The translations under genes and the position numbers were made by a program. The notes under the pieces were generated by a model that made no database searches, was not told the origin of the DNA, and saw only the letters and a list, made by a program, of their open reading frames with translations. DNA of 64,000 nucleotides from Caenorhabditis remanei (lineage: Eukaryota > Nematoda > Chromadorea > Rhabditida > Rhabditidae), in NCBI RefSeq assembly GCF_010183535.1, contig NC_071332.1, positions 15,748,001 to 15,812,000 on the forward strand, read 5' to 3'. Within the stretch, counting starts at the first letter, position 1, and the number at the start of each line of letters is the position of its first letter. This document shows positions 1-64,000 of the stretch, piece after piece.

Positions 1-545
1 CCGTTCCTAGCATTCTTGCTGATTCGAGAAATTGGAAAAGGGCGGTTGGCTAGAAGACAGCTTATGAGAAGTCAGGCGTCAAAGTTTGTTTTAATTGTGG
101 TTTTAATCTAACATTTCGTGTGTCTTTCATCAGCATTAAAGCATTTTTGAATGACTCTTTCCAAACGATTTTCTTGCAGTGCGAAACCTGACAACACGAC
201 GATAGTGATTTCCACAATGACAGTAGTCTCAATGCTAGCCGAGTTGCCAAGCGGAATTCACAACTTTTTTTTCCTGTATTATACTGAATTTTCAAGAGAC
301 ACGGATATAATGTGAGTATTTTTCAATCTACAAGCTGAGTTAAACATAACAGTTTCAGAGAGTTCCTTGTCCTTCTACACGGACCTTTCAAATTATTGAC
401 CGCATTCAATACAATGTCTCATTGCTTGATTAGTTTGGCAGTATCATCTCAGTATCAAAATGCAGTTGTATCATTGTTTCCGATTGTTCGGAAACTAAAG
501 AAACCAAGAAATATAGTAATTTCTCGATTAGCAGAACTGCTTTGA
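1..545 (+). CDS. Serpentine receptor (SRW-like GPCR), C-terminal part, cut by window edge
   Basis: Three exons can be read: 1-83, 180-311 and 359-545 (stop TGA 543-545), joined by GTTTGT/TTGCAG and GTGAGT/TTTCAG introns with consistent phase. The visible protein is the end of a seven-pass receptor. A basic third intracellular loop (IREIGKGRLARRQLMRSQ) leads to DNTTIVISTMTVVSMLAELP (TM6), then a loop, then TM7 ending in NTMSHCLISLAVSSQYQNAV. The DNTT start of TM6, the AELP in TM6 and the SHCLISL...SSQY pattern in TM7 are typical of the nematode SRW class of presumed peptide or chemosensory receptors. AATAAA lies at 628-633. The 5' exons are outside the window. It converges on the gene at 843-2540. 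The class is inferred from memory of the family, so another serpentine class is possible. Confidence 0.8.
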
Positions 546-842
546 TAAAAACGAGAACATTTTCAGATAAGAGTGACACCGAGTGGCTCATCGGAGGGTA
601 ACATGATGACAAGGGCTTTTTACAAGAAATAAAGTTTTCTACCGCCGACTGTAGTTGTCATTTTTCGTATTTGAAACTTTTGACATCTAATTTTTGAGTC
701 ATAGAACACTACTAATCGCCAGCTGATTTTTTCAAATCAACACAGACTGAAAGTCACGCTTCCTCAATAATTGTAATCACCATTGGACACCAGTCAATTA
801 GTTGGCAGGGTGAAAAAGACAAATGGTTTTATTAAAGAAAGT

Positions 843-2540
843 TCAGATGATTATCTTCGGAATTCCACGATACCGAAAATGTGGTCTCGCTGAGATGGGC
901 TGTCCTTTTAGATGACGTGGTGGCACTACTTTGGAGAAACGATTCGTCTGGAATTCTCAACAAATTTTTAAAACTGTTGAGTATATTAAAACTCACTTCA
1001 TCTGTCTCTCCTCTTCTAAATTTCAAATCTTGATTGTAGTTAGGGCGTGGGATTTTGGGATACCGTGGGTCTTGGTGGATTCTGAATTTTCAACAAAATA
1101 AGAAATTGGTCGGAAATCGATCGGTTACCGGATATGTCGGACATATATCAAATGATGGCGGGGTCGGTGTTTTCGGAGTTTGGCAGAGTATTGAGATCCT
1201 GAAAACGATAAATGGAGATAGCCTCAGTCAGTTTGGCAGTCAGATTAGGTCGAATTCACAAGATAAACTCACCTAGAAAGTTAATCTGTAATTGGCGATT
1301 TATTGTGCGAATATTTATGTGGAAGATACGGTAGGTTAAAATGGGCGGAGCTCTGACACTTTAATTTGGCTACATCAGGGAAAGGAATTCTGCTTTCCGC
1401 TTTCCGCCATTTTAATATTTTTTCTACCTTCCGCCTAGAGAACATCAGCTTGAAAAAATTTGAACGGCAACTTGAATTTACCGATTTTTGACATGTTTTG
1501 CAGCAAAGCCATCAGTTTCTTATGGGACTATTCATGACATGTAAAAATGTAATTTAATACATTTTTTTCCTTATTCACGAGCGTCGATAAACTATTTTTT
1601 ACAAATCTCAGTTTAGCGTTGGTCTAACAGCATTTTCTCCTTTTTTGCATTTTTCGACATGGTTGTGTAAAAAAACTGTTTAAAAAAGGCCGAGAAATGT
1701 TGAAAACTGGAAAAAACATGTTTAAAAAAAACAAAATTTTTCACAGATGTGAATAAGGTAAAATATGTATTAAAGTACATTTTTACATGACCTGAATAAC
1801 CTCATTAAAATTTCACACAAATTTAATCATTTTTAGAGTCTTTTACAACAAATTAAGGCCGAAATCGTCTTCTAAAGATGACTCTTCCTTCCTCCTTCCG
1901 CCATTCAACCATTTCAACTTAACACCTCAAAATAAAACTGCGGACATCTGGACACACGAACCCACAGATACTTTTACTCACTTCTATAACTCCTCAGAAC
2001 TGGTGTCTCTACAGTTGTGTCGATAGTCGATCTCCTCTTCCTCCTACTTTTAATTTTCCGTTTCACCCCAGCTTTCTTCCTCAGCTTCTTTTTCTCCCTT
2101 CTCCTAGGCCCCACTACCACCGGAGCCACCAATATGGGCGGATCATCGAAGTCTTCATGAAATGTCATCACATCGAAATTTGTTATGTTGTCATCATCAA
2201 ATGTTTCAGAAATTCCAGGTTGCTCTGTGATGATCACTGCTTCACTGAATCGCCGTCTCTGAGATTCTGGAGTGGCGGCTAGGGAGTGCATAGGGGTCCA
2301 GTCGTCTGGAAATGGAATACAGTAGTTTTTCAGTTTCCAAATGTCCTAAAAATCAAACCTGCACAAATCTTGCCCGGACCACAGAAGGTGTCATCGATGT
2401 CACTCCCCCACGCACTATGTCGGTCTTCTGGAATTTTCAGATTTTCGGGTTTTATGTTTTCTCGAAAATGAGTACTAAAAAAACAAACCTTCCACTCTTT
2501 CAACATGTTCCGGAGCAGTCCTCGAACCTCTTTGTCCCAT
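843..2540 (-). CDS. Basic protein of unknown function, six exons, about 234 residues
   Basis: Read on the minus strand as exons 2489-2540, 2359-2427, 1982-2305, 1129-1198, 997-1081 and 843-947. All phases fit (total 705 nt including stop) and AATAAA follows on the minus strand at 828-833. Most donors are GTGAGT-type; the first two (GTTTGT, GTTTGA) are weak, so the 5' part is less certain. The protein has an acidic stretch (SETFDDDNITNFD) followed by a very basic region with clustered K/R (GPRRREKKKLRKK, KIKSRRKRRSTID). The tail is R, P and Y rich (IHQDPRYPKIPRPNYNQ) and ends PKIII. No domain is recognised. Dibasic sites could be proprotein cleavage sites or nuclear signals. No clear signal peptide is visible from this start; an upstream exon is possible. 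Intron 4 (1199-1981) contains an inverted-repeat element. Confidence 0.6.
1370..1910. repeat. Fold-back repeat in intron 4 of the 843-2540 gene
   Basis: Outer segments carry CTTTCCGCCATTTTAA and CCTTCCGCCATTC motifs. Inner arms around 1536-1580 (ATGTAAAAATGTAATTTAAT, then CCTTATTCAC) and 1748-1800 (GAATAAGGTAAAATATG, then ACATTTTTACAT) are inverted copies of each other. There are no coding features. Confidence 0.5.
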
Positions 2541-3091
2541 AGAAACTGACAAAAAGAAGAAGAAATAAGGAATGGAACGAGTGGGGAAACATGTGGGGGC
2601 TGGGCGTAGTCATGGTGAGCATTGAAAATAATTGATGACTGGAAAAGAATTCTTGATGAGACCAAAAAAAAACTAAGAATGTTCTAGAAGGGTACAGTAT
2701 ACTACAGTAGGCTTGTCACGTTCTCAAATAATAATATTTGAGGCATGACTCCAGGCACTACCTGATAAGCTGATAAGCACGCCTCTATCACAAACTAGAG
2801 GTGTGATGGGAGACCTGATTTATTCTAGAATCGCTTAAAATTAACGGATTTTGATTTGGAAACCTGGAAAACCATCAGGAAGTCATCTAGAATTAGTCTG
2901 GGTAAATTCAGCAATTTCCAGACGTCCTGAAACAAGTTTTCAGGCGATTTTAGTAAAGTTGTACATTGTGATAGGCTTGTGCTGTTATCAGTCATCACAA
3001 ATAGGGTCGTCATAGGTCGTACAGTATAAAAGAGGAAACCGGAGGGGGAAGAGAGACAAGTTCTCAAAAAGCTACTATTCATCTACTGAAA
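2541..3091 (+). promoter_or_regulatory. Upstream promoter of the metallothionein (GATA sites plus TATA box)
   Basis: Two GATA motifs sit side by side (TGATAAGC at 2763-2770 and 2771-2778). A reverse ACTGATAA reads as TTATCAGT at 2985-2992. TATAAAA is at 3025-3031, about 65 bases before the first ATG at 3092. Known background: C. elegans mtl-1 and mtl-2 are intestinal genes driven by the GATA factor ELT-2 with metal induction, and these sites fit that. The regulatory reading is inference. This stretch may also hold 5' exons of the minus-strand gene ending at 2540. Confidence 0.6.
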
Positions 3092-5536
3092 ATGGCCTGC
3101 AAGTGTGGTAAGTAATAGCTGGGGATAGGGGTTATGGGAGTTACAGAGTAGAGAAAGGCTCCGGGAAAAAAAGAAGTTATAGGACGTGACCAATATCATT
3201 AGAAAGCTGAAAAGACGCTGATTCTAAATATATATTCAGTTTTCCTCCTCGAAGCCTGGTTTTCGAGAAAAACGAGGTCGAAGTTTGAAGACCTTACAAG
3301 TCAATATAAGAGTTAGGGGAGTTACATATGTATATGTGTCGGTGTCACTGAGAGCCTGATATTTTTTCGAATTTATGCGTTTTGTAAAGATCTACTTTAA
3401 AAATTAAAAAAATGCAGTGTTTGTTCCCAGAATTCCATTTAGTTGTTGTCTTCATTAACTCGTGAGAAAAAGTGAGGACATTAGATCAGGGTCGGTCGAA
3501 AACAGCGTATAGATCAGGGTCGCTAGAAAAGAGGAGACATAGAACGGGGTGGCTAGAGAGAAGTTATATAGAACGGGGTCGGTGAGGAAGAGTATATAAT
3601 GTCTAGCTGAGGTGAGTGGAGACAAACTGAGATATCTCATATTTTGGTTTTGTCTAGCAAAATAAGCAACATGGCCTGCAAGTGTGGTAAGTTATCAACT
3701 TGCTTATTCCTTTCTAAGACTCCCTTCTCATTCAACTTTTTCTAGACTGCAACAACAAGGAGTGTCCATGCAATAACGGTCAGCCATGCGACTGCTCTGA
3801 TTCCAAGTGCTGTGACAAGTATTGTTGCTCTACTGCTGCTGAGAAGAAGTGCTGCAAATCAGGATGTGCTGGAGGATGCAAGTGCGCAAACTGTGATTGT
3901 GGCAAGAAGGAGAAGAAGGGATGCAAGTGTGGTAAGTAGAGCAATTCTAGCTTTACTGGTTGAACGAATTATAGTGGTTTTAGAAAAAAGCGCAAAAAAC
4001 TTTTGGAACTTGATTTTTCACTCAGATACAACCAATTCAAAAAAGTTATAGCCAAAAAACCAAAACTTAATATAGTTTTGAGCGGTACTGTAGGTAATAA
4101 GGCGCCTTGATGAGACATCGTAAACATATTCGAATCTTATAAGACTAACGTTTTCAGCTGGTTTTTAGTTATGCAAGTTTTACTACTAACTTCAAATTTA
4201 TAACCGATAGTTTTAGACTGCAACAACAAGGACTGTGCATGCAATAACGGTCAGCCATGCGACTGCTCTGATTCCAAGTGCTGTGACAAGTATTGTTGCT
4301 CTACTGCTGCTGAGAAGAAGTGCTGCAAATCAGGATGTGCTGGAGGATGCAAGTGTGCAAACTGTGATTGTGGCAAGAAGGAGAAGAAGGGATGCAAGTG
4401 TGGTAAGTAGGGCAATTCTAGCTTTGTGAAAGTATGTGATTTCACGAATTTTAGGGATTTTAGAAAAAATGTGTAAAACTTGTGAAACATGATTTTTCAC
4501 ACAGATTTTTGGTGATTTTTACCGATTCACTACAATTACTGTTTTCTCAAAGTTTCAGAGCGATCCGACCAATTAGAAAAAAGTTAAAACCAAAGAACCA
4601 AAACTTACCATAACTGACAAAAATATAGCCTAATATTTATAGAATCTTTCTTCAGTTGAAAAATGTTCATACCTTTAAAGACAGCCGAGATAGGAAGTTC
4701 CAAACTCTTGGTAGTAGAACCGCCTCTATTACAGATTTTACGGTAATACACTTTTTAGGGAAACTGTAATAAGGCGCCTTGATCAAAACAACGTAAACAT
4801 ATTTGGATCTTATAAAATATAAGTCATCGGCTGATTTTGAGTTACGCAAGTTTTACTAACTTCACATTTATAACCGATAGTTCCAGACTGCAACAACAAA
4901 GACTGCCCATGCAATAACGGTCAGTCATGCGATTGCTCTGACTCCAAGTGTTGTGACAAGTATTGTTGCTCTACTGCAGCTGAGAAGAAGTGCTGCAAAT
5001 CAGGATGCGAGGGCGGATGCAAATGTACTAACTGTCAATGCCCAGAGAAGAAGGGATGCAGATGCGGTGAGTAACAGAACATCTTAAATCTGTTGCTCAT
5101 CTTCACTTGATCATTTTCCAGATTGTAACAACAAAGAGTGCCGATGCAACAAGAGCAAGACCTGTGATTGTACAGCTACTAAGTGCTGTGACATGTACTG
5201 TTGCTCCACTGCAGCTGAGAAGAAATGCTGCAAGCCTGGGTGTGCCGGAGGATGCAAGTGTGCCAATTGTCACTGTGAGAAGAAGAAGGGATGCAGATGC
5301 AGTGAGTTCATCTTTTTCTTCCTATCTTTCAAATCTACAAAATTCCAGACTGCAACAACAAAAACTGTCCATGCAACAATGGTCAGCCATGTGACTGCAC
5401 TGCTACCAAGTGCTGTGACATGTACTGTTGTGCTACCGCAAGTGAGAAAAAGTGCTGTAAGCCAGGATGTGCTGGAGGGTGCAAATGCCCAGACTGCAAC
5501 TGTTCGGAGGGATCCGGATGCAAGTGTTGTCAATAA
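3092..5536 (+). CDS. mtl: Giant metallothionein with five tandem MTL-like modules
   Basis: A metal-binding cytosolic protein predicted to bind Zn, Cd or Cu through cysteine thiolates. Exon 1 exists in two versions, 3092-3107 and 3671-3686, each encoding MACKC plus one base. The remaining exons are 3746-3931, 4217-4402, 4887-5066, 5122-5301 and 5349-5536 (stop). With either first exon the CDS is 936 nt, 311 residues. Each large exon is one module of about 60 residues with 18 cysteines (19 in the last), about 93 in total. Module signatures are [37 protein letters not shown] and a KKGCKC end. Single-module C. elegans MTL-1 and MTL-2 are about 75 and 63 residues, so this is roughly five times larger. 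All introns are phase 1, so skipping any module exon keeps the frame. Modules 1 and 2 are almost identical; 4 and 5 share [17 protein letters not shown] lies near 5620. The open frame and clean splice sites argue against a pseudogene. Confidence 0.93.
3475..3670 (+). promoter_or_regulatory. Second, internal metallothionein promoter with short tandem repeats
   Basis: Within the intron after the first 5' exon there are about four degenerate repeats of about 30 bp (3478-3590), each with a GATCAGGGTCG or GAACGGGGTCG core. They are followed by TATATAAT at 3593-3600 and a second ATG exon at 3671 that encodes the same MACKC. The spacing from TATA box to ATG resembles that of the upstream promoter. 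Whether the repeats bind a metal-responsive factor is unknown. Confidence 0.5.
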
Positions 5537-6054
5537 GCAGAGAAAAGGACATTCAATGAACATAATTACCCCCACAACACCTACTAATTGATATATAATG
5601 TTCTTTTTGTGAAAACTGAAAAATAAATGTTCATTTTGTTAAAGCTCGTCTTCAACAATTTCAGGCGAAAGTTCGGTTTAAGGGATTCTACCATAAATCA
5701 AAGGCGGTAATCAAATCTCTAGTTTGGTGCCTAGGAGTGAGTGCCTCAAACAAACATTGTATACTTTGGTCAGTTGATAGAAATAGTGTTATGAAAATGG
5801 GAAGAAAATATCAGGGTCGGGGAGGAAAGGAAAGATTATAACAGGTTTTTGGAGGAAAAAAGACTTTGCTTTTGCAGTGCAAATTCTTACTGTAGCTTAA
5901 AGGCGCATAGCAAAAAAGTTTTCATACAGCATACTCAATAAGCCGTTTTCTACAGAAGTTTTGATATTTTAAAACCATAAAATTTCGCAAATTCCCCTTG
6001 TAGATGTTCTAGTGATGCTGTGTAATGGTGATTAAAGTCCCAAAAAGAATAATT
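5537..6054. other. Spacer after the metallothionein
   Basis: It holds the metallothionein 3' UTR with AATAAA near 5620, then AT-rich sequence. No gene or repeat is recognised. Confidence 0.6.
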
Positions 6055-6126
6055 TGCCCCCACGCAGGATTGAACTACGGACCTCTGGTTTACAAGACCA
6101 GCGCTCTGCCACTGAGCTATAAGGGC
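6055..6126 (-). tRNA. tRNA-Thr(UGU): tRNA-Thr (anticodon UGU)
   Basis: The minus strand folds as a canonical 72-nt tRNA. The acceptor GCCCTTA pairs with TGGGGGC (two G-U pairs) and the discriminator is A. The D arm AGCTCAGTGGCAGAGC contains an A box. The anticodon stem CTGGT/ACCAG encloses loop CTTGTAA with anticodon TGT. The T arm CGTAG-TTCAATC-CTGCG contains a B box (GTTCAATCC). There is no intron. It should read ACA and ACG-type threonine codons. No mismatch suggests a pseudogene. Confidence 0.93.
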
Positions 6127-6658
6127 GACGGAGACAGGGAGAGGTCAGGGAAAAGACAAACCGGGAGGGAAGAGAAGTGTTCTTTGCATTGGTATGGGGG
6201 CAGAGAGAGAGACATGGGGGCGACCAGTTTTTCGAAAATGTGGAGGAGAAAAAAAAATAGAAATTTTAAATTTAGTTTAATTCTTTTGAGCTGAATGGAC
6301 TCCCATCACTTCTCGAGTCGCTGCTCAGCGAATTCAGTCTTTGCAAAAACTAGGCCACGCCCCCAAACATCTAGAACCTTCTGTAAGAAATGTTGTTTTG
6401 CAGACCCTCACTTTTCGGTCAACACAATCTCTCAGACTCCGCCCCTTTTTCGCGTCAAAGATGCCCCAGCCCGCGAAAAAGCACATTCTGATCTACATAG
6501 CCATAGCAGCGAAACACACACACTCGTCTGGCTATTTCTGGTTACCCTTTTGTGTCTAATCCTATCCCTTGTTAATCTCGAAAGTACGTATTAGAGCACA
6601 TTTATATAAAAAAGGGAAACTTTTGGATTCTTGATATTCTCAGCTTATTTCAATTTTC
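6127..6658. other. Spacer upstream of nuclear hormone receptor A
   Basis: Purine-rich sequence after the tRNA, then about 300 bases with CACGCCCCC and CTCCGCCCC tracts. Open frames at 6295-6594 overlap each other and show no family resemblance. Promoter function for the downstream receptor is likely from position only. Confidence 0.4.
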
Positions 6659-9612
6659 ATGTCGAAACCTAAAAGAAATAAAATAGCACTGCTGAATAGC
6701 GAGAAAGGATGTCGGATATGTTATCGACCGGCGTTCGGAAATCATTATGGGGTGAGTCTCGTCTGTGTGTCGGTCAGTCCGGATGTCCACTTGGTGTTGT
6801 TTCAGGGGTTTCTAGCATACTTGCCATGGCCCGGCTTTTTCAATTTTTCATCGAAAATTGAACATTTTTCCTGATTTTTTAAAAGAATTTCTTCAAATTC
6901 CAAATGATAGTCGAAAATTTGAATTTTGAATTTTGGCGCCAATTACCCGGGCCTTGACAAGTATGGTTTCTAGGTTTTTACGCCTGCTAGTCCATTTGTC
7001 TGTCTGTGTGTTCCCTCTGTCCGGATGTCCACTAGCACAGGTTCTTGTTTTTTGTATTAGCACGGTACGCTTCTTACAACCGCGCTCTACCGAAACCGAA
7101 GAAAATTGTGTTCGAAATTGGGAGACTCAGAGAAAAAGAGACATTTTTCAAGGGGATTTCGGTGGAGCGCATTTGTAAAAACTGTGTCGAGCTAATAGTT
7201 ACGTGAAGTTTATGCGTTGTTACACTGTGCGGTACCATGTCTGTCTGTCGGTGTGTCCTACGGTCCGGATGTCCTCCAGAAATCTGTCTGTGTGTCCAGA
7301 TTTCCTGATGTCCATAGTTTTGTCCGGATGTCTCTGAAAACAAGTTCAAAAACGACATTTTAGATAAAAGTTTTGATTTTCCACTAATTTTTTTGAAAAA
7401 CGAGAGTTATCTGTCTGTCCGTTTGTCTGTCTATCCGGAAATCCCCCCTCAATCTGCAGGTGTTCTCGTGCTACGCGTGTAAAATGTTCTTCCGTCGAAC
7501 AATCGTTGAAAACCTCACGTATCACTGCAAAAAACTCAAAAAATGTTTCGAAAACTTCCAAATTCTTCCGAATTGTCAATTCTGTCGATATCAAAAATGT
7601 CTCGAGTTGGGAATGGAATTGACTCCGCCCCCTACTACAGTAGTCCACTCCGACACTCGACTGAGCGATTTATTGGAGAAATTGACAGAAATGGATAGAA
7701 GAAGATATCTGAAATTGATCAGCAGTTATTCGGTGGATGATCCAAGTCTGGACGAAGTTTTGAAGGATAGAAAAGTGATGAATATGGTGGAAAGGGTACG
7801 GTACTAGGGGTACTGTAGACTAATAAAATGGGCGGTGATTTTTCAGGTTCCCGGTGCTCATGTGACTGCTCACGAGTGGGCATTTCTAGATGTTTATTCA
7901 AGGATTGTTCATTTTTGTAGTTTCGATTTTATTGATCAGTTGGGGATGGAGGATAAGGTAGGTTATGTGAAAAGATACGGTTGAGAGACGCAGAGAAACT
8001 AGAGTGTCTGACTGTCTGCGCGCGCACTCTCGCCTACTAAACTTCAAATCGTTATAGCTCCACAGCGATTAATGCCATCAAAAAGTTGCCAACTAACAAA
8101 GTGTGTAAAATTTTCTGATCTACAGTTTTGTAGTTGACCACTTTTTGATAGCATTTTACGGTGCAGAGATACACGACGTTGAAGTAAAGTACCTCACTGA
8201 GGACGAGGGATTTCGCGAAAGCACCCTTGTATTTCGAAACCACGAAGAGCTATCGAAAAGTGATCAACTACAAAATGTAGAGTTTGATCTCAAGACTAAA
8301 CCTCTATAACGCAGAGAGAGAGAGAGAGACGCAGAGAAGCTAGAGCGTCTGACTGTCTGCGCGCGCTCTCTCATGCTCGCTATACTTCAAATCGGTGTAT
8401 CTCCACAGCGATTAGTGCTATCCAAAAGCTGATAACTAAAAAAATATGTAAAATTTTCTGTTCTACATTTTTGTAATTCTCAACTTTTTTGTGCAAGTGG
8501 TCCCTAAAGAGATATACCCCTTTTTTCAGAAAACCCTCTTCTCCTACAACTCTCTCCGTACCGCATTATTGGGCGGCGCAATGCGAACCTTCAGAGAAAA
8601 AAGAGATTGTCTTTTGACCCCAACTGGAGAAGATGTCTATCCTAAAGATGTTTATCTACTTTTCAAAAAATCTCCGGGAATTTTGAATCGAATTTGTTGT
8701 GAAATAGTGGGAAGATTGATCGAGTTGAAGGTGACAAATGAAGAGTACCTGTTGCTGATTTTGATATTCTTTTGTAATCCCGGTGAGCCTTTACAACTTT
8801 TTGAAGGATAGTTTGATGGGTAGATCAAACAATACCAGTACTACATTTTTGTAGTTGATCACTTTTTGATAGCTCTTTAGGTTTTCGAGATACAAGGATA
8901 CGCTACGTTACTTCAAAGTCGTGTATCTCTGCACCGTGAAATGCTATCAAAAAGTGGTCAACTACAAAAATGTAGAGCTAGACTTTTTACATATTTTGTT
9001 AATTATCAACTTTTTGTTTAGTGAGCGAGAGAACGAGAGAGCGCGCGCAGAAGACAATAAGACGCTCTAACTTCTCTGCGTCTCTCATAGAGATACTAGG
9101 GAGCTTCCAAGCAAGCAACTCCTCGGGCTAAAAGAGGCCCTTTACTTCATAGGCGTGTATCTCTGCACCGTGAAATGCTATCAAAATCTGGTCAACTACA
9201 AAAATGTAGATCTAGACTTGTTTGATCTACTCACAAATTTTGAGCCCGTCCTGACAATATCCGGCTCCACCGTACCCCTTCAAAGTACCCCCTTATTTCA
9301 GCGATCCCCCACTACCTCTCCCCGGCCGCCCGTTCCTCCCTATCCATCCATCAAAAGTTGTATTCCTCGGCACTTTTCCAATACTGTCAACTCATTTATC
9401 AAAGCCACGCCCCCTCTCGATACAATGATCTACTATCGATATGTCATGTGCTGAACAGGACGAATAATGATCTACAGTATGTCAGTATGATGTTTCAATG
9501 CTATGTTCCCAGTTTTAAATTCAAGAAATTGGTTAGTGACACTTTTGTGGATTCGTCGATTGGAATGGATGAAGAGATGGGAGGAAGAGTTAAGATTGAG
9601 ATTATGGATTGA
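6659..9612 (+). CDS. Nuclear hormone receptor A (divergent nematode NHR)
   Basis: Five exons: 6659-6751, 7460-7795, 7847-7957, 8530-8782 and 9302-9612; 367 residues. A ligand-regulated nuclear transcription factor. The DNA-binding domain spans residues 18-83. Zinc finger 1 runs from CRIC through the P-box-like SCYACKMFFRR, finger 2 runs to CQFCRYQKCLELGM. Exon 1 ends at HYG, the usual split inside finger 1. The ligand-binding domain follows, with typical nematode landmarks: EWAFLDVYSRIVHF, GAMRTFREKRDCLLTP, RLIELKVTNEEYLLL and a C-terminal YSSALFQYCQL...NDLLSICH helix region. AATAAA lies near 9757. It is paralogous to the receptor at 39545-42903, with the same LIELKVTNEEY block. Introns 1, 3 and 4 are stuffed with repeats. 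The ligand and target genes are unknown. Confidence 0.9.
6816..6965. repeat. Short copy of the GC-ended CATACTTG element
   Basis: It begins CATACTTGCCATGGCCCGG and ends CCGGGCCTTGACAAGTATG, a terminal inverted repeat around an AT-rich core. It is the same family as the element at 11554-12224. It lies in intron 1 of receptor A. Confidence 0.65.
7056..7196. mobile_element. MITE, TTAGCACGG family, copy 1
   Basis: About 140 bp with long terminal inverted repeats. The left end is TTAGCACGGTACGCTTCTTAC with CGCGCTCTACCGAAAC inside. The right end is TTTCGGTGGAGCGCA, then TGTCGAGCTAATA. It has TA-type ends and no coding capacity. It lies in intron 1 of receptor A. Other copies are at 21661-21804, 24287-24402, 32362-32504 and a partial one at 58430-58497. 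Confidence 0.75.
7980..8480. repeat. GCGTCTCT repeat family in intron 3 of receptor A
   Basis: Two tandem pieces carry GAGACGCAGAGAA.CTAGAG, GTCTGACTGTCTGCGCGCG and TCGTTATA/GTATCTCCACAGCGATTA followed by a CAACTTTTTGATAGC-like motif. The same blocks, in either orientation, recur at 8830-9240, 42290-42560, 52790-52920, 53100-53250, 54150-54570 and 55250-55790. Confidence 0.65.
8820..9250. repeat. GCGTCTCT repeat family in intron 4 of receptor A
   Basis: It contains GTGTATCTCTGCACCGTGAAATGCTATCAAAA twice in similar form (about 8921 and 9155), with CAACTACAAAAATGTAGA and GAGAGCGCGCGCAGA blocks between. Confidence 0.6.
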
Positions 9613-10801
9613 CACCAGCCTCCTCATCCACTTGGCCACCTACTCTCGAATGCGTCCGCGTGGCCGAGTGGTCTAAGGCGGAGGTCTGTCAAAAGGTTGC
9701 AGGTTCGGTTTTGCCCCCCCCTTTGCTTTTTTGTTGCTGTTTTTTTTATTGTTGAGAATAAATAATGTTGTGGACATCCGGATAAACAGAAACACAGACA
9801 GATTCCAACATGTGATAACCGTTGGACATCCGGACACACATACAGACAATGAAGTTTGAAAAAATCCGGAAAAACCGACATACAGATAGGCGAGATAGGT
9901 TGACGACGAATATCTCGAAAAACGAAGAAAAAGGACATCCGGACAGACACGACACACAGATGGACACACAGACAGATAATGGGGATTTCGATATTCGGGA
10001 AAAAACTTGGACATCCGGATAAACCGATGGGCGTACAGACAGACAGACTTCAATAATTGGACATCTGGAAAAGGGGACACACAGACAGACATCTGGACAT
10101 CCGGACAGACAGACAGATTTCGGGACATCTGGATATTCGGACGCACAGGCAGACATCCGGACACCCAGTACACACAGACAGACATCTCCACGACTCCGCC
10201 CACCTACCGTAATCCTTCATTTGCGTCATATTATTTTGTGTGCGATCTCTGTCACATTGCTCATAAAACGTGCATTTCACAAAAAAGCATAAATCAGAAT
10301 GTCTCGTTGATATTTTGATTTACAAAAAGTATGCGAGATGTTCTTCTAATTATAAGTTTTCTCCCCATTGTGAATTTGCTCTCAATGCATCAAGAATCTG
10401 GGGGCGTGGCTTACACACATATGTATTTATCTTAACTCGGTGAGGGGGACAATGTACAGACAAGAAAATAGAGAAAAGGAACACAGGGATTTTTCTGATT
10501 TTGATGATTTCGATGATCTCTAAACAACAGCTAAATTGGTGGGAATTTTTAGAAAATTGATACAGAATGATGGATTTTTGGGGGTGAAAACGGGGATGAT
10601 GAGATAAAAGGTTTCAACGGGGTTTCAAAGGGGAAGAAAACTGAGAAAATGAAACAAAAAACAAGAGAGAAAACGACCCGTTTCAAGAGAAAAAAGAATA
10701 GAAGTGGTTAGATTAGAAGAAGAAGTTAGTTACAGTAATCGAGTAGGATACAAGTATATATAGGAAACAGGAAAACAAAAGAAAAGAAATATGATACATA
10801 T
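9613..10801. repeat. CATCCGGACAGACAG minisatellite and 3' spacer
   Basis: From about 9773 to 10195 the sequence is a degenerate minisatellite with units such as GGACATCCGGACAGACAGA, GGACACACAGACAGAC and GGACATCTGGAT. The reverse complement (TGTCTGTCCGGATGTCC) also appears in introns of receptor A at 6760-6790, 7000-7030 and 7225-7440, so the unit is dispersed. The reading frames across it, full of Cys-Pro-Asp-Val repeats, are artefacts. From 10200 to 10801 there is no recognisable gene. Confidence 0.7.
9652..9713 (+). pseudogene. Truncated tRNA-like sequence (Leu/Ser-type D arm)
   Basis: GCGTGGCCGAGTGGTCTAAG at 9657-9676 is a textbook A-box/D-arm of a Leu or Ser tRNA. After GGAGGTCTGTC the anticodon and variable arms are shortened, a degenerate T-arm start (GCAGGTTCGG at 9699-9708) follows, then a C-run and T-runs. 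It cannot form a full cloverleaf. It may be a tRNA relic or a tRNA-derived element related to that in the palindrome at 12311-13407. Confidence 0.55.
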
Positions 10802-13800
10802 TTATCCAGATTGATCATTTCTGGTGGATCCGACGGAAACCACGTTGTTTGGTGTCACTTGACAATACATTTCGTATCGGAGGTCAGCGGGAACGTCGTA
10901 TTGAAGCGAAGAGAACATTTGATGTGATGGAGCCTTCAGGTCGATGAGCACTTTTCGCATCGCAAGTGTTTTCAGGGATGGTGCTGAAAATATTGGGTAT
11001 AAATTTGGGAAAAAAAGTTAAATTTATTATTTTCGGTCAATTTTCAGTTTAAAATAGGCTCATTTTTCGGTTTTTGGTTTGAAAATGGACCTTTTCAAAG
11101 GCGCTGAAAATTGGGAATAAATTTGGGAAATTTTTTAAATTTTTTAAAAATTTATCATTTTCTGTCAAAAACTGAATTTTTTGTCAAAATTCAGTAGTTT
11201 TCACTTTTTTGGTCATTTTTCAGTTTTTTTGAAGAAAAAATTCAAATTTTTTGCATCTGTTCATCCGGATGTCTACCTGTCTGTAGGTGAATCTTCTGAC
11301 GCGTTTTTTGATTCGGAAAATTTCGAAAAACTAGAAAAATTGCTCAAAAATCAAATTCAAATAAAATTTATAACAGATTTTTGGAGCTAAAAATGTATTT
11401 TTGTCGAAAAATTAGGATATAATGCTCTAAGGTCCAAAAAAAATTACTGAAAATTCTGAAATTCAGTTTTCAGTTTCCAATAAAAAATATTTGCCTTTTT
11501 GAAACAAAAATCGTCTTTTTTCGAGCTAAATGACAGTGAATGACTGAAATTTGCATACTTGTCAAGGGCCGGGCCGGGCTTTTTTTCCAAAACTTCAGGC
11601 CCGGCCCGGCCCGGCCCCTCAGGCCCCTCTTTTGGAGGAAATTTTTTTTTTCAAATTTTTTTCAAAATTTTTTTCGAGTTTGAGCAAAATTGGACTAAGT
11701 TCAACTTTGATTTTTTTCATAGAATAATGCATGTGTGTCTGAGTTCATATTCATATCGAAAGAAAATTTTCAAAGATTTGTTTTCAAGTTTTATAATATA
11801 ATTACTTTCGCCATTTTTTAATTGTTTAATTTAATTGCCGGCAATTGCCCAAACTGTTTCGCCGCTCGATCTCAGCGGGGTTTCGACCGAATTTTCATAT
11901 TTTTTCGTTATGAAAATGAACTCACGAAGACACACAGATTATTCTGGGAAAAAATCAGATTTTACCTATTTACACCTTCAAGTTTTCCATTGCCGGAGGC
12001 GTCTCGCTGAAAAATTCAGCCCATCTTTCGAAAAATATACTAAATCATGATGAAAAAACTATAAAAAACGAGTAAATTGGGAAATTTTTCCCCATGAAAA
12101 GTTGAATTTGTGGAAAAAATTTGAAAATTTTTCTCAAAAATCCCATATCCCTGAAAAGAGGGGCCTGAGGGGCCGGGCTTTTTAGGGGGGGGGGGGGGGG
12201 CGGCCCCTCATTTGACAAGTATGGAAATTTGGGTAATTCTCAAAAAATTCGAATTACAGCTTTAAATTTCATTTTTCTAGAATTTTTTCCTTTTTCTGAT
12301 AATTTCTCTCACAAGGGAATTGACTTTCCGTACCCGTTCAGAATTTTCTATAAACTTGCGCACTGATAGTTTCGAGTCTGCTCTGAACAATGATGATAGT
12401 CAAAAAGTGCAAAACTCCCGAAAAAGTGGATTTTTTTGCTCCGAAAGCTTGCTCATTTTTCATCATAGAAAACGCGAGTGCCACTTTGGGAGGACTATCG
12501 GGTTTGTGAAGGCAACTAGATGCCCTCTCGGTCAGCGGTTGAATGGCCACGTGGCAGAGTGGGGGACTGGTAGGAGGAAGGTCTGGGGATCGACTCCTTC
12601 CCCTTTTTCTTTTTTTTTTTTGCTTTTTGAAAACCGACTGTGGAAAGTTAATTACAGTTTGTTCGACCTATTCTATGAAGTTTTTATTCCGTTTTCAACT
12701 ATTTTCTACATTATCTGAACATTTGGAACAAAAAATTGTTTTGAGAAAATTTTGTGTTCTCATGATCGTTCGTTCATCTCCTCATGGGATACCCGCTCAT
12801 TTTTGAAAGCTTGTCAACCAAATTTTCTCATCTACTCTCGAACCAGATATTTATTTAGAATGAATAAGGCCCTACAGCAAGAATCCGGAATACCTACTTA
12901 AAAACCATCATTCATTAAAGAATTGGCAAAGAGGAGTGTCCACCATGAACGAATGATCATGAGAACACAAAATTTTCTCAAAACAATTTTTGTTCCAAAT
13001 GTTCAGATAATGTAGAAAATAGTTGAAAACGGAATAAAAACTTCATAGAATAGGTCGAACAAACTGTAATTAACTTTCCACAGTCGGTTTTCAAAAAGCA
13101 AAAAAAAAGAAAAAGGGGAAGGGGTCGATCCCCAGACCTTCCTCCTACCAGTCCCCCACTCTGCCACGTGGCCATTCAACCGCTGACCGAGAGGGCATCT
13201 AGTTGCCTTCACAAACCCGATAGTCCTCCCAAAGTGGCACTCGCGTTTTCTATGATGAAAAATGAGCAAACTTTCGGAGCAAAAAAATCCACTTTTTCGG
13301 GAGTTTTGCACTTTTTGACTATCATCATTGTTCAGAGCAGACTCGAAACTATCAGTGTGCAAGTTTATAGAAAATTCTGAACGGGTACGGAAAGTCAATT
13401 CCCTTGTCAGTCTAAAAATGGCTAAAATTTCTGAAAATCATCTCAATTCTGTATTTTACTTTTCTCTCAAACCAAAATGAAAAACTCACAAAAATCGAGA
13501 ACATGAAGATCGGAGAGATCGGCAAGGCCACTCGGCGAGATGACTCCATTATAGACAGTCGTTGAGAGTGGATGACAAGTCGATGGATTTGGCATCGTTC
13601 CACCGAACAGATAGACTCTTCCATTCGATACGACGGAGCAGTGACGTCGTCTCGCCGTGGGATACTTTCCACGTACATCGATAATACTCCACGAGACTGT
13701 CGACGGATCGAAACAGTACAATTCGTTGTAATGGACATTTCGAGTTCCCAAATATCCACCGAACATATACATCTTTCCACCGTATACCCATGTGGAATGA

Positions 13801-16800
13801 CTACGTCTTCCACCTGGTCGACACGTGGCATCTGCTGGAATTTCTTGTTTCGTCCAGACGCCTGTCGTCAGATTCAGTGCCATCAGCGTGTCATCGTAGA
13901 GGTCTTGTGTTGTGTGGAACTGAAAGAAAGAGAGAAAAATATAGACGGGGGTTAGGATATTGATTAGGAGAAGTGGGGAAGAAGGTGGGTTAGTCTATTA
14001 GCAGTCCACTTTTCTTACAACTGCGCTCCACCGCAAACAAGAGAGTATAGGGGAGAGACGCAGAGTTTTTTTTTCAGTTTTTGACATTTTCTCGCATTTT
14101 TTCACAGTATTTTTTTCAAAATTGTTATGAAAAAATGCGAGAATAGGTCAAAAACTGTGAAAATCTGTGTCTCACTCGTTTGCGGTGGGGCGCGGTTGTA
14201 ATAAAAATGGACCGCTAATATATCCATTTATAAATTAAAGAGTTGTTACAACATTTATCACACACATCACTCCTCACATCACTCCAATCAGGCAGATGTT
14301 AGAATGGTTATAAAAAGGGGTACATGCTATTGAAATGTTTGGAATTTCAGATTTGAATTCTAGCAGGTTTAGGGTTAGACTAAAAACATTTTTAAACCTT
14401 CGAATTGTCATTTTCTCAAGATTTTTACGTTTAAAGTCTCCTAATGCAACAAAAAACTATAGAAAACTATGCAACTTGAATCAAAAGTCAATTTTCATAC
14501 AAAAATTGACTTTTTTCGAGCTATATGACAGTTAATGACTGAAAATTTCTGTAATTCAGGATAAAAATTGCAACCGGGAAGTTTCAGAATCATAAAACTT
14601 AACGGTTTTGAAACGGATCAGGTTTCGAGATGCCTCATTTAGTCGTTTTGAGTCTGAGACGGTTTGAAACTCTGCCAGCTTATTCGGGTTTTCTTGGTTC
14701 CGAAATGCACATTTTGGACGTTTTGAAACCGAAACATTTGAAAAGGTCCGGTTTCAGAAAGTACTCGTTTAGGACGTTTTGAAACCAAAAGGTATTGAAA
14801 TTAAGACGGTTTGAAACCGAGGCGTTCCGAACCAACTTAGTTTCAAAATGAGGCGGTTCTGAAACTACAAAAAACGGTTTCAAAACGGGAAATTTCCAAT
14901 CCGACAGATTCTGAAACTGTGATATCTCAGTTTCAAAATGAACCGGTTTTGAGATGTCTCGGTTTCGAAACGTCCCAAACATTCTCCCTACAGTACCTCT
15001 TTTTTTCAAGCCAACAGTCTTCGTGCTGAAGCAAGCAACTCAATATATTTATAGAAAGTGTATGGCTTCTCTCTTTTCTCATTCATCCACCACCAAAAAC
15101 CATCAAAATTCATTCGAGCTGCAAACGCGCTCTACTGAAATCTTTCAATAGAGCGCGCTTGCTTGCTCACCACCAACACCTTTCCACTTGGGTTAAGCAA
15201 AGAAATAAACGAAAAATGGCCAATCTCACTGCACACATACCAAGTGCTCATCACCGACCTGACCATTATGGTCACTTCTGCCTCCGAAAATGTACATGAC
15301 GCCGTCGATGACCGATGCCGTGTGGAAGTCTCTCCACAACGGTGGCGTATTCTTTGTGTGCATTTCCCGCCACGTCGCTGTGCCGAAATCGAAGACGTAC
15401 GTCTCCTGACTGAATCGTTGTGAGTCTTCCTCGAATCCACCGAACACAAACATCTGATTATTCCAGATGACGGCGGTGTGACCGTCGCGAGATGGAGGGA
15501 TGAATCCGTCGATTTCCACTTTTCGCCACATGTTTTTTGCTGGAAAAAGGATAATTTTTTGTTAATTTGATCGGATATCACAGTTTCGATTGATCTTTAC
15601 TAGTTAATTGTTGTATTTTATTTTGAAAACAGGTAGTTTTGAGATAAAAATGAGAAAATTATAGTTTTTCGACTAATTCAGCAGCAAAATCGTGTTTCTA
15701 TTTTTCGAAAATTTCACAAAATATGATTTTGAAGATAAATGTTGAAAATTTACAGTACAGCTCATACAACTTGAAATACTGTTGCATACTTTTTTGTCAA
15801 AAAATTACAAAATACTGATTTTTTTTTACAGAAAAACGGTACATCTATCGCTGAAAATGAGCAAAACCATCATTTTTTGGCAAATTTAACGGGGTAATTG
15901 TATTTTTTCGAAAACTTTCTGAAAATTACAGCTATGAAGCCGAATTAAAAAATTTGTAAATATTGAATTCCTTAGAACGTTTTTATACAAAAAAGTCCCA
16001 AAAGTGCAAAAAATTCAGCTCAAAACGTTGCTGGTGGTGTTGAAAGACTGATTTTCCAGTTTCGACATTTTCTAGTTACCTGACACTCAAAACATTGATA
16101 AAATGAACAATTTTGACAGATTTTCATATAAATTTGAGATATTTCTCGAAATTTGTAGAAAAATTTGATTTTCAGCTCAATTTTCAGAAATTTTTATTTC
16201 AAAAAGCACTCAATTATTTTGTATTTGTATTTTGTATTTGTATTTATTCTATCGAAAATCATCAGTAAATGGGGCGAGAGGCTGAGAATGAGTCCCTCAC
16301 GAGACCATTCAAAATTTGTTGTTTCTAAAAATAGTGAATACTGAAAATATTCTTGATTCCGTAACTTTTCGAGGTCTTCTGACACCTGAAGTCGTTTTTA
16401 AAAAATAAAAATCAAGTTTTTCAGTTTTTTCTCAGTTTCTCATAGTTTCCAATAAACTTTTTTGTCAAAAATGACAATATTCCAATTTTGTTATTTATAT
16501 GCCCAAAACTATGTAAAAAGAGGTTGTGGACCACAAAACTTTGTCAAAAATGCAATTTTGTAGTAATCAAGACAGATTTTTATAGTAATTTCCGTAATTT
16601 CCTATTTCTTCTCGAAAATTTGAGTTTTCCACCCATTCTTGTCAACATTTTTGCTTTTTTTTGAGAAATTTTTTTTAAAAATAAATTTTCAGCATTCAAA
16701 TCCCACTGAAATCCCTTACCTGGATCATACTCATGCATCAAATTACACGCTCCATAATCGTCGTTTCTTCCTCCCCAAACGTACGCCTTTCCATTATACT

Positions 16801-18244
16801 CAACAGCAGTGTGTCCATATCTCTGATAGGGAACCGTACCGCCCATCTTTTCAGGGACTTCTGATAGTTGATTGAGTTCGGGGAGAGTGAAAAGTCGATT
16901 CTCGTGGAAGTAGACGGGATCCAGTTTCAGCCATCGATAGTTTTCTGGAAATTGAAAAAATATATGAGGTCATTCTAGAACTAGAAGTCGTTTCGCAACC
17001 GAATAGCCCTTGAAAAATGTTTATTTTTCTTTCTTCGGTTTCGGTGGAGCGCAGATGTAAGAAGCGTGCCGACTATTGAATTTTTGATTTTCGATTGTTC
17101 ACATTGGAATTTTCTATTTTTTCTCCTTGAAAATTTGACCGATGACCGTTTTGATTGATATGATAACACGTCCGAAACCAGTCAGTTATCAAATCGAAAC
17201 ACATGTCTCTTTGAAATTGAAGATAGAAAAGAAATGTTCAAAAATCTGCGGTTTGATCAGAGACACTCTCTTACCAGTATCCAAAACGTGTACATCGAGA
17301 GGATCGTGTGAGTCCGTCGTTTCACCACTACAGTAACCGCCGAATGTGTAGACCTGCAAAGAGAATGGGGTGAAAAATAGCGTTTTATATTGGAAAATAT
17401 TAGAAAATTTCACTTTTTTTTGGTCTAAAATGAGCTGTTTTTTGGATATTTTAAACTTTGAAAAGTAAATTGCCCAACAATTTCAAGGCCTGAAAAGCCC
17501 AAAAAGTGAAAATTTCTACTAGAATTGCCATAAAAGTCGTAAAATTGTGCTATTTTTGAACCAAAAAGAAAATAATTTTAGAGATTTTGTATGTGAAAAC
17601 CCGATTTTTCGAAGAAATTCAATCGAAAAATGTTATTTTCACTCGTTTTGAGAGCTGAAATGACTTTTTTGCTCATTTCTTCCAGGTTTTTTGAACATTT
17701 TTGACAGTTTTTCATAAATGTCAGCGACTAAATCATGTTTTTGGCTGATTTTCAGACGAAAATGCCAGATTTTTGAAATGTTTTTCCAGGATTTTTAACG
17801 AAAATCTGTCAATTTCTCATTATTTTCAGCTGAAAAGTTTGCATTTTCGATTAAAAAATCGGTCATTTTCGTTGTATTTCAGTGGGTAATGTAGAGCGAC
17901 TATTTGGGTCCATTTGCATCATTTTTTTTCAAAAAATTCTAGTTTTTCCGCATTACCAGCCGAAATTTTTTGTCCTTTTCTACTGAAAAACAGCTCATTC
18001 TTCGAATTTTCTGTTTTTAGCACTAAAAGTTTAACAATTACGTCAGTAGCTCCTCTGCCAACTGACTCTTCAAAAAAACTATCGTTTTTCCTCTTTCTGA
18101 TAAGAACGAAGACAGCTGTTTGGCATTTTTTGAGCGTTTTTCTTGAATTTCAACTCAAAAAACTCATACTTTCGATCCGATTGCGACTGCAGCATGATTG
18201 ACTCGTCGAGGACCGCCTTCTAGATGAACCGTCCATAACGCCAT
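10802..18244 (-). CDS. klhdc3: Kelch-repeat protein, KLHDC3 orthologue
   Basis: Six exons in coding order: 18170-18244, 17275-17353, 16720-16944, 15241-15539, 13490-13919 and 10802-10983; 1290 nt, 429 residues. All phases agree. The N-terminus MALWTVHLEGGPRRVNHAA matches the conserved start of KLHDC3. Kelch blades follow with GG motifs: VYTFGGYCSGE, AYVWGGRNDDYGACN, MFVFGGFEED, MYIFGGRSDHNG, MYMFGGYLGTRN and VYLFGGTMPNP. The end SDLHVLDFSPSLKTL is the KLHDC3 signature after the propeller. Known background: KLHDC3 is a substrate receptor of CUL2-RING ubiquitin ligases that recognises C-terminal degrons. That role in this species is inferred. Vertebrate KLHDC3 is about 380 residues. The last intron (10984-13489) is 2.5 kb and full of repeats. 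The ATG is chosen by alignment to the family start. Confidence 0.92.
11554..12224. repeat. Long GC-ended CATACTTGTCAAG fold-back element
   Basis: The left end is CATACTTGTCAAGGGCCGGG with several GGCCC repeats. The right end is GGGGCCGGGC, then a run of about 18 G, then CGGCCCCTCATTTGACAAGTATG. Terminal inverted repeats surround an AT-rich non-coding core. It lies in the last intron of the KLHDC3 gene. Relatives lie at 6816-6965, 31331-31400, 41280-41620, 56755-56935 and 62645-62725. Confidence 0.7.
12311..13407. repeat. Large palindrome (about 466-bp arms) carrying tRNA-like sequences
   Basis: Left arm 12311-12778 and right arm 12946-13407 are near-perfect inverted copies around a spacer of about 170 bp. 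Each arm has TGGCAGAGTGG (an exact tRNA A-box match, 12552-12562 in the left arm), GGATCGACTCC (one mismatch from the B box, 12587-12597) and then T-runs like a pol III terminator. Overlapping open frames in the arms are mirror images and not genes. It sits in the last intron of the KLHDC3 gene. Confidence 0.85.
13994..14218. mobile_element. MITE related to the TTAGCACGG family
   Basis: The left end is TTAGCAGTCCACTTTTCTTA, then CAACTGCGCTCCACCGCAAAC. The right end is GTTTGCGGTGGGGCGCGGTT, then ATGGACCGCTAATA. The terminal inverted repeats are imperfect and the core is AT-rich. It lies in an intron of the KLHDC3 gene. Confidence 0.65.
14580..14990. repeat. Degenerate GAAACCG satellite
   Basis: About 20 to 25 short units built on GGTTTCGAAACG, CGGTTTTGAAAC and GAAACCGA occur in both orientations. 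Similar tracts occur at 19990-20160, 39060-39320 and, briefly, at 56705-56745 and 59940-60005. It is non-coding and lies in an intron of the KLHDC3 gene. Confidence 0.6.
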
Positions 18245-21200
18245 ATTGTGAGCTGGAAATTTCAGAAATTTCAGATGAATTAGGTCAAAACTGGGGATGA
18301 TGGAAAGGAGCAAAAAAATAAAAGAGGAAATTGATGTTTGCTTTTTTCAGATAGCAAAATGTAAACAAAAAGTCACGTGGAGAGGAGAAAACGAGAGGTG
18401 AAAAATAGAGGGAAATCGCTGGAAAATCTGTGGGAATTTTACAGCAAAAATAGCAAATTTCGTCACGAAATTCCAGAGAATTCTATATATTTATTTATAT
18501 TTTAATGTCCTAAAAACAGTTTTAGGCGACAAAAACCGACGAAAGGGGACCCAGAAAAACATTGAGAACACTACGAGTACGAGACGAGAGAGTGTGGAGA
18601 GCATGGAGGGTGCAGAGATAGAGAGAAAGAAGAGAAGATGTTGTTTGTTGGGTTCTATTGCTCTAGAAGACGTGGTTGGAATGGGGAGATAGAGGAAGAG
18701 AGACGAGAGAAGAGGAGGGTTGCTATGTGAGGCAAAAGTCGGGGTATTTTTGGAAGAGATTTTGAAATTTTGGAGAACATAGTAGTTAGGCTCCGCCCAA
18801 TTTTTGAAAGTGGAGAAGCTCCGCCCATTTACAATAGTGTCATGAGTATGAACCAGGCCTTTGTAGAATTTTTTCGGTTTTCTCGGTGGTTTTTGAAAAG
18901 TTTTGGTAGAAAGTAATTTCTGCTGAAATTTTCTGAAATTAAGTAACAAAAGTGATTTTCGATTTTTTATGAAAAATTTTAAAAAATTTTCGGTTTTTTC
19001 GGTAAGAAGTTTTCGAAAAAATTTCGGAAAATTTTTTTCGCACAGCCCTGAAGACAAGCTCCGCCCATTCACAATAGTGTCATGAGTGCGAACCAGGGCT
19101 GTGCGAAAAAAACTTTGTTTTCGAAAACGAAAAAACCGAACAATTCGAAAAAAAAGTTTCCAGAAAACTGTCTGAAAAATTTAGTTTTTTGGACGAAAAA
19201 TATTGAATATGTATGAAAGTATTTCATGGACAGAACCCCAAAAACCTGTTTTTGAGTACAAAATTTTGAAAAACTAGAAAAAAGTTCAGAAAAATCGAAA
19301 AATCACTATTTTTGCTAAATACTTCATCTTAAAAATTTCAGCAAAAATTTTCGAAAACAATCTGAAATTTTTTTTTCGAAAACCACCAAAAGCATGACAT
19401 TGTTTGGAATTATCTGGGGCACAGTGTCTCGAACCTCCGCCCATTTCTAATAATGCCAAAGGTGGGAGGAGCATAGATGATTCCGGAAAATTGCAGTGCT
19501 TTCATTTCAATTTTTGGAGAAATTTATTGAAAAATTAGAGTTTTTTGGAGAATAACGATTTTGAATCCTGAAACTCAGATTTCACACCAAAAAGGGTAAA
19601 AATCAAAATTTTGGGACTCAATTCTGAGAAAAACCAATTCCTTTCAAACTTTTTCCAAACATTCCCAATAAGAACCGATCAAATTACAAAAAGTTCTCAC
19701 AGTACTATTATGCAAAGGAGATTTGTAAACTGATTCATATGTGTTTTGTTCTTCTCTTCTAGAAACAAAATGACGAATTTTACAACAAAATTCGAAATAC
19801 AAAAGAGAACCAGAAAACATATGCGAGATAAGTGATCTGAAATACTGCGAGGAGTCAGATGGCGGAAGATGAAATAAGGAGGGGACAGACAGGGTATAGG
19901 TCAGAGGACGGACAGATATTTGAAGGAGATGGGGGGAGGAGGAGGAGGCGGAAATAGGGGGCGTGGCTTAGAGAATGTCTGGGAAGATGGTTATGAAATG
20001 TGCCAAGAAGGACATTTCAAAACCAAGACATCTCGAAACCAGGAATGTTCGGAATCGCATTTAGAGCCCGAAGCATCATGACGTCGAAGCCCAGAAATTT
20101 CGGAACTGATCAGTTTGGAAACGAGACAAATAGACATTTCAGAACTGGAAGGGTCCCAGTTTAAACACTTCTCGTTTCTGCCATCGGAGGCGCTAAAATT
20201 TTCGAAAAATCGGATGATCTCAACAGATCCGATGGTTCAAAACGGGGTAATTGCGCTTCATTGAGACATCTGTCAGCCATGGAGCAACCAAGCTGATTTT
20301 TCAGTTTTAAAGATACAAAAGTTATCAATAGAGCGCAACAGCTCAATTTGGAAGAACAGAATCTCCAAGGACTGCTCGGAATCCGTCTGATTTCCATCAA
20401 ACCGCCAGAAATTTCAATCGAAGGTCAATCAGAAACTGTTATTGAACAAAAACCAGACAATCAGAGAGAGACACTGATCTCTCTTAAATACTTGACAAAA
20501 ACATAGAACCATCCGAATGATAAAACCGAGAAATCAGTTGAGTACACTATCGGTCAGGGTTACCAACCTTTACTCTAATCGAAACCAGTTTCACCGAAAA
20601 GTGGCCATGTAAGTTCCTCTTCAAATTAGAGAGAATAAAATTGACAACTAAGATCATCATGAAGAGACAAAAAACGGTAAATGACACTCTCGAACCATCG
20701 GGGGCAATGTGACCCCTCCCATCTGATCGAAATCTTTCGAGAGATGGAAAGAGAGGTGGGGAGATAGATGCCGATCACCATAACTACTTGAAAGAGAGAT
20801 CAAATCGTTAGATACGAAGACAATGGCAGAAGGCGTGACCTTTCCCCCTGCTTCATCTTCTCAGAGGGCATTGTTAATATCACGCGCCGTCAGAAGAAGA
20901 CCAACAGGTAGTAAGACCTTTTTTGTCGTGTCTTCCTTCTTTTTTCGAATTCAACCTGAGACGAATGGCAGTGAGAGGACAGTCGACAAGGTCACTGAAG
21001 ACATGACTTCTTGAGGAACGTCTTTTTGAGAAAGAAACCACTTGAAATGAGGAGTAAACTCTTCAAATTTGTGGTGACTTCACTTTTTTCTTTTTCTCAT
21101 TTCGAAAAAAAGACACAAAAAAAAGAAAGAACATTAGTTCAATTTCCCTGGGGAAAGTTGTGTTTCTTAGAAAACTTCATTAGTACTCCATTCGCCCATT

Positions 21201-21660
21201 CTTTTTTGAGTCTTTCTCCACGTAATTGACCAAAAATCCAATTTCTCGATCATGGGACCACAGGTTTCTTTCAATTTTTCACGAACCTGATTCAACCTTT
21301 CGGGAATTGGTTTAGACTAAAAAGGCTGAGGGGAAAAAACGAAAGAAATGAGAAGAAGATCACCTCTTATAACTACACGAAACAGCTGTTTCTTCTTCGT
21401 TTCAAGACAAAAGAATAGAGGAGCGGAGGAAGATGAGTGGAGAGGGGACCCATACGTCATTTATATAACTGGAAGGGCTCGGTGATCACTATACTTTTTG
21501 ATAAATGGAGACGTCATGAGCTTTGAGGTTGGAACGATTGGAGATCATAAAAACATGAAAATGATCAAAAGACGTTCGAAATCGTGGTTTTTTGCGGGGG
21601 AGATCAAAAGTTTTGAAACTATTGTATTATCAATAGAGCGAATTTGCATTTTCAGAAAGA

Positions 21661-21804
21661 TATTAGCTCGGCACAATTCTTACAATCGCGCTCCACCGAA
21701 AACGAAGAGAATTCTGTGCGAAATTGAGAGATTCAGAGAAAAGGAGACATTTTTTCGAGAGTAGTTCGGTGGAGCGCAGTTGTAAGAACTGTGTCGAGGT
21801 AATG
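21661..21804. mobile_element. MITE, TTAGCACGG family, copy 2
   Basis: It begins TATTAGCTCGGCACAATTCT, contains CGCGCTCCACCGAAAACGAAG and ends TTCGGTGGAGCGCAGTTGTA, then TGTCGAGGTAATG. It is in a gene-free spacer. Confidence 0.7.
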
Positions 21805-24286
21805 GGAAACCGATATTTTCATTGTAAGAGGACCCAGTTTCCAGATCTTTAGCTGAGTATTCGGACTTTCAGCTCTAATTTGTTATCAATTCAAAAATTT
21901 GTGTTTTAGTCAAAAACCTATTAATCCAAGGTCTGAAACGTTGAACCGATCCGCGAAATTCAGAAATTTTTAATGAAAATGGTCAAAAATCAAGATTTTC
22001 AGCGGAATATCTTGAATTTTTATTTTTTCAAAATTTTGAAAATAGGCTATTTCAAGTCAAAAAGTGCCAAAATTGGTAACTCCGAGCCCAAGAAATTGAC
22101 TCCAAACCTATTCAAAACGCCACAAAAAAGTCATTCCTGTTGTTATTGTTATTTACTCAAGCCAGCCCACACGCACGGCCGTAAAAACGGAAAGAAAAAG
22201 GAGAGAAGGAGGGGGGGAGGTCTTTTTGCAAATGTATACAGCTGGTATAGACTAGTACAAGTGAGGAGGAAAAAGCAAGAAGGAGATACGCGGAAGAAGA
22301 TGAAGATGAGGAGGAGGAGGAGTGCGGAATGGCATGAAAGCTCATTTTTTGTATGTATATGAGTGCTTATTTTATGAGGTGTTTGGTTGGACAGGTCTGT
22401 AAGAAATCGCGCTCCAGTAGACTGAGTACGGTGGACCTCAATGGAGTCTCGAAATACGAAAAAATTCCAAAAAGAAAATGAGAAAAAGATTACTCAGAAA
22501 GAGAGATGGTGGGGCACACCTAAAAGCTCAAAAGTGCTCATTCTCTCTCTCGCTTTTTTCTCATTTCTTGTCAAATGGATTCTATTCTTCTTTTTCGTTT
22601 CTCTTCTCCCCTTTTTTCTATCTCTTCCGCTGTCTGACACACGAGGGCAAAGTGTGCCAAACAAATAGAAAAATGAAGAAGGTGAAGGAGAGACCGGAAT
22701 CCAGAGGAATTGAGAGTTTACTATGTGTTCGTTTTGATCGAAAAATTTTGAAAAATTGAAATATGATCTCAGGAGTTAGTCTGGTTTTTGTGAGAAAGGA
22801 GTAAAAAATATTGACATTTTTCCAGAAAACTGTTCTGTAAAACTTCGAACTCTGAGTAGAGTTCTGAGCAAATAAATATGGTTAAATAACAAGAAACTGT
22901 GGAAAATAGCCTAGCTTCCAGAAATTCGGATTTCAAGCTTTCAGAATCGATATAAGGCTGAAAATAACCCAATTTTAAGATCAACAGGGAGGAGCTCGAT
23001 AGAGCAAGCTTGCATTTCAGATCAACGAAAAGAAGACAGATCTTACTATACTAGGAGAACAATGTCAGCGAAAACTGAGCTAAATAGGAAAAAATCATAC
23101 ATTTCTTCCAGATTTTCGAGAAAATTTCGAAAAAAAAGGGTTCCAGAATGCATTTTTGGGAAAAACCGATCATTTTGAAAGGCTGCTCCACCGTAAACTA
23201 CAGTACCGTAGAGCGAGTTCTCAACACGACTGTGAGACTTCTAGTCATCTGAAGCGGACGCTGCTGAATCTAGCATGCTAAATGTGACATTCACGCTAAT
23301 TCCCTTCCCAAAAAGAAATTTTTCAAAAAGAAATCTGGGATTATCTCTCGCATGACTTGGATTAACATATTCCCCCAGAGCTCCCCATTTTTAAAAGTGT
23401 CGAGAAAAGAGAGGGAGAGAAACCATGATGCAACTAGTAGGTAACTGCCGAGAGGCATCTCTCTCCCGCCGTCAACTACTCTTTTCAACACATACATTCA
23501 TTTCAATCAACTAGGCGTGACTGCCTCTTTCTTTCTCTGCGTCTCTTGTGATCTACTATTGTCTCTCTTGACTTTTTATTTCTGCGTCTCTTAGGTACAA
23601 AAAAAACTACGTTTGATGCCATTGTTGTTGTTTTGTTATCTTGATCCGATGATCTACCCTCAAAAGAGGGGATTGTGGCTAAACGGATTCAGATTTCCGT
23701 TTCATTCAGTTATACTTTTATTTCTTTTTTCAATATTGACATTGGAAAAAAAGTATTTTTCAGTGTCGTTCTAACATTGAAAAAGGTCACAAAACCGGTT
23801 AATCATATTGGCGGAGTAGTAACGACTGTACTGAAGACCCCGAAAATAATTTATTACTTTCAGTACATGTAATGAATCTATGGATTGGGAAGGTAACAAG
23901 ACAAATTCTTTGGGGGAAAAGGGACGGAAATGAGATGCCTTCTCGGGAAATTGAGTGTCTGCTGGCAGAATTATAGTGGATTACTGTAATCTCTTTTACT
24001 ATAAGAGAGGAAGGAGGAACTAAATATATTGTTGTTTTATTGGAATTGAAGGGACAAAAGTGAAAACAAAAAAGATCAGACTAGGGACAGTCTGAAAACG
24101 AACTAGAGGACACCAGGAAGTTTTGAAAGCATGTCTTAGAGGGTTGGAACAGGGATCTCGGAGCTCAAATTTGCTCTGAAAGTACCTTTTTCTAACGGAA
24201 AGTAGGATATTCGTCATGTTTAAAGAAAAAGGGTCTCGTCACGAAAACTGGCGAATACTGTACTTCGAGAAGGAAGAACAGCAAAA

Positions 24287-24402
24287 AACCGCGCTCTACG
24301 GAAACCAAAGAAAATTGTGTGCGAAATTGAGAGACTCAGAGAAAAAGAGACATTAGAGAATTTCGGTGGAGCGCAGTTGTAAGAACTGTGCCCATCTAAT
24401 AT
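24287..24402. mobile_element. MITE, TTAGCACGG family, copy 3 (5' end lost)
   Basis: It begins directly at CCGCGCTCTACGGAAACC and ends TTTCGGTGGAGCGCAGTTGT, then GCCCATCTAATA. The outermost left repeat is missing. Confidence 0.65.
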
Positions 24403-26994
24403 CGGGCTTCTTCGATTGGGAAGCGTCCAAAAATGAGTTTTCAGACAGATAATTCTGGAAACCCCAATTTGCAATAGAGCGCATCATTTGCATACTCTTT
24501 GTCACATTGGAACTGGAATTTCAAGAAAATGTCTCATTTTCGGCTTATTTGATGCTTTAAGTGTTCACTTCTCTTCTAATAAAACACCAGTGAACTTTCT
24601 AGATAAAGGAACCAAACCACAGTAAAAAAAAGAAGAAGTGATGTGATGAGTAAGTGTGATTCTCGAACAACAAAGCCCTCTCTTTTGAGTGTAATCTGTG
24701 GCGGCTTCTGCCTTTTCAGAAGAAAAGAGACTTCCCCCTCTTTTCTCAATGAACATGGTTTCAGAAGAGAAACAAATCAAGTGAGAGTGTAATAGTCGCC
24801 CATTTGAAACAAGTCATTTCTGTCACTTTATTTCGAGAAGGTCGCCTCGAGAATAAAGAGAAATTGGAAGGAACAGGTTTCGCTCTTCTTTTTTGATTAG
24901 TCAGTTACAGCGATTTGTTTCTGAAACTGCTGTGAAACAATACTGCTGAGACCGTTTTTGGGGTCAAGTGGTGAGGAGAGAGAGAGATTGGGAACGAGAT
25001 TACACTGTGGAGAGGGGTCTGATGACTTGAAAATGGAAGTTCTGGATATTTCTAGAAGTTTGGGACTTCGATAAGTTCAGAAATTTAGGATTGCAATAAA
25101 GATGTTTCACTCAGCTTCTGTCGGAAAAAAAGTCAACACAAAATTTCTCAAGTTTCACAAAAATTGGTCCAGTTCCGACCATTTTACGAGCAACGGCGAT
25201 TCGGTGGCGTCCCAGTGCGTCCCTTTTCGAGCCGGAATCATGTCATTTTGATACAAAAACTTGGGGAAAAAGCGTCATCAAATGTACAAATTCGATAAAG
25301 AAAGACTCGACATAAGTGCTCAAAATCACTTATTCTCTTCGCTACCTGTCATCCCCAGTCTAGACTCTGTATCCAAGGACTACCACTCGAGTCGCTACGC
25401 AGCAAGTTACGCTTCTCGGACACAATTCTCGAGAAGTCTGGCGTTGTATAGTTATGATCTCTTCCGCCCTTCTTTAGGACTCGATTTCAGATTCCGAGGG
25501 ATCCGGACCAAAATTCAAAACAAAAGCGATCAAAAAGTAAAAACTATACTCCCGAACACAAATATTAAATATAAATGCCAAACAAGGCAGTGAAATTTGA
25601 AAATATTATCGATAAGACGAAGAAGCAGCACGTGGTTGTCTTGATAACGTCTATCAGATGGTTGGTCAACAGAAACGACGACAATTTTAGAGATCGACGG
25701 TACAAAGTAGACGGAATTTCACTTTTTTGCTCGGAATTGATAAGACTACACCCTCGTATTTATGTCAAATGCACGGAGGAATGGGACAAGATGCAATTTG
25801 GGAAGGAGAGCGGAGGGAGAAGCTAACAGAGGAAAAAATGATTGAGAAACCGTAATTAAGCTGGCACGAGGAGTATAGGTATTAAAGTTTTATGAGAAAA
25901 AACTGATTCCGATGTGCCAAAATGAAAAATAATCAGAAATATACAATTTTAGACAACTTTGACGGGTTTCTCGCTCTTATCGAATTTCTGAATACATTTA
26001 CTGAATCTTTGACTATCAAAATATTAAAAAAGAGTTTAGAAAAATCAAGTGACGGGGAAAATGTTGAGTTTTTGGTTGAAAAAATTGCTTTAGCCTGTTC
26101 AATAAGAATTTTTTCGAAAATCAATGATTTTGTAGCAAATTCCAAACTAATCAGCAACTTTCACTATATTGAAAAGCTTTTGACGACAAAAAAATCGATG
26201 AAAATCAGTCAAAAGCAAAAACAACCCGAAAAATACATTTTGGGACTATTTTTGATAGAATTTTTGGTATAATCGGCATGCCGAGTACATTTTTCGAGAT
26301 ATTTAGACCAAAAAATCATCAAAAATCGCGGGGAACAGACAAAAAACCTAGAAAATTATTGAAAAATTAATCTAAAAATAAAAAAAATCTGAAATGTGTG
26401 CATTTTTGCGTCATGGTGTACATGCGGACAATGTGCACTTTGAAGTTGTCTACCGTACCTCAAAAGAAAAAATAAATGAATTTGAATGAAATTTCAGTCA
26501 AAAATTAGCTGGAAGTTATGGGAAAAGTTATAGAAGGTATAAAAATGGGAAGAAGATAATATTTAAAATTTAAAGAAAACCCCAAAATAAAAATAAAAAT
26601 CAAAAAGTTCCTTTCTCTCCTTGAACACACCAGACACATTTGTTTTCTCTCTCAAAAGTTAGGGTAAAAGTGAAAAAGCGAGTGAAAGTATTGAAAGTAG
26701 GGAAGAGACGATACCACTGTTTTGCCTATTATACGGGCTGTTTGCCCCCGGTTTTATTGCTGTAAACGTTTTTATCGCCAAGGAATATCTGAAAGAAAAC
26801 ACAGAGATGTGTCTAAATAGAGAATCTGGGATCTGAAAATGTCTGTTTGGGTATATATTTGACATTCCGTGCAGTGGAGCGTACTTGCAACTCAAAAATT
26901 TCAAAAATTTCAGTTTTTTAACCGTGAAATAATCTTTTTCTCTGACGTTTTTCTAATTCCATCACGTATTTCTCTCATTATTCTTCTTTTCAAA

Positions 26995-27813
26995 ATGTCG
27001 GTGATCGTTGATTGGATCGAAGACTGTCTAGAAACTTATTTCGATGTGTATGTTGATGTGAGTGGCCGCGGCCTAACTTTCTCTTTTTCTTTTTTTCGGC
27101 CACCATTTGCTTTCAGAACCAATACATGTTGCTTGGTGTCGCTTTCGCACTTTTCTACATCTACCAAGTACTTATTATCGTGGTCGATGCGTAAGTTCGC
27201 TCCATAGATAAAGTTTTATCAATAGAGCGCGTTCAGGGCTTTTGCAATGTACAATTGGAGAAATCTGAGAAATTTTGGGGATTTCACTTTCTTTTTGGCG
27301 CTCATCATTTTGTCTGTGAGTTCTGATCAGACAAACAGACAAAAATCGATTTCATTTAGATAGTTTATGGTCTAACATTTCTCCTCATACAACCAGAAGA
27401 AAGACGTTGCTTCGGTGTTTGCAGCATTTTTGCGGTAGATCAGAAAAAAATGTTTTATCTCGATTAAAATTTATTTTTCAGACGGTTCAACTCATCCTCT
27501 CTGTTTTTTATTATTTCTATATGTTTCCCAGTATGGATAACGAGCAACTGTTATACTGTAAGAACACAAAACCGCAGATTTTACGGCAAATTGCACAATT
27601 TTCAAATTTCCAGTCACAACCATCTTCGCTCCGATTTCGATCTTTTACATGACTATTATTGTTTCCATTTCTGTAGTGGTTTCGTGTAGAATGAGGTCAG
27701 AAAATGTACATTACTTAAGAAAAATTATAGTTTTCAGCTTCTTTCGTCCGCATCAACGAGTGATCAGCGATTTGTATGCAGTTGAGGAGCGAAATGGGAA
27801 GAAGAGTGTCTGA
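26995..27813 (+). CDS. Small multi-pass membrane protein, function unknown
   Basis: Seven short exons: 26995-27057, 27117-27190, 27237-27315, 27360-27434, 27482-27557, 27614-27695 and 27738-27813. CDS is 525 nt, 174 residues, with every intron in correct phase. The start MSVIVDWIEDCLETYFDVY is acidic and amphipathic. Four hydrophobic segments follow: MLLGVAFALFYIYQVLIIVV, FTFFLALIILS with IVYGLTFLL, TVQLILSVFYYFYMF, and IFAPISIFYMTIIVSISVVV. The tail is short and basic (RVISDLYAVEERNGKKSV). No family is recognised; the layout is tetraspan-like but lacks a CCG loop motif. AATAAA lies near 27884. The next gene starts about 300 bp downstream in the same direction, so an operon is possible. Confidence 0.8.
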
Positions 27814-28117
27814 TTTTGGGTTTTTAGAAAATTATTTTTTTGATTTACTACGATAAATTTATTTTTGTTTTCAAAGTTCTTGAATAAAGAAATTTATGTG
27901 CAAATTAACATCAGAGACGCAGCAAAAAATAATTACAGTAACCCCGTAAATCGACACGGAAGACGCACATGCAAAAGTTTTACGTCGGATCTCGCAACGA
28001 ATACAGTAACCCGTCAAATTGGGAAAACTGGATTTTGTCGTGAGATTTTCAGTTTTCTGATCTTTTCGTCTATTTTCTATTCTCAAAAAAGGATTTATTG
28101 CCGAAAAAGTCAAGCAA

Positions 28118-29326
28118 ATGACAGAAATCGTTAGAAAATTTGCGATCAAAAAAGAAATTCCCGATTTTCATAAAACGATTGAGGAATTAAGAAAAATACA
28201 TGATGAATTAATAAACAATGAAGAAGGCGACGAAGAAGGCGATGAAGAAGATGACGAAAGTGGAGAAGAAGAAGGAGAAAAACAGTATACCTGCCTTTGG
28301 TGATAAAAAATTTAGAAAAGAAAAAAGTAACACATATTTTTCAGGGGCATCGATATCACCAAGACTACAAATCTATTCACAGAATCGGGAAACGAAAACT
28401 TCAGTTATAATGTCTATTTGTACTGTGATAATCCTCGTGAAAATAGAGAATGGTCGATTGAAGCGTTTTGCGAGCTGAAATTCGCTACAAAAGATGGAGA
28501 AGAGTCGATCTATGCGAAAATGAATCGGTTCACTGACGAAAACAGTGATGCAAAGTTTGAAATCGATTGTGATAAGATGGAAAAGTTTTTTGATTGATGG
28601 AACATTAAGAGTTGAATTCGATGTTTGTATCAAAAAAATTTCTGGAATGCAGTTGTTCGACGAATCAATGAGAAAGTATTCGGATGTTGTGTTTGTAGTG
28701 GAAAACGAAAAGTTTTATGTATCGAAACTGGTGAGTTAAAATAAAAATCGATATTCTGTTACCATATAAATTCTTCGTTTTCAGTTCCTCGCCTCCCAAT
28801 CTTCGTATTTCGATGCACTTTTGCTCGGAAATTTCAATGAATCAACTCAAACTGAAGTGACTCTCTCTGAAATCAAGGCATCTGATTTTCAGCAATATCT
28901 CGAAGCAGTTTATGGCTACTCGGTTATTGATGGTGATTTTTAAATTTTGCTTCGAAAACTAAACAAAATCAATCAATTATTTTCAGAAAGATCTGTTAAA
29001 AAAATACTGAATTTGGCTCACATGTACGATACACAATCAGTTCTGGAAAGATGCCAGACATTTCTGATCAATGACTCGGGTTGTACAATGAAGGAGAAGC
29101 TTGAATTAGCTGCTAAATATCAATTATCGGATCTCAAGGTATTTATCCGAGGAGCAATAGGTTTCTCATAATTGTATCATTCTAGGAAGAATGTCTCTCC
29201 GAGATAACCACCGTCGACGAAATTCGTTCAGTGGTTTCGCGTCCATCGAAAACAATGGATCATGACATTCTCTCAGAACTCTTTGATAAGCTTCTAGAAT
29301 TGCAAGATTTCGATAAAACTGAATGA
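28118..29326 (+). pseudogene. MATH-BTB gene 1, frameshifted
   Basis: Exons 28118-28299, 28345-28730, 28785-28932, 28987-29138 and 29186-29326 match the layout of the three neighbouring MATH-BTB genes. The frame breaks in exon 2. A run of six T at 28586-28591 replaces the five expected in the motif KMEKFLI(D/N)G, giving a premature TGA at 28595-28597. Downstream sequence in the +1 frame is otherwise intact: GTLRVEFDVCIKKISGMQLF, then the BTB core with FLASQSSYFDALLLGN. The exon 1 product is unusual, with an acidic stretch (EEGDEEGDEEDDESGEEEGE) absent from the paralogues. A translated product would keep most of the MATH domain and lose BTB. It could be a true pseudogene, an allele, or an assembly or sequencing error in a homopolymer. 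Confidence 0.75.
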
Positions 29327-29609
29327 TTCTTGTTAAATTAATAAATTGCTAATGTTGTTGTTCGCTTATAAAGAGTAGAATTCGTGAAAATTGCCTTCGA
29401 GTGAGTAGCAAAATATTTTCGAAATAATTACAGTATCCTCGTAAATCGACAGAAAAGGCGCGCCCACAAAAGTGTAGCGCGGGTCCCGCCACGATTACAG
29501 TAATTTTTATTTCGGTGAACTATTTCGCTTCGTTTTTTCATTATTTTTCCGCCTCTTTCCACTTGTTTGCAGGTTTTGAATTTCAATTTTTCAGTCGAAT
29601 CGATCAAAA

Positions 29610-30754
29610 ATGACATCTATTGAACGGAAATTCACAGTAAAACATGTTTTTACTGATTTTATAAAGTCGACGAGCGATGGAAACGAGATGAACGGAAAAC
29701 CAGAAAAACATTTCGGGTGCACTTGGTATTTTTGCAAAAAAAAATTCGAAGAATTCATATTTTTCTAGGCACGCCAATGTTCTCCCAAGCTACAGTCGTT
29801 CGGGAAATCAAGTCGACCATTATTTCATCAGTTTGTACCTTGAAAATCATCGAAAATCGGAGGAATGGCGTATTGGAGCGAGTTGTGAATTGATGTTCGA
29901 AACAGCAAAAGGACCGAAATCAATAGAAAATGATGCGTGCGAATTCCCACATTCAGAGAATAACTTCATTTTTGAATTGAAAGGCGAAGATCTCAGAAAA
30001 TACTTGATCGATGGAAAATTGGGAGTGGAATTTCACGTTTCGATCGATAAAATCACTGGAATGCAACTGTTTGATGAATCAATGAGAAAGTATTCGGATG
30101 TTGTGTTGATTGTGGAAGACCAGAAGTTTTATGTGTTGAAATTTGTAATTTTTAATGAAATTTTTTTTGAAAACTATTGAAATATGTGAATTTTCAGTTC
30201 CTTGCCTCCCAATCGTCATATTTCGACACATTATTCTTCGGAAATTTCGAAGAATCTGCAAAATCTGAAATTACTCTCACTGGAATCGAAGCATCGCAAT
30301 TTCAGAACTTTCTGGAAGCGCTCCATGGTCACTCAGTTATTGATGGTATTTTGACGCTGGAAAATCGATAAATCAACTAATTTTTGCAGATAAAACTGTC
30401 GAAGGAGTTCTCAATTTGGCGAATATGTACGATGCGCAGACAGTGTTTCAGAGATGTCAAACATTTCTTCTAAAAGAATCAAAGAAGTGTATGAAGGAGA
30501 AACTCGAATTGGCTGGGAAGTTCCAGTTACCGAATCTCAAAGTTAGAAAAATAAGAAAAGTTTCAGAATTTTTGAAACAAAGACAGCTTTTTCAGAAAGA
30601 CTGTCTCTCGAAAATCAACACTTTCGAAGAGATCCGGGCGGTCGTTCCACACTCCTCTGAATCAATGGATCATCACATTTTGGCGAAACTTTTCGACAAA
30701 TTGATTGAAGTTCAGAAGCCATCTTCGACCTCATTCTCGTTTGGAAATAAATAA
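29610..30754 (+). CDS. MATH-BTB protein 2 (BATH family)
   Basis: Five exons: 29610-29725, 29769-30144, 30198-30345, 30390-30541 and 30596-30754; 316 residues. The N-terminal MATH domain (about residues 10-140) has GC.W near residue 39, HYFISLYLENHRKSEEWRI and the closing GKLGVEFHVSIDKITG. The BTB domain starts at QLFDESMRKYSDVVLIVEDQ and includes FLASQSSYFDTLFFGNF, EITLTGIEASQFQNFLEALH and ANMYDAQTVFQRCQTFL. Known background: MATH-BTB proteins are adaptors for CUL-3 ubiquitin ligases, with MATH binding substrate and BTB binding CUL-3, and the family expands and evolves fast in Caenorhabditis. A TTTTTCAG trans-splice-type acceptor lies 16 bp before the ATG. The gene is 284 bp downstream of gene 1. 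Confidence 0.9.
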
Positions 30755-30894
30755 AAAGAGAGAGTTTTGTGAAAATTGTGTAAATGTATAAATGTTTGAA
30801 AGGGTCTGTAAATATCTTTTTTTTAATTGTTTAATGTTGTTTCCATTGAAGAATACTTTTGAAACTTGTGAGAGGTAATCATATCTTTTCGGGT

Positions 30895-31328
30895 CCAGGA
30901 TGTTTCGCAGCCAGACATTTCGGTGCCATGAGCTCCACAGCCTTAATTTACCCTTTTTTTCAGTAATAACTTGAATTTTTCAGATAATTAATTGTTTGGG
31001 AAGTCAAAAAGAACTTTTTTTGTGATTTTGGTTAAGAGGACCACAAGAAATTTTGTCCAATATCACAACAAAAACAATTTTTGTTGAAGTATCTGAAAAC
31101 TGTTTTTTCTCGGAGAACAAGCCGTGAAACCACAGAAAAATGACAAAAACCCGGTAATTCTCCGAGAAAAACATATATTGGACAAAATTTCTTGTGGTCC
31201 CCTTTATCAAAATCACAAACATTTTCTTTTTGGCTTCCCAAACAAATAATTATCTGAAAAAGTCGTTATTACTGAAAAAACGGGTAAATTAAGGCTGTGG
31301 AGTTCATGGCTGCGAAGCGTCCCGGAAG
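30895..31328. repeat. Fold-back element between MATH-BTB genes 2 and 3
   Basis: Left arm (about 30895-31110) and right arm (about 31130-31328) are inverted copies. CCACAGCCTTAATTTACCC on the left mirrors GGGTAAATTAAGGCTGTGG on the right, and TTGTTTGGGAAG mirrors CTTCCCAAACAA. The core is short, AT-rich and non-coding. It lies upstream of the third MATH-BTB gene. Confidence 0.75.
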
Positions 31329-31620
31329 CCCATACTTGCAACGGGCCGGGCCGATTTGAGAATGTTCACCGTCCTGGCCCGGCCCGGCCCGGTCGGCCAG
31401 GACAAAAATTTGAAATTTTGAATTTTTTTGACAATTTTTTCGATTTTTTGCAAAAAAGTCGATTTTTCGACTATGTTTTTACATTTCGATAAAACAAAAA
31501 TTTACATAGGATTTTTGACTATTTTTGATGAAAATTTTAAGTCGTGCCGATATTTTGCAAGACTGCGGAACCCTCTTTTCAGATTTCGAAATTCCATTTT
31601 TTCAGACAAATCAAACGAAA

Positions 31621-32886
31621 ATGACATCTATCGAGCGGAAATTAACAATAAGACACGAGTTTTCTGATTTTGTGAAGTCGACGAGCGATGGGAACGAAAT
31701 AAAGGGAAAAACAGAGAAACATTTTGGTTGTTTCTGGTAGTTTGACACCGGAGAAAAGCAAAAAATCAATAATGTTTCAGGAATATCTCTGCTCTTGGCC
31801 GTCACAATAGTTTAAAGAATAGAATTGATGGATATTTCATTAGTTTGTATTGCGAAAAGCCTCGTGTTTCTCGAGAATGGTCAGTCGACACAAAATTCGA
31901 ATTGCTGATCGAATCGAACCAAGGAATGGAATTGATCGAATGCAGATCGGATCGTTTCAATTGTACTCACTCTGAATTCGTGTTTGTAGTCGAATTTCAA
32001 GATTTGAAAAAGTATTTGATCGATGGAAAATTAGGAGTGGAATTTCACGTTTCGATCAATAAAATGATTGGAATGCAACTGTTCGATGAATCAATGAAAA
32101 AGTATTCGGATGTTGTGTTGATTGTGGAAGATGAGAAGTTTTATGTATTGAAGCTGGTTAGTTCAATAAATCAATATTCTATTATCATATAAATATCTAA
32201 TGTTTCAGTTCCTTGCCTCCCAATCCTCGTACTTCGAATCGCTTTTACTCGGAGATTTCAAGGAATCGGCCCAGTCCGAAGTGACTCTTTCTGGAATAAG
32301 TGCCGCCGATTTTCAGAATTACCTCGAAGCACTGCATGGTCACTCGGTTATTGATGGTATCTATTAGCACGGCACGCTTCTTACAACCGCGCTCTACCGA
32401 AACCGAAGAAAGTTGTGCGCGAAATTGAGAGACTTAGAGAAAAAGAGACATTCCTCAAGAGCATTTCGGTGGAGCGCAGTCGTAAGAACTATGCCGAACT
32501 AATAATAAAAAAACAATTAGATAATCTATTTTTTCAGATAAGACTGTCACGGGGATACTAAAATTGGCGAATATGTACGACACTCCGTCAATTCTTCAAA
32601 AATGTCAAATATTTCTCATCGAACACTCGAAGAAAAGTATGAAAGAAAAGCTCCGTATCGCTGGAGAATATCAATTATCAGAGCTCAAGGTTTTCATCAC
32701 CCAGTGAATATTTAGTTGGTAAATAATTTATATTTTTTCCAGTATGACTGCTTCCACAAAATCAATACCGTCGATGATATTCGTGCCGCCGTTCCATCGT
32801 ATTCTGCGGGAGTTGATCATGATATTTTGGCGCATCTTTTTGATAAGCTGTTGAAGCTTCAGCCTACAACGACAGCTTCGACCTGA
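31621..32886 (+). CDS. MATH-BTB protein 3 (BATH family)
   Basis: Five exons: 31621-31736, 31781-32156, 32209-32356, 32538-32689 and 32743-32886; 311 residues. The exon sizes for exons 1-4 are identical to gene 2 (116, 376, 148, 152), showing a recent tandem duplication. MATH landmarks are GCFW, GYFISLYCEKP and GKLGVEFHVSINKMIG. BTB landmarks are QLFDESMKKYSDVVLIVEDE, FLASQSSYFESLLLGDFKES and ANMYDTPSILQKCQIFLI. The likely role is a CUL-3 substrate adaptor, inferred from family. Intron 3 carries a full TTAGCACGG MITE. TTTTTTCAG lies 16 bp before the ATG, a probable trans-splice site. Confidence 0.9.
32362..32504. mobile_element. MITE, TTAGCACGG family, copy 4
   Basis: It begins TATTAGCACGGCACGCTTC, contains CGCGCTCTACCGAAACCGAAG and ends TTTCGGTGGAGCGCAGTCGT, then TGCCGAACTAATA. 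It is complete and sits only a few bases after the exon 3 donor of MATH-BTB gene 3. Paralogue introns lack it. Confidence 0.78.
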
Positions 32887-33353
32887 TTTTTTAAAATTAA
32901 TTTACATTTGTAAAAAGTTATTAGATTACCAGAGAATTGTAGAAATTATGTGAATGTTTTATACTAAGTGATTTCAATGAACAAATTTCATTTTCAGAAC
33001 CAATTTCCTACAAGGTGCTCGTTTGCTCCTCCGGCTTCAGACGGCGTGTTTCTACACATCGCAGCGAAAAAACGAGTGCAAAACTTTAGTGGCCGAGTTT
33101 TGGGATTCTAGGCCACCGACTAAAATTTTGAGGTTTTCTGCTATCTGGAGGCCTAGAATCCCGAATTTTCACTGAAAAACCGGTAAAAAGTTTTGGGATT
33201 CTAGGCCACCAAACGGATTTCTAGACCCTAATTTCGTGATCTTTTTTCGAATTTTTCACTCATTATTTTGCTTCAGACGGCATCTTAGTACACACCGTAC
33301 AAGTAACAGAACATTTCGAGTTACAATCAACTTTATTCATTGAAAATCAATAA
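32887..33353. other. Convergent spacer between MATH-BTB genes 3 and 4
   Basis: It holds two 3' UTRs. At 33060-33240 there is a short direct repeat, TTTTGGGATTCTAGGCCACC, seen twice, with further partial copies nearby. TTTATT near 33334 is the poly(A) signal of the minus-strand gene. Confidence 0.5.
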
Positions 33354-34978
33354 TTATTTGTCTTCGGTGTCATTAAGGGCCAGAAGTTTATCGAAAAGGT
33401 TGGCCAATACATCATGATCCATGGTATTACACGGGCGGGGAACAACTGAACGAATATCTTGAACAGTTTTTATGTTGGCGAGACAGCGGTACTAGAATAA
33501 TTGATATATGAAATGAAGCTGAAATTTTGAATACCTTCAAGTCATCTAATTGGTACTTCACAGCTAATTCCAACTTCTTAGCAATTGATATACGAGACGC
33601 CTCCAACAGAAATGTTTCACACTTCGCCACAACTAAATGACTATCGTACATGTGTGCCAGTTCTAATATTTTCTCGTATTGACAGCCTGAAATTAGGCTC
33701 CTTGCAGTTTTCTTTTGATTCAGCAGAGTTACCATTAATAACCGAGTGTCCATGAAGTGCATTCAGATACCACTTGAAATGCTTAGCTGAAATTCCAGTG
33801 AGAGTCACTTCAGATTGAGTCGATTCGTTGAAATTTCCGAGTAAAAGAGCATCGAAATATGAGGATTGAGAAGCGAGGAACTGAAAAATTAGATATTTTC
33901 AGTACCGGTCGAAAGGTTGTAAACTTTGGCCGTTTTCAGTTGAAATTAGGCAACTTTGAGAGTGTGTCATGGTAATACTGATTGTCCCATCAAATAGATT
34001 ATTGATGAATTATAAAGATCAAAGGTAGAGCTTCATTTTTGTAGTTGACAACTTTTTTGTACGGACACTCCCTAGTAAAGGACTTATCGACAAAGTAATT
34101 TCTACCTCAAATCGTCCAATTTCAGTGCAAAATAGAGCGATTTTTGAGCTGTCGTCTTAAAATGACCATAACTCTCTAGGGAGTGCTCGTACAAAAAAGT
34201 TGTCAACTACAAAAATGAAGCTCTACCTTTGATCTGTATGGTTCATTAAAAATCTACTTGATGAGACAATTAGTATTACCATGACACACTCACAAAGTTA
34301 GCCAATTACAACTGAAAACGGCCAAAGTTTACAACCTTTTGACCGGTACTGTATACGATAATGAATTATTGATTTATTGGGCTCACCAGTTTCGACACAT
34401 AAAACTTCTCGTCTTCCACAATCAACACAACATCCGAATACTTTTTCATTGATTCATCAAACAGTTGCATTCCAGTCATTTTCTTAATACAAACATCGAA
34501 TTCGACAGTCAATGTTCCATTTATCAAAAACTTTTCCATCTTCTCACAATCGATTTCAAAAATTACATCGTCGCCTTCAAAAACGAAACAATTCATTTGT
34601 GAACCGATTGACTCCACTCCGTTTTCTGTTAAAACTTTCAATTCACACATTGCTTCAATCGAATATTCCCTATTCTCGAGACTATTCCAACATGATAAAC
34701 TGACAAGATAGTATTCGACTTCGTCATTTGAGAAGGGATTGAAACCTTCAATGGTAGTGTACCTGAGAAAAACAAAACGTGTTTTGTACCTTCTTGAGAA
34801 AATATTACCATGAACAACCGTGAAACTCTTCGTTCTGAAATTTTCAGAATTTAGAAAGTAAAAAGTGCTCGAAATCTTTCAGACTCACCTGTTCGATTTC
34901 TTCCGATCCATCCCCGATGGATTCCAAAAAGTCAGGAACAACGAATCTTGTTGAGAATTTTCGTTCGATATACGCCAT
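33354..34978 (-). CDS. MATH-BTB protein 4 (BATH family)
   Basis: Six exons in coding order: 34889-34978, 34809-34834, 34387-34762, 33733-33880, 33535-33686 and 33354-33491; 309 residues. Exons of 376, 148 and 152 nt match the plus-strand paralogues. The N-terminal exon is split by an extra intron absent from them. MATH landmarks are HGCSW, EYYLVSLSCWNSLENREYSI and GTLTVEFDVCIKKMTG. BTB landmarks are MQLFDESMKKYSDVVLIVED, FLASQSSYFDALLLGNFN and AHMYDSHLVVAKCETFL. It is closest to the broken gene 1 in the CIKK block (VEFDVCIKK). A fold-back MITE (33899-34352) occupies the intron between the exons that encode MATH and the BTB core. The likely role is a CUL-3 adaptor, inferred from family. Confidence 0.88.
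33899..34352. mobile_element. Fold-back MITE, CAGTACCGGTC family
   Basis: Ends are CAGTACCGGTCGAAAGGTTG and CAACCTTTTGACCGGTACTG. The arms extend inward through GTAAACTTTGGCCGTTTTCAG and GTCATGGTAATACTGATTGTC to TAGAGCTTCATTTTTGTAG. The core is non-coding. A diverged relative sits at 39879-40337 in the first intron of receptor B. Confidence 0.8.
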
Positions 34979-35479
34979 TGGTAAGTTCGATAAATTTTGG
35001 GAATAAAAAGTTTGAACTTAAAATTTGAATCCACGATTTGTGTATTTTTTGCGTGTTCCGTTTTGCGAGGCTACTGTATCTTTTTTTGACAAGAACTCAA
35101 AAGAACCGCCGGAATCCGAACTTGTACAAATCATACCCGTCAAATTTTTGTCTAATGGTTTTTAACATAGCTTTTAACCATCTTTTCAGGTCTATACAAA
35201 TCCGCGTGGTTCTTATTTAGGAAGTTCTGACTAGGAGCTGTCACCCACTCTATTTGGTAGACCATACTTGCTTTAAGAACATTATAAAAAATACAATTTC
35301 AACAGTAACACCAGAAGGAGGAGGCGCTGCGGTCGCGCCGCGTGCGTTTTTGAAAATTCGGACCGGCTACCGTAACCCTAATAGTTGCATTTATCAGTAG
35401 AGCGCACTATCAACATAACACAATGAATCCAATAAACAAAATTTTATTCTTTTCCGTGAACTATCAATTCTGAGGGCGA
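34979..35479. other. Spacer between MATH-BTB gene 4 and the 35480 gene
   Basis: Upstream region of MATH-BTB gene 4 and 3' UTR of the next minus-strand gene (TTTATT at 35443-35448). No other feature is recognised. Confidence 0.5.
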
Positions 35480-35841
35480 CTATGATGGTACGGCGAGCTC
35501 CTCGTAGTTTCCGTCCTGCAAAAAGTTCTGAATTAGAATTCTCATTAGAGCGCACTTACATCTCCATCTTTCTTGTCGGATGCACCACCTGCCGCTGGTT
35601 TGTCCATTTTCGATGGTGTCTTCTTCGATTCATTCGATCCACCTGCGTCTCCAGCTCCAGCTCCTCCGGCCGGCGCGCTTTTAGCGCTTCCCGCCGGTCC
35701 GCCCTTCTTCTTTCCACCACAGTTCACGACAAACACGAGAACAGCGAAGTTGGCAATCAACGACAGCAAGATCTGGAATTTTTTGAGTTTTCAGATTTCA
35801 AGAATGCTCTGAAAGGGGCGGGGACTCACTTGTGCAATCAT
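35480..35841 (-). CDS. Small single-pass or secreted Gly/Ala/Lys-rich protein
   Basis: Three exons in coding order: 35830-35841, 35560-35772 and 35480-35515; 86 residues. It starts MIAQILLSLIANFAVLVFVV, a signal peptide or signal anchor, and then NCGGKKKGGP. The rest is low complexity: AGSAKSAPAGGAGAGDAGG, then SNESKKTPSKMDKPAAGG, an acidic-basic run and the end NYEELAVPS. No known family is recognised. The tiny first exon (12 nt) is supported by good splice sites (GTGAGT, TTCCAG), and AATAAA follows. Possible roles include a membrane-anchored disordered peptide; the function is unknown. Confidence 0.75.
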
Positions 35842-37004
35842 TACAGCTATTCCTGCTTCAACGCTTTTTTTGTGTGACGGTTGTTTGTTGTAGTTTTCAG
35901 CGACGAAATAACTGACGGTTTTCCGGAAATTTCCGAGCTTTTATAGGGAAAATGATGACCTTTTAGATATGGGAAAGGGTTGCCACGGGGAGGTTGAAAG
36001 TTAGAGAGAAAAACTGAAATTTAGAGCGAAAATAAGTTCAAGTTCACGTTGGAATTATTGAAAATATTTGTCTTGGAATATCACGTCTGGCGCGCCTTCG
36101 GTTCGTTTTTCTGGTATGGATTTCGGCAGAGTGCTCATTCAGGAGACGAGGTACGTTTCAAAAAAAAAAAACCAATTTTTTAAAACCTTTTTCAATTTTT
36201 CATCGAAAATCCGAAAATTTTAATTTTAATTTTTGGCGCCAATTCATCCGGACCTCATACAAATTTCGTCGATTTACAGTAATCACTGTAAATTTCGTAA
36301 ATTTACACAAGCTTCCGTAAATCACGAACATAGTCTCGTAAATCTACAGAAACTCCCGTAAAACCACAAAATGTGACTCGTATTGACGTATATCGACACT
36401 GGAGTCCCGTAAATACACCCCCAGTTTTTGTGAATCTACAGTAATCCCTGTGAAGACAATTTGTTCAATTTTTCATCGAAAATGTGAACATTTGTGATGG
36501 TTTTTCTGAATTTCTTCTAATTCTGAATCATAGTAAAAAATTTGACCTTTTTTGCAAAAAAAAAATCGAAAAACTCGAAAAAAAAAGTAATTTTTTACAT
36601 TTACACAAGGTATATTAAAACTCGAAGAATTTCAAAATTTCGTTTCAAATTTTTCTTTGTTTTAAACCCTGTGGAAAGTATGCTCAAAACCCCTTGAAGC
36701 CTTATCACAGCCAAAAAAACTACCGTAATCCCCATTTCTCCCACCCGACACATCCCCCCTTCCCAAATCCCCCTATTACGTCGTCTATAAGATTTCCGTG
36801 ATCTCTGCCAACCAAGCAACACACAAAATACGTGCATCGAGCTCTCTCGTTTTGGTGTTTTTCTAAACATTGCAATATTGGACTCTTGGTTTTGATCTCT
36901 TAGATCTCTGTTTTGTGCTTGAAGGAGCAAGATAAATAGATGAAAAGAAAAAAGTTTTCATTCAATTATTATAACCACATTCCCATAGCTTTTCGGCTCG
37001 TATC
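35842..37004. other. Spacer with TACAG/CGTAAAT degenerate repeats
   Basis: From 36260 to 36450 there are repeated short blocks of CGTAAATCTACAG, CCCGTAAA and ATTTACAGTAATC. The rest is AT-rich. The open frame at 36601-36930 (-) has no family resemblance. Confidence 0.45.
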
Positions 37005-38250
37005 AAATCATTGATATAAGACGGTCAAAATTTCAAAATTTTTTGCTAGCTAGTTGAAAAATGGTTTTCTGTGAGTAATCTGTACTGAAAATACAGCATT
37101 TCCCTGAATTTGAACGATTTTGCAATAAACTGGCAATTGCTAGAAAAAGTTGCACGTGAAGCACAGAGTTTTCCACTTTTGTCTGTTCACGTCATTTTCT
37201 GTTCTTTTTTCAAAGTTTATTCAAAAGTACAGAATCGGTATGGATACCGATTTTGTACCAAGAAATTCCTCCAGATTTGGTATTCATACCTATTCTGTAC
37301 TCTGCATAAAAGATCACGTGAAAAAAGTTTTCTCCAAGTTTATTCGAAAGTACAGAAACGGTATCGATACCGATTTTGTACCAAACAACAGCATTGTAAG
37401 TTCTGTATAAAAGGTCACGTGAAAAATTGAAAATCCACAATTTCAAAGTGTCAAATTTTATTTATGATTATTTTCGCTTACGTGGATTCAAATTTGATGT
37501 TCATCAAGTGGATAAACTCACCAAAATGACAATTTTTGAGGAAAAGTTACCTAGATTCTGTAATTAGGTTTTGATCAACTTACTTTACCTTCTCTTACTT
37601 AAAAAGAAAACACATTTTCAAACCTTTTTATGCAAATTTCATTAAAACGGACGTTTTTAATGTTGTTGAATAAGAAAAGGTGAAGTTGATCAAAATCAAA
37701 TTACAGAATCTAGGTAACTTTTCCTCAAAAATTGTCATTTTGGTGAGTTTATCCACTTGATGAACATCAAATTTGAATCCACGTAAGCGAAAATAATCAT
37801 AAATAAAATTTGACACTTTGAAATTGTGGATTTTCAATTTTTCACGTGACCTTTTATACAGAACTTACAATGCTGTTGTTTGGTACAAAATCGGTATCGA
37901 TACCGTTTCTGTACTTTCGAATAAACTTGGAGAAAACTTTTTTCACGTGATCTTTTATGCAGAGTACAGAATAGGTATGAATACCAAATCTGGAGGAATT
38001 TCTTGGTACAAAATCGGTATCCATACCGATTCTGTACTTTTGAATAAACTTTGAAAAAAGAACAGAAAATGACGTGAACAGACAAAAGTGAAGCAGATTT
38101 GTGCTTACATGATATTTTTCACACATATTTCAACGGAATCAAAGCTGAGAAATGAATATGTGCTAGTACAGAGTTTCTCAATTTTTAATAAAATATAATC
38201 GCTAGCAAAAAATTTTGAAATTTTGACCGTCTTATATAGTTGATTTGATC
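37005..38250. repeat. 1.2-kb fold-back element
   Basis: Core arms 37150-37620 and 37630-38095 are near-identical inverted copies. For example, AGAATCGGTATGGATACCGA and ACGGTATCGATACCG occur on both sides, as do CACGTGAAAA blocks. A short outer pair lies at 37008-37052 and 38200-38245 (GATATAAGACGGTCAAAATT and its complement), with unrelated sequence between it and the core. Mirror-image open frames in the arms are not genes. Confidence 0.85.
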
Positions 38251-38413
38251 TACAGGGATCTCTAACTTTTCGAGATGTTCCTGTAAGAAAATGAGCAATT
38301 AAGAGGAAGCAATTAAGAAAGTTAATTACCGTATCATCCTGATTAAGAAGCTCCGGTCCACAAGAAATAACTAGTAACGGGAAAACGAAGAATAATAATA
38401 GAAACCGAATCAT
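38185..38413 (-). CDS. Possible small secreted peptide overlapping the fold-back
   Basis: Exon 1 is 38330-38413 and exon 2 is 38185-38280; 59 residues. Exon 1 encodes a strong signal peptide, MIRFLLLFFVFPLLVISCGP, then ELLNQDDT. Exon 2 gives EHLEKLEIPVDQINYIRR and then runs into the outer arm of the fold-back element, so the C-terminus may be chimeric or wrong. Splice sites are acceptable (GTAATT donor, TTCTTACAG acceptor). No homology is recognised. The call rests mainly on the signal peptide. Confidence 0.4.
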
Positions 38414-39544
38414 GTTTAGAGCTCGATCTTTTACACAGACTCAAAATCATATGGCGAGGGCTCAAAAGACTGTTCAAACATACGGTAACTATTATGGAAA
38501 TTGTTTTGGGAAATTCACAATATGTAAATTATTATTATCCGAATAATAAATTACTGGGCATTTGTATGTACTAGGGATGCAGTCATTTTGTTTGTTTTGT
38601 TTGAAATACATATATGAAATTATGATCTTATTGGGAATAGGATGGGAGGGAGATCGGATTCGGTACGTATGGAAAGCAGACAGGTAAGAACCGGAGCAGG
38701 TGGGAACCAGAGTTGTGCGGAATTCCGACTTCCGACTTCCAACTTCCGTTTTAGAAAATTTTACTTACGACTTCCGTCATTTCATAACTGTGAAATTTAG
38801 GAAGAATACATTTCGCAGAAATACATGGAAAAAAAGGTAAAAAAGGACTGAAAATAGGCTCTTCTTCACACAAAAACTAATTTTCCACTGATTTTCGCGA
38901 ATTTTAGATTTTTCGCATGGAGTTTTGAACATTTGCGAAAAAAAAACTACTTCCGATTTCCGACTTCCGACTTCCGGACGTTTTTTTTTCTTCCGATCTC
39001 TGTTGAGAACCGAATAATTTAGAAGACTCAGACACTCTAAAATTTGAAAAAAACCACACATTCTAGAACCCGGTCATTTCGAAACTGAGACGGTCCGAAA
39101 CCGCACGACTTAGATATTCAAAAATCAGGACATCTTGAAACCGGACATTTCAAAACTACGACAGATTGAAACCGAGAAATTTTGAACCCAACCTAAGCTA
39201 GATATTTCAAAACTAGCCGTTTTGAAACCAGACAGTTAAGAACTGAGATATTTAGAAACTGAGAGAATTTCGGTTTTCAAACGTCCGGTTCTCAAATGTC
39301 TCCGTTTTTAAACGTCTCATTTTCATTTTGAAATTTTGTGGTTTCTGCCACTCAACACATCGACATAATCCACTGGACTCACTAGGTTTACGGAAATAAT
39401 CTAATCTCAAAAACAAAGATCCAGCACACTTTTTGCTCACCTTCTAATCTCTTAGCTCCCTTCCCCTTCTTCTGATTTTAGGCTAAAAAAGAAAGAATTT
39501 TCAAGATTATAATTTCATTTCTGTCTTATTTCCAGTCTACTGAC
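38414..39544. repeat. Spacer with CCGACTTCC and GAAACC repeats
   Basis: At 38709-39002 an element begins CCAGAGTTGTGCGGAATTCC with repeated CGACTTCC units and ends CTTCCGATCTCTG. It is a relative of the element at 59438-59893. From 39060 to 39320 there is a degenerate GAAACC/GGTTTC tract. No gene is seen. Confidence 0.55.
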
Positions 39545-42500
39545 ATGACGCTTTCTTTTGTTCCATTGGATTGGAGTCCTATTTCGGAAAAAACGAAACG
39601 ATGTGAGATATGCAATCGAGTGGCATTCGGGAAGCATTATGGGGTGAGTTGAAATTAATGAAATTGGCGGAAAAATGGGTAGAGTTTAAAAATTTCAGCT
39701 GTTTTTATAAATGAAGAAACAAATCAATAGTTGCGTAAAATTATATAGCATAGACATAACCTATAATTTTCGAATTTCAGTAAATGTTGAGATCGTGGCA
39801 CTGGTTCAGTGTTGACTGTATCTTTTCAATTTTACATATATCATTATTACTACTATTATGTACTTATTTATTTACGAACAGTGCCGTGTAGTAAGCTACA
39901 TATGTATGTATATAATTTGACCTTTTTCAGTTGTAACTGACCAACATTGAGAGGGTGTTACAGTATCACTGATTGTCCTACCAAATAAGCTATGTATAAA
40001 CCATACATAACAAAGGTAGAGTTTCATTTTTGTAGTTGTCAACTTTTTTGTAAGAACAATCCTTAGCAAGTTACATGTCGACAAAGTAATTTCTCCCCCA
40101 AATCGTCCAATTTCAATGCAAAATAGAGTGATTTTCGACTCCCATTAAAATGACCGTAACTCTCTAGGGAGTGACCGTACAAAAAAGTTGTGAACTACAA
40201 AAATGAAGCTCTATTATTGTTCTGTATGGTTTGTACATAATTTACTTTGTGGGATAAGCAGTGATACCGTAACACCCTCTCAATGTTGATCATTTTCAAC
40301 TGGAAAAAGACAAATTGTATATCTTACTGCATACTGTAGGTAAAAAGATACAACAGTTATAACCTGGATTTTATTAGAGATCTCTCGCAGACACTCTAGC
40401 TTATCTTCTCTAATTGAAACCATTCCAGGCCCTCTCCTGCTACGCCTGCAAAATGTTCTATCGCCGTGTTGTTGTCAAAAAGTTATCCTATAAATGTCGT
40501 GGATTCAATGAATGTTCCAGAAGTCCCAAACGTCTTCTGAAGTGTCAAGCATGCCGGTATCAAAAGTGTCAGGATAAGGGAATGTATATGGAGCCGTTGG
40601 AGGATGATGAAGTGAAGTCAGAAGAGGCTTCTGATGATGGAATACTAGAACTGACATCTCCAAATCAAAAAATCGAAAAATTATCTATTCTTCTGAAAAA
40701 TTTAAATATAATGGATAAGAAGAGACATGCCAAGCTGAAATCTTTCTACTCATTGAATGATGAGAGTCTGGAGACTATTTTGATGCATCCTGGTGTAGTG
40801 AGAAATACCAAAAAAGTGAGATTAGAGATCCATTACATTTCCAAGTACCTCACTTCTGATTTCAGGACCCAGATCATCAAGTGACTCCCGAGGAGTGGGC
40901 GTTCCTTGCACTTTACTCTCACATTACCTATTTTCACAACTTTGAATTTATTCGAGAACTTGGAATGGACGACAAGAAGAAAATATTTCAGTATAACACT
41001 CTGAAGCTTACATATTTCTGTGGATTAATGAGAACTTTGAACGAGAAACGAATGAGAATGTTGAATCCAGGAGGACAGGAGATCTATCCGGATGATCTTA
41101 TTGATTTGTATCGGACGAATCCACATAATTTGGCGAGAATTTGTTGTCAGCCGGTGAATAGGTTGATTGAGTTGAAGGTTACTAATGAGGAGTATTGCTT
41201 GATGAATATTATTTTCTTTTGTAATCCAGGTGAGTCTTTTTTCACGATGCCACTATCACAATTGCAATCCGGGTCGAAACAGGCCGGCAAACTTGTCACG
41301 GGCCGAGGCGGGCCAAAATCGGAATTTTTCTTGGCCCGGGGTTCAAAATTCAAAAATGTTTCAACTAAATTTTGACCGAAAGTTTGAAATTTTTTGACTA
41401 TACTTCAGAATTTAATCAAAAGCTAGTTATGCATCAAAAATTGGATTTTTTAAAGAAACATTTCAAAACAATTCAAAAAATTTGGTAAAAAATATGTATA
41501 TTTTCTTGAAGCCGGGCCTGCCCTGGCAAAGGCAAGATCTGAAAAATATCATACTTGTCAAATCACGGGCCGGGTCGGAAGATTTGAAGAAAGGCCCAGC
41601 CCGGCCCTTGATAAGTTTTAAAAATATACCAAAATGTAGATCTCGGCGGGTTCTATGTCCGTGATCTTCCAGGAGCCGTATGGCAATTTGTTAATGTTCC
41701 GCAGGCCAAACTAAGATGATTTTCGAAAAAATGATTTTCGCGTTTTTGGCACTTTTTTCCCGAACCGCGGCCTATTAACGACTACCCATCGGACATAGAA
41801 CCCGCCGATATCTATGCACATTTTGGTATATTTTTCAACTCATACATCGAGTTTTAAGCAAGTTATGTGACGGCCCACACAGGTTCACTTTTAGTCCATA
41901 TGAATATAAATTATTTTCCCGCGAAACCAGAAGTCTAGTGAAGCGCGTTTGCACACGACTTGGCAGGCCGCCAATTGAGTAGCCGCTCAGTCGCATCGCG
42001 TGCTTATAACGTGGACAAACAATATGGAGTTAAAGTTTCGATTTTTTTTTGAATTTCGCGCTAATACGCAAATTTTTTTAGAGCGCACATGTTTCATATG
42101 GACTTTCTATGACCCTATGGGACCGGTTCGCAATTATGTTTTTAATTTACATGTCTTCTCACCGGTTTGTGATATCAAACTACAAAAGCGTAAAATTTTA
42201 AGTATTTTATTAGTTGACAATATTTCGATGTACTGATACATCAGGAGATAACGAGATTTAAAAGTTTTAGAGAGATGGGGATGCTTCTCTGCGTCTCTCA
42301 GTCATATCTCTCCAGGGAAGCAGTGTACAAAAAAGTTTTCGATTACAAAAACAATTCAGCGTTTTTTGAAAATTAGGGAGTGAGAGAGCGCGCGCAGACA
42401 ACAAGAAACTCTAGCTTCTCTGTGTCTCTTCAACCACCTGTTCAGTTGAATCAATTGAGAATGGACTGTGTATAGAAAACCCAAAATATACCTTCTACTG

Positions 42501-42903
42501 GATAACAATCGCAGACTGATAGACGCAGAAAAGCTAGAGTGTCTGACTGTCTGCCGATGCTTTCTTGTTCTCTTTAATTATTAAGCTAGCAACTATTTGC
42601 TGTCAACTACCAAAATGTATGAAATTTCATGCCCAACTTATTTCTATTCCAGCCATCCCCGACATATCCGACGAAGCCAGACTCATCCTATCCCGCCACC
42701 AAGGCATCTACAGTAATGCCCTATTCCAATACTGTGAACTGACTAATCAGCAGAATGCGCCGACTCGAATGACTGATTTGATATGGTTATATGAGTACAT
42801 CACAAAGAATTCCCAAGAAATGGAGACTCTATTCATGATCTTTCATTGTAATGCTCCACACTTCAAGTTCAGAAAGTTGATAAGAGACACTTTTCATTTT
42901 TGA
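39545..42903 (+). CDS. Nuclear hormone receptor B (divergent nematode NHR)
   Basis: Four exons: 39545-39643, 40429-40815, 40866-41229 and 42653-42903; 366 residues. The DNA-binding domain starts at CEIC (residue 20), is split by intron 1 after HYG, and continues ALSCYACKMFYRRVVVKKL with a second finger ending CQACRYQKCQDKGMYM. An acidic hinge (EDDEVKSEEASDDG) follows. The ligand-binding domain shows EEWAFLALYSHITYFHNFEF, GLMRTLNEKRMRMLNPGGQ, RLIELKVTNEEYCLM and a final helix ending FRKLIRDTFHF. It is paralogous to receptor A but lacks one of its introns. Intron 1 holds a CAGTRCCG-type fold-back MITE; intron 3 holds a GC-ended element and GCGTCTCT repeats. AATAAA follows near 42938. The last exon is duplicated at 49635-49885. 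Confidence 0.92.
39879..40337. mobile_element. Fold-back MITE in intron 1 of receptor B
   Basis: The ends CAGTGCCGTGTAGTAAG and CTTACTGCATACTG are imperfect inverted repeats. The arms continue with GACCTTTTTCAGTTGTAACTG and matching inverted sequence. ACTCTCTAGGGAGTG and TTTTTGTAGTTG blocks are shared with the element at 33899-34352. Confidence 0.65.
41280..41625. repeat. GC-ended CATACTTG-type element in intron 3 of receptor B
   Basis: The left part is AACTTGTCACGGGCCGAGG. The right part is AGGCCCAGCCCGGCCCTTGA, then TAAGTT. Internal GGGCCGGG blocks surround an AT-rich core. It is diverged from the element at 11554-12224. Confidence 0.5.
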
Positions 42904-43052
42904 ATCACATTCTTGATTATGGGTTAATTTGATATAAATAAAAAAGAATCGAAAACATTACAGAAAAATACAATCGATGCAGGAGGTTGTATGAATTTTT
43001 ATAATACGTCGGCACACAATTATCTCCTTGATTCTCTTCATCACAAAGCACT
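42526..43052. repeat. Direct repeat copy 1: convergent 3' ends of receptor B and the secreted-protein gene
   Basis: About 525 bp, nearly identical to 49506-50037. It covers the end of intron 3 and the last exon of receptor B on the plus strand. On the minus strand it covers a truncated copy of the C-terminus (VLCDEENQGDNCVPTY) of the gene whose full copy is at 49899-51280. The satellite begins immediately after it. Confidence 0.88.
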
Positions 43053-46000
43053 CGCTTGTGATGACCCGCGTCTACTGAAGAAAACTTCAGCCCGGATAAG
43101 TATAGACTATTACAGCACCAGGCTCGATCAGTCTAACCGGAACCGACACAGATAAGAATGGTGGGGGAAGTTAATTTCATAAAAAGTACCCTGTTTTTCG
43201 AAATTTCAATCATAATTTTATTGATTTCTAGATTAAAAAAGTCCTGTTTTTAGGAATTTCAATCATAATTTCGTTGATTTCTAGATTTAAAAAAGTAGCC
43301 TGTTTTTAGGAATTTCAATCATAATTTTATTGATTTCTAGATTAAAAAAGTCCTGTTTTTAGGAATTTCAATCATAATTTCGTTGATTTCTAACCCGGGA
43401 GGATTCAAACCCGCGTCTACTGAAGAAAACTTCAGCCCGGATAAGTATAGACTATTACAGCACCAGGCTCGATCAGTCTAACCGGAACCGACACAGATAA
43501 GAATGGTGGGGGAAGTTAATTTCATAAAAAGTACCCTGTTTTTCGAAATTTCAATCATAATTTTATTGATTTCTAGATTAAAAAAGTACCCTGTTTTTCG
43601 AAATTTCAATCATAATTTTATTGATTTCTAGATTTAAAAAAGTAGCCTGTTTTTAGGAATTTCAATCATAATTTTATTGATTTCTAGATTAAAAAAGTAC
43701 CCTGTTTTTCGAAATTTCAATCATAATTTTATTGATTTCTAGATTAAAAAAGTCCTGTTTTTAGGAATTTCAATCATAATTTTATTGATTTCTAGATTAA
43801 AAAAGTCCTGTTTTTGGGAATTTCAATCATAATTTCGTTGATTTCTAACCCGGGAGGATTCAAACCCGCGTCTACTGAAGAAAACTTCAGCCCGGATAAG
43901 TATAGACTATTACAGCACCAGGCTCGATCAGTCTAACCGGAACCGACACAGATAAGAATGGTGGGGGAAGTTAATTTCATAAAAAGTACCCTGTTTTTCG
44001 AAATTTCAATCATAATTTTATTGATTTCTAGATTAAAAAAGTACCCTGTTTTTCGAAATTTCAATCATAATTTTATTGATTTCTAGATTTAAAAAAGTAG
44101 CCTGTTTTTAGGAATTTCAATCATAATTTTATTGATTTCTAGATTAAAAAAGTCCTGTTTTTAGGAATTTCAATCATAATTTCGTTGATTTCTAACCCGG
44201 GAGGATTCAAACCCGCGTCTACTGAAGAAAACTTCAGCCCGGATAAGTATAGACTATTACAGCACCAGGCTCGATCAGTCTAACCGGAACCGACACAGAT
44301 AAGAATGGTGGGGGAAGTTAATTTCATAAAAAGTACCCTGTTTTTCGAAATTTCAATCATAATTTTATTGATTTCTAGATTAAAAAAGTACCCTGTTTTT
44401 CGAAATTTCAATCATAATTTTATTGATTTCTAGATTAAAAAAGTACCCTGTTTTTCGAAATTTCAATCATAATTTTATTGATTTCTAGATTAAAAAAGTC
44501 CTGTTTTTAGGAATTTCAATCATAATTTCGTTGATTTCTAACCCGGGAGGATTCAAACCCGCGTCTACTGAAGAAAACTTCAGCCCGGATAAGTATAGAC
44601 TATTACAGCACCAGGCTCGATCAGTCTAACCGGAACCGACACAGATAAGAATGGTGGGGGAAGTTAATTTCATAAAAAGTACCCTGTTTTTCGAAATTTC
44701 AATCATAATTTTATTGATTTCTAGATTAAAAAAGTACCCTGTTTTTCGAAATTTCAATCATAATTTTATTGATTTCTAGATTTAAAAAAGTAGCCTGTTT
44801 TTAGGAATTTCAATCATAATTTTATTGATTTCTAGATTAAAAAAGTACCCTGTTTTTCGAAATTTCAATCATAATTTTATTGATTTCTAACCCGGGAGGA
44901 TTCAAACCCGCGTCTACTGAAGAAAACTTCAGCCCGGATAAGTATAGACTATTACAGCACCAGGCTCGATCAGTCTAACCGGAACCGACACAGATAAGAA
45001 TGGTGGGGGAAGTTAATTTCATAAAAAGTACCCTGTTTTTCGAAATTTCAATCATAATTTTATTGATTTCTAGATTAAAAAAGTACCCTGTTTTTCGAAA
45101 TTTCAATCATAATTTTATTGATTTCTAGATTTAAAAAAGTAGCCTGTTTTTAGGAATTTCAATCATAATTTTATTGATTTCTAGATTAAAAAAGTCCTGT
45201 TTTTAGGAATTTCAATCATAATTTCGTTGATTTCTAACCCGGGAGGATTCAAACCCGCGTCTACTGAAGAAAACTTCAGCCCGGATAAGTATAGACTATT
45301 ACAGCACCAGGCTCGATCAGTCTAACCGGAACCGACACAGATAAGAATGGTGGGGGAAGTTAATTTCATAAAAAGTACCCTGTTTTTAGGAATTTCAATC
45401 ATAATTTTATTGATTTCTAGATTAAAAAAGTACCCTGTTTTTCGAAATTTCAATCATAATTTTATTGATTTCTAGATTAAAAAAGTACCCTGTTTTTCGA
45501 AATTTCAATCATAATTTTATTGATTTCTAGATTAAAAAGTCCTGTTTTTAGGAATTTCAATCATAATTTCGTTGATTTCTAACCCGGGAGGATTCAAACC
45601 CGCGTCTACTGAAGAAAACTTCAGCCCGGATAAGTATAGACTATTACAGCACCAGGCTCGATCAGTCTAACCGGAACCGACACAGATAAGAATGGTGGGG
45701 GAAGTTAATTTCATAAAAAGTACCCTGTTTTTAGGAATTTCAATCATAATTTTATTGATTTCTAGATTAAAAAAGTAGCCTGTTTTTAGGAATTTCAATC
45801 ATAATTTTATTGATTTCTAGATTAAAAAAGTCCTGTTTTTAGGAATTTCAATCATAATTTCGTTGATTTCTAACCCGGGAGGATTCAAACCCGCGTCTAC
45901 TGAAGAAAACTTCAGCCCGGATAAGTATAGACTATTACAGCACCAGGCTCGATCAGTCTAACCGGAACCGACACAGATAAGAATGGTGGGGGAAGTTAAT

Positions 46001-48530
46001 TTCATAAAAAGTACCCTGTTTTTAGGAATTTCAATCATAATTTTATTGATTTCTAGATTAAAAAAGTACCCTGTTTTTCGAAATTTCAATCATAATTTTA
46101 TTGATTTCTAGATTAAAAAAGTCCTGTTTTTAGGAATTTCAATCATAATTTCGTTGATTTCTAACCCGGGAGGATTCAAACCCGCGTCTACTGAAGAAAA
46201 CTTCAGCCCGGATAAGTATAGACTATTACAGCACCAGGCTCGATCAGTCTAACCGGAACCGACACAGATAAGAATGGTGGGGGAAGTTAATTTCATAAAA
46301 AGTACCCTGTTTTTCGAAATTTCAATCATAATTTTATTGATTTCTAGATTAAAAAAGTACCCTGTTTTTCGAAATTTCAATCATAATTTTATTGATTTCT
46401 AGATTAAAAAAGTACCCTGTTTTTCGAAATTTCAATCATAATTTTATTGATTTCTAGATTTAAAAAAGTAGCCTGTTTTTAGGAATTTCAATCATAATTT
46501 TATTGATTTCTAGATTAAAAAAGTCCTGTTTTTAGGAATTTCAATCATAATTTTATTGATTTCTAGATTAAAAAAGTCCTGTTTTTAGGAATTTCAATCA
46601 TAATTTCGTTGATTTCTAACCCGGGAGGATTCAAACCCGCGTCTACTGAAGAAAACTTCAGCCCGGATAAGTATAGACTATTACAGCACCAGGCTCGATC
46701 AGTCTAACCGGAACCGACACAGATAAGAATGGTGGGGGAAGTTAATTTCATAAAAAGTACCCTGTTTTTCGAAATTTCAATCATAATTTTATTGATTTCT
46801 AGATTAAAAAAGTACCCTGTTTTTCGAAATTTCAATCATAATTTTATTGATTTCTAGATTTAAAAAAGTAGCCTGTTTTTAGGAATTTCAATCATAATTT
46901 TATTGATTTCTAGATTAAAAAAGTCCTGTTTTTAGGAATTTCAATCATAATTTTATTGATTTCTAGATTAAAAAAGTAGCCTGTTTTTAGGAATTTCAAT
47001 CATAATTTCGTTGATTTCTAACCCGGGAGGATTCAAACCCGCGTCTACTGAAGAAAACTTCAGCCCGGATAAGTATAGACTATTACAGCACCAGGCTCGA
47101 TCAGTCTAACCGGAACCGACACAGATAAGAATGGTGGGGGAAGTTAATTTCATAAAAAGTACCCTGTTTTTCGAAATTTCAATCATAAATTTATTGATTT
47201 CTAGATTAAAAAAGTACCCTGTTTTTCGAAATTTCAATCATAATTTTATTGATTTCTAGATTTAAAAAAGTAGCCTGTTTTTAGGAATTTCAATCATAAT
47301 TTCGTTGATTTCTAACCCGGGAGGATTCAAACCCGCGTCTACTGAAGAAAACTTCAGCCCGGATAAGTATAGACTATTACAGCACCAGGCTCGATCAGTC
47401 TAACCGGAACCGACACAGATAAGAATGGTGGGGGAAGTTAATTTCATAAAAAGTACCCTGTTTTTCGAAATTTCAATCATAAATTTATTGATTTCTAGAT
47501 TAAAAAAGTACCCTGTTTTTCGAAATTTCAATCATAATTTTATTGATTTCTAGATTTAAAAAAGTAGCCTGTTTTTAGGAATTTCAATCATAATTTTATT
47601 GATTTCTAGATTAAAAAAGTCCTGTTTTTAGGAATTTCAATCATAATTTTATTGATTTCTAGATTAAAAAAGTAGCCTGTTTTTAGGAATTTCAATCATA
47701 ATTTCGTTGATTTCTAACCCGGGAGGATTCAAACCCGCGTCTACTGAAGAAAACTTCAGCCCGGATAAGTATAGACTATTACAGCACCAGGCTCGATCAG
47801 TCTAACCGGAACCGACACAGATAAGAATGGTGGGGGAAGTTAATTTCATAAAAAGTACCCTGTTTTTCGAAATTTCAATCATAATTTTATTGATTTCTAG
47901 ATTAAAAAAGTACCCTGTTTTTCGAAATTTCAATCATAATTTTATTGATTTCTAGATTTAAAAAAGTAGCCTGTTTTTAGGAATTTCAATCATAATTTTA
48001 TTGATTTCTAGATTAAAAAAGTAGCCTGTTTTTAGGAATTTCAATCATAATTTTATTGATTTCTAGATTAAAAAAGTCCTGTTTTTAGGAATTTCAATCA
48101 TAATTTTATTGATTTCTAGATTAAAAAAGTCCTGTTTTTAGGAATTTCAATCATAATTTCGTTGATTTCTAACCCGGGAGGATTCAAACCCGCGTCTACT
48201 GAAGAAAACTTCAGCCCGGATAAGTATAGACTATTACAGCACCAGGCTCGATCAGTCTAACCGGAACCGACACAGATAAGAATGGTGGGGGAAGTTAATT
48301 TCATAAAAAGTACCCTGTTTTTCGAAATTTCAATCATAAATTTATTGATTTCTAGATTTAAAAAAGTCCTGTTTTTAGGAATTTCGGTTATAATTTCGTT
48401 GATTTCTAACCCGGGAGGATTCAAACCCGCGTCTACCGGGGTATCCTTCAGCCCGGGTATTATAGACTACTACATCCTCTGATCGACGGGTCTAACCGGT
48501 ACCGACACAGATAAGAATGGTGGGGGAAGT
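43053..48530. repeat. Higher-order satellite of about 15 units
   Basis: Each unit has a constant block of about 170 bp: GTTGATTTCTAACCCGGGAG, ATTCAAACCCGCGTCTACTG, then AAAACTTCAGCCCGGATAAG and CTCGATCAGTCTAACCGG, ending GAATGGTGGGGGAAGTTAAT. A variable number (about 2 to 6) of subrepeats of about 54 bp follows, CCTGTTTTTCGAAATTTCAA in one class and CCTGTTTTTAGGAATTTCAA in another. Units vary from about 290 to 455 bp. The block recurs near 43391, 43846, 44193, 44542, 44889, 45235, 45582, 45873, 46162, 46618, 47022, 47314, 47717, 48171 and 48410. The first unit is cut at its left end and the last is strongly diverged. No protein coding is present. Confidence 0.95.
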
Positions 48531-49505
48531 CAAAGTTTTTTCTTGCGTTTTCAACTTACGTCTATCAAGTTGATCGTCATTTGATTCGTCTTGATCCATT
48601 ACTTTCTTGTCCACCGTTTCTTGCACTCGACCGTTTCTTATCTATCAAGCCGGTCGGTTTGCTCTTCATGCACTGTGCTTTAGCACTGAAAAAGAAAGCA
48701 TTAGTTCATAAACGAACTGAGAAAATAGGGAGTTTAAGTACGAGATAAATAATGGTTATGTGGATATTTCAAAGATGGCCAAAAAAGAGAAGATAGAAGA
48801 GTCACCATCCAGTACGGAAAGATGGTGGACGACTGAGCCAAGAAGATGATGATGAAGAGACTGGGGCCAGTGGGCGGAGTCTAGTAGGAAACAGTCATTT
48901 GTTGGTCTAATAGGATCAGTGAATTCCCAAGGAGATAAGTGAGCGGGTGGTTTGTGTTAACAGTAATGAGACAATAGAAAAGTGTCTATCTATTATATGT
49001 TCACTTGGGAAAGGGCACGGAAAAAGAAGGAAAGAGGTTGATGAGGTCAAACAAAAACGAAAAAAACACAGTCATCTGGCAAAGGACAGGTGGGCCCTCT
49101 TATCCTACCGTTCAAGGTTCCAAGTTTCCCCCAAAGTCATCCGTTTGGACCGATTTCCCAAGAAGATAAGGAGGCAGATGGTAAGACGTGAAAAACAATG
49201 CCTCTGATAATATACCGGGAGAGACAATGTGTAAATTAGTTGACATGTCTACGTTGAAAAATGGATATTTCTACGTTGAAAAATGGATATTTCTACGTTG
49301 AAAAATGGACATTTCTACGTTGAAAAATGGATATTTCAAACATGGATATTTTTCGATTTACTAAAAAAAAATTTTGAATATTTTCCGAAAAAAAAAGGGA
49401 AAATATTTTCATTTATTCGAAGCAACTGTCACTGGCGATATACAGTGTACTGTGCTCGCATCTTTTTTCTCCCGACTTAAGAAAAATCCTTATTATTACA
49501 TGTTG
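48531..49505. other. Spacer between satellite and second direct repeat
   Basis: No gene is recognised. A tandem repeat of about 23 bp (TACGTTGAAAAATGGATATT) with four copies lies at 49249-49340. Confidence 0.5.
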
Positions 49506-50037
49506 CTCAGAAAAGCTAGAGTGTCTGACTGTCTGCCGATGCTTTCTTGTTCTCTTTAATTATTAAGCTAGCAACTATTTGCTGTCAACTACCAAAATGT
49601 ATGAAATTTCATGCCCAACTTATTTCTATTCCAGCCATCCCCGACATATCCGACGAAGCCAGACTCATCCTATCCCGCCACCAAAGCATCTACAGTAATG
49701 CCCTATTCCAATACTGTGAACTGACTAATCAGCAGAATGCGCCGACTCGAATGACTGATTTGATATGGTTATATGAGTACATCACAAAGAATTCCCAAGA
49801 AATGGAGACTCTATTCATGATTTTTCATTGTAATGCTCCACATTTCAAGTTCAGAAAGTTGATAAGAGACACTTTTCATTTTTGAATCACATTCTTGATT
49901 ATGGGTTAATTTGATATAAATAAAAAAGAATCGAAAACATTACAGAAAAATACAATCGATGCAGGAGGTTGTATGAATTTTTAAAATACATCGGCACACA
50001 ATTATCCCCTTGATTCTCTTCATCACAAAGCACTCGC
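49506..50037. repeat. Direct repeat copy 2 (contains orphan last exon of receptor B)
   Basis: Nearly identical to 42526-43052. The orphan copy of the receptor B last exon is 49635-49885, differing by one visible residue change (RHQGIY to RHQSIY), and it lacks upstream receptor exons. On the minus strand it is the intact C-terminal part of the gene at 49899-51280. Confidence 0.88.
49635..49885 (+). pseudogene. Orphan duplicate of the last exon of receptor B
   Basis: It keeps the TTCCAG acceptor, open frame, stop and AATAAA of receptor B, but the closest upstream exon is 8.4 kb away across the satellite. It could serve as an alternative terminal exon for receptor B only if transcription runs through the satellite. 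It is more likely a relic. Confidence 0.75.
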
Positions 50038-51280
50038 CTCTCCAGACTCTGTTCCAGCACTCCTCTGTCTCTCCGGCTTAAAATAAAGTTTACATATTGA
50101 CCAAGATCCGGTCGATTCCTCATAAAGTCTTCAGTTTGAGCCATAAAAGTGCTGAACTGTTGATTCGCATAGTAGCGGTCCCAAAAAGGATCATCATCGT
50201 ATCGAGGGAATGTGAAGTGAGATGCGATTTCAAGAAGACCGTCGGTGGATTCAGATGAGACTCCGAAAGAAAGAAGTTCGGTGCGAGTGGTTTCTGAAGA
50301 TGGGAAGAATAATTCAGAATTCCAACAAGAGAACCTCGAGGGTCCGCGGATTTGGACCGATTTGAAGTTTCCTTACTGATTTCCAAACATTCCTTGCAAT
50401 CATAAAAAAAACAAAAATCATGGCAGCAAATGACTAGTATTTTTGAGATCAGCATAAAATTTCCAAAATTTTGAGCCCCATATTGACTATACTGTGAGAC
50501 TATCGAAAATTGGTCCACATTTTAGACACCCCAGGCACCAAATCTCAAAGTGGACGGAATATAGCCAATATGGGGCTCATAATTTTGCAAATTTTACGGA
50601 GATTTCAAAAACTAAACTTAAAATAGTGCCAGCGACCGTAGAAAAACATGACGACTAAATTTAAAATTCGAATTTTGAGAAAATATCTGAAAAATGGACC
50701 GATTCTCGAAGTTGTCAGAATATAGTCGAGATGGGGCTCAAAATTTCAGGAATTTTGTAGGTTGAAGTTTCAGATGTTGTGAAAAAAAGTTGTGAAAAAC
50801 AAAAGTAGTTGAAATGACAGACTTTCAAAGCAAATAAACAGAAATAAAACTATTGAAACGTGTGTAATTTGGTTGATTCGGACGGTACACAAAGTTTGAA
50901 AACATATTTCAAATTTTTATAATATCAGATTTCTAATTATACAATTCTCACTCAAAAACGTTCCAGTCAGAGCTGTGCGGGAGTTTTTTTTGTAAAAGGA
51001 AGGCGGAATTCGGAAGTAAATTTTGAAAATGACCAATTTGAGGAAAATTGTTTCCATTCATCACTAAAAACGATTTTTGGCGTTGTTTTCATGCAAAATA
51101 GCATTAAAACCACCGAATTTTTGTCGAAAAATCAAAGATTTGATGAAAATTTTATATGGAAGTCGGCATGTGGAAGTCGGAAGTAATATATGTACCTTGA
51201 TCCCATTCCGGCGGGTACGATGTAACTTGATTCGTGGAAAATATAGAAACTAGAATAACATAAGCCTTTAGATTGGTCAT
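49899..51280 (-). CDS. Secreted protein of unknown function
   Basis: Two exons in coding order: 51196-51280 and 49899-50293; 159 residues. Exon 1 encodes a signal peptide (MTNLKAYVILVSIFSTNQVT) and then SYPPEWDQ. Exon 2 encodes TTRTELLSFGVSSESTDGLL, a segment rich in D, F, Y and R (FPRYDDDPFWDRYYANQQF), then FMRNRPDLGQYVNFILSRRD and CDEENQGDNC with two cysteines. The predicted tail after NSYNLLHRL is hydrophobic and lies in the duplicated region, so the true C-terminus is less sure. The stop lies only 14 bp from the stop of the orphan receptor exon on the other strand. No domain is recognised. The long intron holds diverged repeats, including CAGAGCTGTGCGG near 50968. Confidence 0.72.
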
Positions 51281-51558
51281 CGCAGTGAATGAAGCTCAAA
51301 AATATTTAAAAAATGACCGGATAGAGCAACCCACAAAAAATAAATAAGTATACACAGATCATTCCGTTTGTCCAGCTGTCTATATATGTTTTTTTTGGAT
51401 TTTGAGGTGTATGCACTTATAGTATATAGCATCCGGAGCCCATTAGATCAAAAATCTGTAACTAACAAAAAAATCAAACAAGTTTATTTTCTCTCACTGT
51501 TTCACATAGTTTTCAGACCCGTTTCTAATTTAATGAATTTTAGAATATGTTACAATTA

Positions 51559-53539
51559 TTACAACATATCGACCCTGGCACCCATTATCAGGTTCTGGTA
51601 TCCGATGAAAAGTTTCTTCTCCTCCTTGATTTTCTTCGTTTTTTCATCGCTGTCAGCTCCACAGGCGATGCATTTCAGACAAGGGTACTCTTTGACTAGT
51701 TGTTTTCTGGAAATGGAAAAAAATTTGGTTGGAATTCAATAGTGTTAGTTACTCACCTAAAATTAGGACTGCACAGTAGGTATACAAAAATTCGAAGTAG
51801 AGAATTCACGGCGACGAGTATACTGACAGTATCCGATGCCAGGGTGTAGAATTTTGTGCTAAAAATATATTAAAAATTATTTCCATCATTTTGTCTATTG
51901 TCCAGATGTCCTACCTCGATCCATCCTCCATAAACAACAATGTATTCTCTGGCCACACATTTTCAAGAATTCCAATGAAAAGTGATAGCGATGAGCAACA
52001 TAAATAAGTGGTGGCGATCGACACCATTGTCCACGTGGCGTACCGTAACTCATCTCGTCTCCTCTTATTCGAATTGATGGATTCTTTTCGTATCATCTCA
52101 CTAACTTTCGGCATATCAATAAAAGTAGTGACCGCCCATCCAATACCGGTGAGTTTTCTCTTGGTGACCACCACAATGGAGATATTGAGCATAAGTAGTA
52201 AGGCGAATGGAACGAATATATGCAGGACAGTCATCACATAGAAATTGAACATCTGATAATGTTCCCAACCGGCTAGCAGTGGTGTATAGTCATAGTTCTC
52301 GTATATGGGACAGTCCGGACGGAATGTAATGTAATACTCAAAGAATGCAGGTAGTCTTAGAATAGCAACGCCCAGGAAGGTGACTCCAATAGTGACGAAT
52401 CTTCCAGTTGAGTTGATCAGAAAGTTCAAGGAATTGATTTCAGCGACCACTATGAATCGCTCAATTGTAGCGCATAAGATGATATAAGTGGAGGCGAATT
52501 GCACTGAAGACAAAGAAATTGAGAGATTAAAATTCAAGGGACTTACCTAGCCGACTGAGGCCAAAGACAAACATAGCGTAGTCATGCCAGATATGGTAGA
52601 GGAATTCGTTTTTGTGGTAGATGGCAAGGGCGTCGACGGTGAAGAATGGGATGTAGAGGAGGTCCATTAGGAGATCTGGAACATAAAACGTCAGCATCTC
52701 AAGAGCGTTCAGTGCTACAGCAAAATTGTTATCTACTAAAATGTAGAGCATAAAATTTTGCATGTTTGATTAGTTAACAACTTTTTGCTAGCTTAAACCG
52801 CTGTGGAGATATAACGGTTGGAATTTGGTGAGCAAGAGAGCGAGGAACGACAGCGAGACACTCTAGCTTCTCTGCGTCTCCTGCTTGTATCTCTTTAGGG
52901 ATCACTCACACAAAAAGGTTGATATTATGAATTCATTTTTATCTGTGCATGGGAAGACCGCGCCGCACTCGCGCGGCGGCCACGCCCACTCCCATTTTAA
53001 CGCTGCGTTCCATTTTTGAACACTGCCGCAAGAAATGGGCGTGGCCGCCGCGCGAGTGCGGCGCGGTCTTCCCATGCACAGATAAAAATGAATTCATAAT
53101 AATTACAAAATTGTAGAACATAGAATTTTGCATATCTTATTAGTTAACAACTTTTTGAGTCGAACGCTGTGGAGATATAACAACTTGAAATTTAATGTGC
53201 GAGAGAGCGCGCGGAGACAGTCAGACACTCTAGCTTCGCTGCGTCTCTCTTTATGAAATCTCTACTTACCCAAAACCGCCAATAACAACAGATACAACGC
53301 CGGGGACTTGGCTGATTTGGATTTGGTGAACAATCTCTGCAAAATTATACTCATATTCTCAAATTTTTCTTCCAACTCACAAATAGAATCCAATTACAAA
53401 TGACACCAGCAATTGCAATCGGTGTCCCAATATAGACAATCAACGCGTATCGATTGAAATCATAGGATTCATTGTGGGAGCACTCGGGGGGCATCTCATC
53501 AGTTGTGTTCTGAGCAATATCCGGTGGGACACTGCTCAT
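51559..53539 (-). CDS. Rhodopsin-type GPCR, probable neuropeptide receptor (FRPR-like)
   Basis: Six exons in coding order: 53381-53539, 53270-53336, 52547-52675, 51915-52503, 51757-51858 and 51559-51706; 397 residues. The N-terminus is extracellular with N-glycosylation sites (NTT, NES). TM1 is ALIVYIGTPIAIAGVICNWI and TM2 is LYLLLLAVLDLLMDLLYIPF. TM3 ends in CATIERFIVVAEI, where ERF stands in the DRY position. TM4 is IGVTFLGVAILRLPAFFEYY, TM5 is TVLHIFVPFALLLMLNISIV, TM6 is WTMVSIATTYLCCSSLSLFI and TM7 ends NSLLRIFVYLLCSPNFR, an NPxxY-like end. The tail is long and lysine-rich (DEKTKKIKEEKK). The pattern resembles nematode FMRFamide-type peptide receptors; ligand unknown. AATAAA is at 51483-51488 on the minus strand. 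The intron between exons 2 and 3 contains several repeats and a perfect hairpin. Confidence 0.88.
52780..53250. repeat. Repeat cluster with perfect 64-bp GC-rich hairpin in a GPCR intron
   Basis: Arms 52924-52987 and 53037-53100 are perfect inverted repeats of 64 bp (outer ATTATGAATTCATTTTTATC, inner GCGGCGGCCACGCCC) with a loop of 49 bp. On both sides lie GCGTCTCT-family sequences: TTGCAT..TTAGTTAACAACTT and GCTGTGGAGATATAAC occur left and right, so the hairpin appears inserted in or between copies of that family. Confidence 0.88.
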
Positions 53540-56237
53540 TTTGAGCCTGAAACAGAAATAATCTTTAGAAGGATGTCACGGAATATATAGGGAAGTTTTG
53601 TAGATCAAGAATCAAGGCGTCAGAAAATAAAAGATTTCGAAAATAATGATATCACAATCCGGGGATAAGCAAGTGTATCTGTACTTGGAAGAGTTCTGCA
53701 AAGTCTTTTTTAAGCTCCGCCCACTTTCAGTGATGCAGAAGAAAATTTATTGGAATACAAAACTAGGAGGATATGCGTCAGCGAGAATTCGAAATGGAAC
53801 AGAAAAAATGACGGACGTTGTCTCGTACTAATAGGGTGGTGTAGGGAGGAAGTGTATATAGAAACAGGTGAAAAATGGGAAAAATTGCTCCAAGAACTAG
53901 CACGGGCAGGTGGATCAGAAAGTGGACGATTTTCTCAAATTTGGCAAAAATTTTAGATTTTACTGTGTCTATACACAGGAAAATAAGAAGAGAGGCGTGG
54001 CTTGGAGTACGTGAAAAAATAGGGATGGAATTGGATACTTTTCGTCAAAAATAGATAGGTCTACCTGACTGAAAAATAAGTATCTAATAGTAAGAACTGG
54101 TATCAGGTTACTGGAGAAAAATGACAGGGTGTTGGAAATAGAATGGCCTAAAAAACCAAGAGAGAGAGAGACACAGAGAAGCTAGAGTGTCTGACTGTCA
54201 GCGTCACAACACTCTAGCTGTTTAATCTTCAAATCGTTATATCTCCACCACGTTTGATGCTCTTAAAAAGGTTTTAACAAACAAAATGTGTAAAATTTCA
54301 CGCTGATCATTTTTGCAGTTAAAATTTTTTCAATAACTCTAAACGCTTTTGAGATATAGGTGTTTTAGTGTGTCTAGTGAGAGACGCAGAGAAGCTAGAG
54401 CGCCTGACTGTCTGCGCGCGCTCTCTACCTCACTAAACTGCAAATTGTTATATCTCCACAGGGTTTGACTGTACAAAAAAGTTGTCAACTAACAAAATGT
54501 GTAAAATTTTATGCTGAATATTTTTGCAGTTAACAATTTTTCAATAACACTAAACGTTGTTGAGATATTACCAAAAAACAGAACCCCCCCCCCTTTCTTC
54601 TAAGAGACCAAAATTATCAACTTCAATAATAAAACTATTCACTTAAATAAAACTATTCACTTAAATCTCATCTGAAAATTTCTAGAACTGATTTTCATCC
54701 TATTATTTTTCTGATCTAAACCAGAAGCAACAAAATCCGATCAATTTTTTCTTTAGCTTCTTATCCACAGCAAATGAAAAATTGATCCGTCTTCTCTGGG
54801 CTCCGAGAGCTCTCATTTATCAGAGACAACAGATCAAAAACATATGCTGAAGAAAAATGACTCGAAACATATGTGAAGTCAGATGAGGTCAATATGATCT
54901 TAGATTCTTCAAAAATTCATGAAAAAAATTATTGGAAAAGGGGGGAAGGGGTTCGTGACTGAATATTTTAGGACGGATGAAAAGATCGAAATTGGTTTTT
55001 TGACGAGGACATTTTTGAATGGGTTTACCAATAAATTCCGCAACAATAAAAGCCTTAAATGAATAATTGATTCGGTTTAGCACTCTGGAGTGAGTACAAA
55101 CATAAATATGTGAGAAATTGAATGATGCTAGGAGACATGAAATATTTAGAAGGGGGTGAGGTTGGCAATTGGAAGATGATGATATGGGGGGTTCGAGTAG
55201 ATCATGAATTTTCTTATGAGGGTGGACATTTGGATATCAGGAGGCACAGATAGAACTAGATATGCAGAACTCGTTCACTAAAGCGCGTGTATCTTCACAG
55301 CTTTCATCGCTATCAAAAAATTTTGTAAATAAAAATGTTGAGTGGAAAATTTTACACGTTTTGCTAGTTGACAGCTTTTTGATAGCACTGATCCCTGTGG
55401 AGATAAAACGATTTGAAGTTTAGTGTGTGAGAGAGCGCGCGCAGACAGCCAGACACTCTAGCTTCTCTGCGTCTCTCTTCAAATATACTGAAACGTCAGT
55501 ATCTCAATAGCATTTAGTATTATTGAAAAACTGTTAACTGCAAAAATATTGAGCGGAAAATTTTACACATTTTGTTAGTTGACAACTTTTTTTGTAGAGT
55601 CCAGCGGTGCTGAGATATAATGAAGTTTAGTGAGTTTAGTGAGTGCACGCAGACAGTCAGACACTCTAGCTTCTCTGCGTCTCTCATCAAATCAACTAAA
55701 ATCTAAAATGTTTCAACAGCATACAATTCTAGCAAAACATTTTAAATTACCAAAGTTGAAATTCCGCACATTTTGCTAGTTTCATCTCAAGTCCATGTCC
55801 ATCTGTTCCATGCAGGACATCCGGACACACCTGGCCACAGACAGACATACATCATTCATAATCTGGTCCTATCATATCGAACTCCTCAAATATTCATCTC
55901 AAAGTACAAATATTGTCTCCTCTCACTCGATTTCTCCTCAATTTCTTTCTTTCAATTCCGCATGAATAACAAAAAAACAAAAAATGAATCCTCTCGATTC
56001 CTCTAGTTTGATGAAAATGAAATTGTGTTGATTTGGTCAAGAGAAAAGCGGGAGAAAACGGAATTTTTGATTACTTTTCGATAATCAAACAGAGTGAACC
56101 AGTTTTCTGGAAGAGAACTTCTCGAAACAAATAAATAAATTGGCAGTTTTTTTCATAAAAAAAGGTAAATAAATTGAAAAATTGGGAGTATAAAATGATA
56201 GAGAATTCTTGTCTGAAATCATATTTCTCTATAAGAA
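53540..56237. other. Spacer with many GCGTCTCT-family repeats
   Basis: Copies lie at 54150-54570 and 55250-55790, each with GAGACGCAGAGAAGCTAGAG or its complement, GCGCGCGCAGACA, and ATATCTCCACAG. A short CATCCGGACACAC piece occurs near 55818. Open frames at 53646-53956 show no family. No gene is seen. Confidence 0.5.
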
Positions 56238-56515
56238 ATGTTCTCTAAACTGTAAGTCCCTCATCGTGATTTCAGTCCAAGATTTTAAATTCCCTGTTTT
56301 ATTTCAGCATCACCCTTCTCTTCACCCTCTTCGCCCTCGCCACGTGCCAATACTACGGTGGATATCCAACTGCTGGCGGTTACTACGGTACGAATGGAAT
56401 CTATGGTGGCAGTGGTTATGGATATGGAGGTTATGGTGCCCCTGCTTATCCAGGACAGTATTACGGTGGATTCGAGTATGGAAGTCCATACGGATATGTT
56501 GGAAAGAAGAAGTAA
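56238..56515 (+). CDS. YGG-rich secreted peptide (possible antimicrobial/NLP-type)
   Basis: Two exons: 56238-56251 and 56308-56515; 73 residues. The signal peptide MFSKLITLLFTLFALATC is followed by QYYGGYPTAGGYYGTNGIYG, further GGSGYGYGGYGAPAYPG and the end SPYGYVGKKK. The composition (G and Y dominant, Q after the predicted cleavage site, basic end) resembles the Caenorhabditis YGGY/YGGW peptides, some of which are epidermal antimicrobial peptides induced by infection. The class is inferred from composition, and a cuticle-associated glycine-rich peptide is an alternative. The first intron splits the signal peptide. The promoter region 56150-56230 is AT-rich with no clear TATA box. Confidence 0.8.
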
Positions 56516-58429
56516 ACATTTGTGGATTTTGTAAAGTTTTTCTTGTTTTTTTTATGTCGAAGTAAAGAATCCAAAATGTACAGTTATAAATGCTTTAGAA
56601 AACTAAACACCACTTAAACGCGCTAAAGGTGCGCCAGAATCAAATTTTACGATAAATTGGGTAGGAGAGCTACAGTATTCGACCATGGGACATTTCGTAG
56701 AAATTCTCGGTTTCAAAACGGCCAGTTTCGAGATGTCTCGGACATGAATGGTGGTCAAAGACCGGGCCGGGTGTTGGCGCCTTAATTAAAAATGCAAATT
56801 CTTTCGAATTTTTTTCGTGAAAAAGTCAAATTTTCGACTATGGTCCAGAATTTAAAGAAATCCTGAATATACATCAAAAATTGAAAAGATGGAGGAAAAA
56901 AACTTTTTTGAACCCTGGCCTTGACAACTATGAATGCAGCCAATAATACAATATTCAAACAAATAAAATATCAAAACGCGGATAAGGCGCGCCAGACCAA
57001 AGAATTTTCAATCATTGAGCCTGGGAATGCTACAGTATCTCCTTTCAGCACAGTTCCCAACTATTTGAAAAAAACTGAAAACAAATGCACCGCCCGTGAA
57101 AAACTCATCCGTATCGAAAATTGCTCATTGAGCACCTAACGCCCACCTCTATATCTTAACAAGTCAACAATGATTCTTTACGAAAATTACTAAATGAACG
57201 TTTTCATTTTGATCTACTAAGTAGGGGAGTAGAGATCGAACTGAAATTTTTTTAACTAAATGTTTCGGAGAGTTTCCTGATGTTTCGGGTAACAGGTTTC
57301 TAATAGACCTCTTCGCGAGGTAGCAAAAAATAACAAAAAGTAATATTTTGCTATTTTTCTAGCTTGTGAAAAGGTCCATTATATACCGAATCAGGAAGTT
57401 TTCCCGATAAAATTAAATGATGTTATTCAATTTACAGGAATGAACTAAAAATAATATTTATAAAATAATCTCACCAAAAAAAGCCGGAACTGGATAGTAA
57501 TTGGTAGTGGGAGGAAAATTTAGACACAAAAATGAAAAATACATATATATGCTACCCCGCCAGCTCCAGACCATAATTAAAATCCATGTGTCTTTTTCTA
57601 TTTGTTTTTGATCGAAAATAGAAAAAAAAAGTAAAGTTTTTACTATGAATCATGACAATATTGATATTGAAATTGCTCCATGGGCGGTCAGTAAAGTAAT
57701 GTAAATAAAATGGTTTTAAAAAAAAGGAAGGAATCTGAAGTGGTTGAAAGAGATGAAAAATTCATTTATGTACCCGAGTATCCCACCATTCAAATTGAAT
57801 GATGAGTAATTTAAAGAATGAAGATTGAATCACGTGATGTTGGTAGAGTGCTTTTAGGATAATGAACTACTGGGTTGAAATGTTAAACGGCAATTTGGAA
57901 GGGGTACGGTAGCGTTAATTAGATTGAGAGTGGTAAAAGACAAGGGATCTTTAGAATGGGTACTGATGGATGTCAGGAAACTAACAAAATTTCACTAAAT
58001 GTTTCCGAGAATTGGGTGATGTTTGCGGTATGTAATGGCAGGTTTCTAAAATTTAAAAGCAGGAAGTTTTTTTCAAAATTTGTGAATTTGACAAGATCAT
58101 GAAAGCTTGGTCGTCTTGTACTATTTTATGTCGGATTTGATTGAAGATTCTTGTGTGCAGAAACTTAGAGAATATTTTGATGTAGATAGAAAACTTGAGA
58201 CGTCTGAAATAGGTTTCTAGTTATGTTTCCTGGTAATACAGGTTTTCGAAAGTTTCAGTTTTTGTGCCAACATTCCAAAAATCTTTAAATTTTTTAAGAT
58301 CGAAGTCGAAAGAGTAGCAGCCATCAGAAATCAAATCAAGTAAAAAAGGAAAGGATAAGCAAAAAGATATCAGAAACGATAAGCAACTGCAATAGTAATA
58401 CGATTGTTAAGCAGCAAGAATACAAAGCA

Positions 58430-58497
58430 CAGAAATTGAGACATTTTTCAAAGGCATTTCGGTGGAGCGCTGTTTTAAGAACTGTGCCGAGCTTATA
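58430..58497. mobile_element. MITE, TTAGCACGG family, right-end fragment
   Basis: Only the right half is seen: GAGACATTTTTCAAAGGCAT, TTTCGGTGGAGCGC and TGCCGAGCTTATA. Confidence 0.55.
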
Positions 58498-59437
58498 GGC
58501 ACCGACAAAAACTTAGCAGCGTTCTGGCTAAGTGAATCAGTCTCCTGGGTAAGAAACCCGACCTCAACTATAGAAAATCTTTTTTTGCAGACGGTTTTTA
58601 GTCCAGTGGTGTCAAAGCTTGGATTTTCAGCTTCTTATACTCATTAGGTCTGGTTCAAAAAGTATAGTTTCGTTACACGTTTTTTGAAATGAAACTACGC
58701 TTAAATCGTAGTACACAACCTACATCTGGAAAAATCTTCAAGTTACGTGATTTTCCAACCGAAAAGACTACTTTTTGATTCTAAAAAAATGATGCTCATC
58801 AAACCAACCTAGCGAGAAAACTGACAACAAGGATCATCTTCAAAAAACGCAAGCAAAAAAGAAAGACAGGTGATATTTTTGCCTTCTTTTGCATGACTTG
58901 TTTGTATCTCATTTTCCTGCTAAAAAATAAAAGCAGGTCAAAAATGACGTTGCATGGAAAAGAAAAAAATATACATGTGACGTTTCTAAAAAAGTTGGAA
59001 GATGAAAGATAAAACTCCTTTTCTCCACTGACTGCTGTGAGCAAAACGTGTCAAAAACTAGGAGGATGTCAGTCATTCCCCCACTGGACTTCGTCATTGT
59101 GACTAAGAGATGTTCGTATCACACCACACAATGTCAGTTTTTAGGGGAGTATGGAGGGCTCATTAATGAATAGGGAATGCCTTGAGAAAGGAACAATAGG
59201 AACAAGGTAAATGGGGAACGGTAGGAGAGGATGATTCATTCGGATGACGTTGGAGGGTTTTCTGTTTTTGATCTGGGTGATGATGTGATAAGGGGTGTTC
59301 GAGATGTTTAGTAAAAAGATTTTGAGTAGTGTGAAGCTATTCGATGATATTTTGAAACCAGATATTTCAGAACCATGGAAACAAAAATGAATCAGGATTA
59401 TATCAAAAAGTATAACTGTAAAAGTTTGTTTAACCTC

Positions 59438-59893
59438 GGCATCAGAGCTGTGCGGAAGTAAAATTTTCAAAAAAGGAAGTCGGAAGTCGGAAGAAGGAAC
59501 GAACATTTTAAAAAAGGAAGAAGGAAGAAGGAAGAAGGAAGTGAAAAAAGCCCGGAAGAAGGAAGAAGGAAGTTAAGTCCGAACCCGGAAGTCGGAAGTT
59601 AATTTTGAAAAAGACAATTTTGAAGAAATTTTTTCTAGTCATCTCTGAAAACGAATTTTTGCGTTGTTTTCATACAAAATTCCATCAAAAACCACCAAAA
59701 TTCCGCTGAAATTCCGTCGAAAATTGCAAAATTTTTGTGAACTTTTTACACGGAAGTCGGAAGTGGCGAACAATTTCAACGGAAAAAGGAAGAAGGAAGA
59801 AGGAATAAGATTTCAAAAAAGGAAGAAGGAAAAAGGAAGAAGAAAGTGAAAAAATGCCCGGAAGAAGGAAGAAGGAATTCCGCACAGCTCTGT
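59438..59893. repeat. GGAAGTCGGAAG element with CAGAGCTGTGCGG inverted ends
   Basis: It begins CAGAGCTGTGCGGAAGT and ends ATTCCGCACAGCTCTG. The interior has GGAAGTCGGAAG and GGAAGAAGGAAG runs on both sides of an AT-rich core. Related sequences lie at 38709-39002 and 50965-51190, and a CAGGGCTGTGCG variant at 19040-19110. Confidence 0.75.
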
Positions 59894-62800
59894 TCGGCAT
59901 CTCTTAATCAAAGTACTACAAATACTCGAGGCCTGATTTAAACGGTTTTGAAACGGAACGGTTTAGGAGTGTCCCAGTTTCATAAAGGCCGGTCTCCAAA
60001 TGTTTCAATTCTCTTAAAATTTTATTGATCCATAACAATCTTAGCAACATTTCCAGATATTACATCATGGCCTAACAACCCATGACCTAAGAATCCTCCC
60101 TGAAAACTAGGCCAGCGTCTTTTCTCCAAAATTCTTCTAGAGTACCGCTCCTAAAATGTTGCTAATTTTCCCGCTCGTAGACTCATAAATTTGCACAACG
60201 AGACGTCAAGTTTCCCTTCTTAGAAGGTGGCCTAGTTTTTGTCTTAACTTTTGAAAGAATACATTTTAGGTGGGATTTAGTATGCCTCTCGGAGATTCTG
60301 AATAATTTTTCAAAATTTGTCTATCACCCTCTAGTCAAAGCTTTTCAGCTATAGAGCATGTCACATAACCTATCATCCCCCACTGAATAAAAATCAGGAA
60401 ATCGTAAAACTGTCTGTGTTGACAATTGACAAGAGAACATTTCAAACCAAAAACGGAAGGCATTAAAATATATGAATAAGGGGCGACGGAGACAACCGGC
60501 TAATCCTTTTCTTCTGCTTCTTCTCGAGGCGAAGGACATTTTATGTGGTCCCATAAAAACCCTCCCCTCAAGAAGAGGCAGTTTTGAGAGCAAAGAAGAC
60601 AATCTTACTAATGGATCAACAGGATTCGGGTTTCTAGAATGGACTTTTCTTCTGAAAACTTGCTTGGAAGGTCCAATATCAAAATATCCTTAAGGAATAA
60701 AAACAAGACTGAAAATGTCAGGTCAGTCAGTCAACGCAGGAGGAAGAACAAAAAGAAGTGAAGGTCCCTGAGAATGATGGAACATCCTTCAAAACACGAC
60801 CACGTCTTCTACTTCTTGGCGTCTCTTGGGGATATCTGGGGGAGGTTTGTCACTGGGATGAGCGGAAGGATGAAGCATAGGGGGATGGAGTAGTGGGGTC
60901 AAAAAGTAGGGGGAAAGTTATTTTGAGGGTGTAGTAATAATAATTAGGGAGGGAGGGGAGGCAAAACAAGGAAAAGAAGAAAAAGAGGAACAGAGATAAT
61001 GAGGTGAATGTCAGTGCGAGTGGAGGTCGGATTTCGGGGACACCGGGATTTAAAGGAAATGAAAACGGAAGTTGACTAGAATTCGAGCTCACTATCAATC
61101 GAGCAAGTACTGGGACTCAAAATAACTTGAAGGAGGACAGAAGTCCTATTTTTATTTCAGATTATGATACTTCAGACAATTCTAAGAAACATTCATCATT
61201 GGAGCATATGCTAAGCACAATTCCCGTTTTTCTGAATGATCCTAGGTAGAAGAGCTTTTCCTTGCGGTCGTGTAGTCCTTTCGGACAAAATTATTTCTCA
61301 ATTCCTCGTTTTTTCAACAGACTTTCTTTCTTTTTTTCAATTCATTTCACAAAAAAGAGAAACTACGAAAATGTGTTGGAAAAAGTGAGAAAACGTGAAA
61401 TTGAGGAAATATTTTTGGTAAGTTCAAACGTTACACACTCGAACTCACTATCAATCGAGCAAGTTCTGGGACTCAAAATGACTGAAACTATCGAATAAAA
61501 AGCTGATATTTTTCAAAAAAAAAGTATTTTCAAACTTGCGAATTTAGAAAACTGTAAGTAATTACCTTGTACAAGATTTCCCTTTTCAGTATTCGACAAC
61601 ACAGCAACCAAACTCAATCTCGTTTCAAGCAAAAATTTAAAGAAAATAGAGAGTGTTCTATTTCATTTTTTTTTTAGACGTTTAGTTTCAAAGTGATTAC
61701 AATTTTCAGAACCCTAGCTGAAAGTTTGAGAATACAATTTCACTCCGAAAGATGAGATAAATGCTTTACAGAGAATTCCGAGAATTCGAGAATTTTCCAA
61801 GAAAAATTTCAGATAAATCGAGGTGAGCCACGCCGGAATTTAAAGAAATGGTGGATTTTGTTTGAAGTTCCGGACAAAAGGTTTCTTGGAAACATTAGAA
61901 AAAATAGTTTTTATTGTTAGAGTTGTCATAACGGCAAAGTGCAAGGACAGCGTATTTCGAAACAAAGCAAATCAATTTCTCACCTCTTTCATCAAGAAAA
62001 TCTTCTCTCTTGATTTTTTTTTCAATTCTATTTCTCTTTTTTGATTAGACAACCTCAACCGTCAGGTGGCAGCACTTCAAGATCATTTTAATGTGAAAAC
62101 CGCCCCGCCGAGCACTTTTCTTCTCGAAGGCTCAAGTGAGAAGAAAAACAGGTGGCAGAAAGAAAAACAAAAAGTTTTAGTTTTCATCCCTTCTTAAAAA
62201 TATATAGACGAGATATCGGGTTTCATGAAAAAGAGGAAAATAGAGAAGGACCCGAGGTGGTAACACAATTTACGGACTTAAAAAGTTCGAAAAGGGGGGA
62301 TTCAGATGCAGAAGACGAAATATAGAGAGACGCACTTTTGAGAAGGAAGAATAAGAAAATATGTTATCGAAAAGTAAACATTTGAGGGAAAACAGATAGA
62401 ATTGGGGAATTGTTGTCTGGCTGAAGGTCAAGGGCTCCTCGGCAGTCCTTAAAGACGAATTTTATTTTTGTTGTGTATAGTTGATTGTAGAATGCGTTCC
62501 AGGAGAGTTATAATTTGAGGAAAACTTGAAAGCCCTAAGGATCCCTAGTCAAGATGGAGTAACAGGTTAGGTTCACTCTTAAGTTTGGTCAATAGTAATG
62601 ATTTACAATTAAACTGAAAGTTACACAAGTAAAACGCAGAATTGTAACGGACCGAGCAGGGCCGGGCCGGCCCGGAATCAAAAAACATCTCGGCCCGGGC
62701 CGGCCCGCTCGGCCTGTTTTAAAACATGTTTCTAGTTCACGACTAAAACTTTAAAAATGAATCAAAATGTAAATATGTATGATAGTTAAAGCATTTTCAC

Positions 62801-64000
62801 TCTATTTTTTCGAAAAATTTCAAAACATTTTGGTAAAACAATGGGTACCCACTTGAATTCGGGACGACCGAATCTCCTCAAAATCTCAAAAGTTGATCTC
62901 TCAATTTCCCATCACCCTACAATCACTTTACTGACAAGATATGATAGAAATGAAAAGTGACAAGAAGACAGCTTGTCTCTGAATTACGACGGAAAAGTGA
63001 ACTCTTCAAAGGCGACAAAAAACTCTGCAGGCTGGAGACACGAACAAATAACACACAAACTAATCTCGTTTCGTTTCGTTTTTTTTCAGATTTAAACTGG
63101 TGTTCTGGTAGGCGGATGGACACTCGTTTCCCCCCTATTTGAATCATTCTGTTTTTTTTTCATTCTCTCATTTTCAGAATCTCAATTTCAGAAGAAGATG
63201 GACTTCCGTTTTTCAGAGAAAGAGGGGGACATCCGGACTAACAGAAATTCCTTATTACTTTGCAAAAAAGGGAACAACGTGAGAAAATAAGAATTGGTTT
63301 TGGTTGCTGAAAAAGATGGGTGGGGGGATGATCATTGTATGCATAACGGGACACACATACACAAAAATAATCGAATAATAAAAAAGAGAGAATGGAGGAT
63401 AAAACTGAAAAAAAAATTTGGGGAGGGTGGGTTAATATGAGAAAAGAAGGATGGGAAAAGTTGGAGGAGGGGGGCAGGAAGATCAGAGAGCAGTGGGGAA
63501 AAGTTTTTAATATGGGCGGGATGTTGATCTGTGAAATATTTTTCATTAAGCCGTGGGGTTCGGAGGTCAGAGACCTGAGGGAAAAGGAATCTATATGAGC
63601 ACACCTGGAATCTTGGGCGGTGTATCACAAGAGCTGTAGCTGTTTAGTATTGCAACGATGCAAGGTTTGATCCATAAGCTTGAATTTGTTGGAATGTAGG
63701 TTATCCGCTCATTTTGTGGTACAGAGTCTGAAGGGATGTAAAACATGTCACTGATTAACAAACTAATCAGAGTTGAGCGTTGTTCAGTATAGTAACCGAC
63801 TCTATAGTTGGTCTGTAAGATTGGGTCTCCTTGTTTAGGCGTTGCATGTACACGAAGATGGATGCTGATCTTGATTAAGGCTGGCGATGCTTAAGGTATA
63901 TGCATGATTGCTTTCATAGTTTAATCTAGGGTGCAACTGTTACGGATATAAAACAGAAATGCTGTGGATTCTGAATCTGAAATCAGTCATTTTTGCCTAT

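Follow-up and report, generated by a model that had tools for sequence, protein, structure and literature searches.

The window analysed here, a stretch of 64,000 nucleotides on chromosome V of Caenorhabditis remanei PX506 (C5:15,748,001-15,812,000), carries on its forward strand a metallothionein gene with the following exons and end signal:

3092-3107, + strand: start exon e1a, 16 nt (ATGGCCTGCAAGTGTG), encoding MACKC plus one base, donor GTAAGT
3671-3686, + strand: second start exon e1b, identical to e1a, donor GTAAGT, with a 59-nt intron to M1
3746-3931, + strand: module exon M1, 186 nt, phase 1-1
4217-4402, + strand: module exon M2, 186 nt, phase 1-1
4887-5066, + strand: module exon M3, 180 nt, phase 1-1
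5122-5301, + strand: module exon M4, 180 nt, phase 1-1
5349-5536, + strand: terminal module exon M5, 188 nt including the stop codon, C-terminal end GCKCCQ
5622-5627, + strand: AATAAA, likely poly(A) signal, the only AATAAA within 3001-5800

When 3092-5536 is joined in silico, the exons form a single open frame of 311 amino acids plus stop, with 93 Cys (30%) in five modules. This confirms the original prediction of one multi-exon gene encoding about 311 residues and about 93 cysteines in five near-repeat modules, and the exon set and frame together support its reading as a Caenorhabditis MTL gene of five fused modules. The exon joins are predicted from the sequence: AG lies directly 5' of all five module exons (TAG at M1 and M2, CAG at M3-M5), and GT directly 3' of M1-M4; the TAG acceptors count against the prediction. 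The second start exon had been overlooked. Used in place of e1a, e1b gives an identical protein; C. elegans mtl-2 presumably has one start exon, whereas the five-module gene of C. remanei has two. No similarity between the flanks of e1a and e1b extends beyond approximately 28 nt around e1b, which argues for maintenance of e1b by selection rather than recent copying. As an internal exon, e1b fails with both acceptors tried, one of which leads to an immediate stop and the other to a frameshift.

The five modules, counted from CKC, contain 18 Cys each in 56 aligned residues; all 18 Cys columns and 18 of the 38 other columns are invariant, and the interface tyrosine of MTL-2 (Tyr32) is present in every module. 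The codon following CKC is split across exons, as also happens in the C. remanei orthologue of mtl-1, and the first two Cys of M2-M5 are encoded at the 3' end of the preceding exon. The end of M5, GCKCCQ, adds three Cys (5 x 18 + 3 = 93). When the first module was searched against the whole genome (130,466,896 bases in 186 contigs), six matches were found: the five exons of this gene (E values between 4e-33 and 1e-18) and the orthologue of mtl-1 (6e-10). This five-module pattern of matches is beyond chance. A Pfam search matched no family, which counts against the reading. Of two protein searches of 5.8 billion sequences, one returned 367 candidates, none with E <= 0.001, and the other none at all, and thus no homologue; C. 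elegans MTL was likewise absent from the results, so that the collection seems to be without nematodes and says nothing about rarity.

The modules are separated by lysine-rich linkers (GKKEKKG, PEKKG and EKKKG), where the chain, once made, might be cleaved into single modules. The metallothionein isolated from the earthworm Eisenia is shorter than its cDNA predicts (PMC4101491), but nematode metallothioneins yielded no evidence of such cutting, and cleavage of this chain seems exceedingly unlikely.

The phases of the exons make skipping in frame automatic, and the reading frame is preserved in all 16 exon combinations that end in M5. Translation past the donor of M1, M2 or M3 meets a stop after two codons (CKCGK, CKCGK and CRCGE, respectively), so that single-module products are possible, and together these properties would allow products of different lengths. 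The gene may therefore be imagined as a splicing-adjustable metallothionein, in which skipping, the choice between e1a and e1b, and intron stops would yield one to five modules, the pentamer being one of several main products. The two identical start exons and the resemblance of the read-through ends to the end of M5 (CKCCQ) fit this idea; however, skipping in frame would accompany any phase 1-1 exons, a stop soon past a GTAAGT or GTGAGT donor is not rare in that frame, the sole AATAAA is 3' of M5, and purifying selection on the modules (see below) fits their regular use. This alternative appears unlikely. The main mRNA would instead consist of one 16-nt start exon spliced to the complete set of five module exons, giving the 311-residue chain of five 18-Cys modules.

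The 3' ends of the exons bear on the origin of the gene. Exon 1 ends in TGCAAGTGTG followed by the donor GTAAGT, and the 16-mer comprising this tail and donor, TGCAAGTGTGGTAAGT, occurs four times in the 130 Mb genome, always in this gene (e1a, e1b, the end of M1 and the end of M2), while its reversed control does not occur at all. M3 and M4 end in TGCAGATGC followed by G or A, with the donor GTGAGT, and the end of M5, TGCAAGTGTTGTCAATAA, looks like an exon-1 tail that has lost its donor. Internal exons of phase 1-1 whose ends copy the CKC tail of exon 1 point to head-to-tail fusion of single-module mtl-2 units. In such a fusion, the coding end of one mtl-2 copy would have become continuous, without a change of frame, with the exon-1 tail and donor of the next copy, and the resulting phase-1-1 cassette would then have been multiplied, with each internal module exon lending the following module its first two Cys. 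Because a tail is present in all five modules, the fusion would predate their divergence, unless conversion has spread the tail. The two ATG exons (at 3092 and 3671), each with a TATA-like motif on its 5' side, could also belong to two or more tandem single-module genes from which no pentamer is produced; but no ATG exon of their own was found between modules for M2, M3, M4 or M5, the exon-1 tail is fused onto the ends of M1 and M2, and there is only one AATAAA, all of which leaves separate genes with hardly any likelihood.

The age of the array was estimated from the 52-codon core of the modules, which offers only about 27 synonymous sites, so that single dS values are noisy. M1 and M2 are close (dS 0.04; dN/dS 0.42, from three changes). 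The dS values of M1 and M2 are 0.63-0.72 against M3 and 1.0-1.15 against M5, and in the remaining five of the ten module pairs dS is beyond correction; dN ranges from 0.02 to 0.14 across module pairs. In the four of the nine diverged pairs where it could be computed, dN/dS is 0.07-0.12, and six of the seven pairs tested (of ten) have a synonymous excess (p from 1e-6 to 9e-17), the exception being M1-M2 (p 0.44). With synonymous divergence this high or saturated, and with this synonymous excess, purifying selection acts on the diverged modules and the array as a whole is old, with one recent duplication or conversion (M1-M2). The suggestion that the array could be a recent adaptation is thus contradicted by the nine of ten pairs with dS of at least 0.63 or beyond correction, only M1-M2 being close.

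Over 215 nt, M1 and M2 share 98% identity, which drops about 23 nt into the intron. They have one synonymous difference in about 27 sites versus 46 differences in 297 intron positions (p 0.06), which is suggestive only of a gene-conversion tract across the two modules. Such identity might also arise if M1 or M2 were a duplicated haplotype of one exon, falsely placed by the assembly. However, the introns 3' of M1 and M2 (285 and 484 nt, respectively) differ by 199 nt in length and by about 15% in their aligned parts (three pieces at 74-85% identity), the sequences 5' of the two modules differ, and strain PX506 underwent 28-30 generations of inbreeding (PMC10461856). Given the strong divergence of M3-M5, one module at most could be false. 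An assembly artefact is accordingly very improbable.

From sequence comparison and promoter layout (see below), C. remanei mtl-2 is the most likely identity of the five-module gene. Its modules share 65-74% identity with C. elegans MTL-2 and 55-66% with MTL-1, MTL-2 being the closer in all five, and the first module matches MTL-2 (8ap5) with an E value of 2e-20 versus 6e-13 for MTL-1 (8aq9). The only other metallothionein found by the genome search is the single-module mtl-1 orthologue (C5:7,600,175-7,600,342, minus strand), with the protein MGCKCDC...THSHQGTAAAH. The sole match to the Vps39_1 family in the genome is located about 100 kb from the pentamer on the same chromosome; in C. elegans, vps-39 (T08G5.5) is a neighbour of mtl-2 (T08G5.10), and the two names belong to one cosmid series. 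MTL-1 is reported to be marked by an EE motif and a His-rich tail, whereas MTL-2 homologues have ST, or PT in C. elegans (PMC11134313). ST is found in four of the five modules and AT in M5, the latter counting against an MTL-2 identity, while EE is found in none; the 311 residues include a single His, in M4 at an MTL-1-like NCHC position, and no His-rich tail. In size, which is not a defining property, the protein departs from the usual MTL-2, with 311 residues in five modules rather than about 63 in one. C. elegans mtl-2 has srh-308 downstream (PMC12239621) and T08G5.1 upstream, whereas the immediate downstream neighbour of the five-module gene encodes a nuclear receptor, which counts against simple synteny. 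This neighbour (7397-9612, + strand) has a zf-C4 exon above the Pfam cut-off and a ligand-binding-domain exon just below it. The five-module gene is probably mtl-2 itself and not an additional gene.

Several putative promoter elements were identified (distances are from the ATG at 3092 unless stated otherwise):

2763-2768 and 2771-2776, + strand: two TGATAA (GATA-type) motifs, at -329 and -321
2792-2810, + strand: HZA-like block AAACTAGAGGTGTGATGGG, at -300, with a counterpart at -302 of the mtl-1 orthologue
2959-2976, + strand: block TTGTACATTGTGATAGGC, at -133, with a counterpart at -121 of the mtl-1 orthologue
2985-2991, - strand: CTGATAA (GATA-type), at -107, 40 bases 5' of the TATA box
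3025-3032, + strand: TATA box TATAAAAG, at -67
3593-3599, + strand: TATATAA upstream of e1b, at -78 from e1b

This layout resembles that of C. elegans mtl-2, which has the TATA box TATAAAAG 47 bp and CTGATAA 87 bp 5' of the ATG (PMC12239621), the spacing between the two being 40 bases in both species. The mtl-1 orthologue of C. remanei has TGATAA at -314 besides its two related blocks. HZA elements are located at -292 of mtl-2 and -313 of mtl-1 in C. elegans (PMC4333406), and are reported to be conserved in C. remanei, of which mtl-2 already appears in published promoter alignments (PMC4333406, PMC12239621). The block at -300 is presumed to be the HZA from its position rather than from a comparison with the published HZA letters. 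The genome contains two exact matches to the HZA-like pattern, as must follow from a pattern built from both metallothionein promoters, and 19 more with one mismatch, versus eight for the reversed control. The other block shared by the two promoters, TTGTACATTGTGAYAGRC, has two exact matches (by construction its two source sites, 2959-2976 of the window and C5:7,600,704-7,600,721) and five with one mismatch, while its reversed control has none. In the 563 bases 5' of e1b, TATATAA is the sole one of five motifs to be found, TGATAA, TTATCA, TATAAAA and AAACTAGA being absent.

Other features were observed near the two metallothionein genes and elsewhere in the window. The mtl-1 orthologue is preceded, at a distance of about 0.5 kb and on the same strand, by a small Cys-rich gene (C5:7,601,109-7,601,910, minus strand). 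It has two exons encoding 44 amino acids with 12 Cys (MPCPCACKNCSCGENCKC...), a phase-1 split after CxC, and a single copy in the genome, and it is possibly a third, metallothionein-like gene. The only tRNA gene found in the window is a tRNA-Thr with anticodon TGT (6055-6126, - strand). An exon of a Kelch-repeat protein, for which the best match is a KLHDC2-like domain, is present at 13467-13994 (- strand). Two near-identical frames on opposite strands (12281-12718, + strand, and 13003-13437, - strand) indicate an inverted repeat, which may belong to a mobile element.

The modules share with C. elegans MTL-2 (8ap5) their 18 Cys, the interface Tyr, the lack of a His-rich tail and, by inference, the place of the intron after CKC, but MTL-2 is one module of 63 residues whereas the C. 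remanei gene has five modules in one chain. MTL-1 (8aq9, and its C. remanei orthologue) has the same Cys pattern and a phase-1 intron past CKC, but is a single module with a His-bearing C-terminal tail and lower identity to the modules described here. The in-silico splice places tandem units in one open frame, as in multi-domain metallothioneins. CMT1 and CMT2 of Cryptococcus neoformans are long, repeated fungal copper metallothioneins with unrelated modules. OdiMT2 of Oikopleura dioica also has tandem units in one chain (399 residues, 123 Cys and six units), but belongs to a chordate, is composed of unrelated 12C domains and is apparently not built simply of one exon per unit (PMC8283569). 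The 9md-MT and 10md-MT of Alinda biplicata are likewise long, multi-domain, Cd-induced and involved in cadmium handling, but consist of mollusc beta-domains that bind 3 Cd each and are encoded by intronless genes (PMC7084494).

Although snails and tunicates have multi-module metallothioneins (PMC8283569, PMC7084494), those of nematodes are treated as single-module proteins in the literature examined, and no report of a multi-module nematode metallothionein was found in searches of open-access papers. According to a review, GenBank holds C. remanei metallothionein sequences (PMC4101491), so that the five-module gene is probably in databases already, and an alignment of metallothioneins of several Caenorhabditis species (Fig. 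S6 of PMC11134313) may include it. The five-module architecture of C. remanei mtl-2 may be unreported. New here are the phase-1-1 exons with the exon-1 tail, the two start exons, the finding that the array is not recent overall, and the in-frame combinations.

We infer the splicing, expression, metal load and regulation of the five-module gene as follows. It is probably a fused and multiplied mtl-2 orthologue, with a main mRNA of one start exon and five modules, that encodes a zinc- and cadmium-induced binder in the gut. Induction there by both metals would proceed through the HZA-like and GATA elements of the promoter. C. elegans MTL-2 binds six divalent ions with its 18 Cys (PMC11134313), and by analogy the five-module chain would bind about 30. 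The best reading of its function is that a multi-module MTL-2 would sequester cadmium and zinc as a high-capacity gut buffer. The proposal that capacity scales with module number is plausible: in the unrelated MT2 of Oikopleura, unit number differs among populations, ranging between three and seven, and is reported to be directly related to metal capacity (PMC8283569). A more speculative idea, which we consider rather doubtful, is that RNA processing sets the capacity of the buffer, with interchangeable start exons and cassettes giving one to five modules depending on the metal load, and with cassette number varying between Caenorhabditis species or strains.

The cadmium or zinc capacity of a single five-module protein could be about five times that of the usual one-unit form, and a five-module MTL-2 in a workable worm genus, beside the one-module MTL-2 of C. 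elegans, would offer a direct test of the effect of modules on capacity, on cadmium/zinc preference and on fitness. The exon tails are a readable record of the origin of such a fusion, and a buffer set by RNA processing, if true, would provide a worm model for the evolution of copy number within a single gene.
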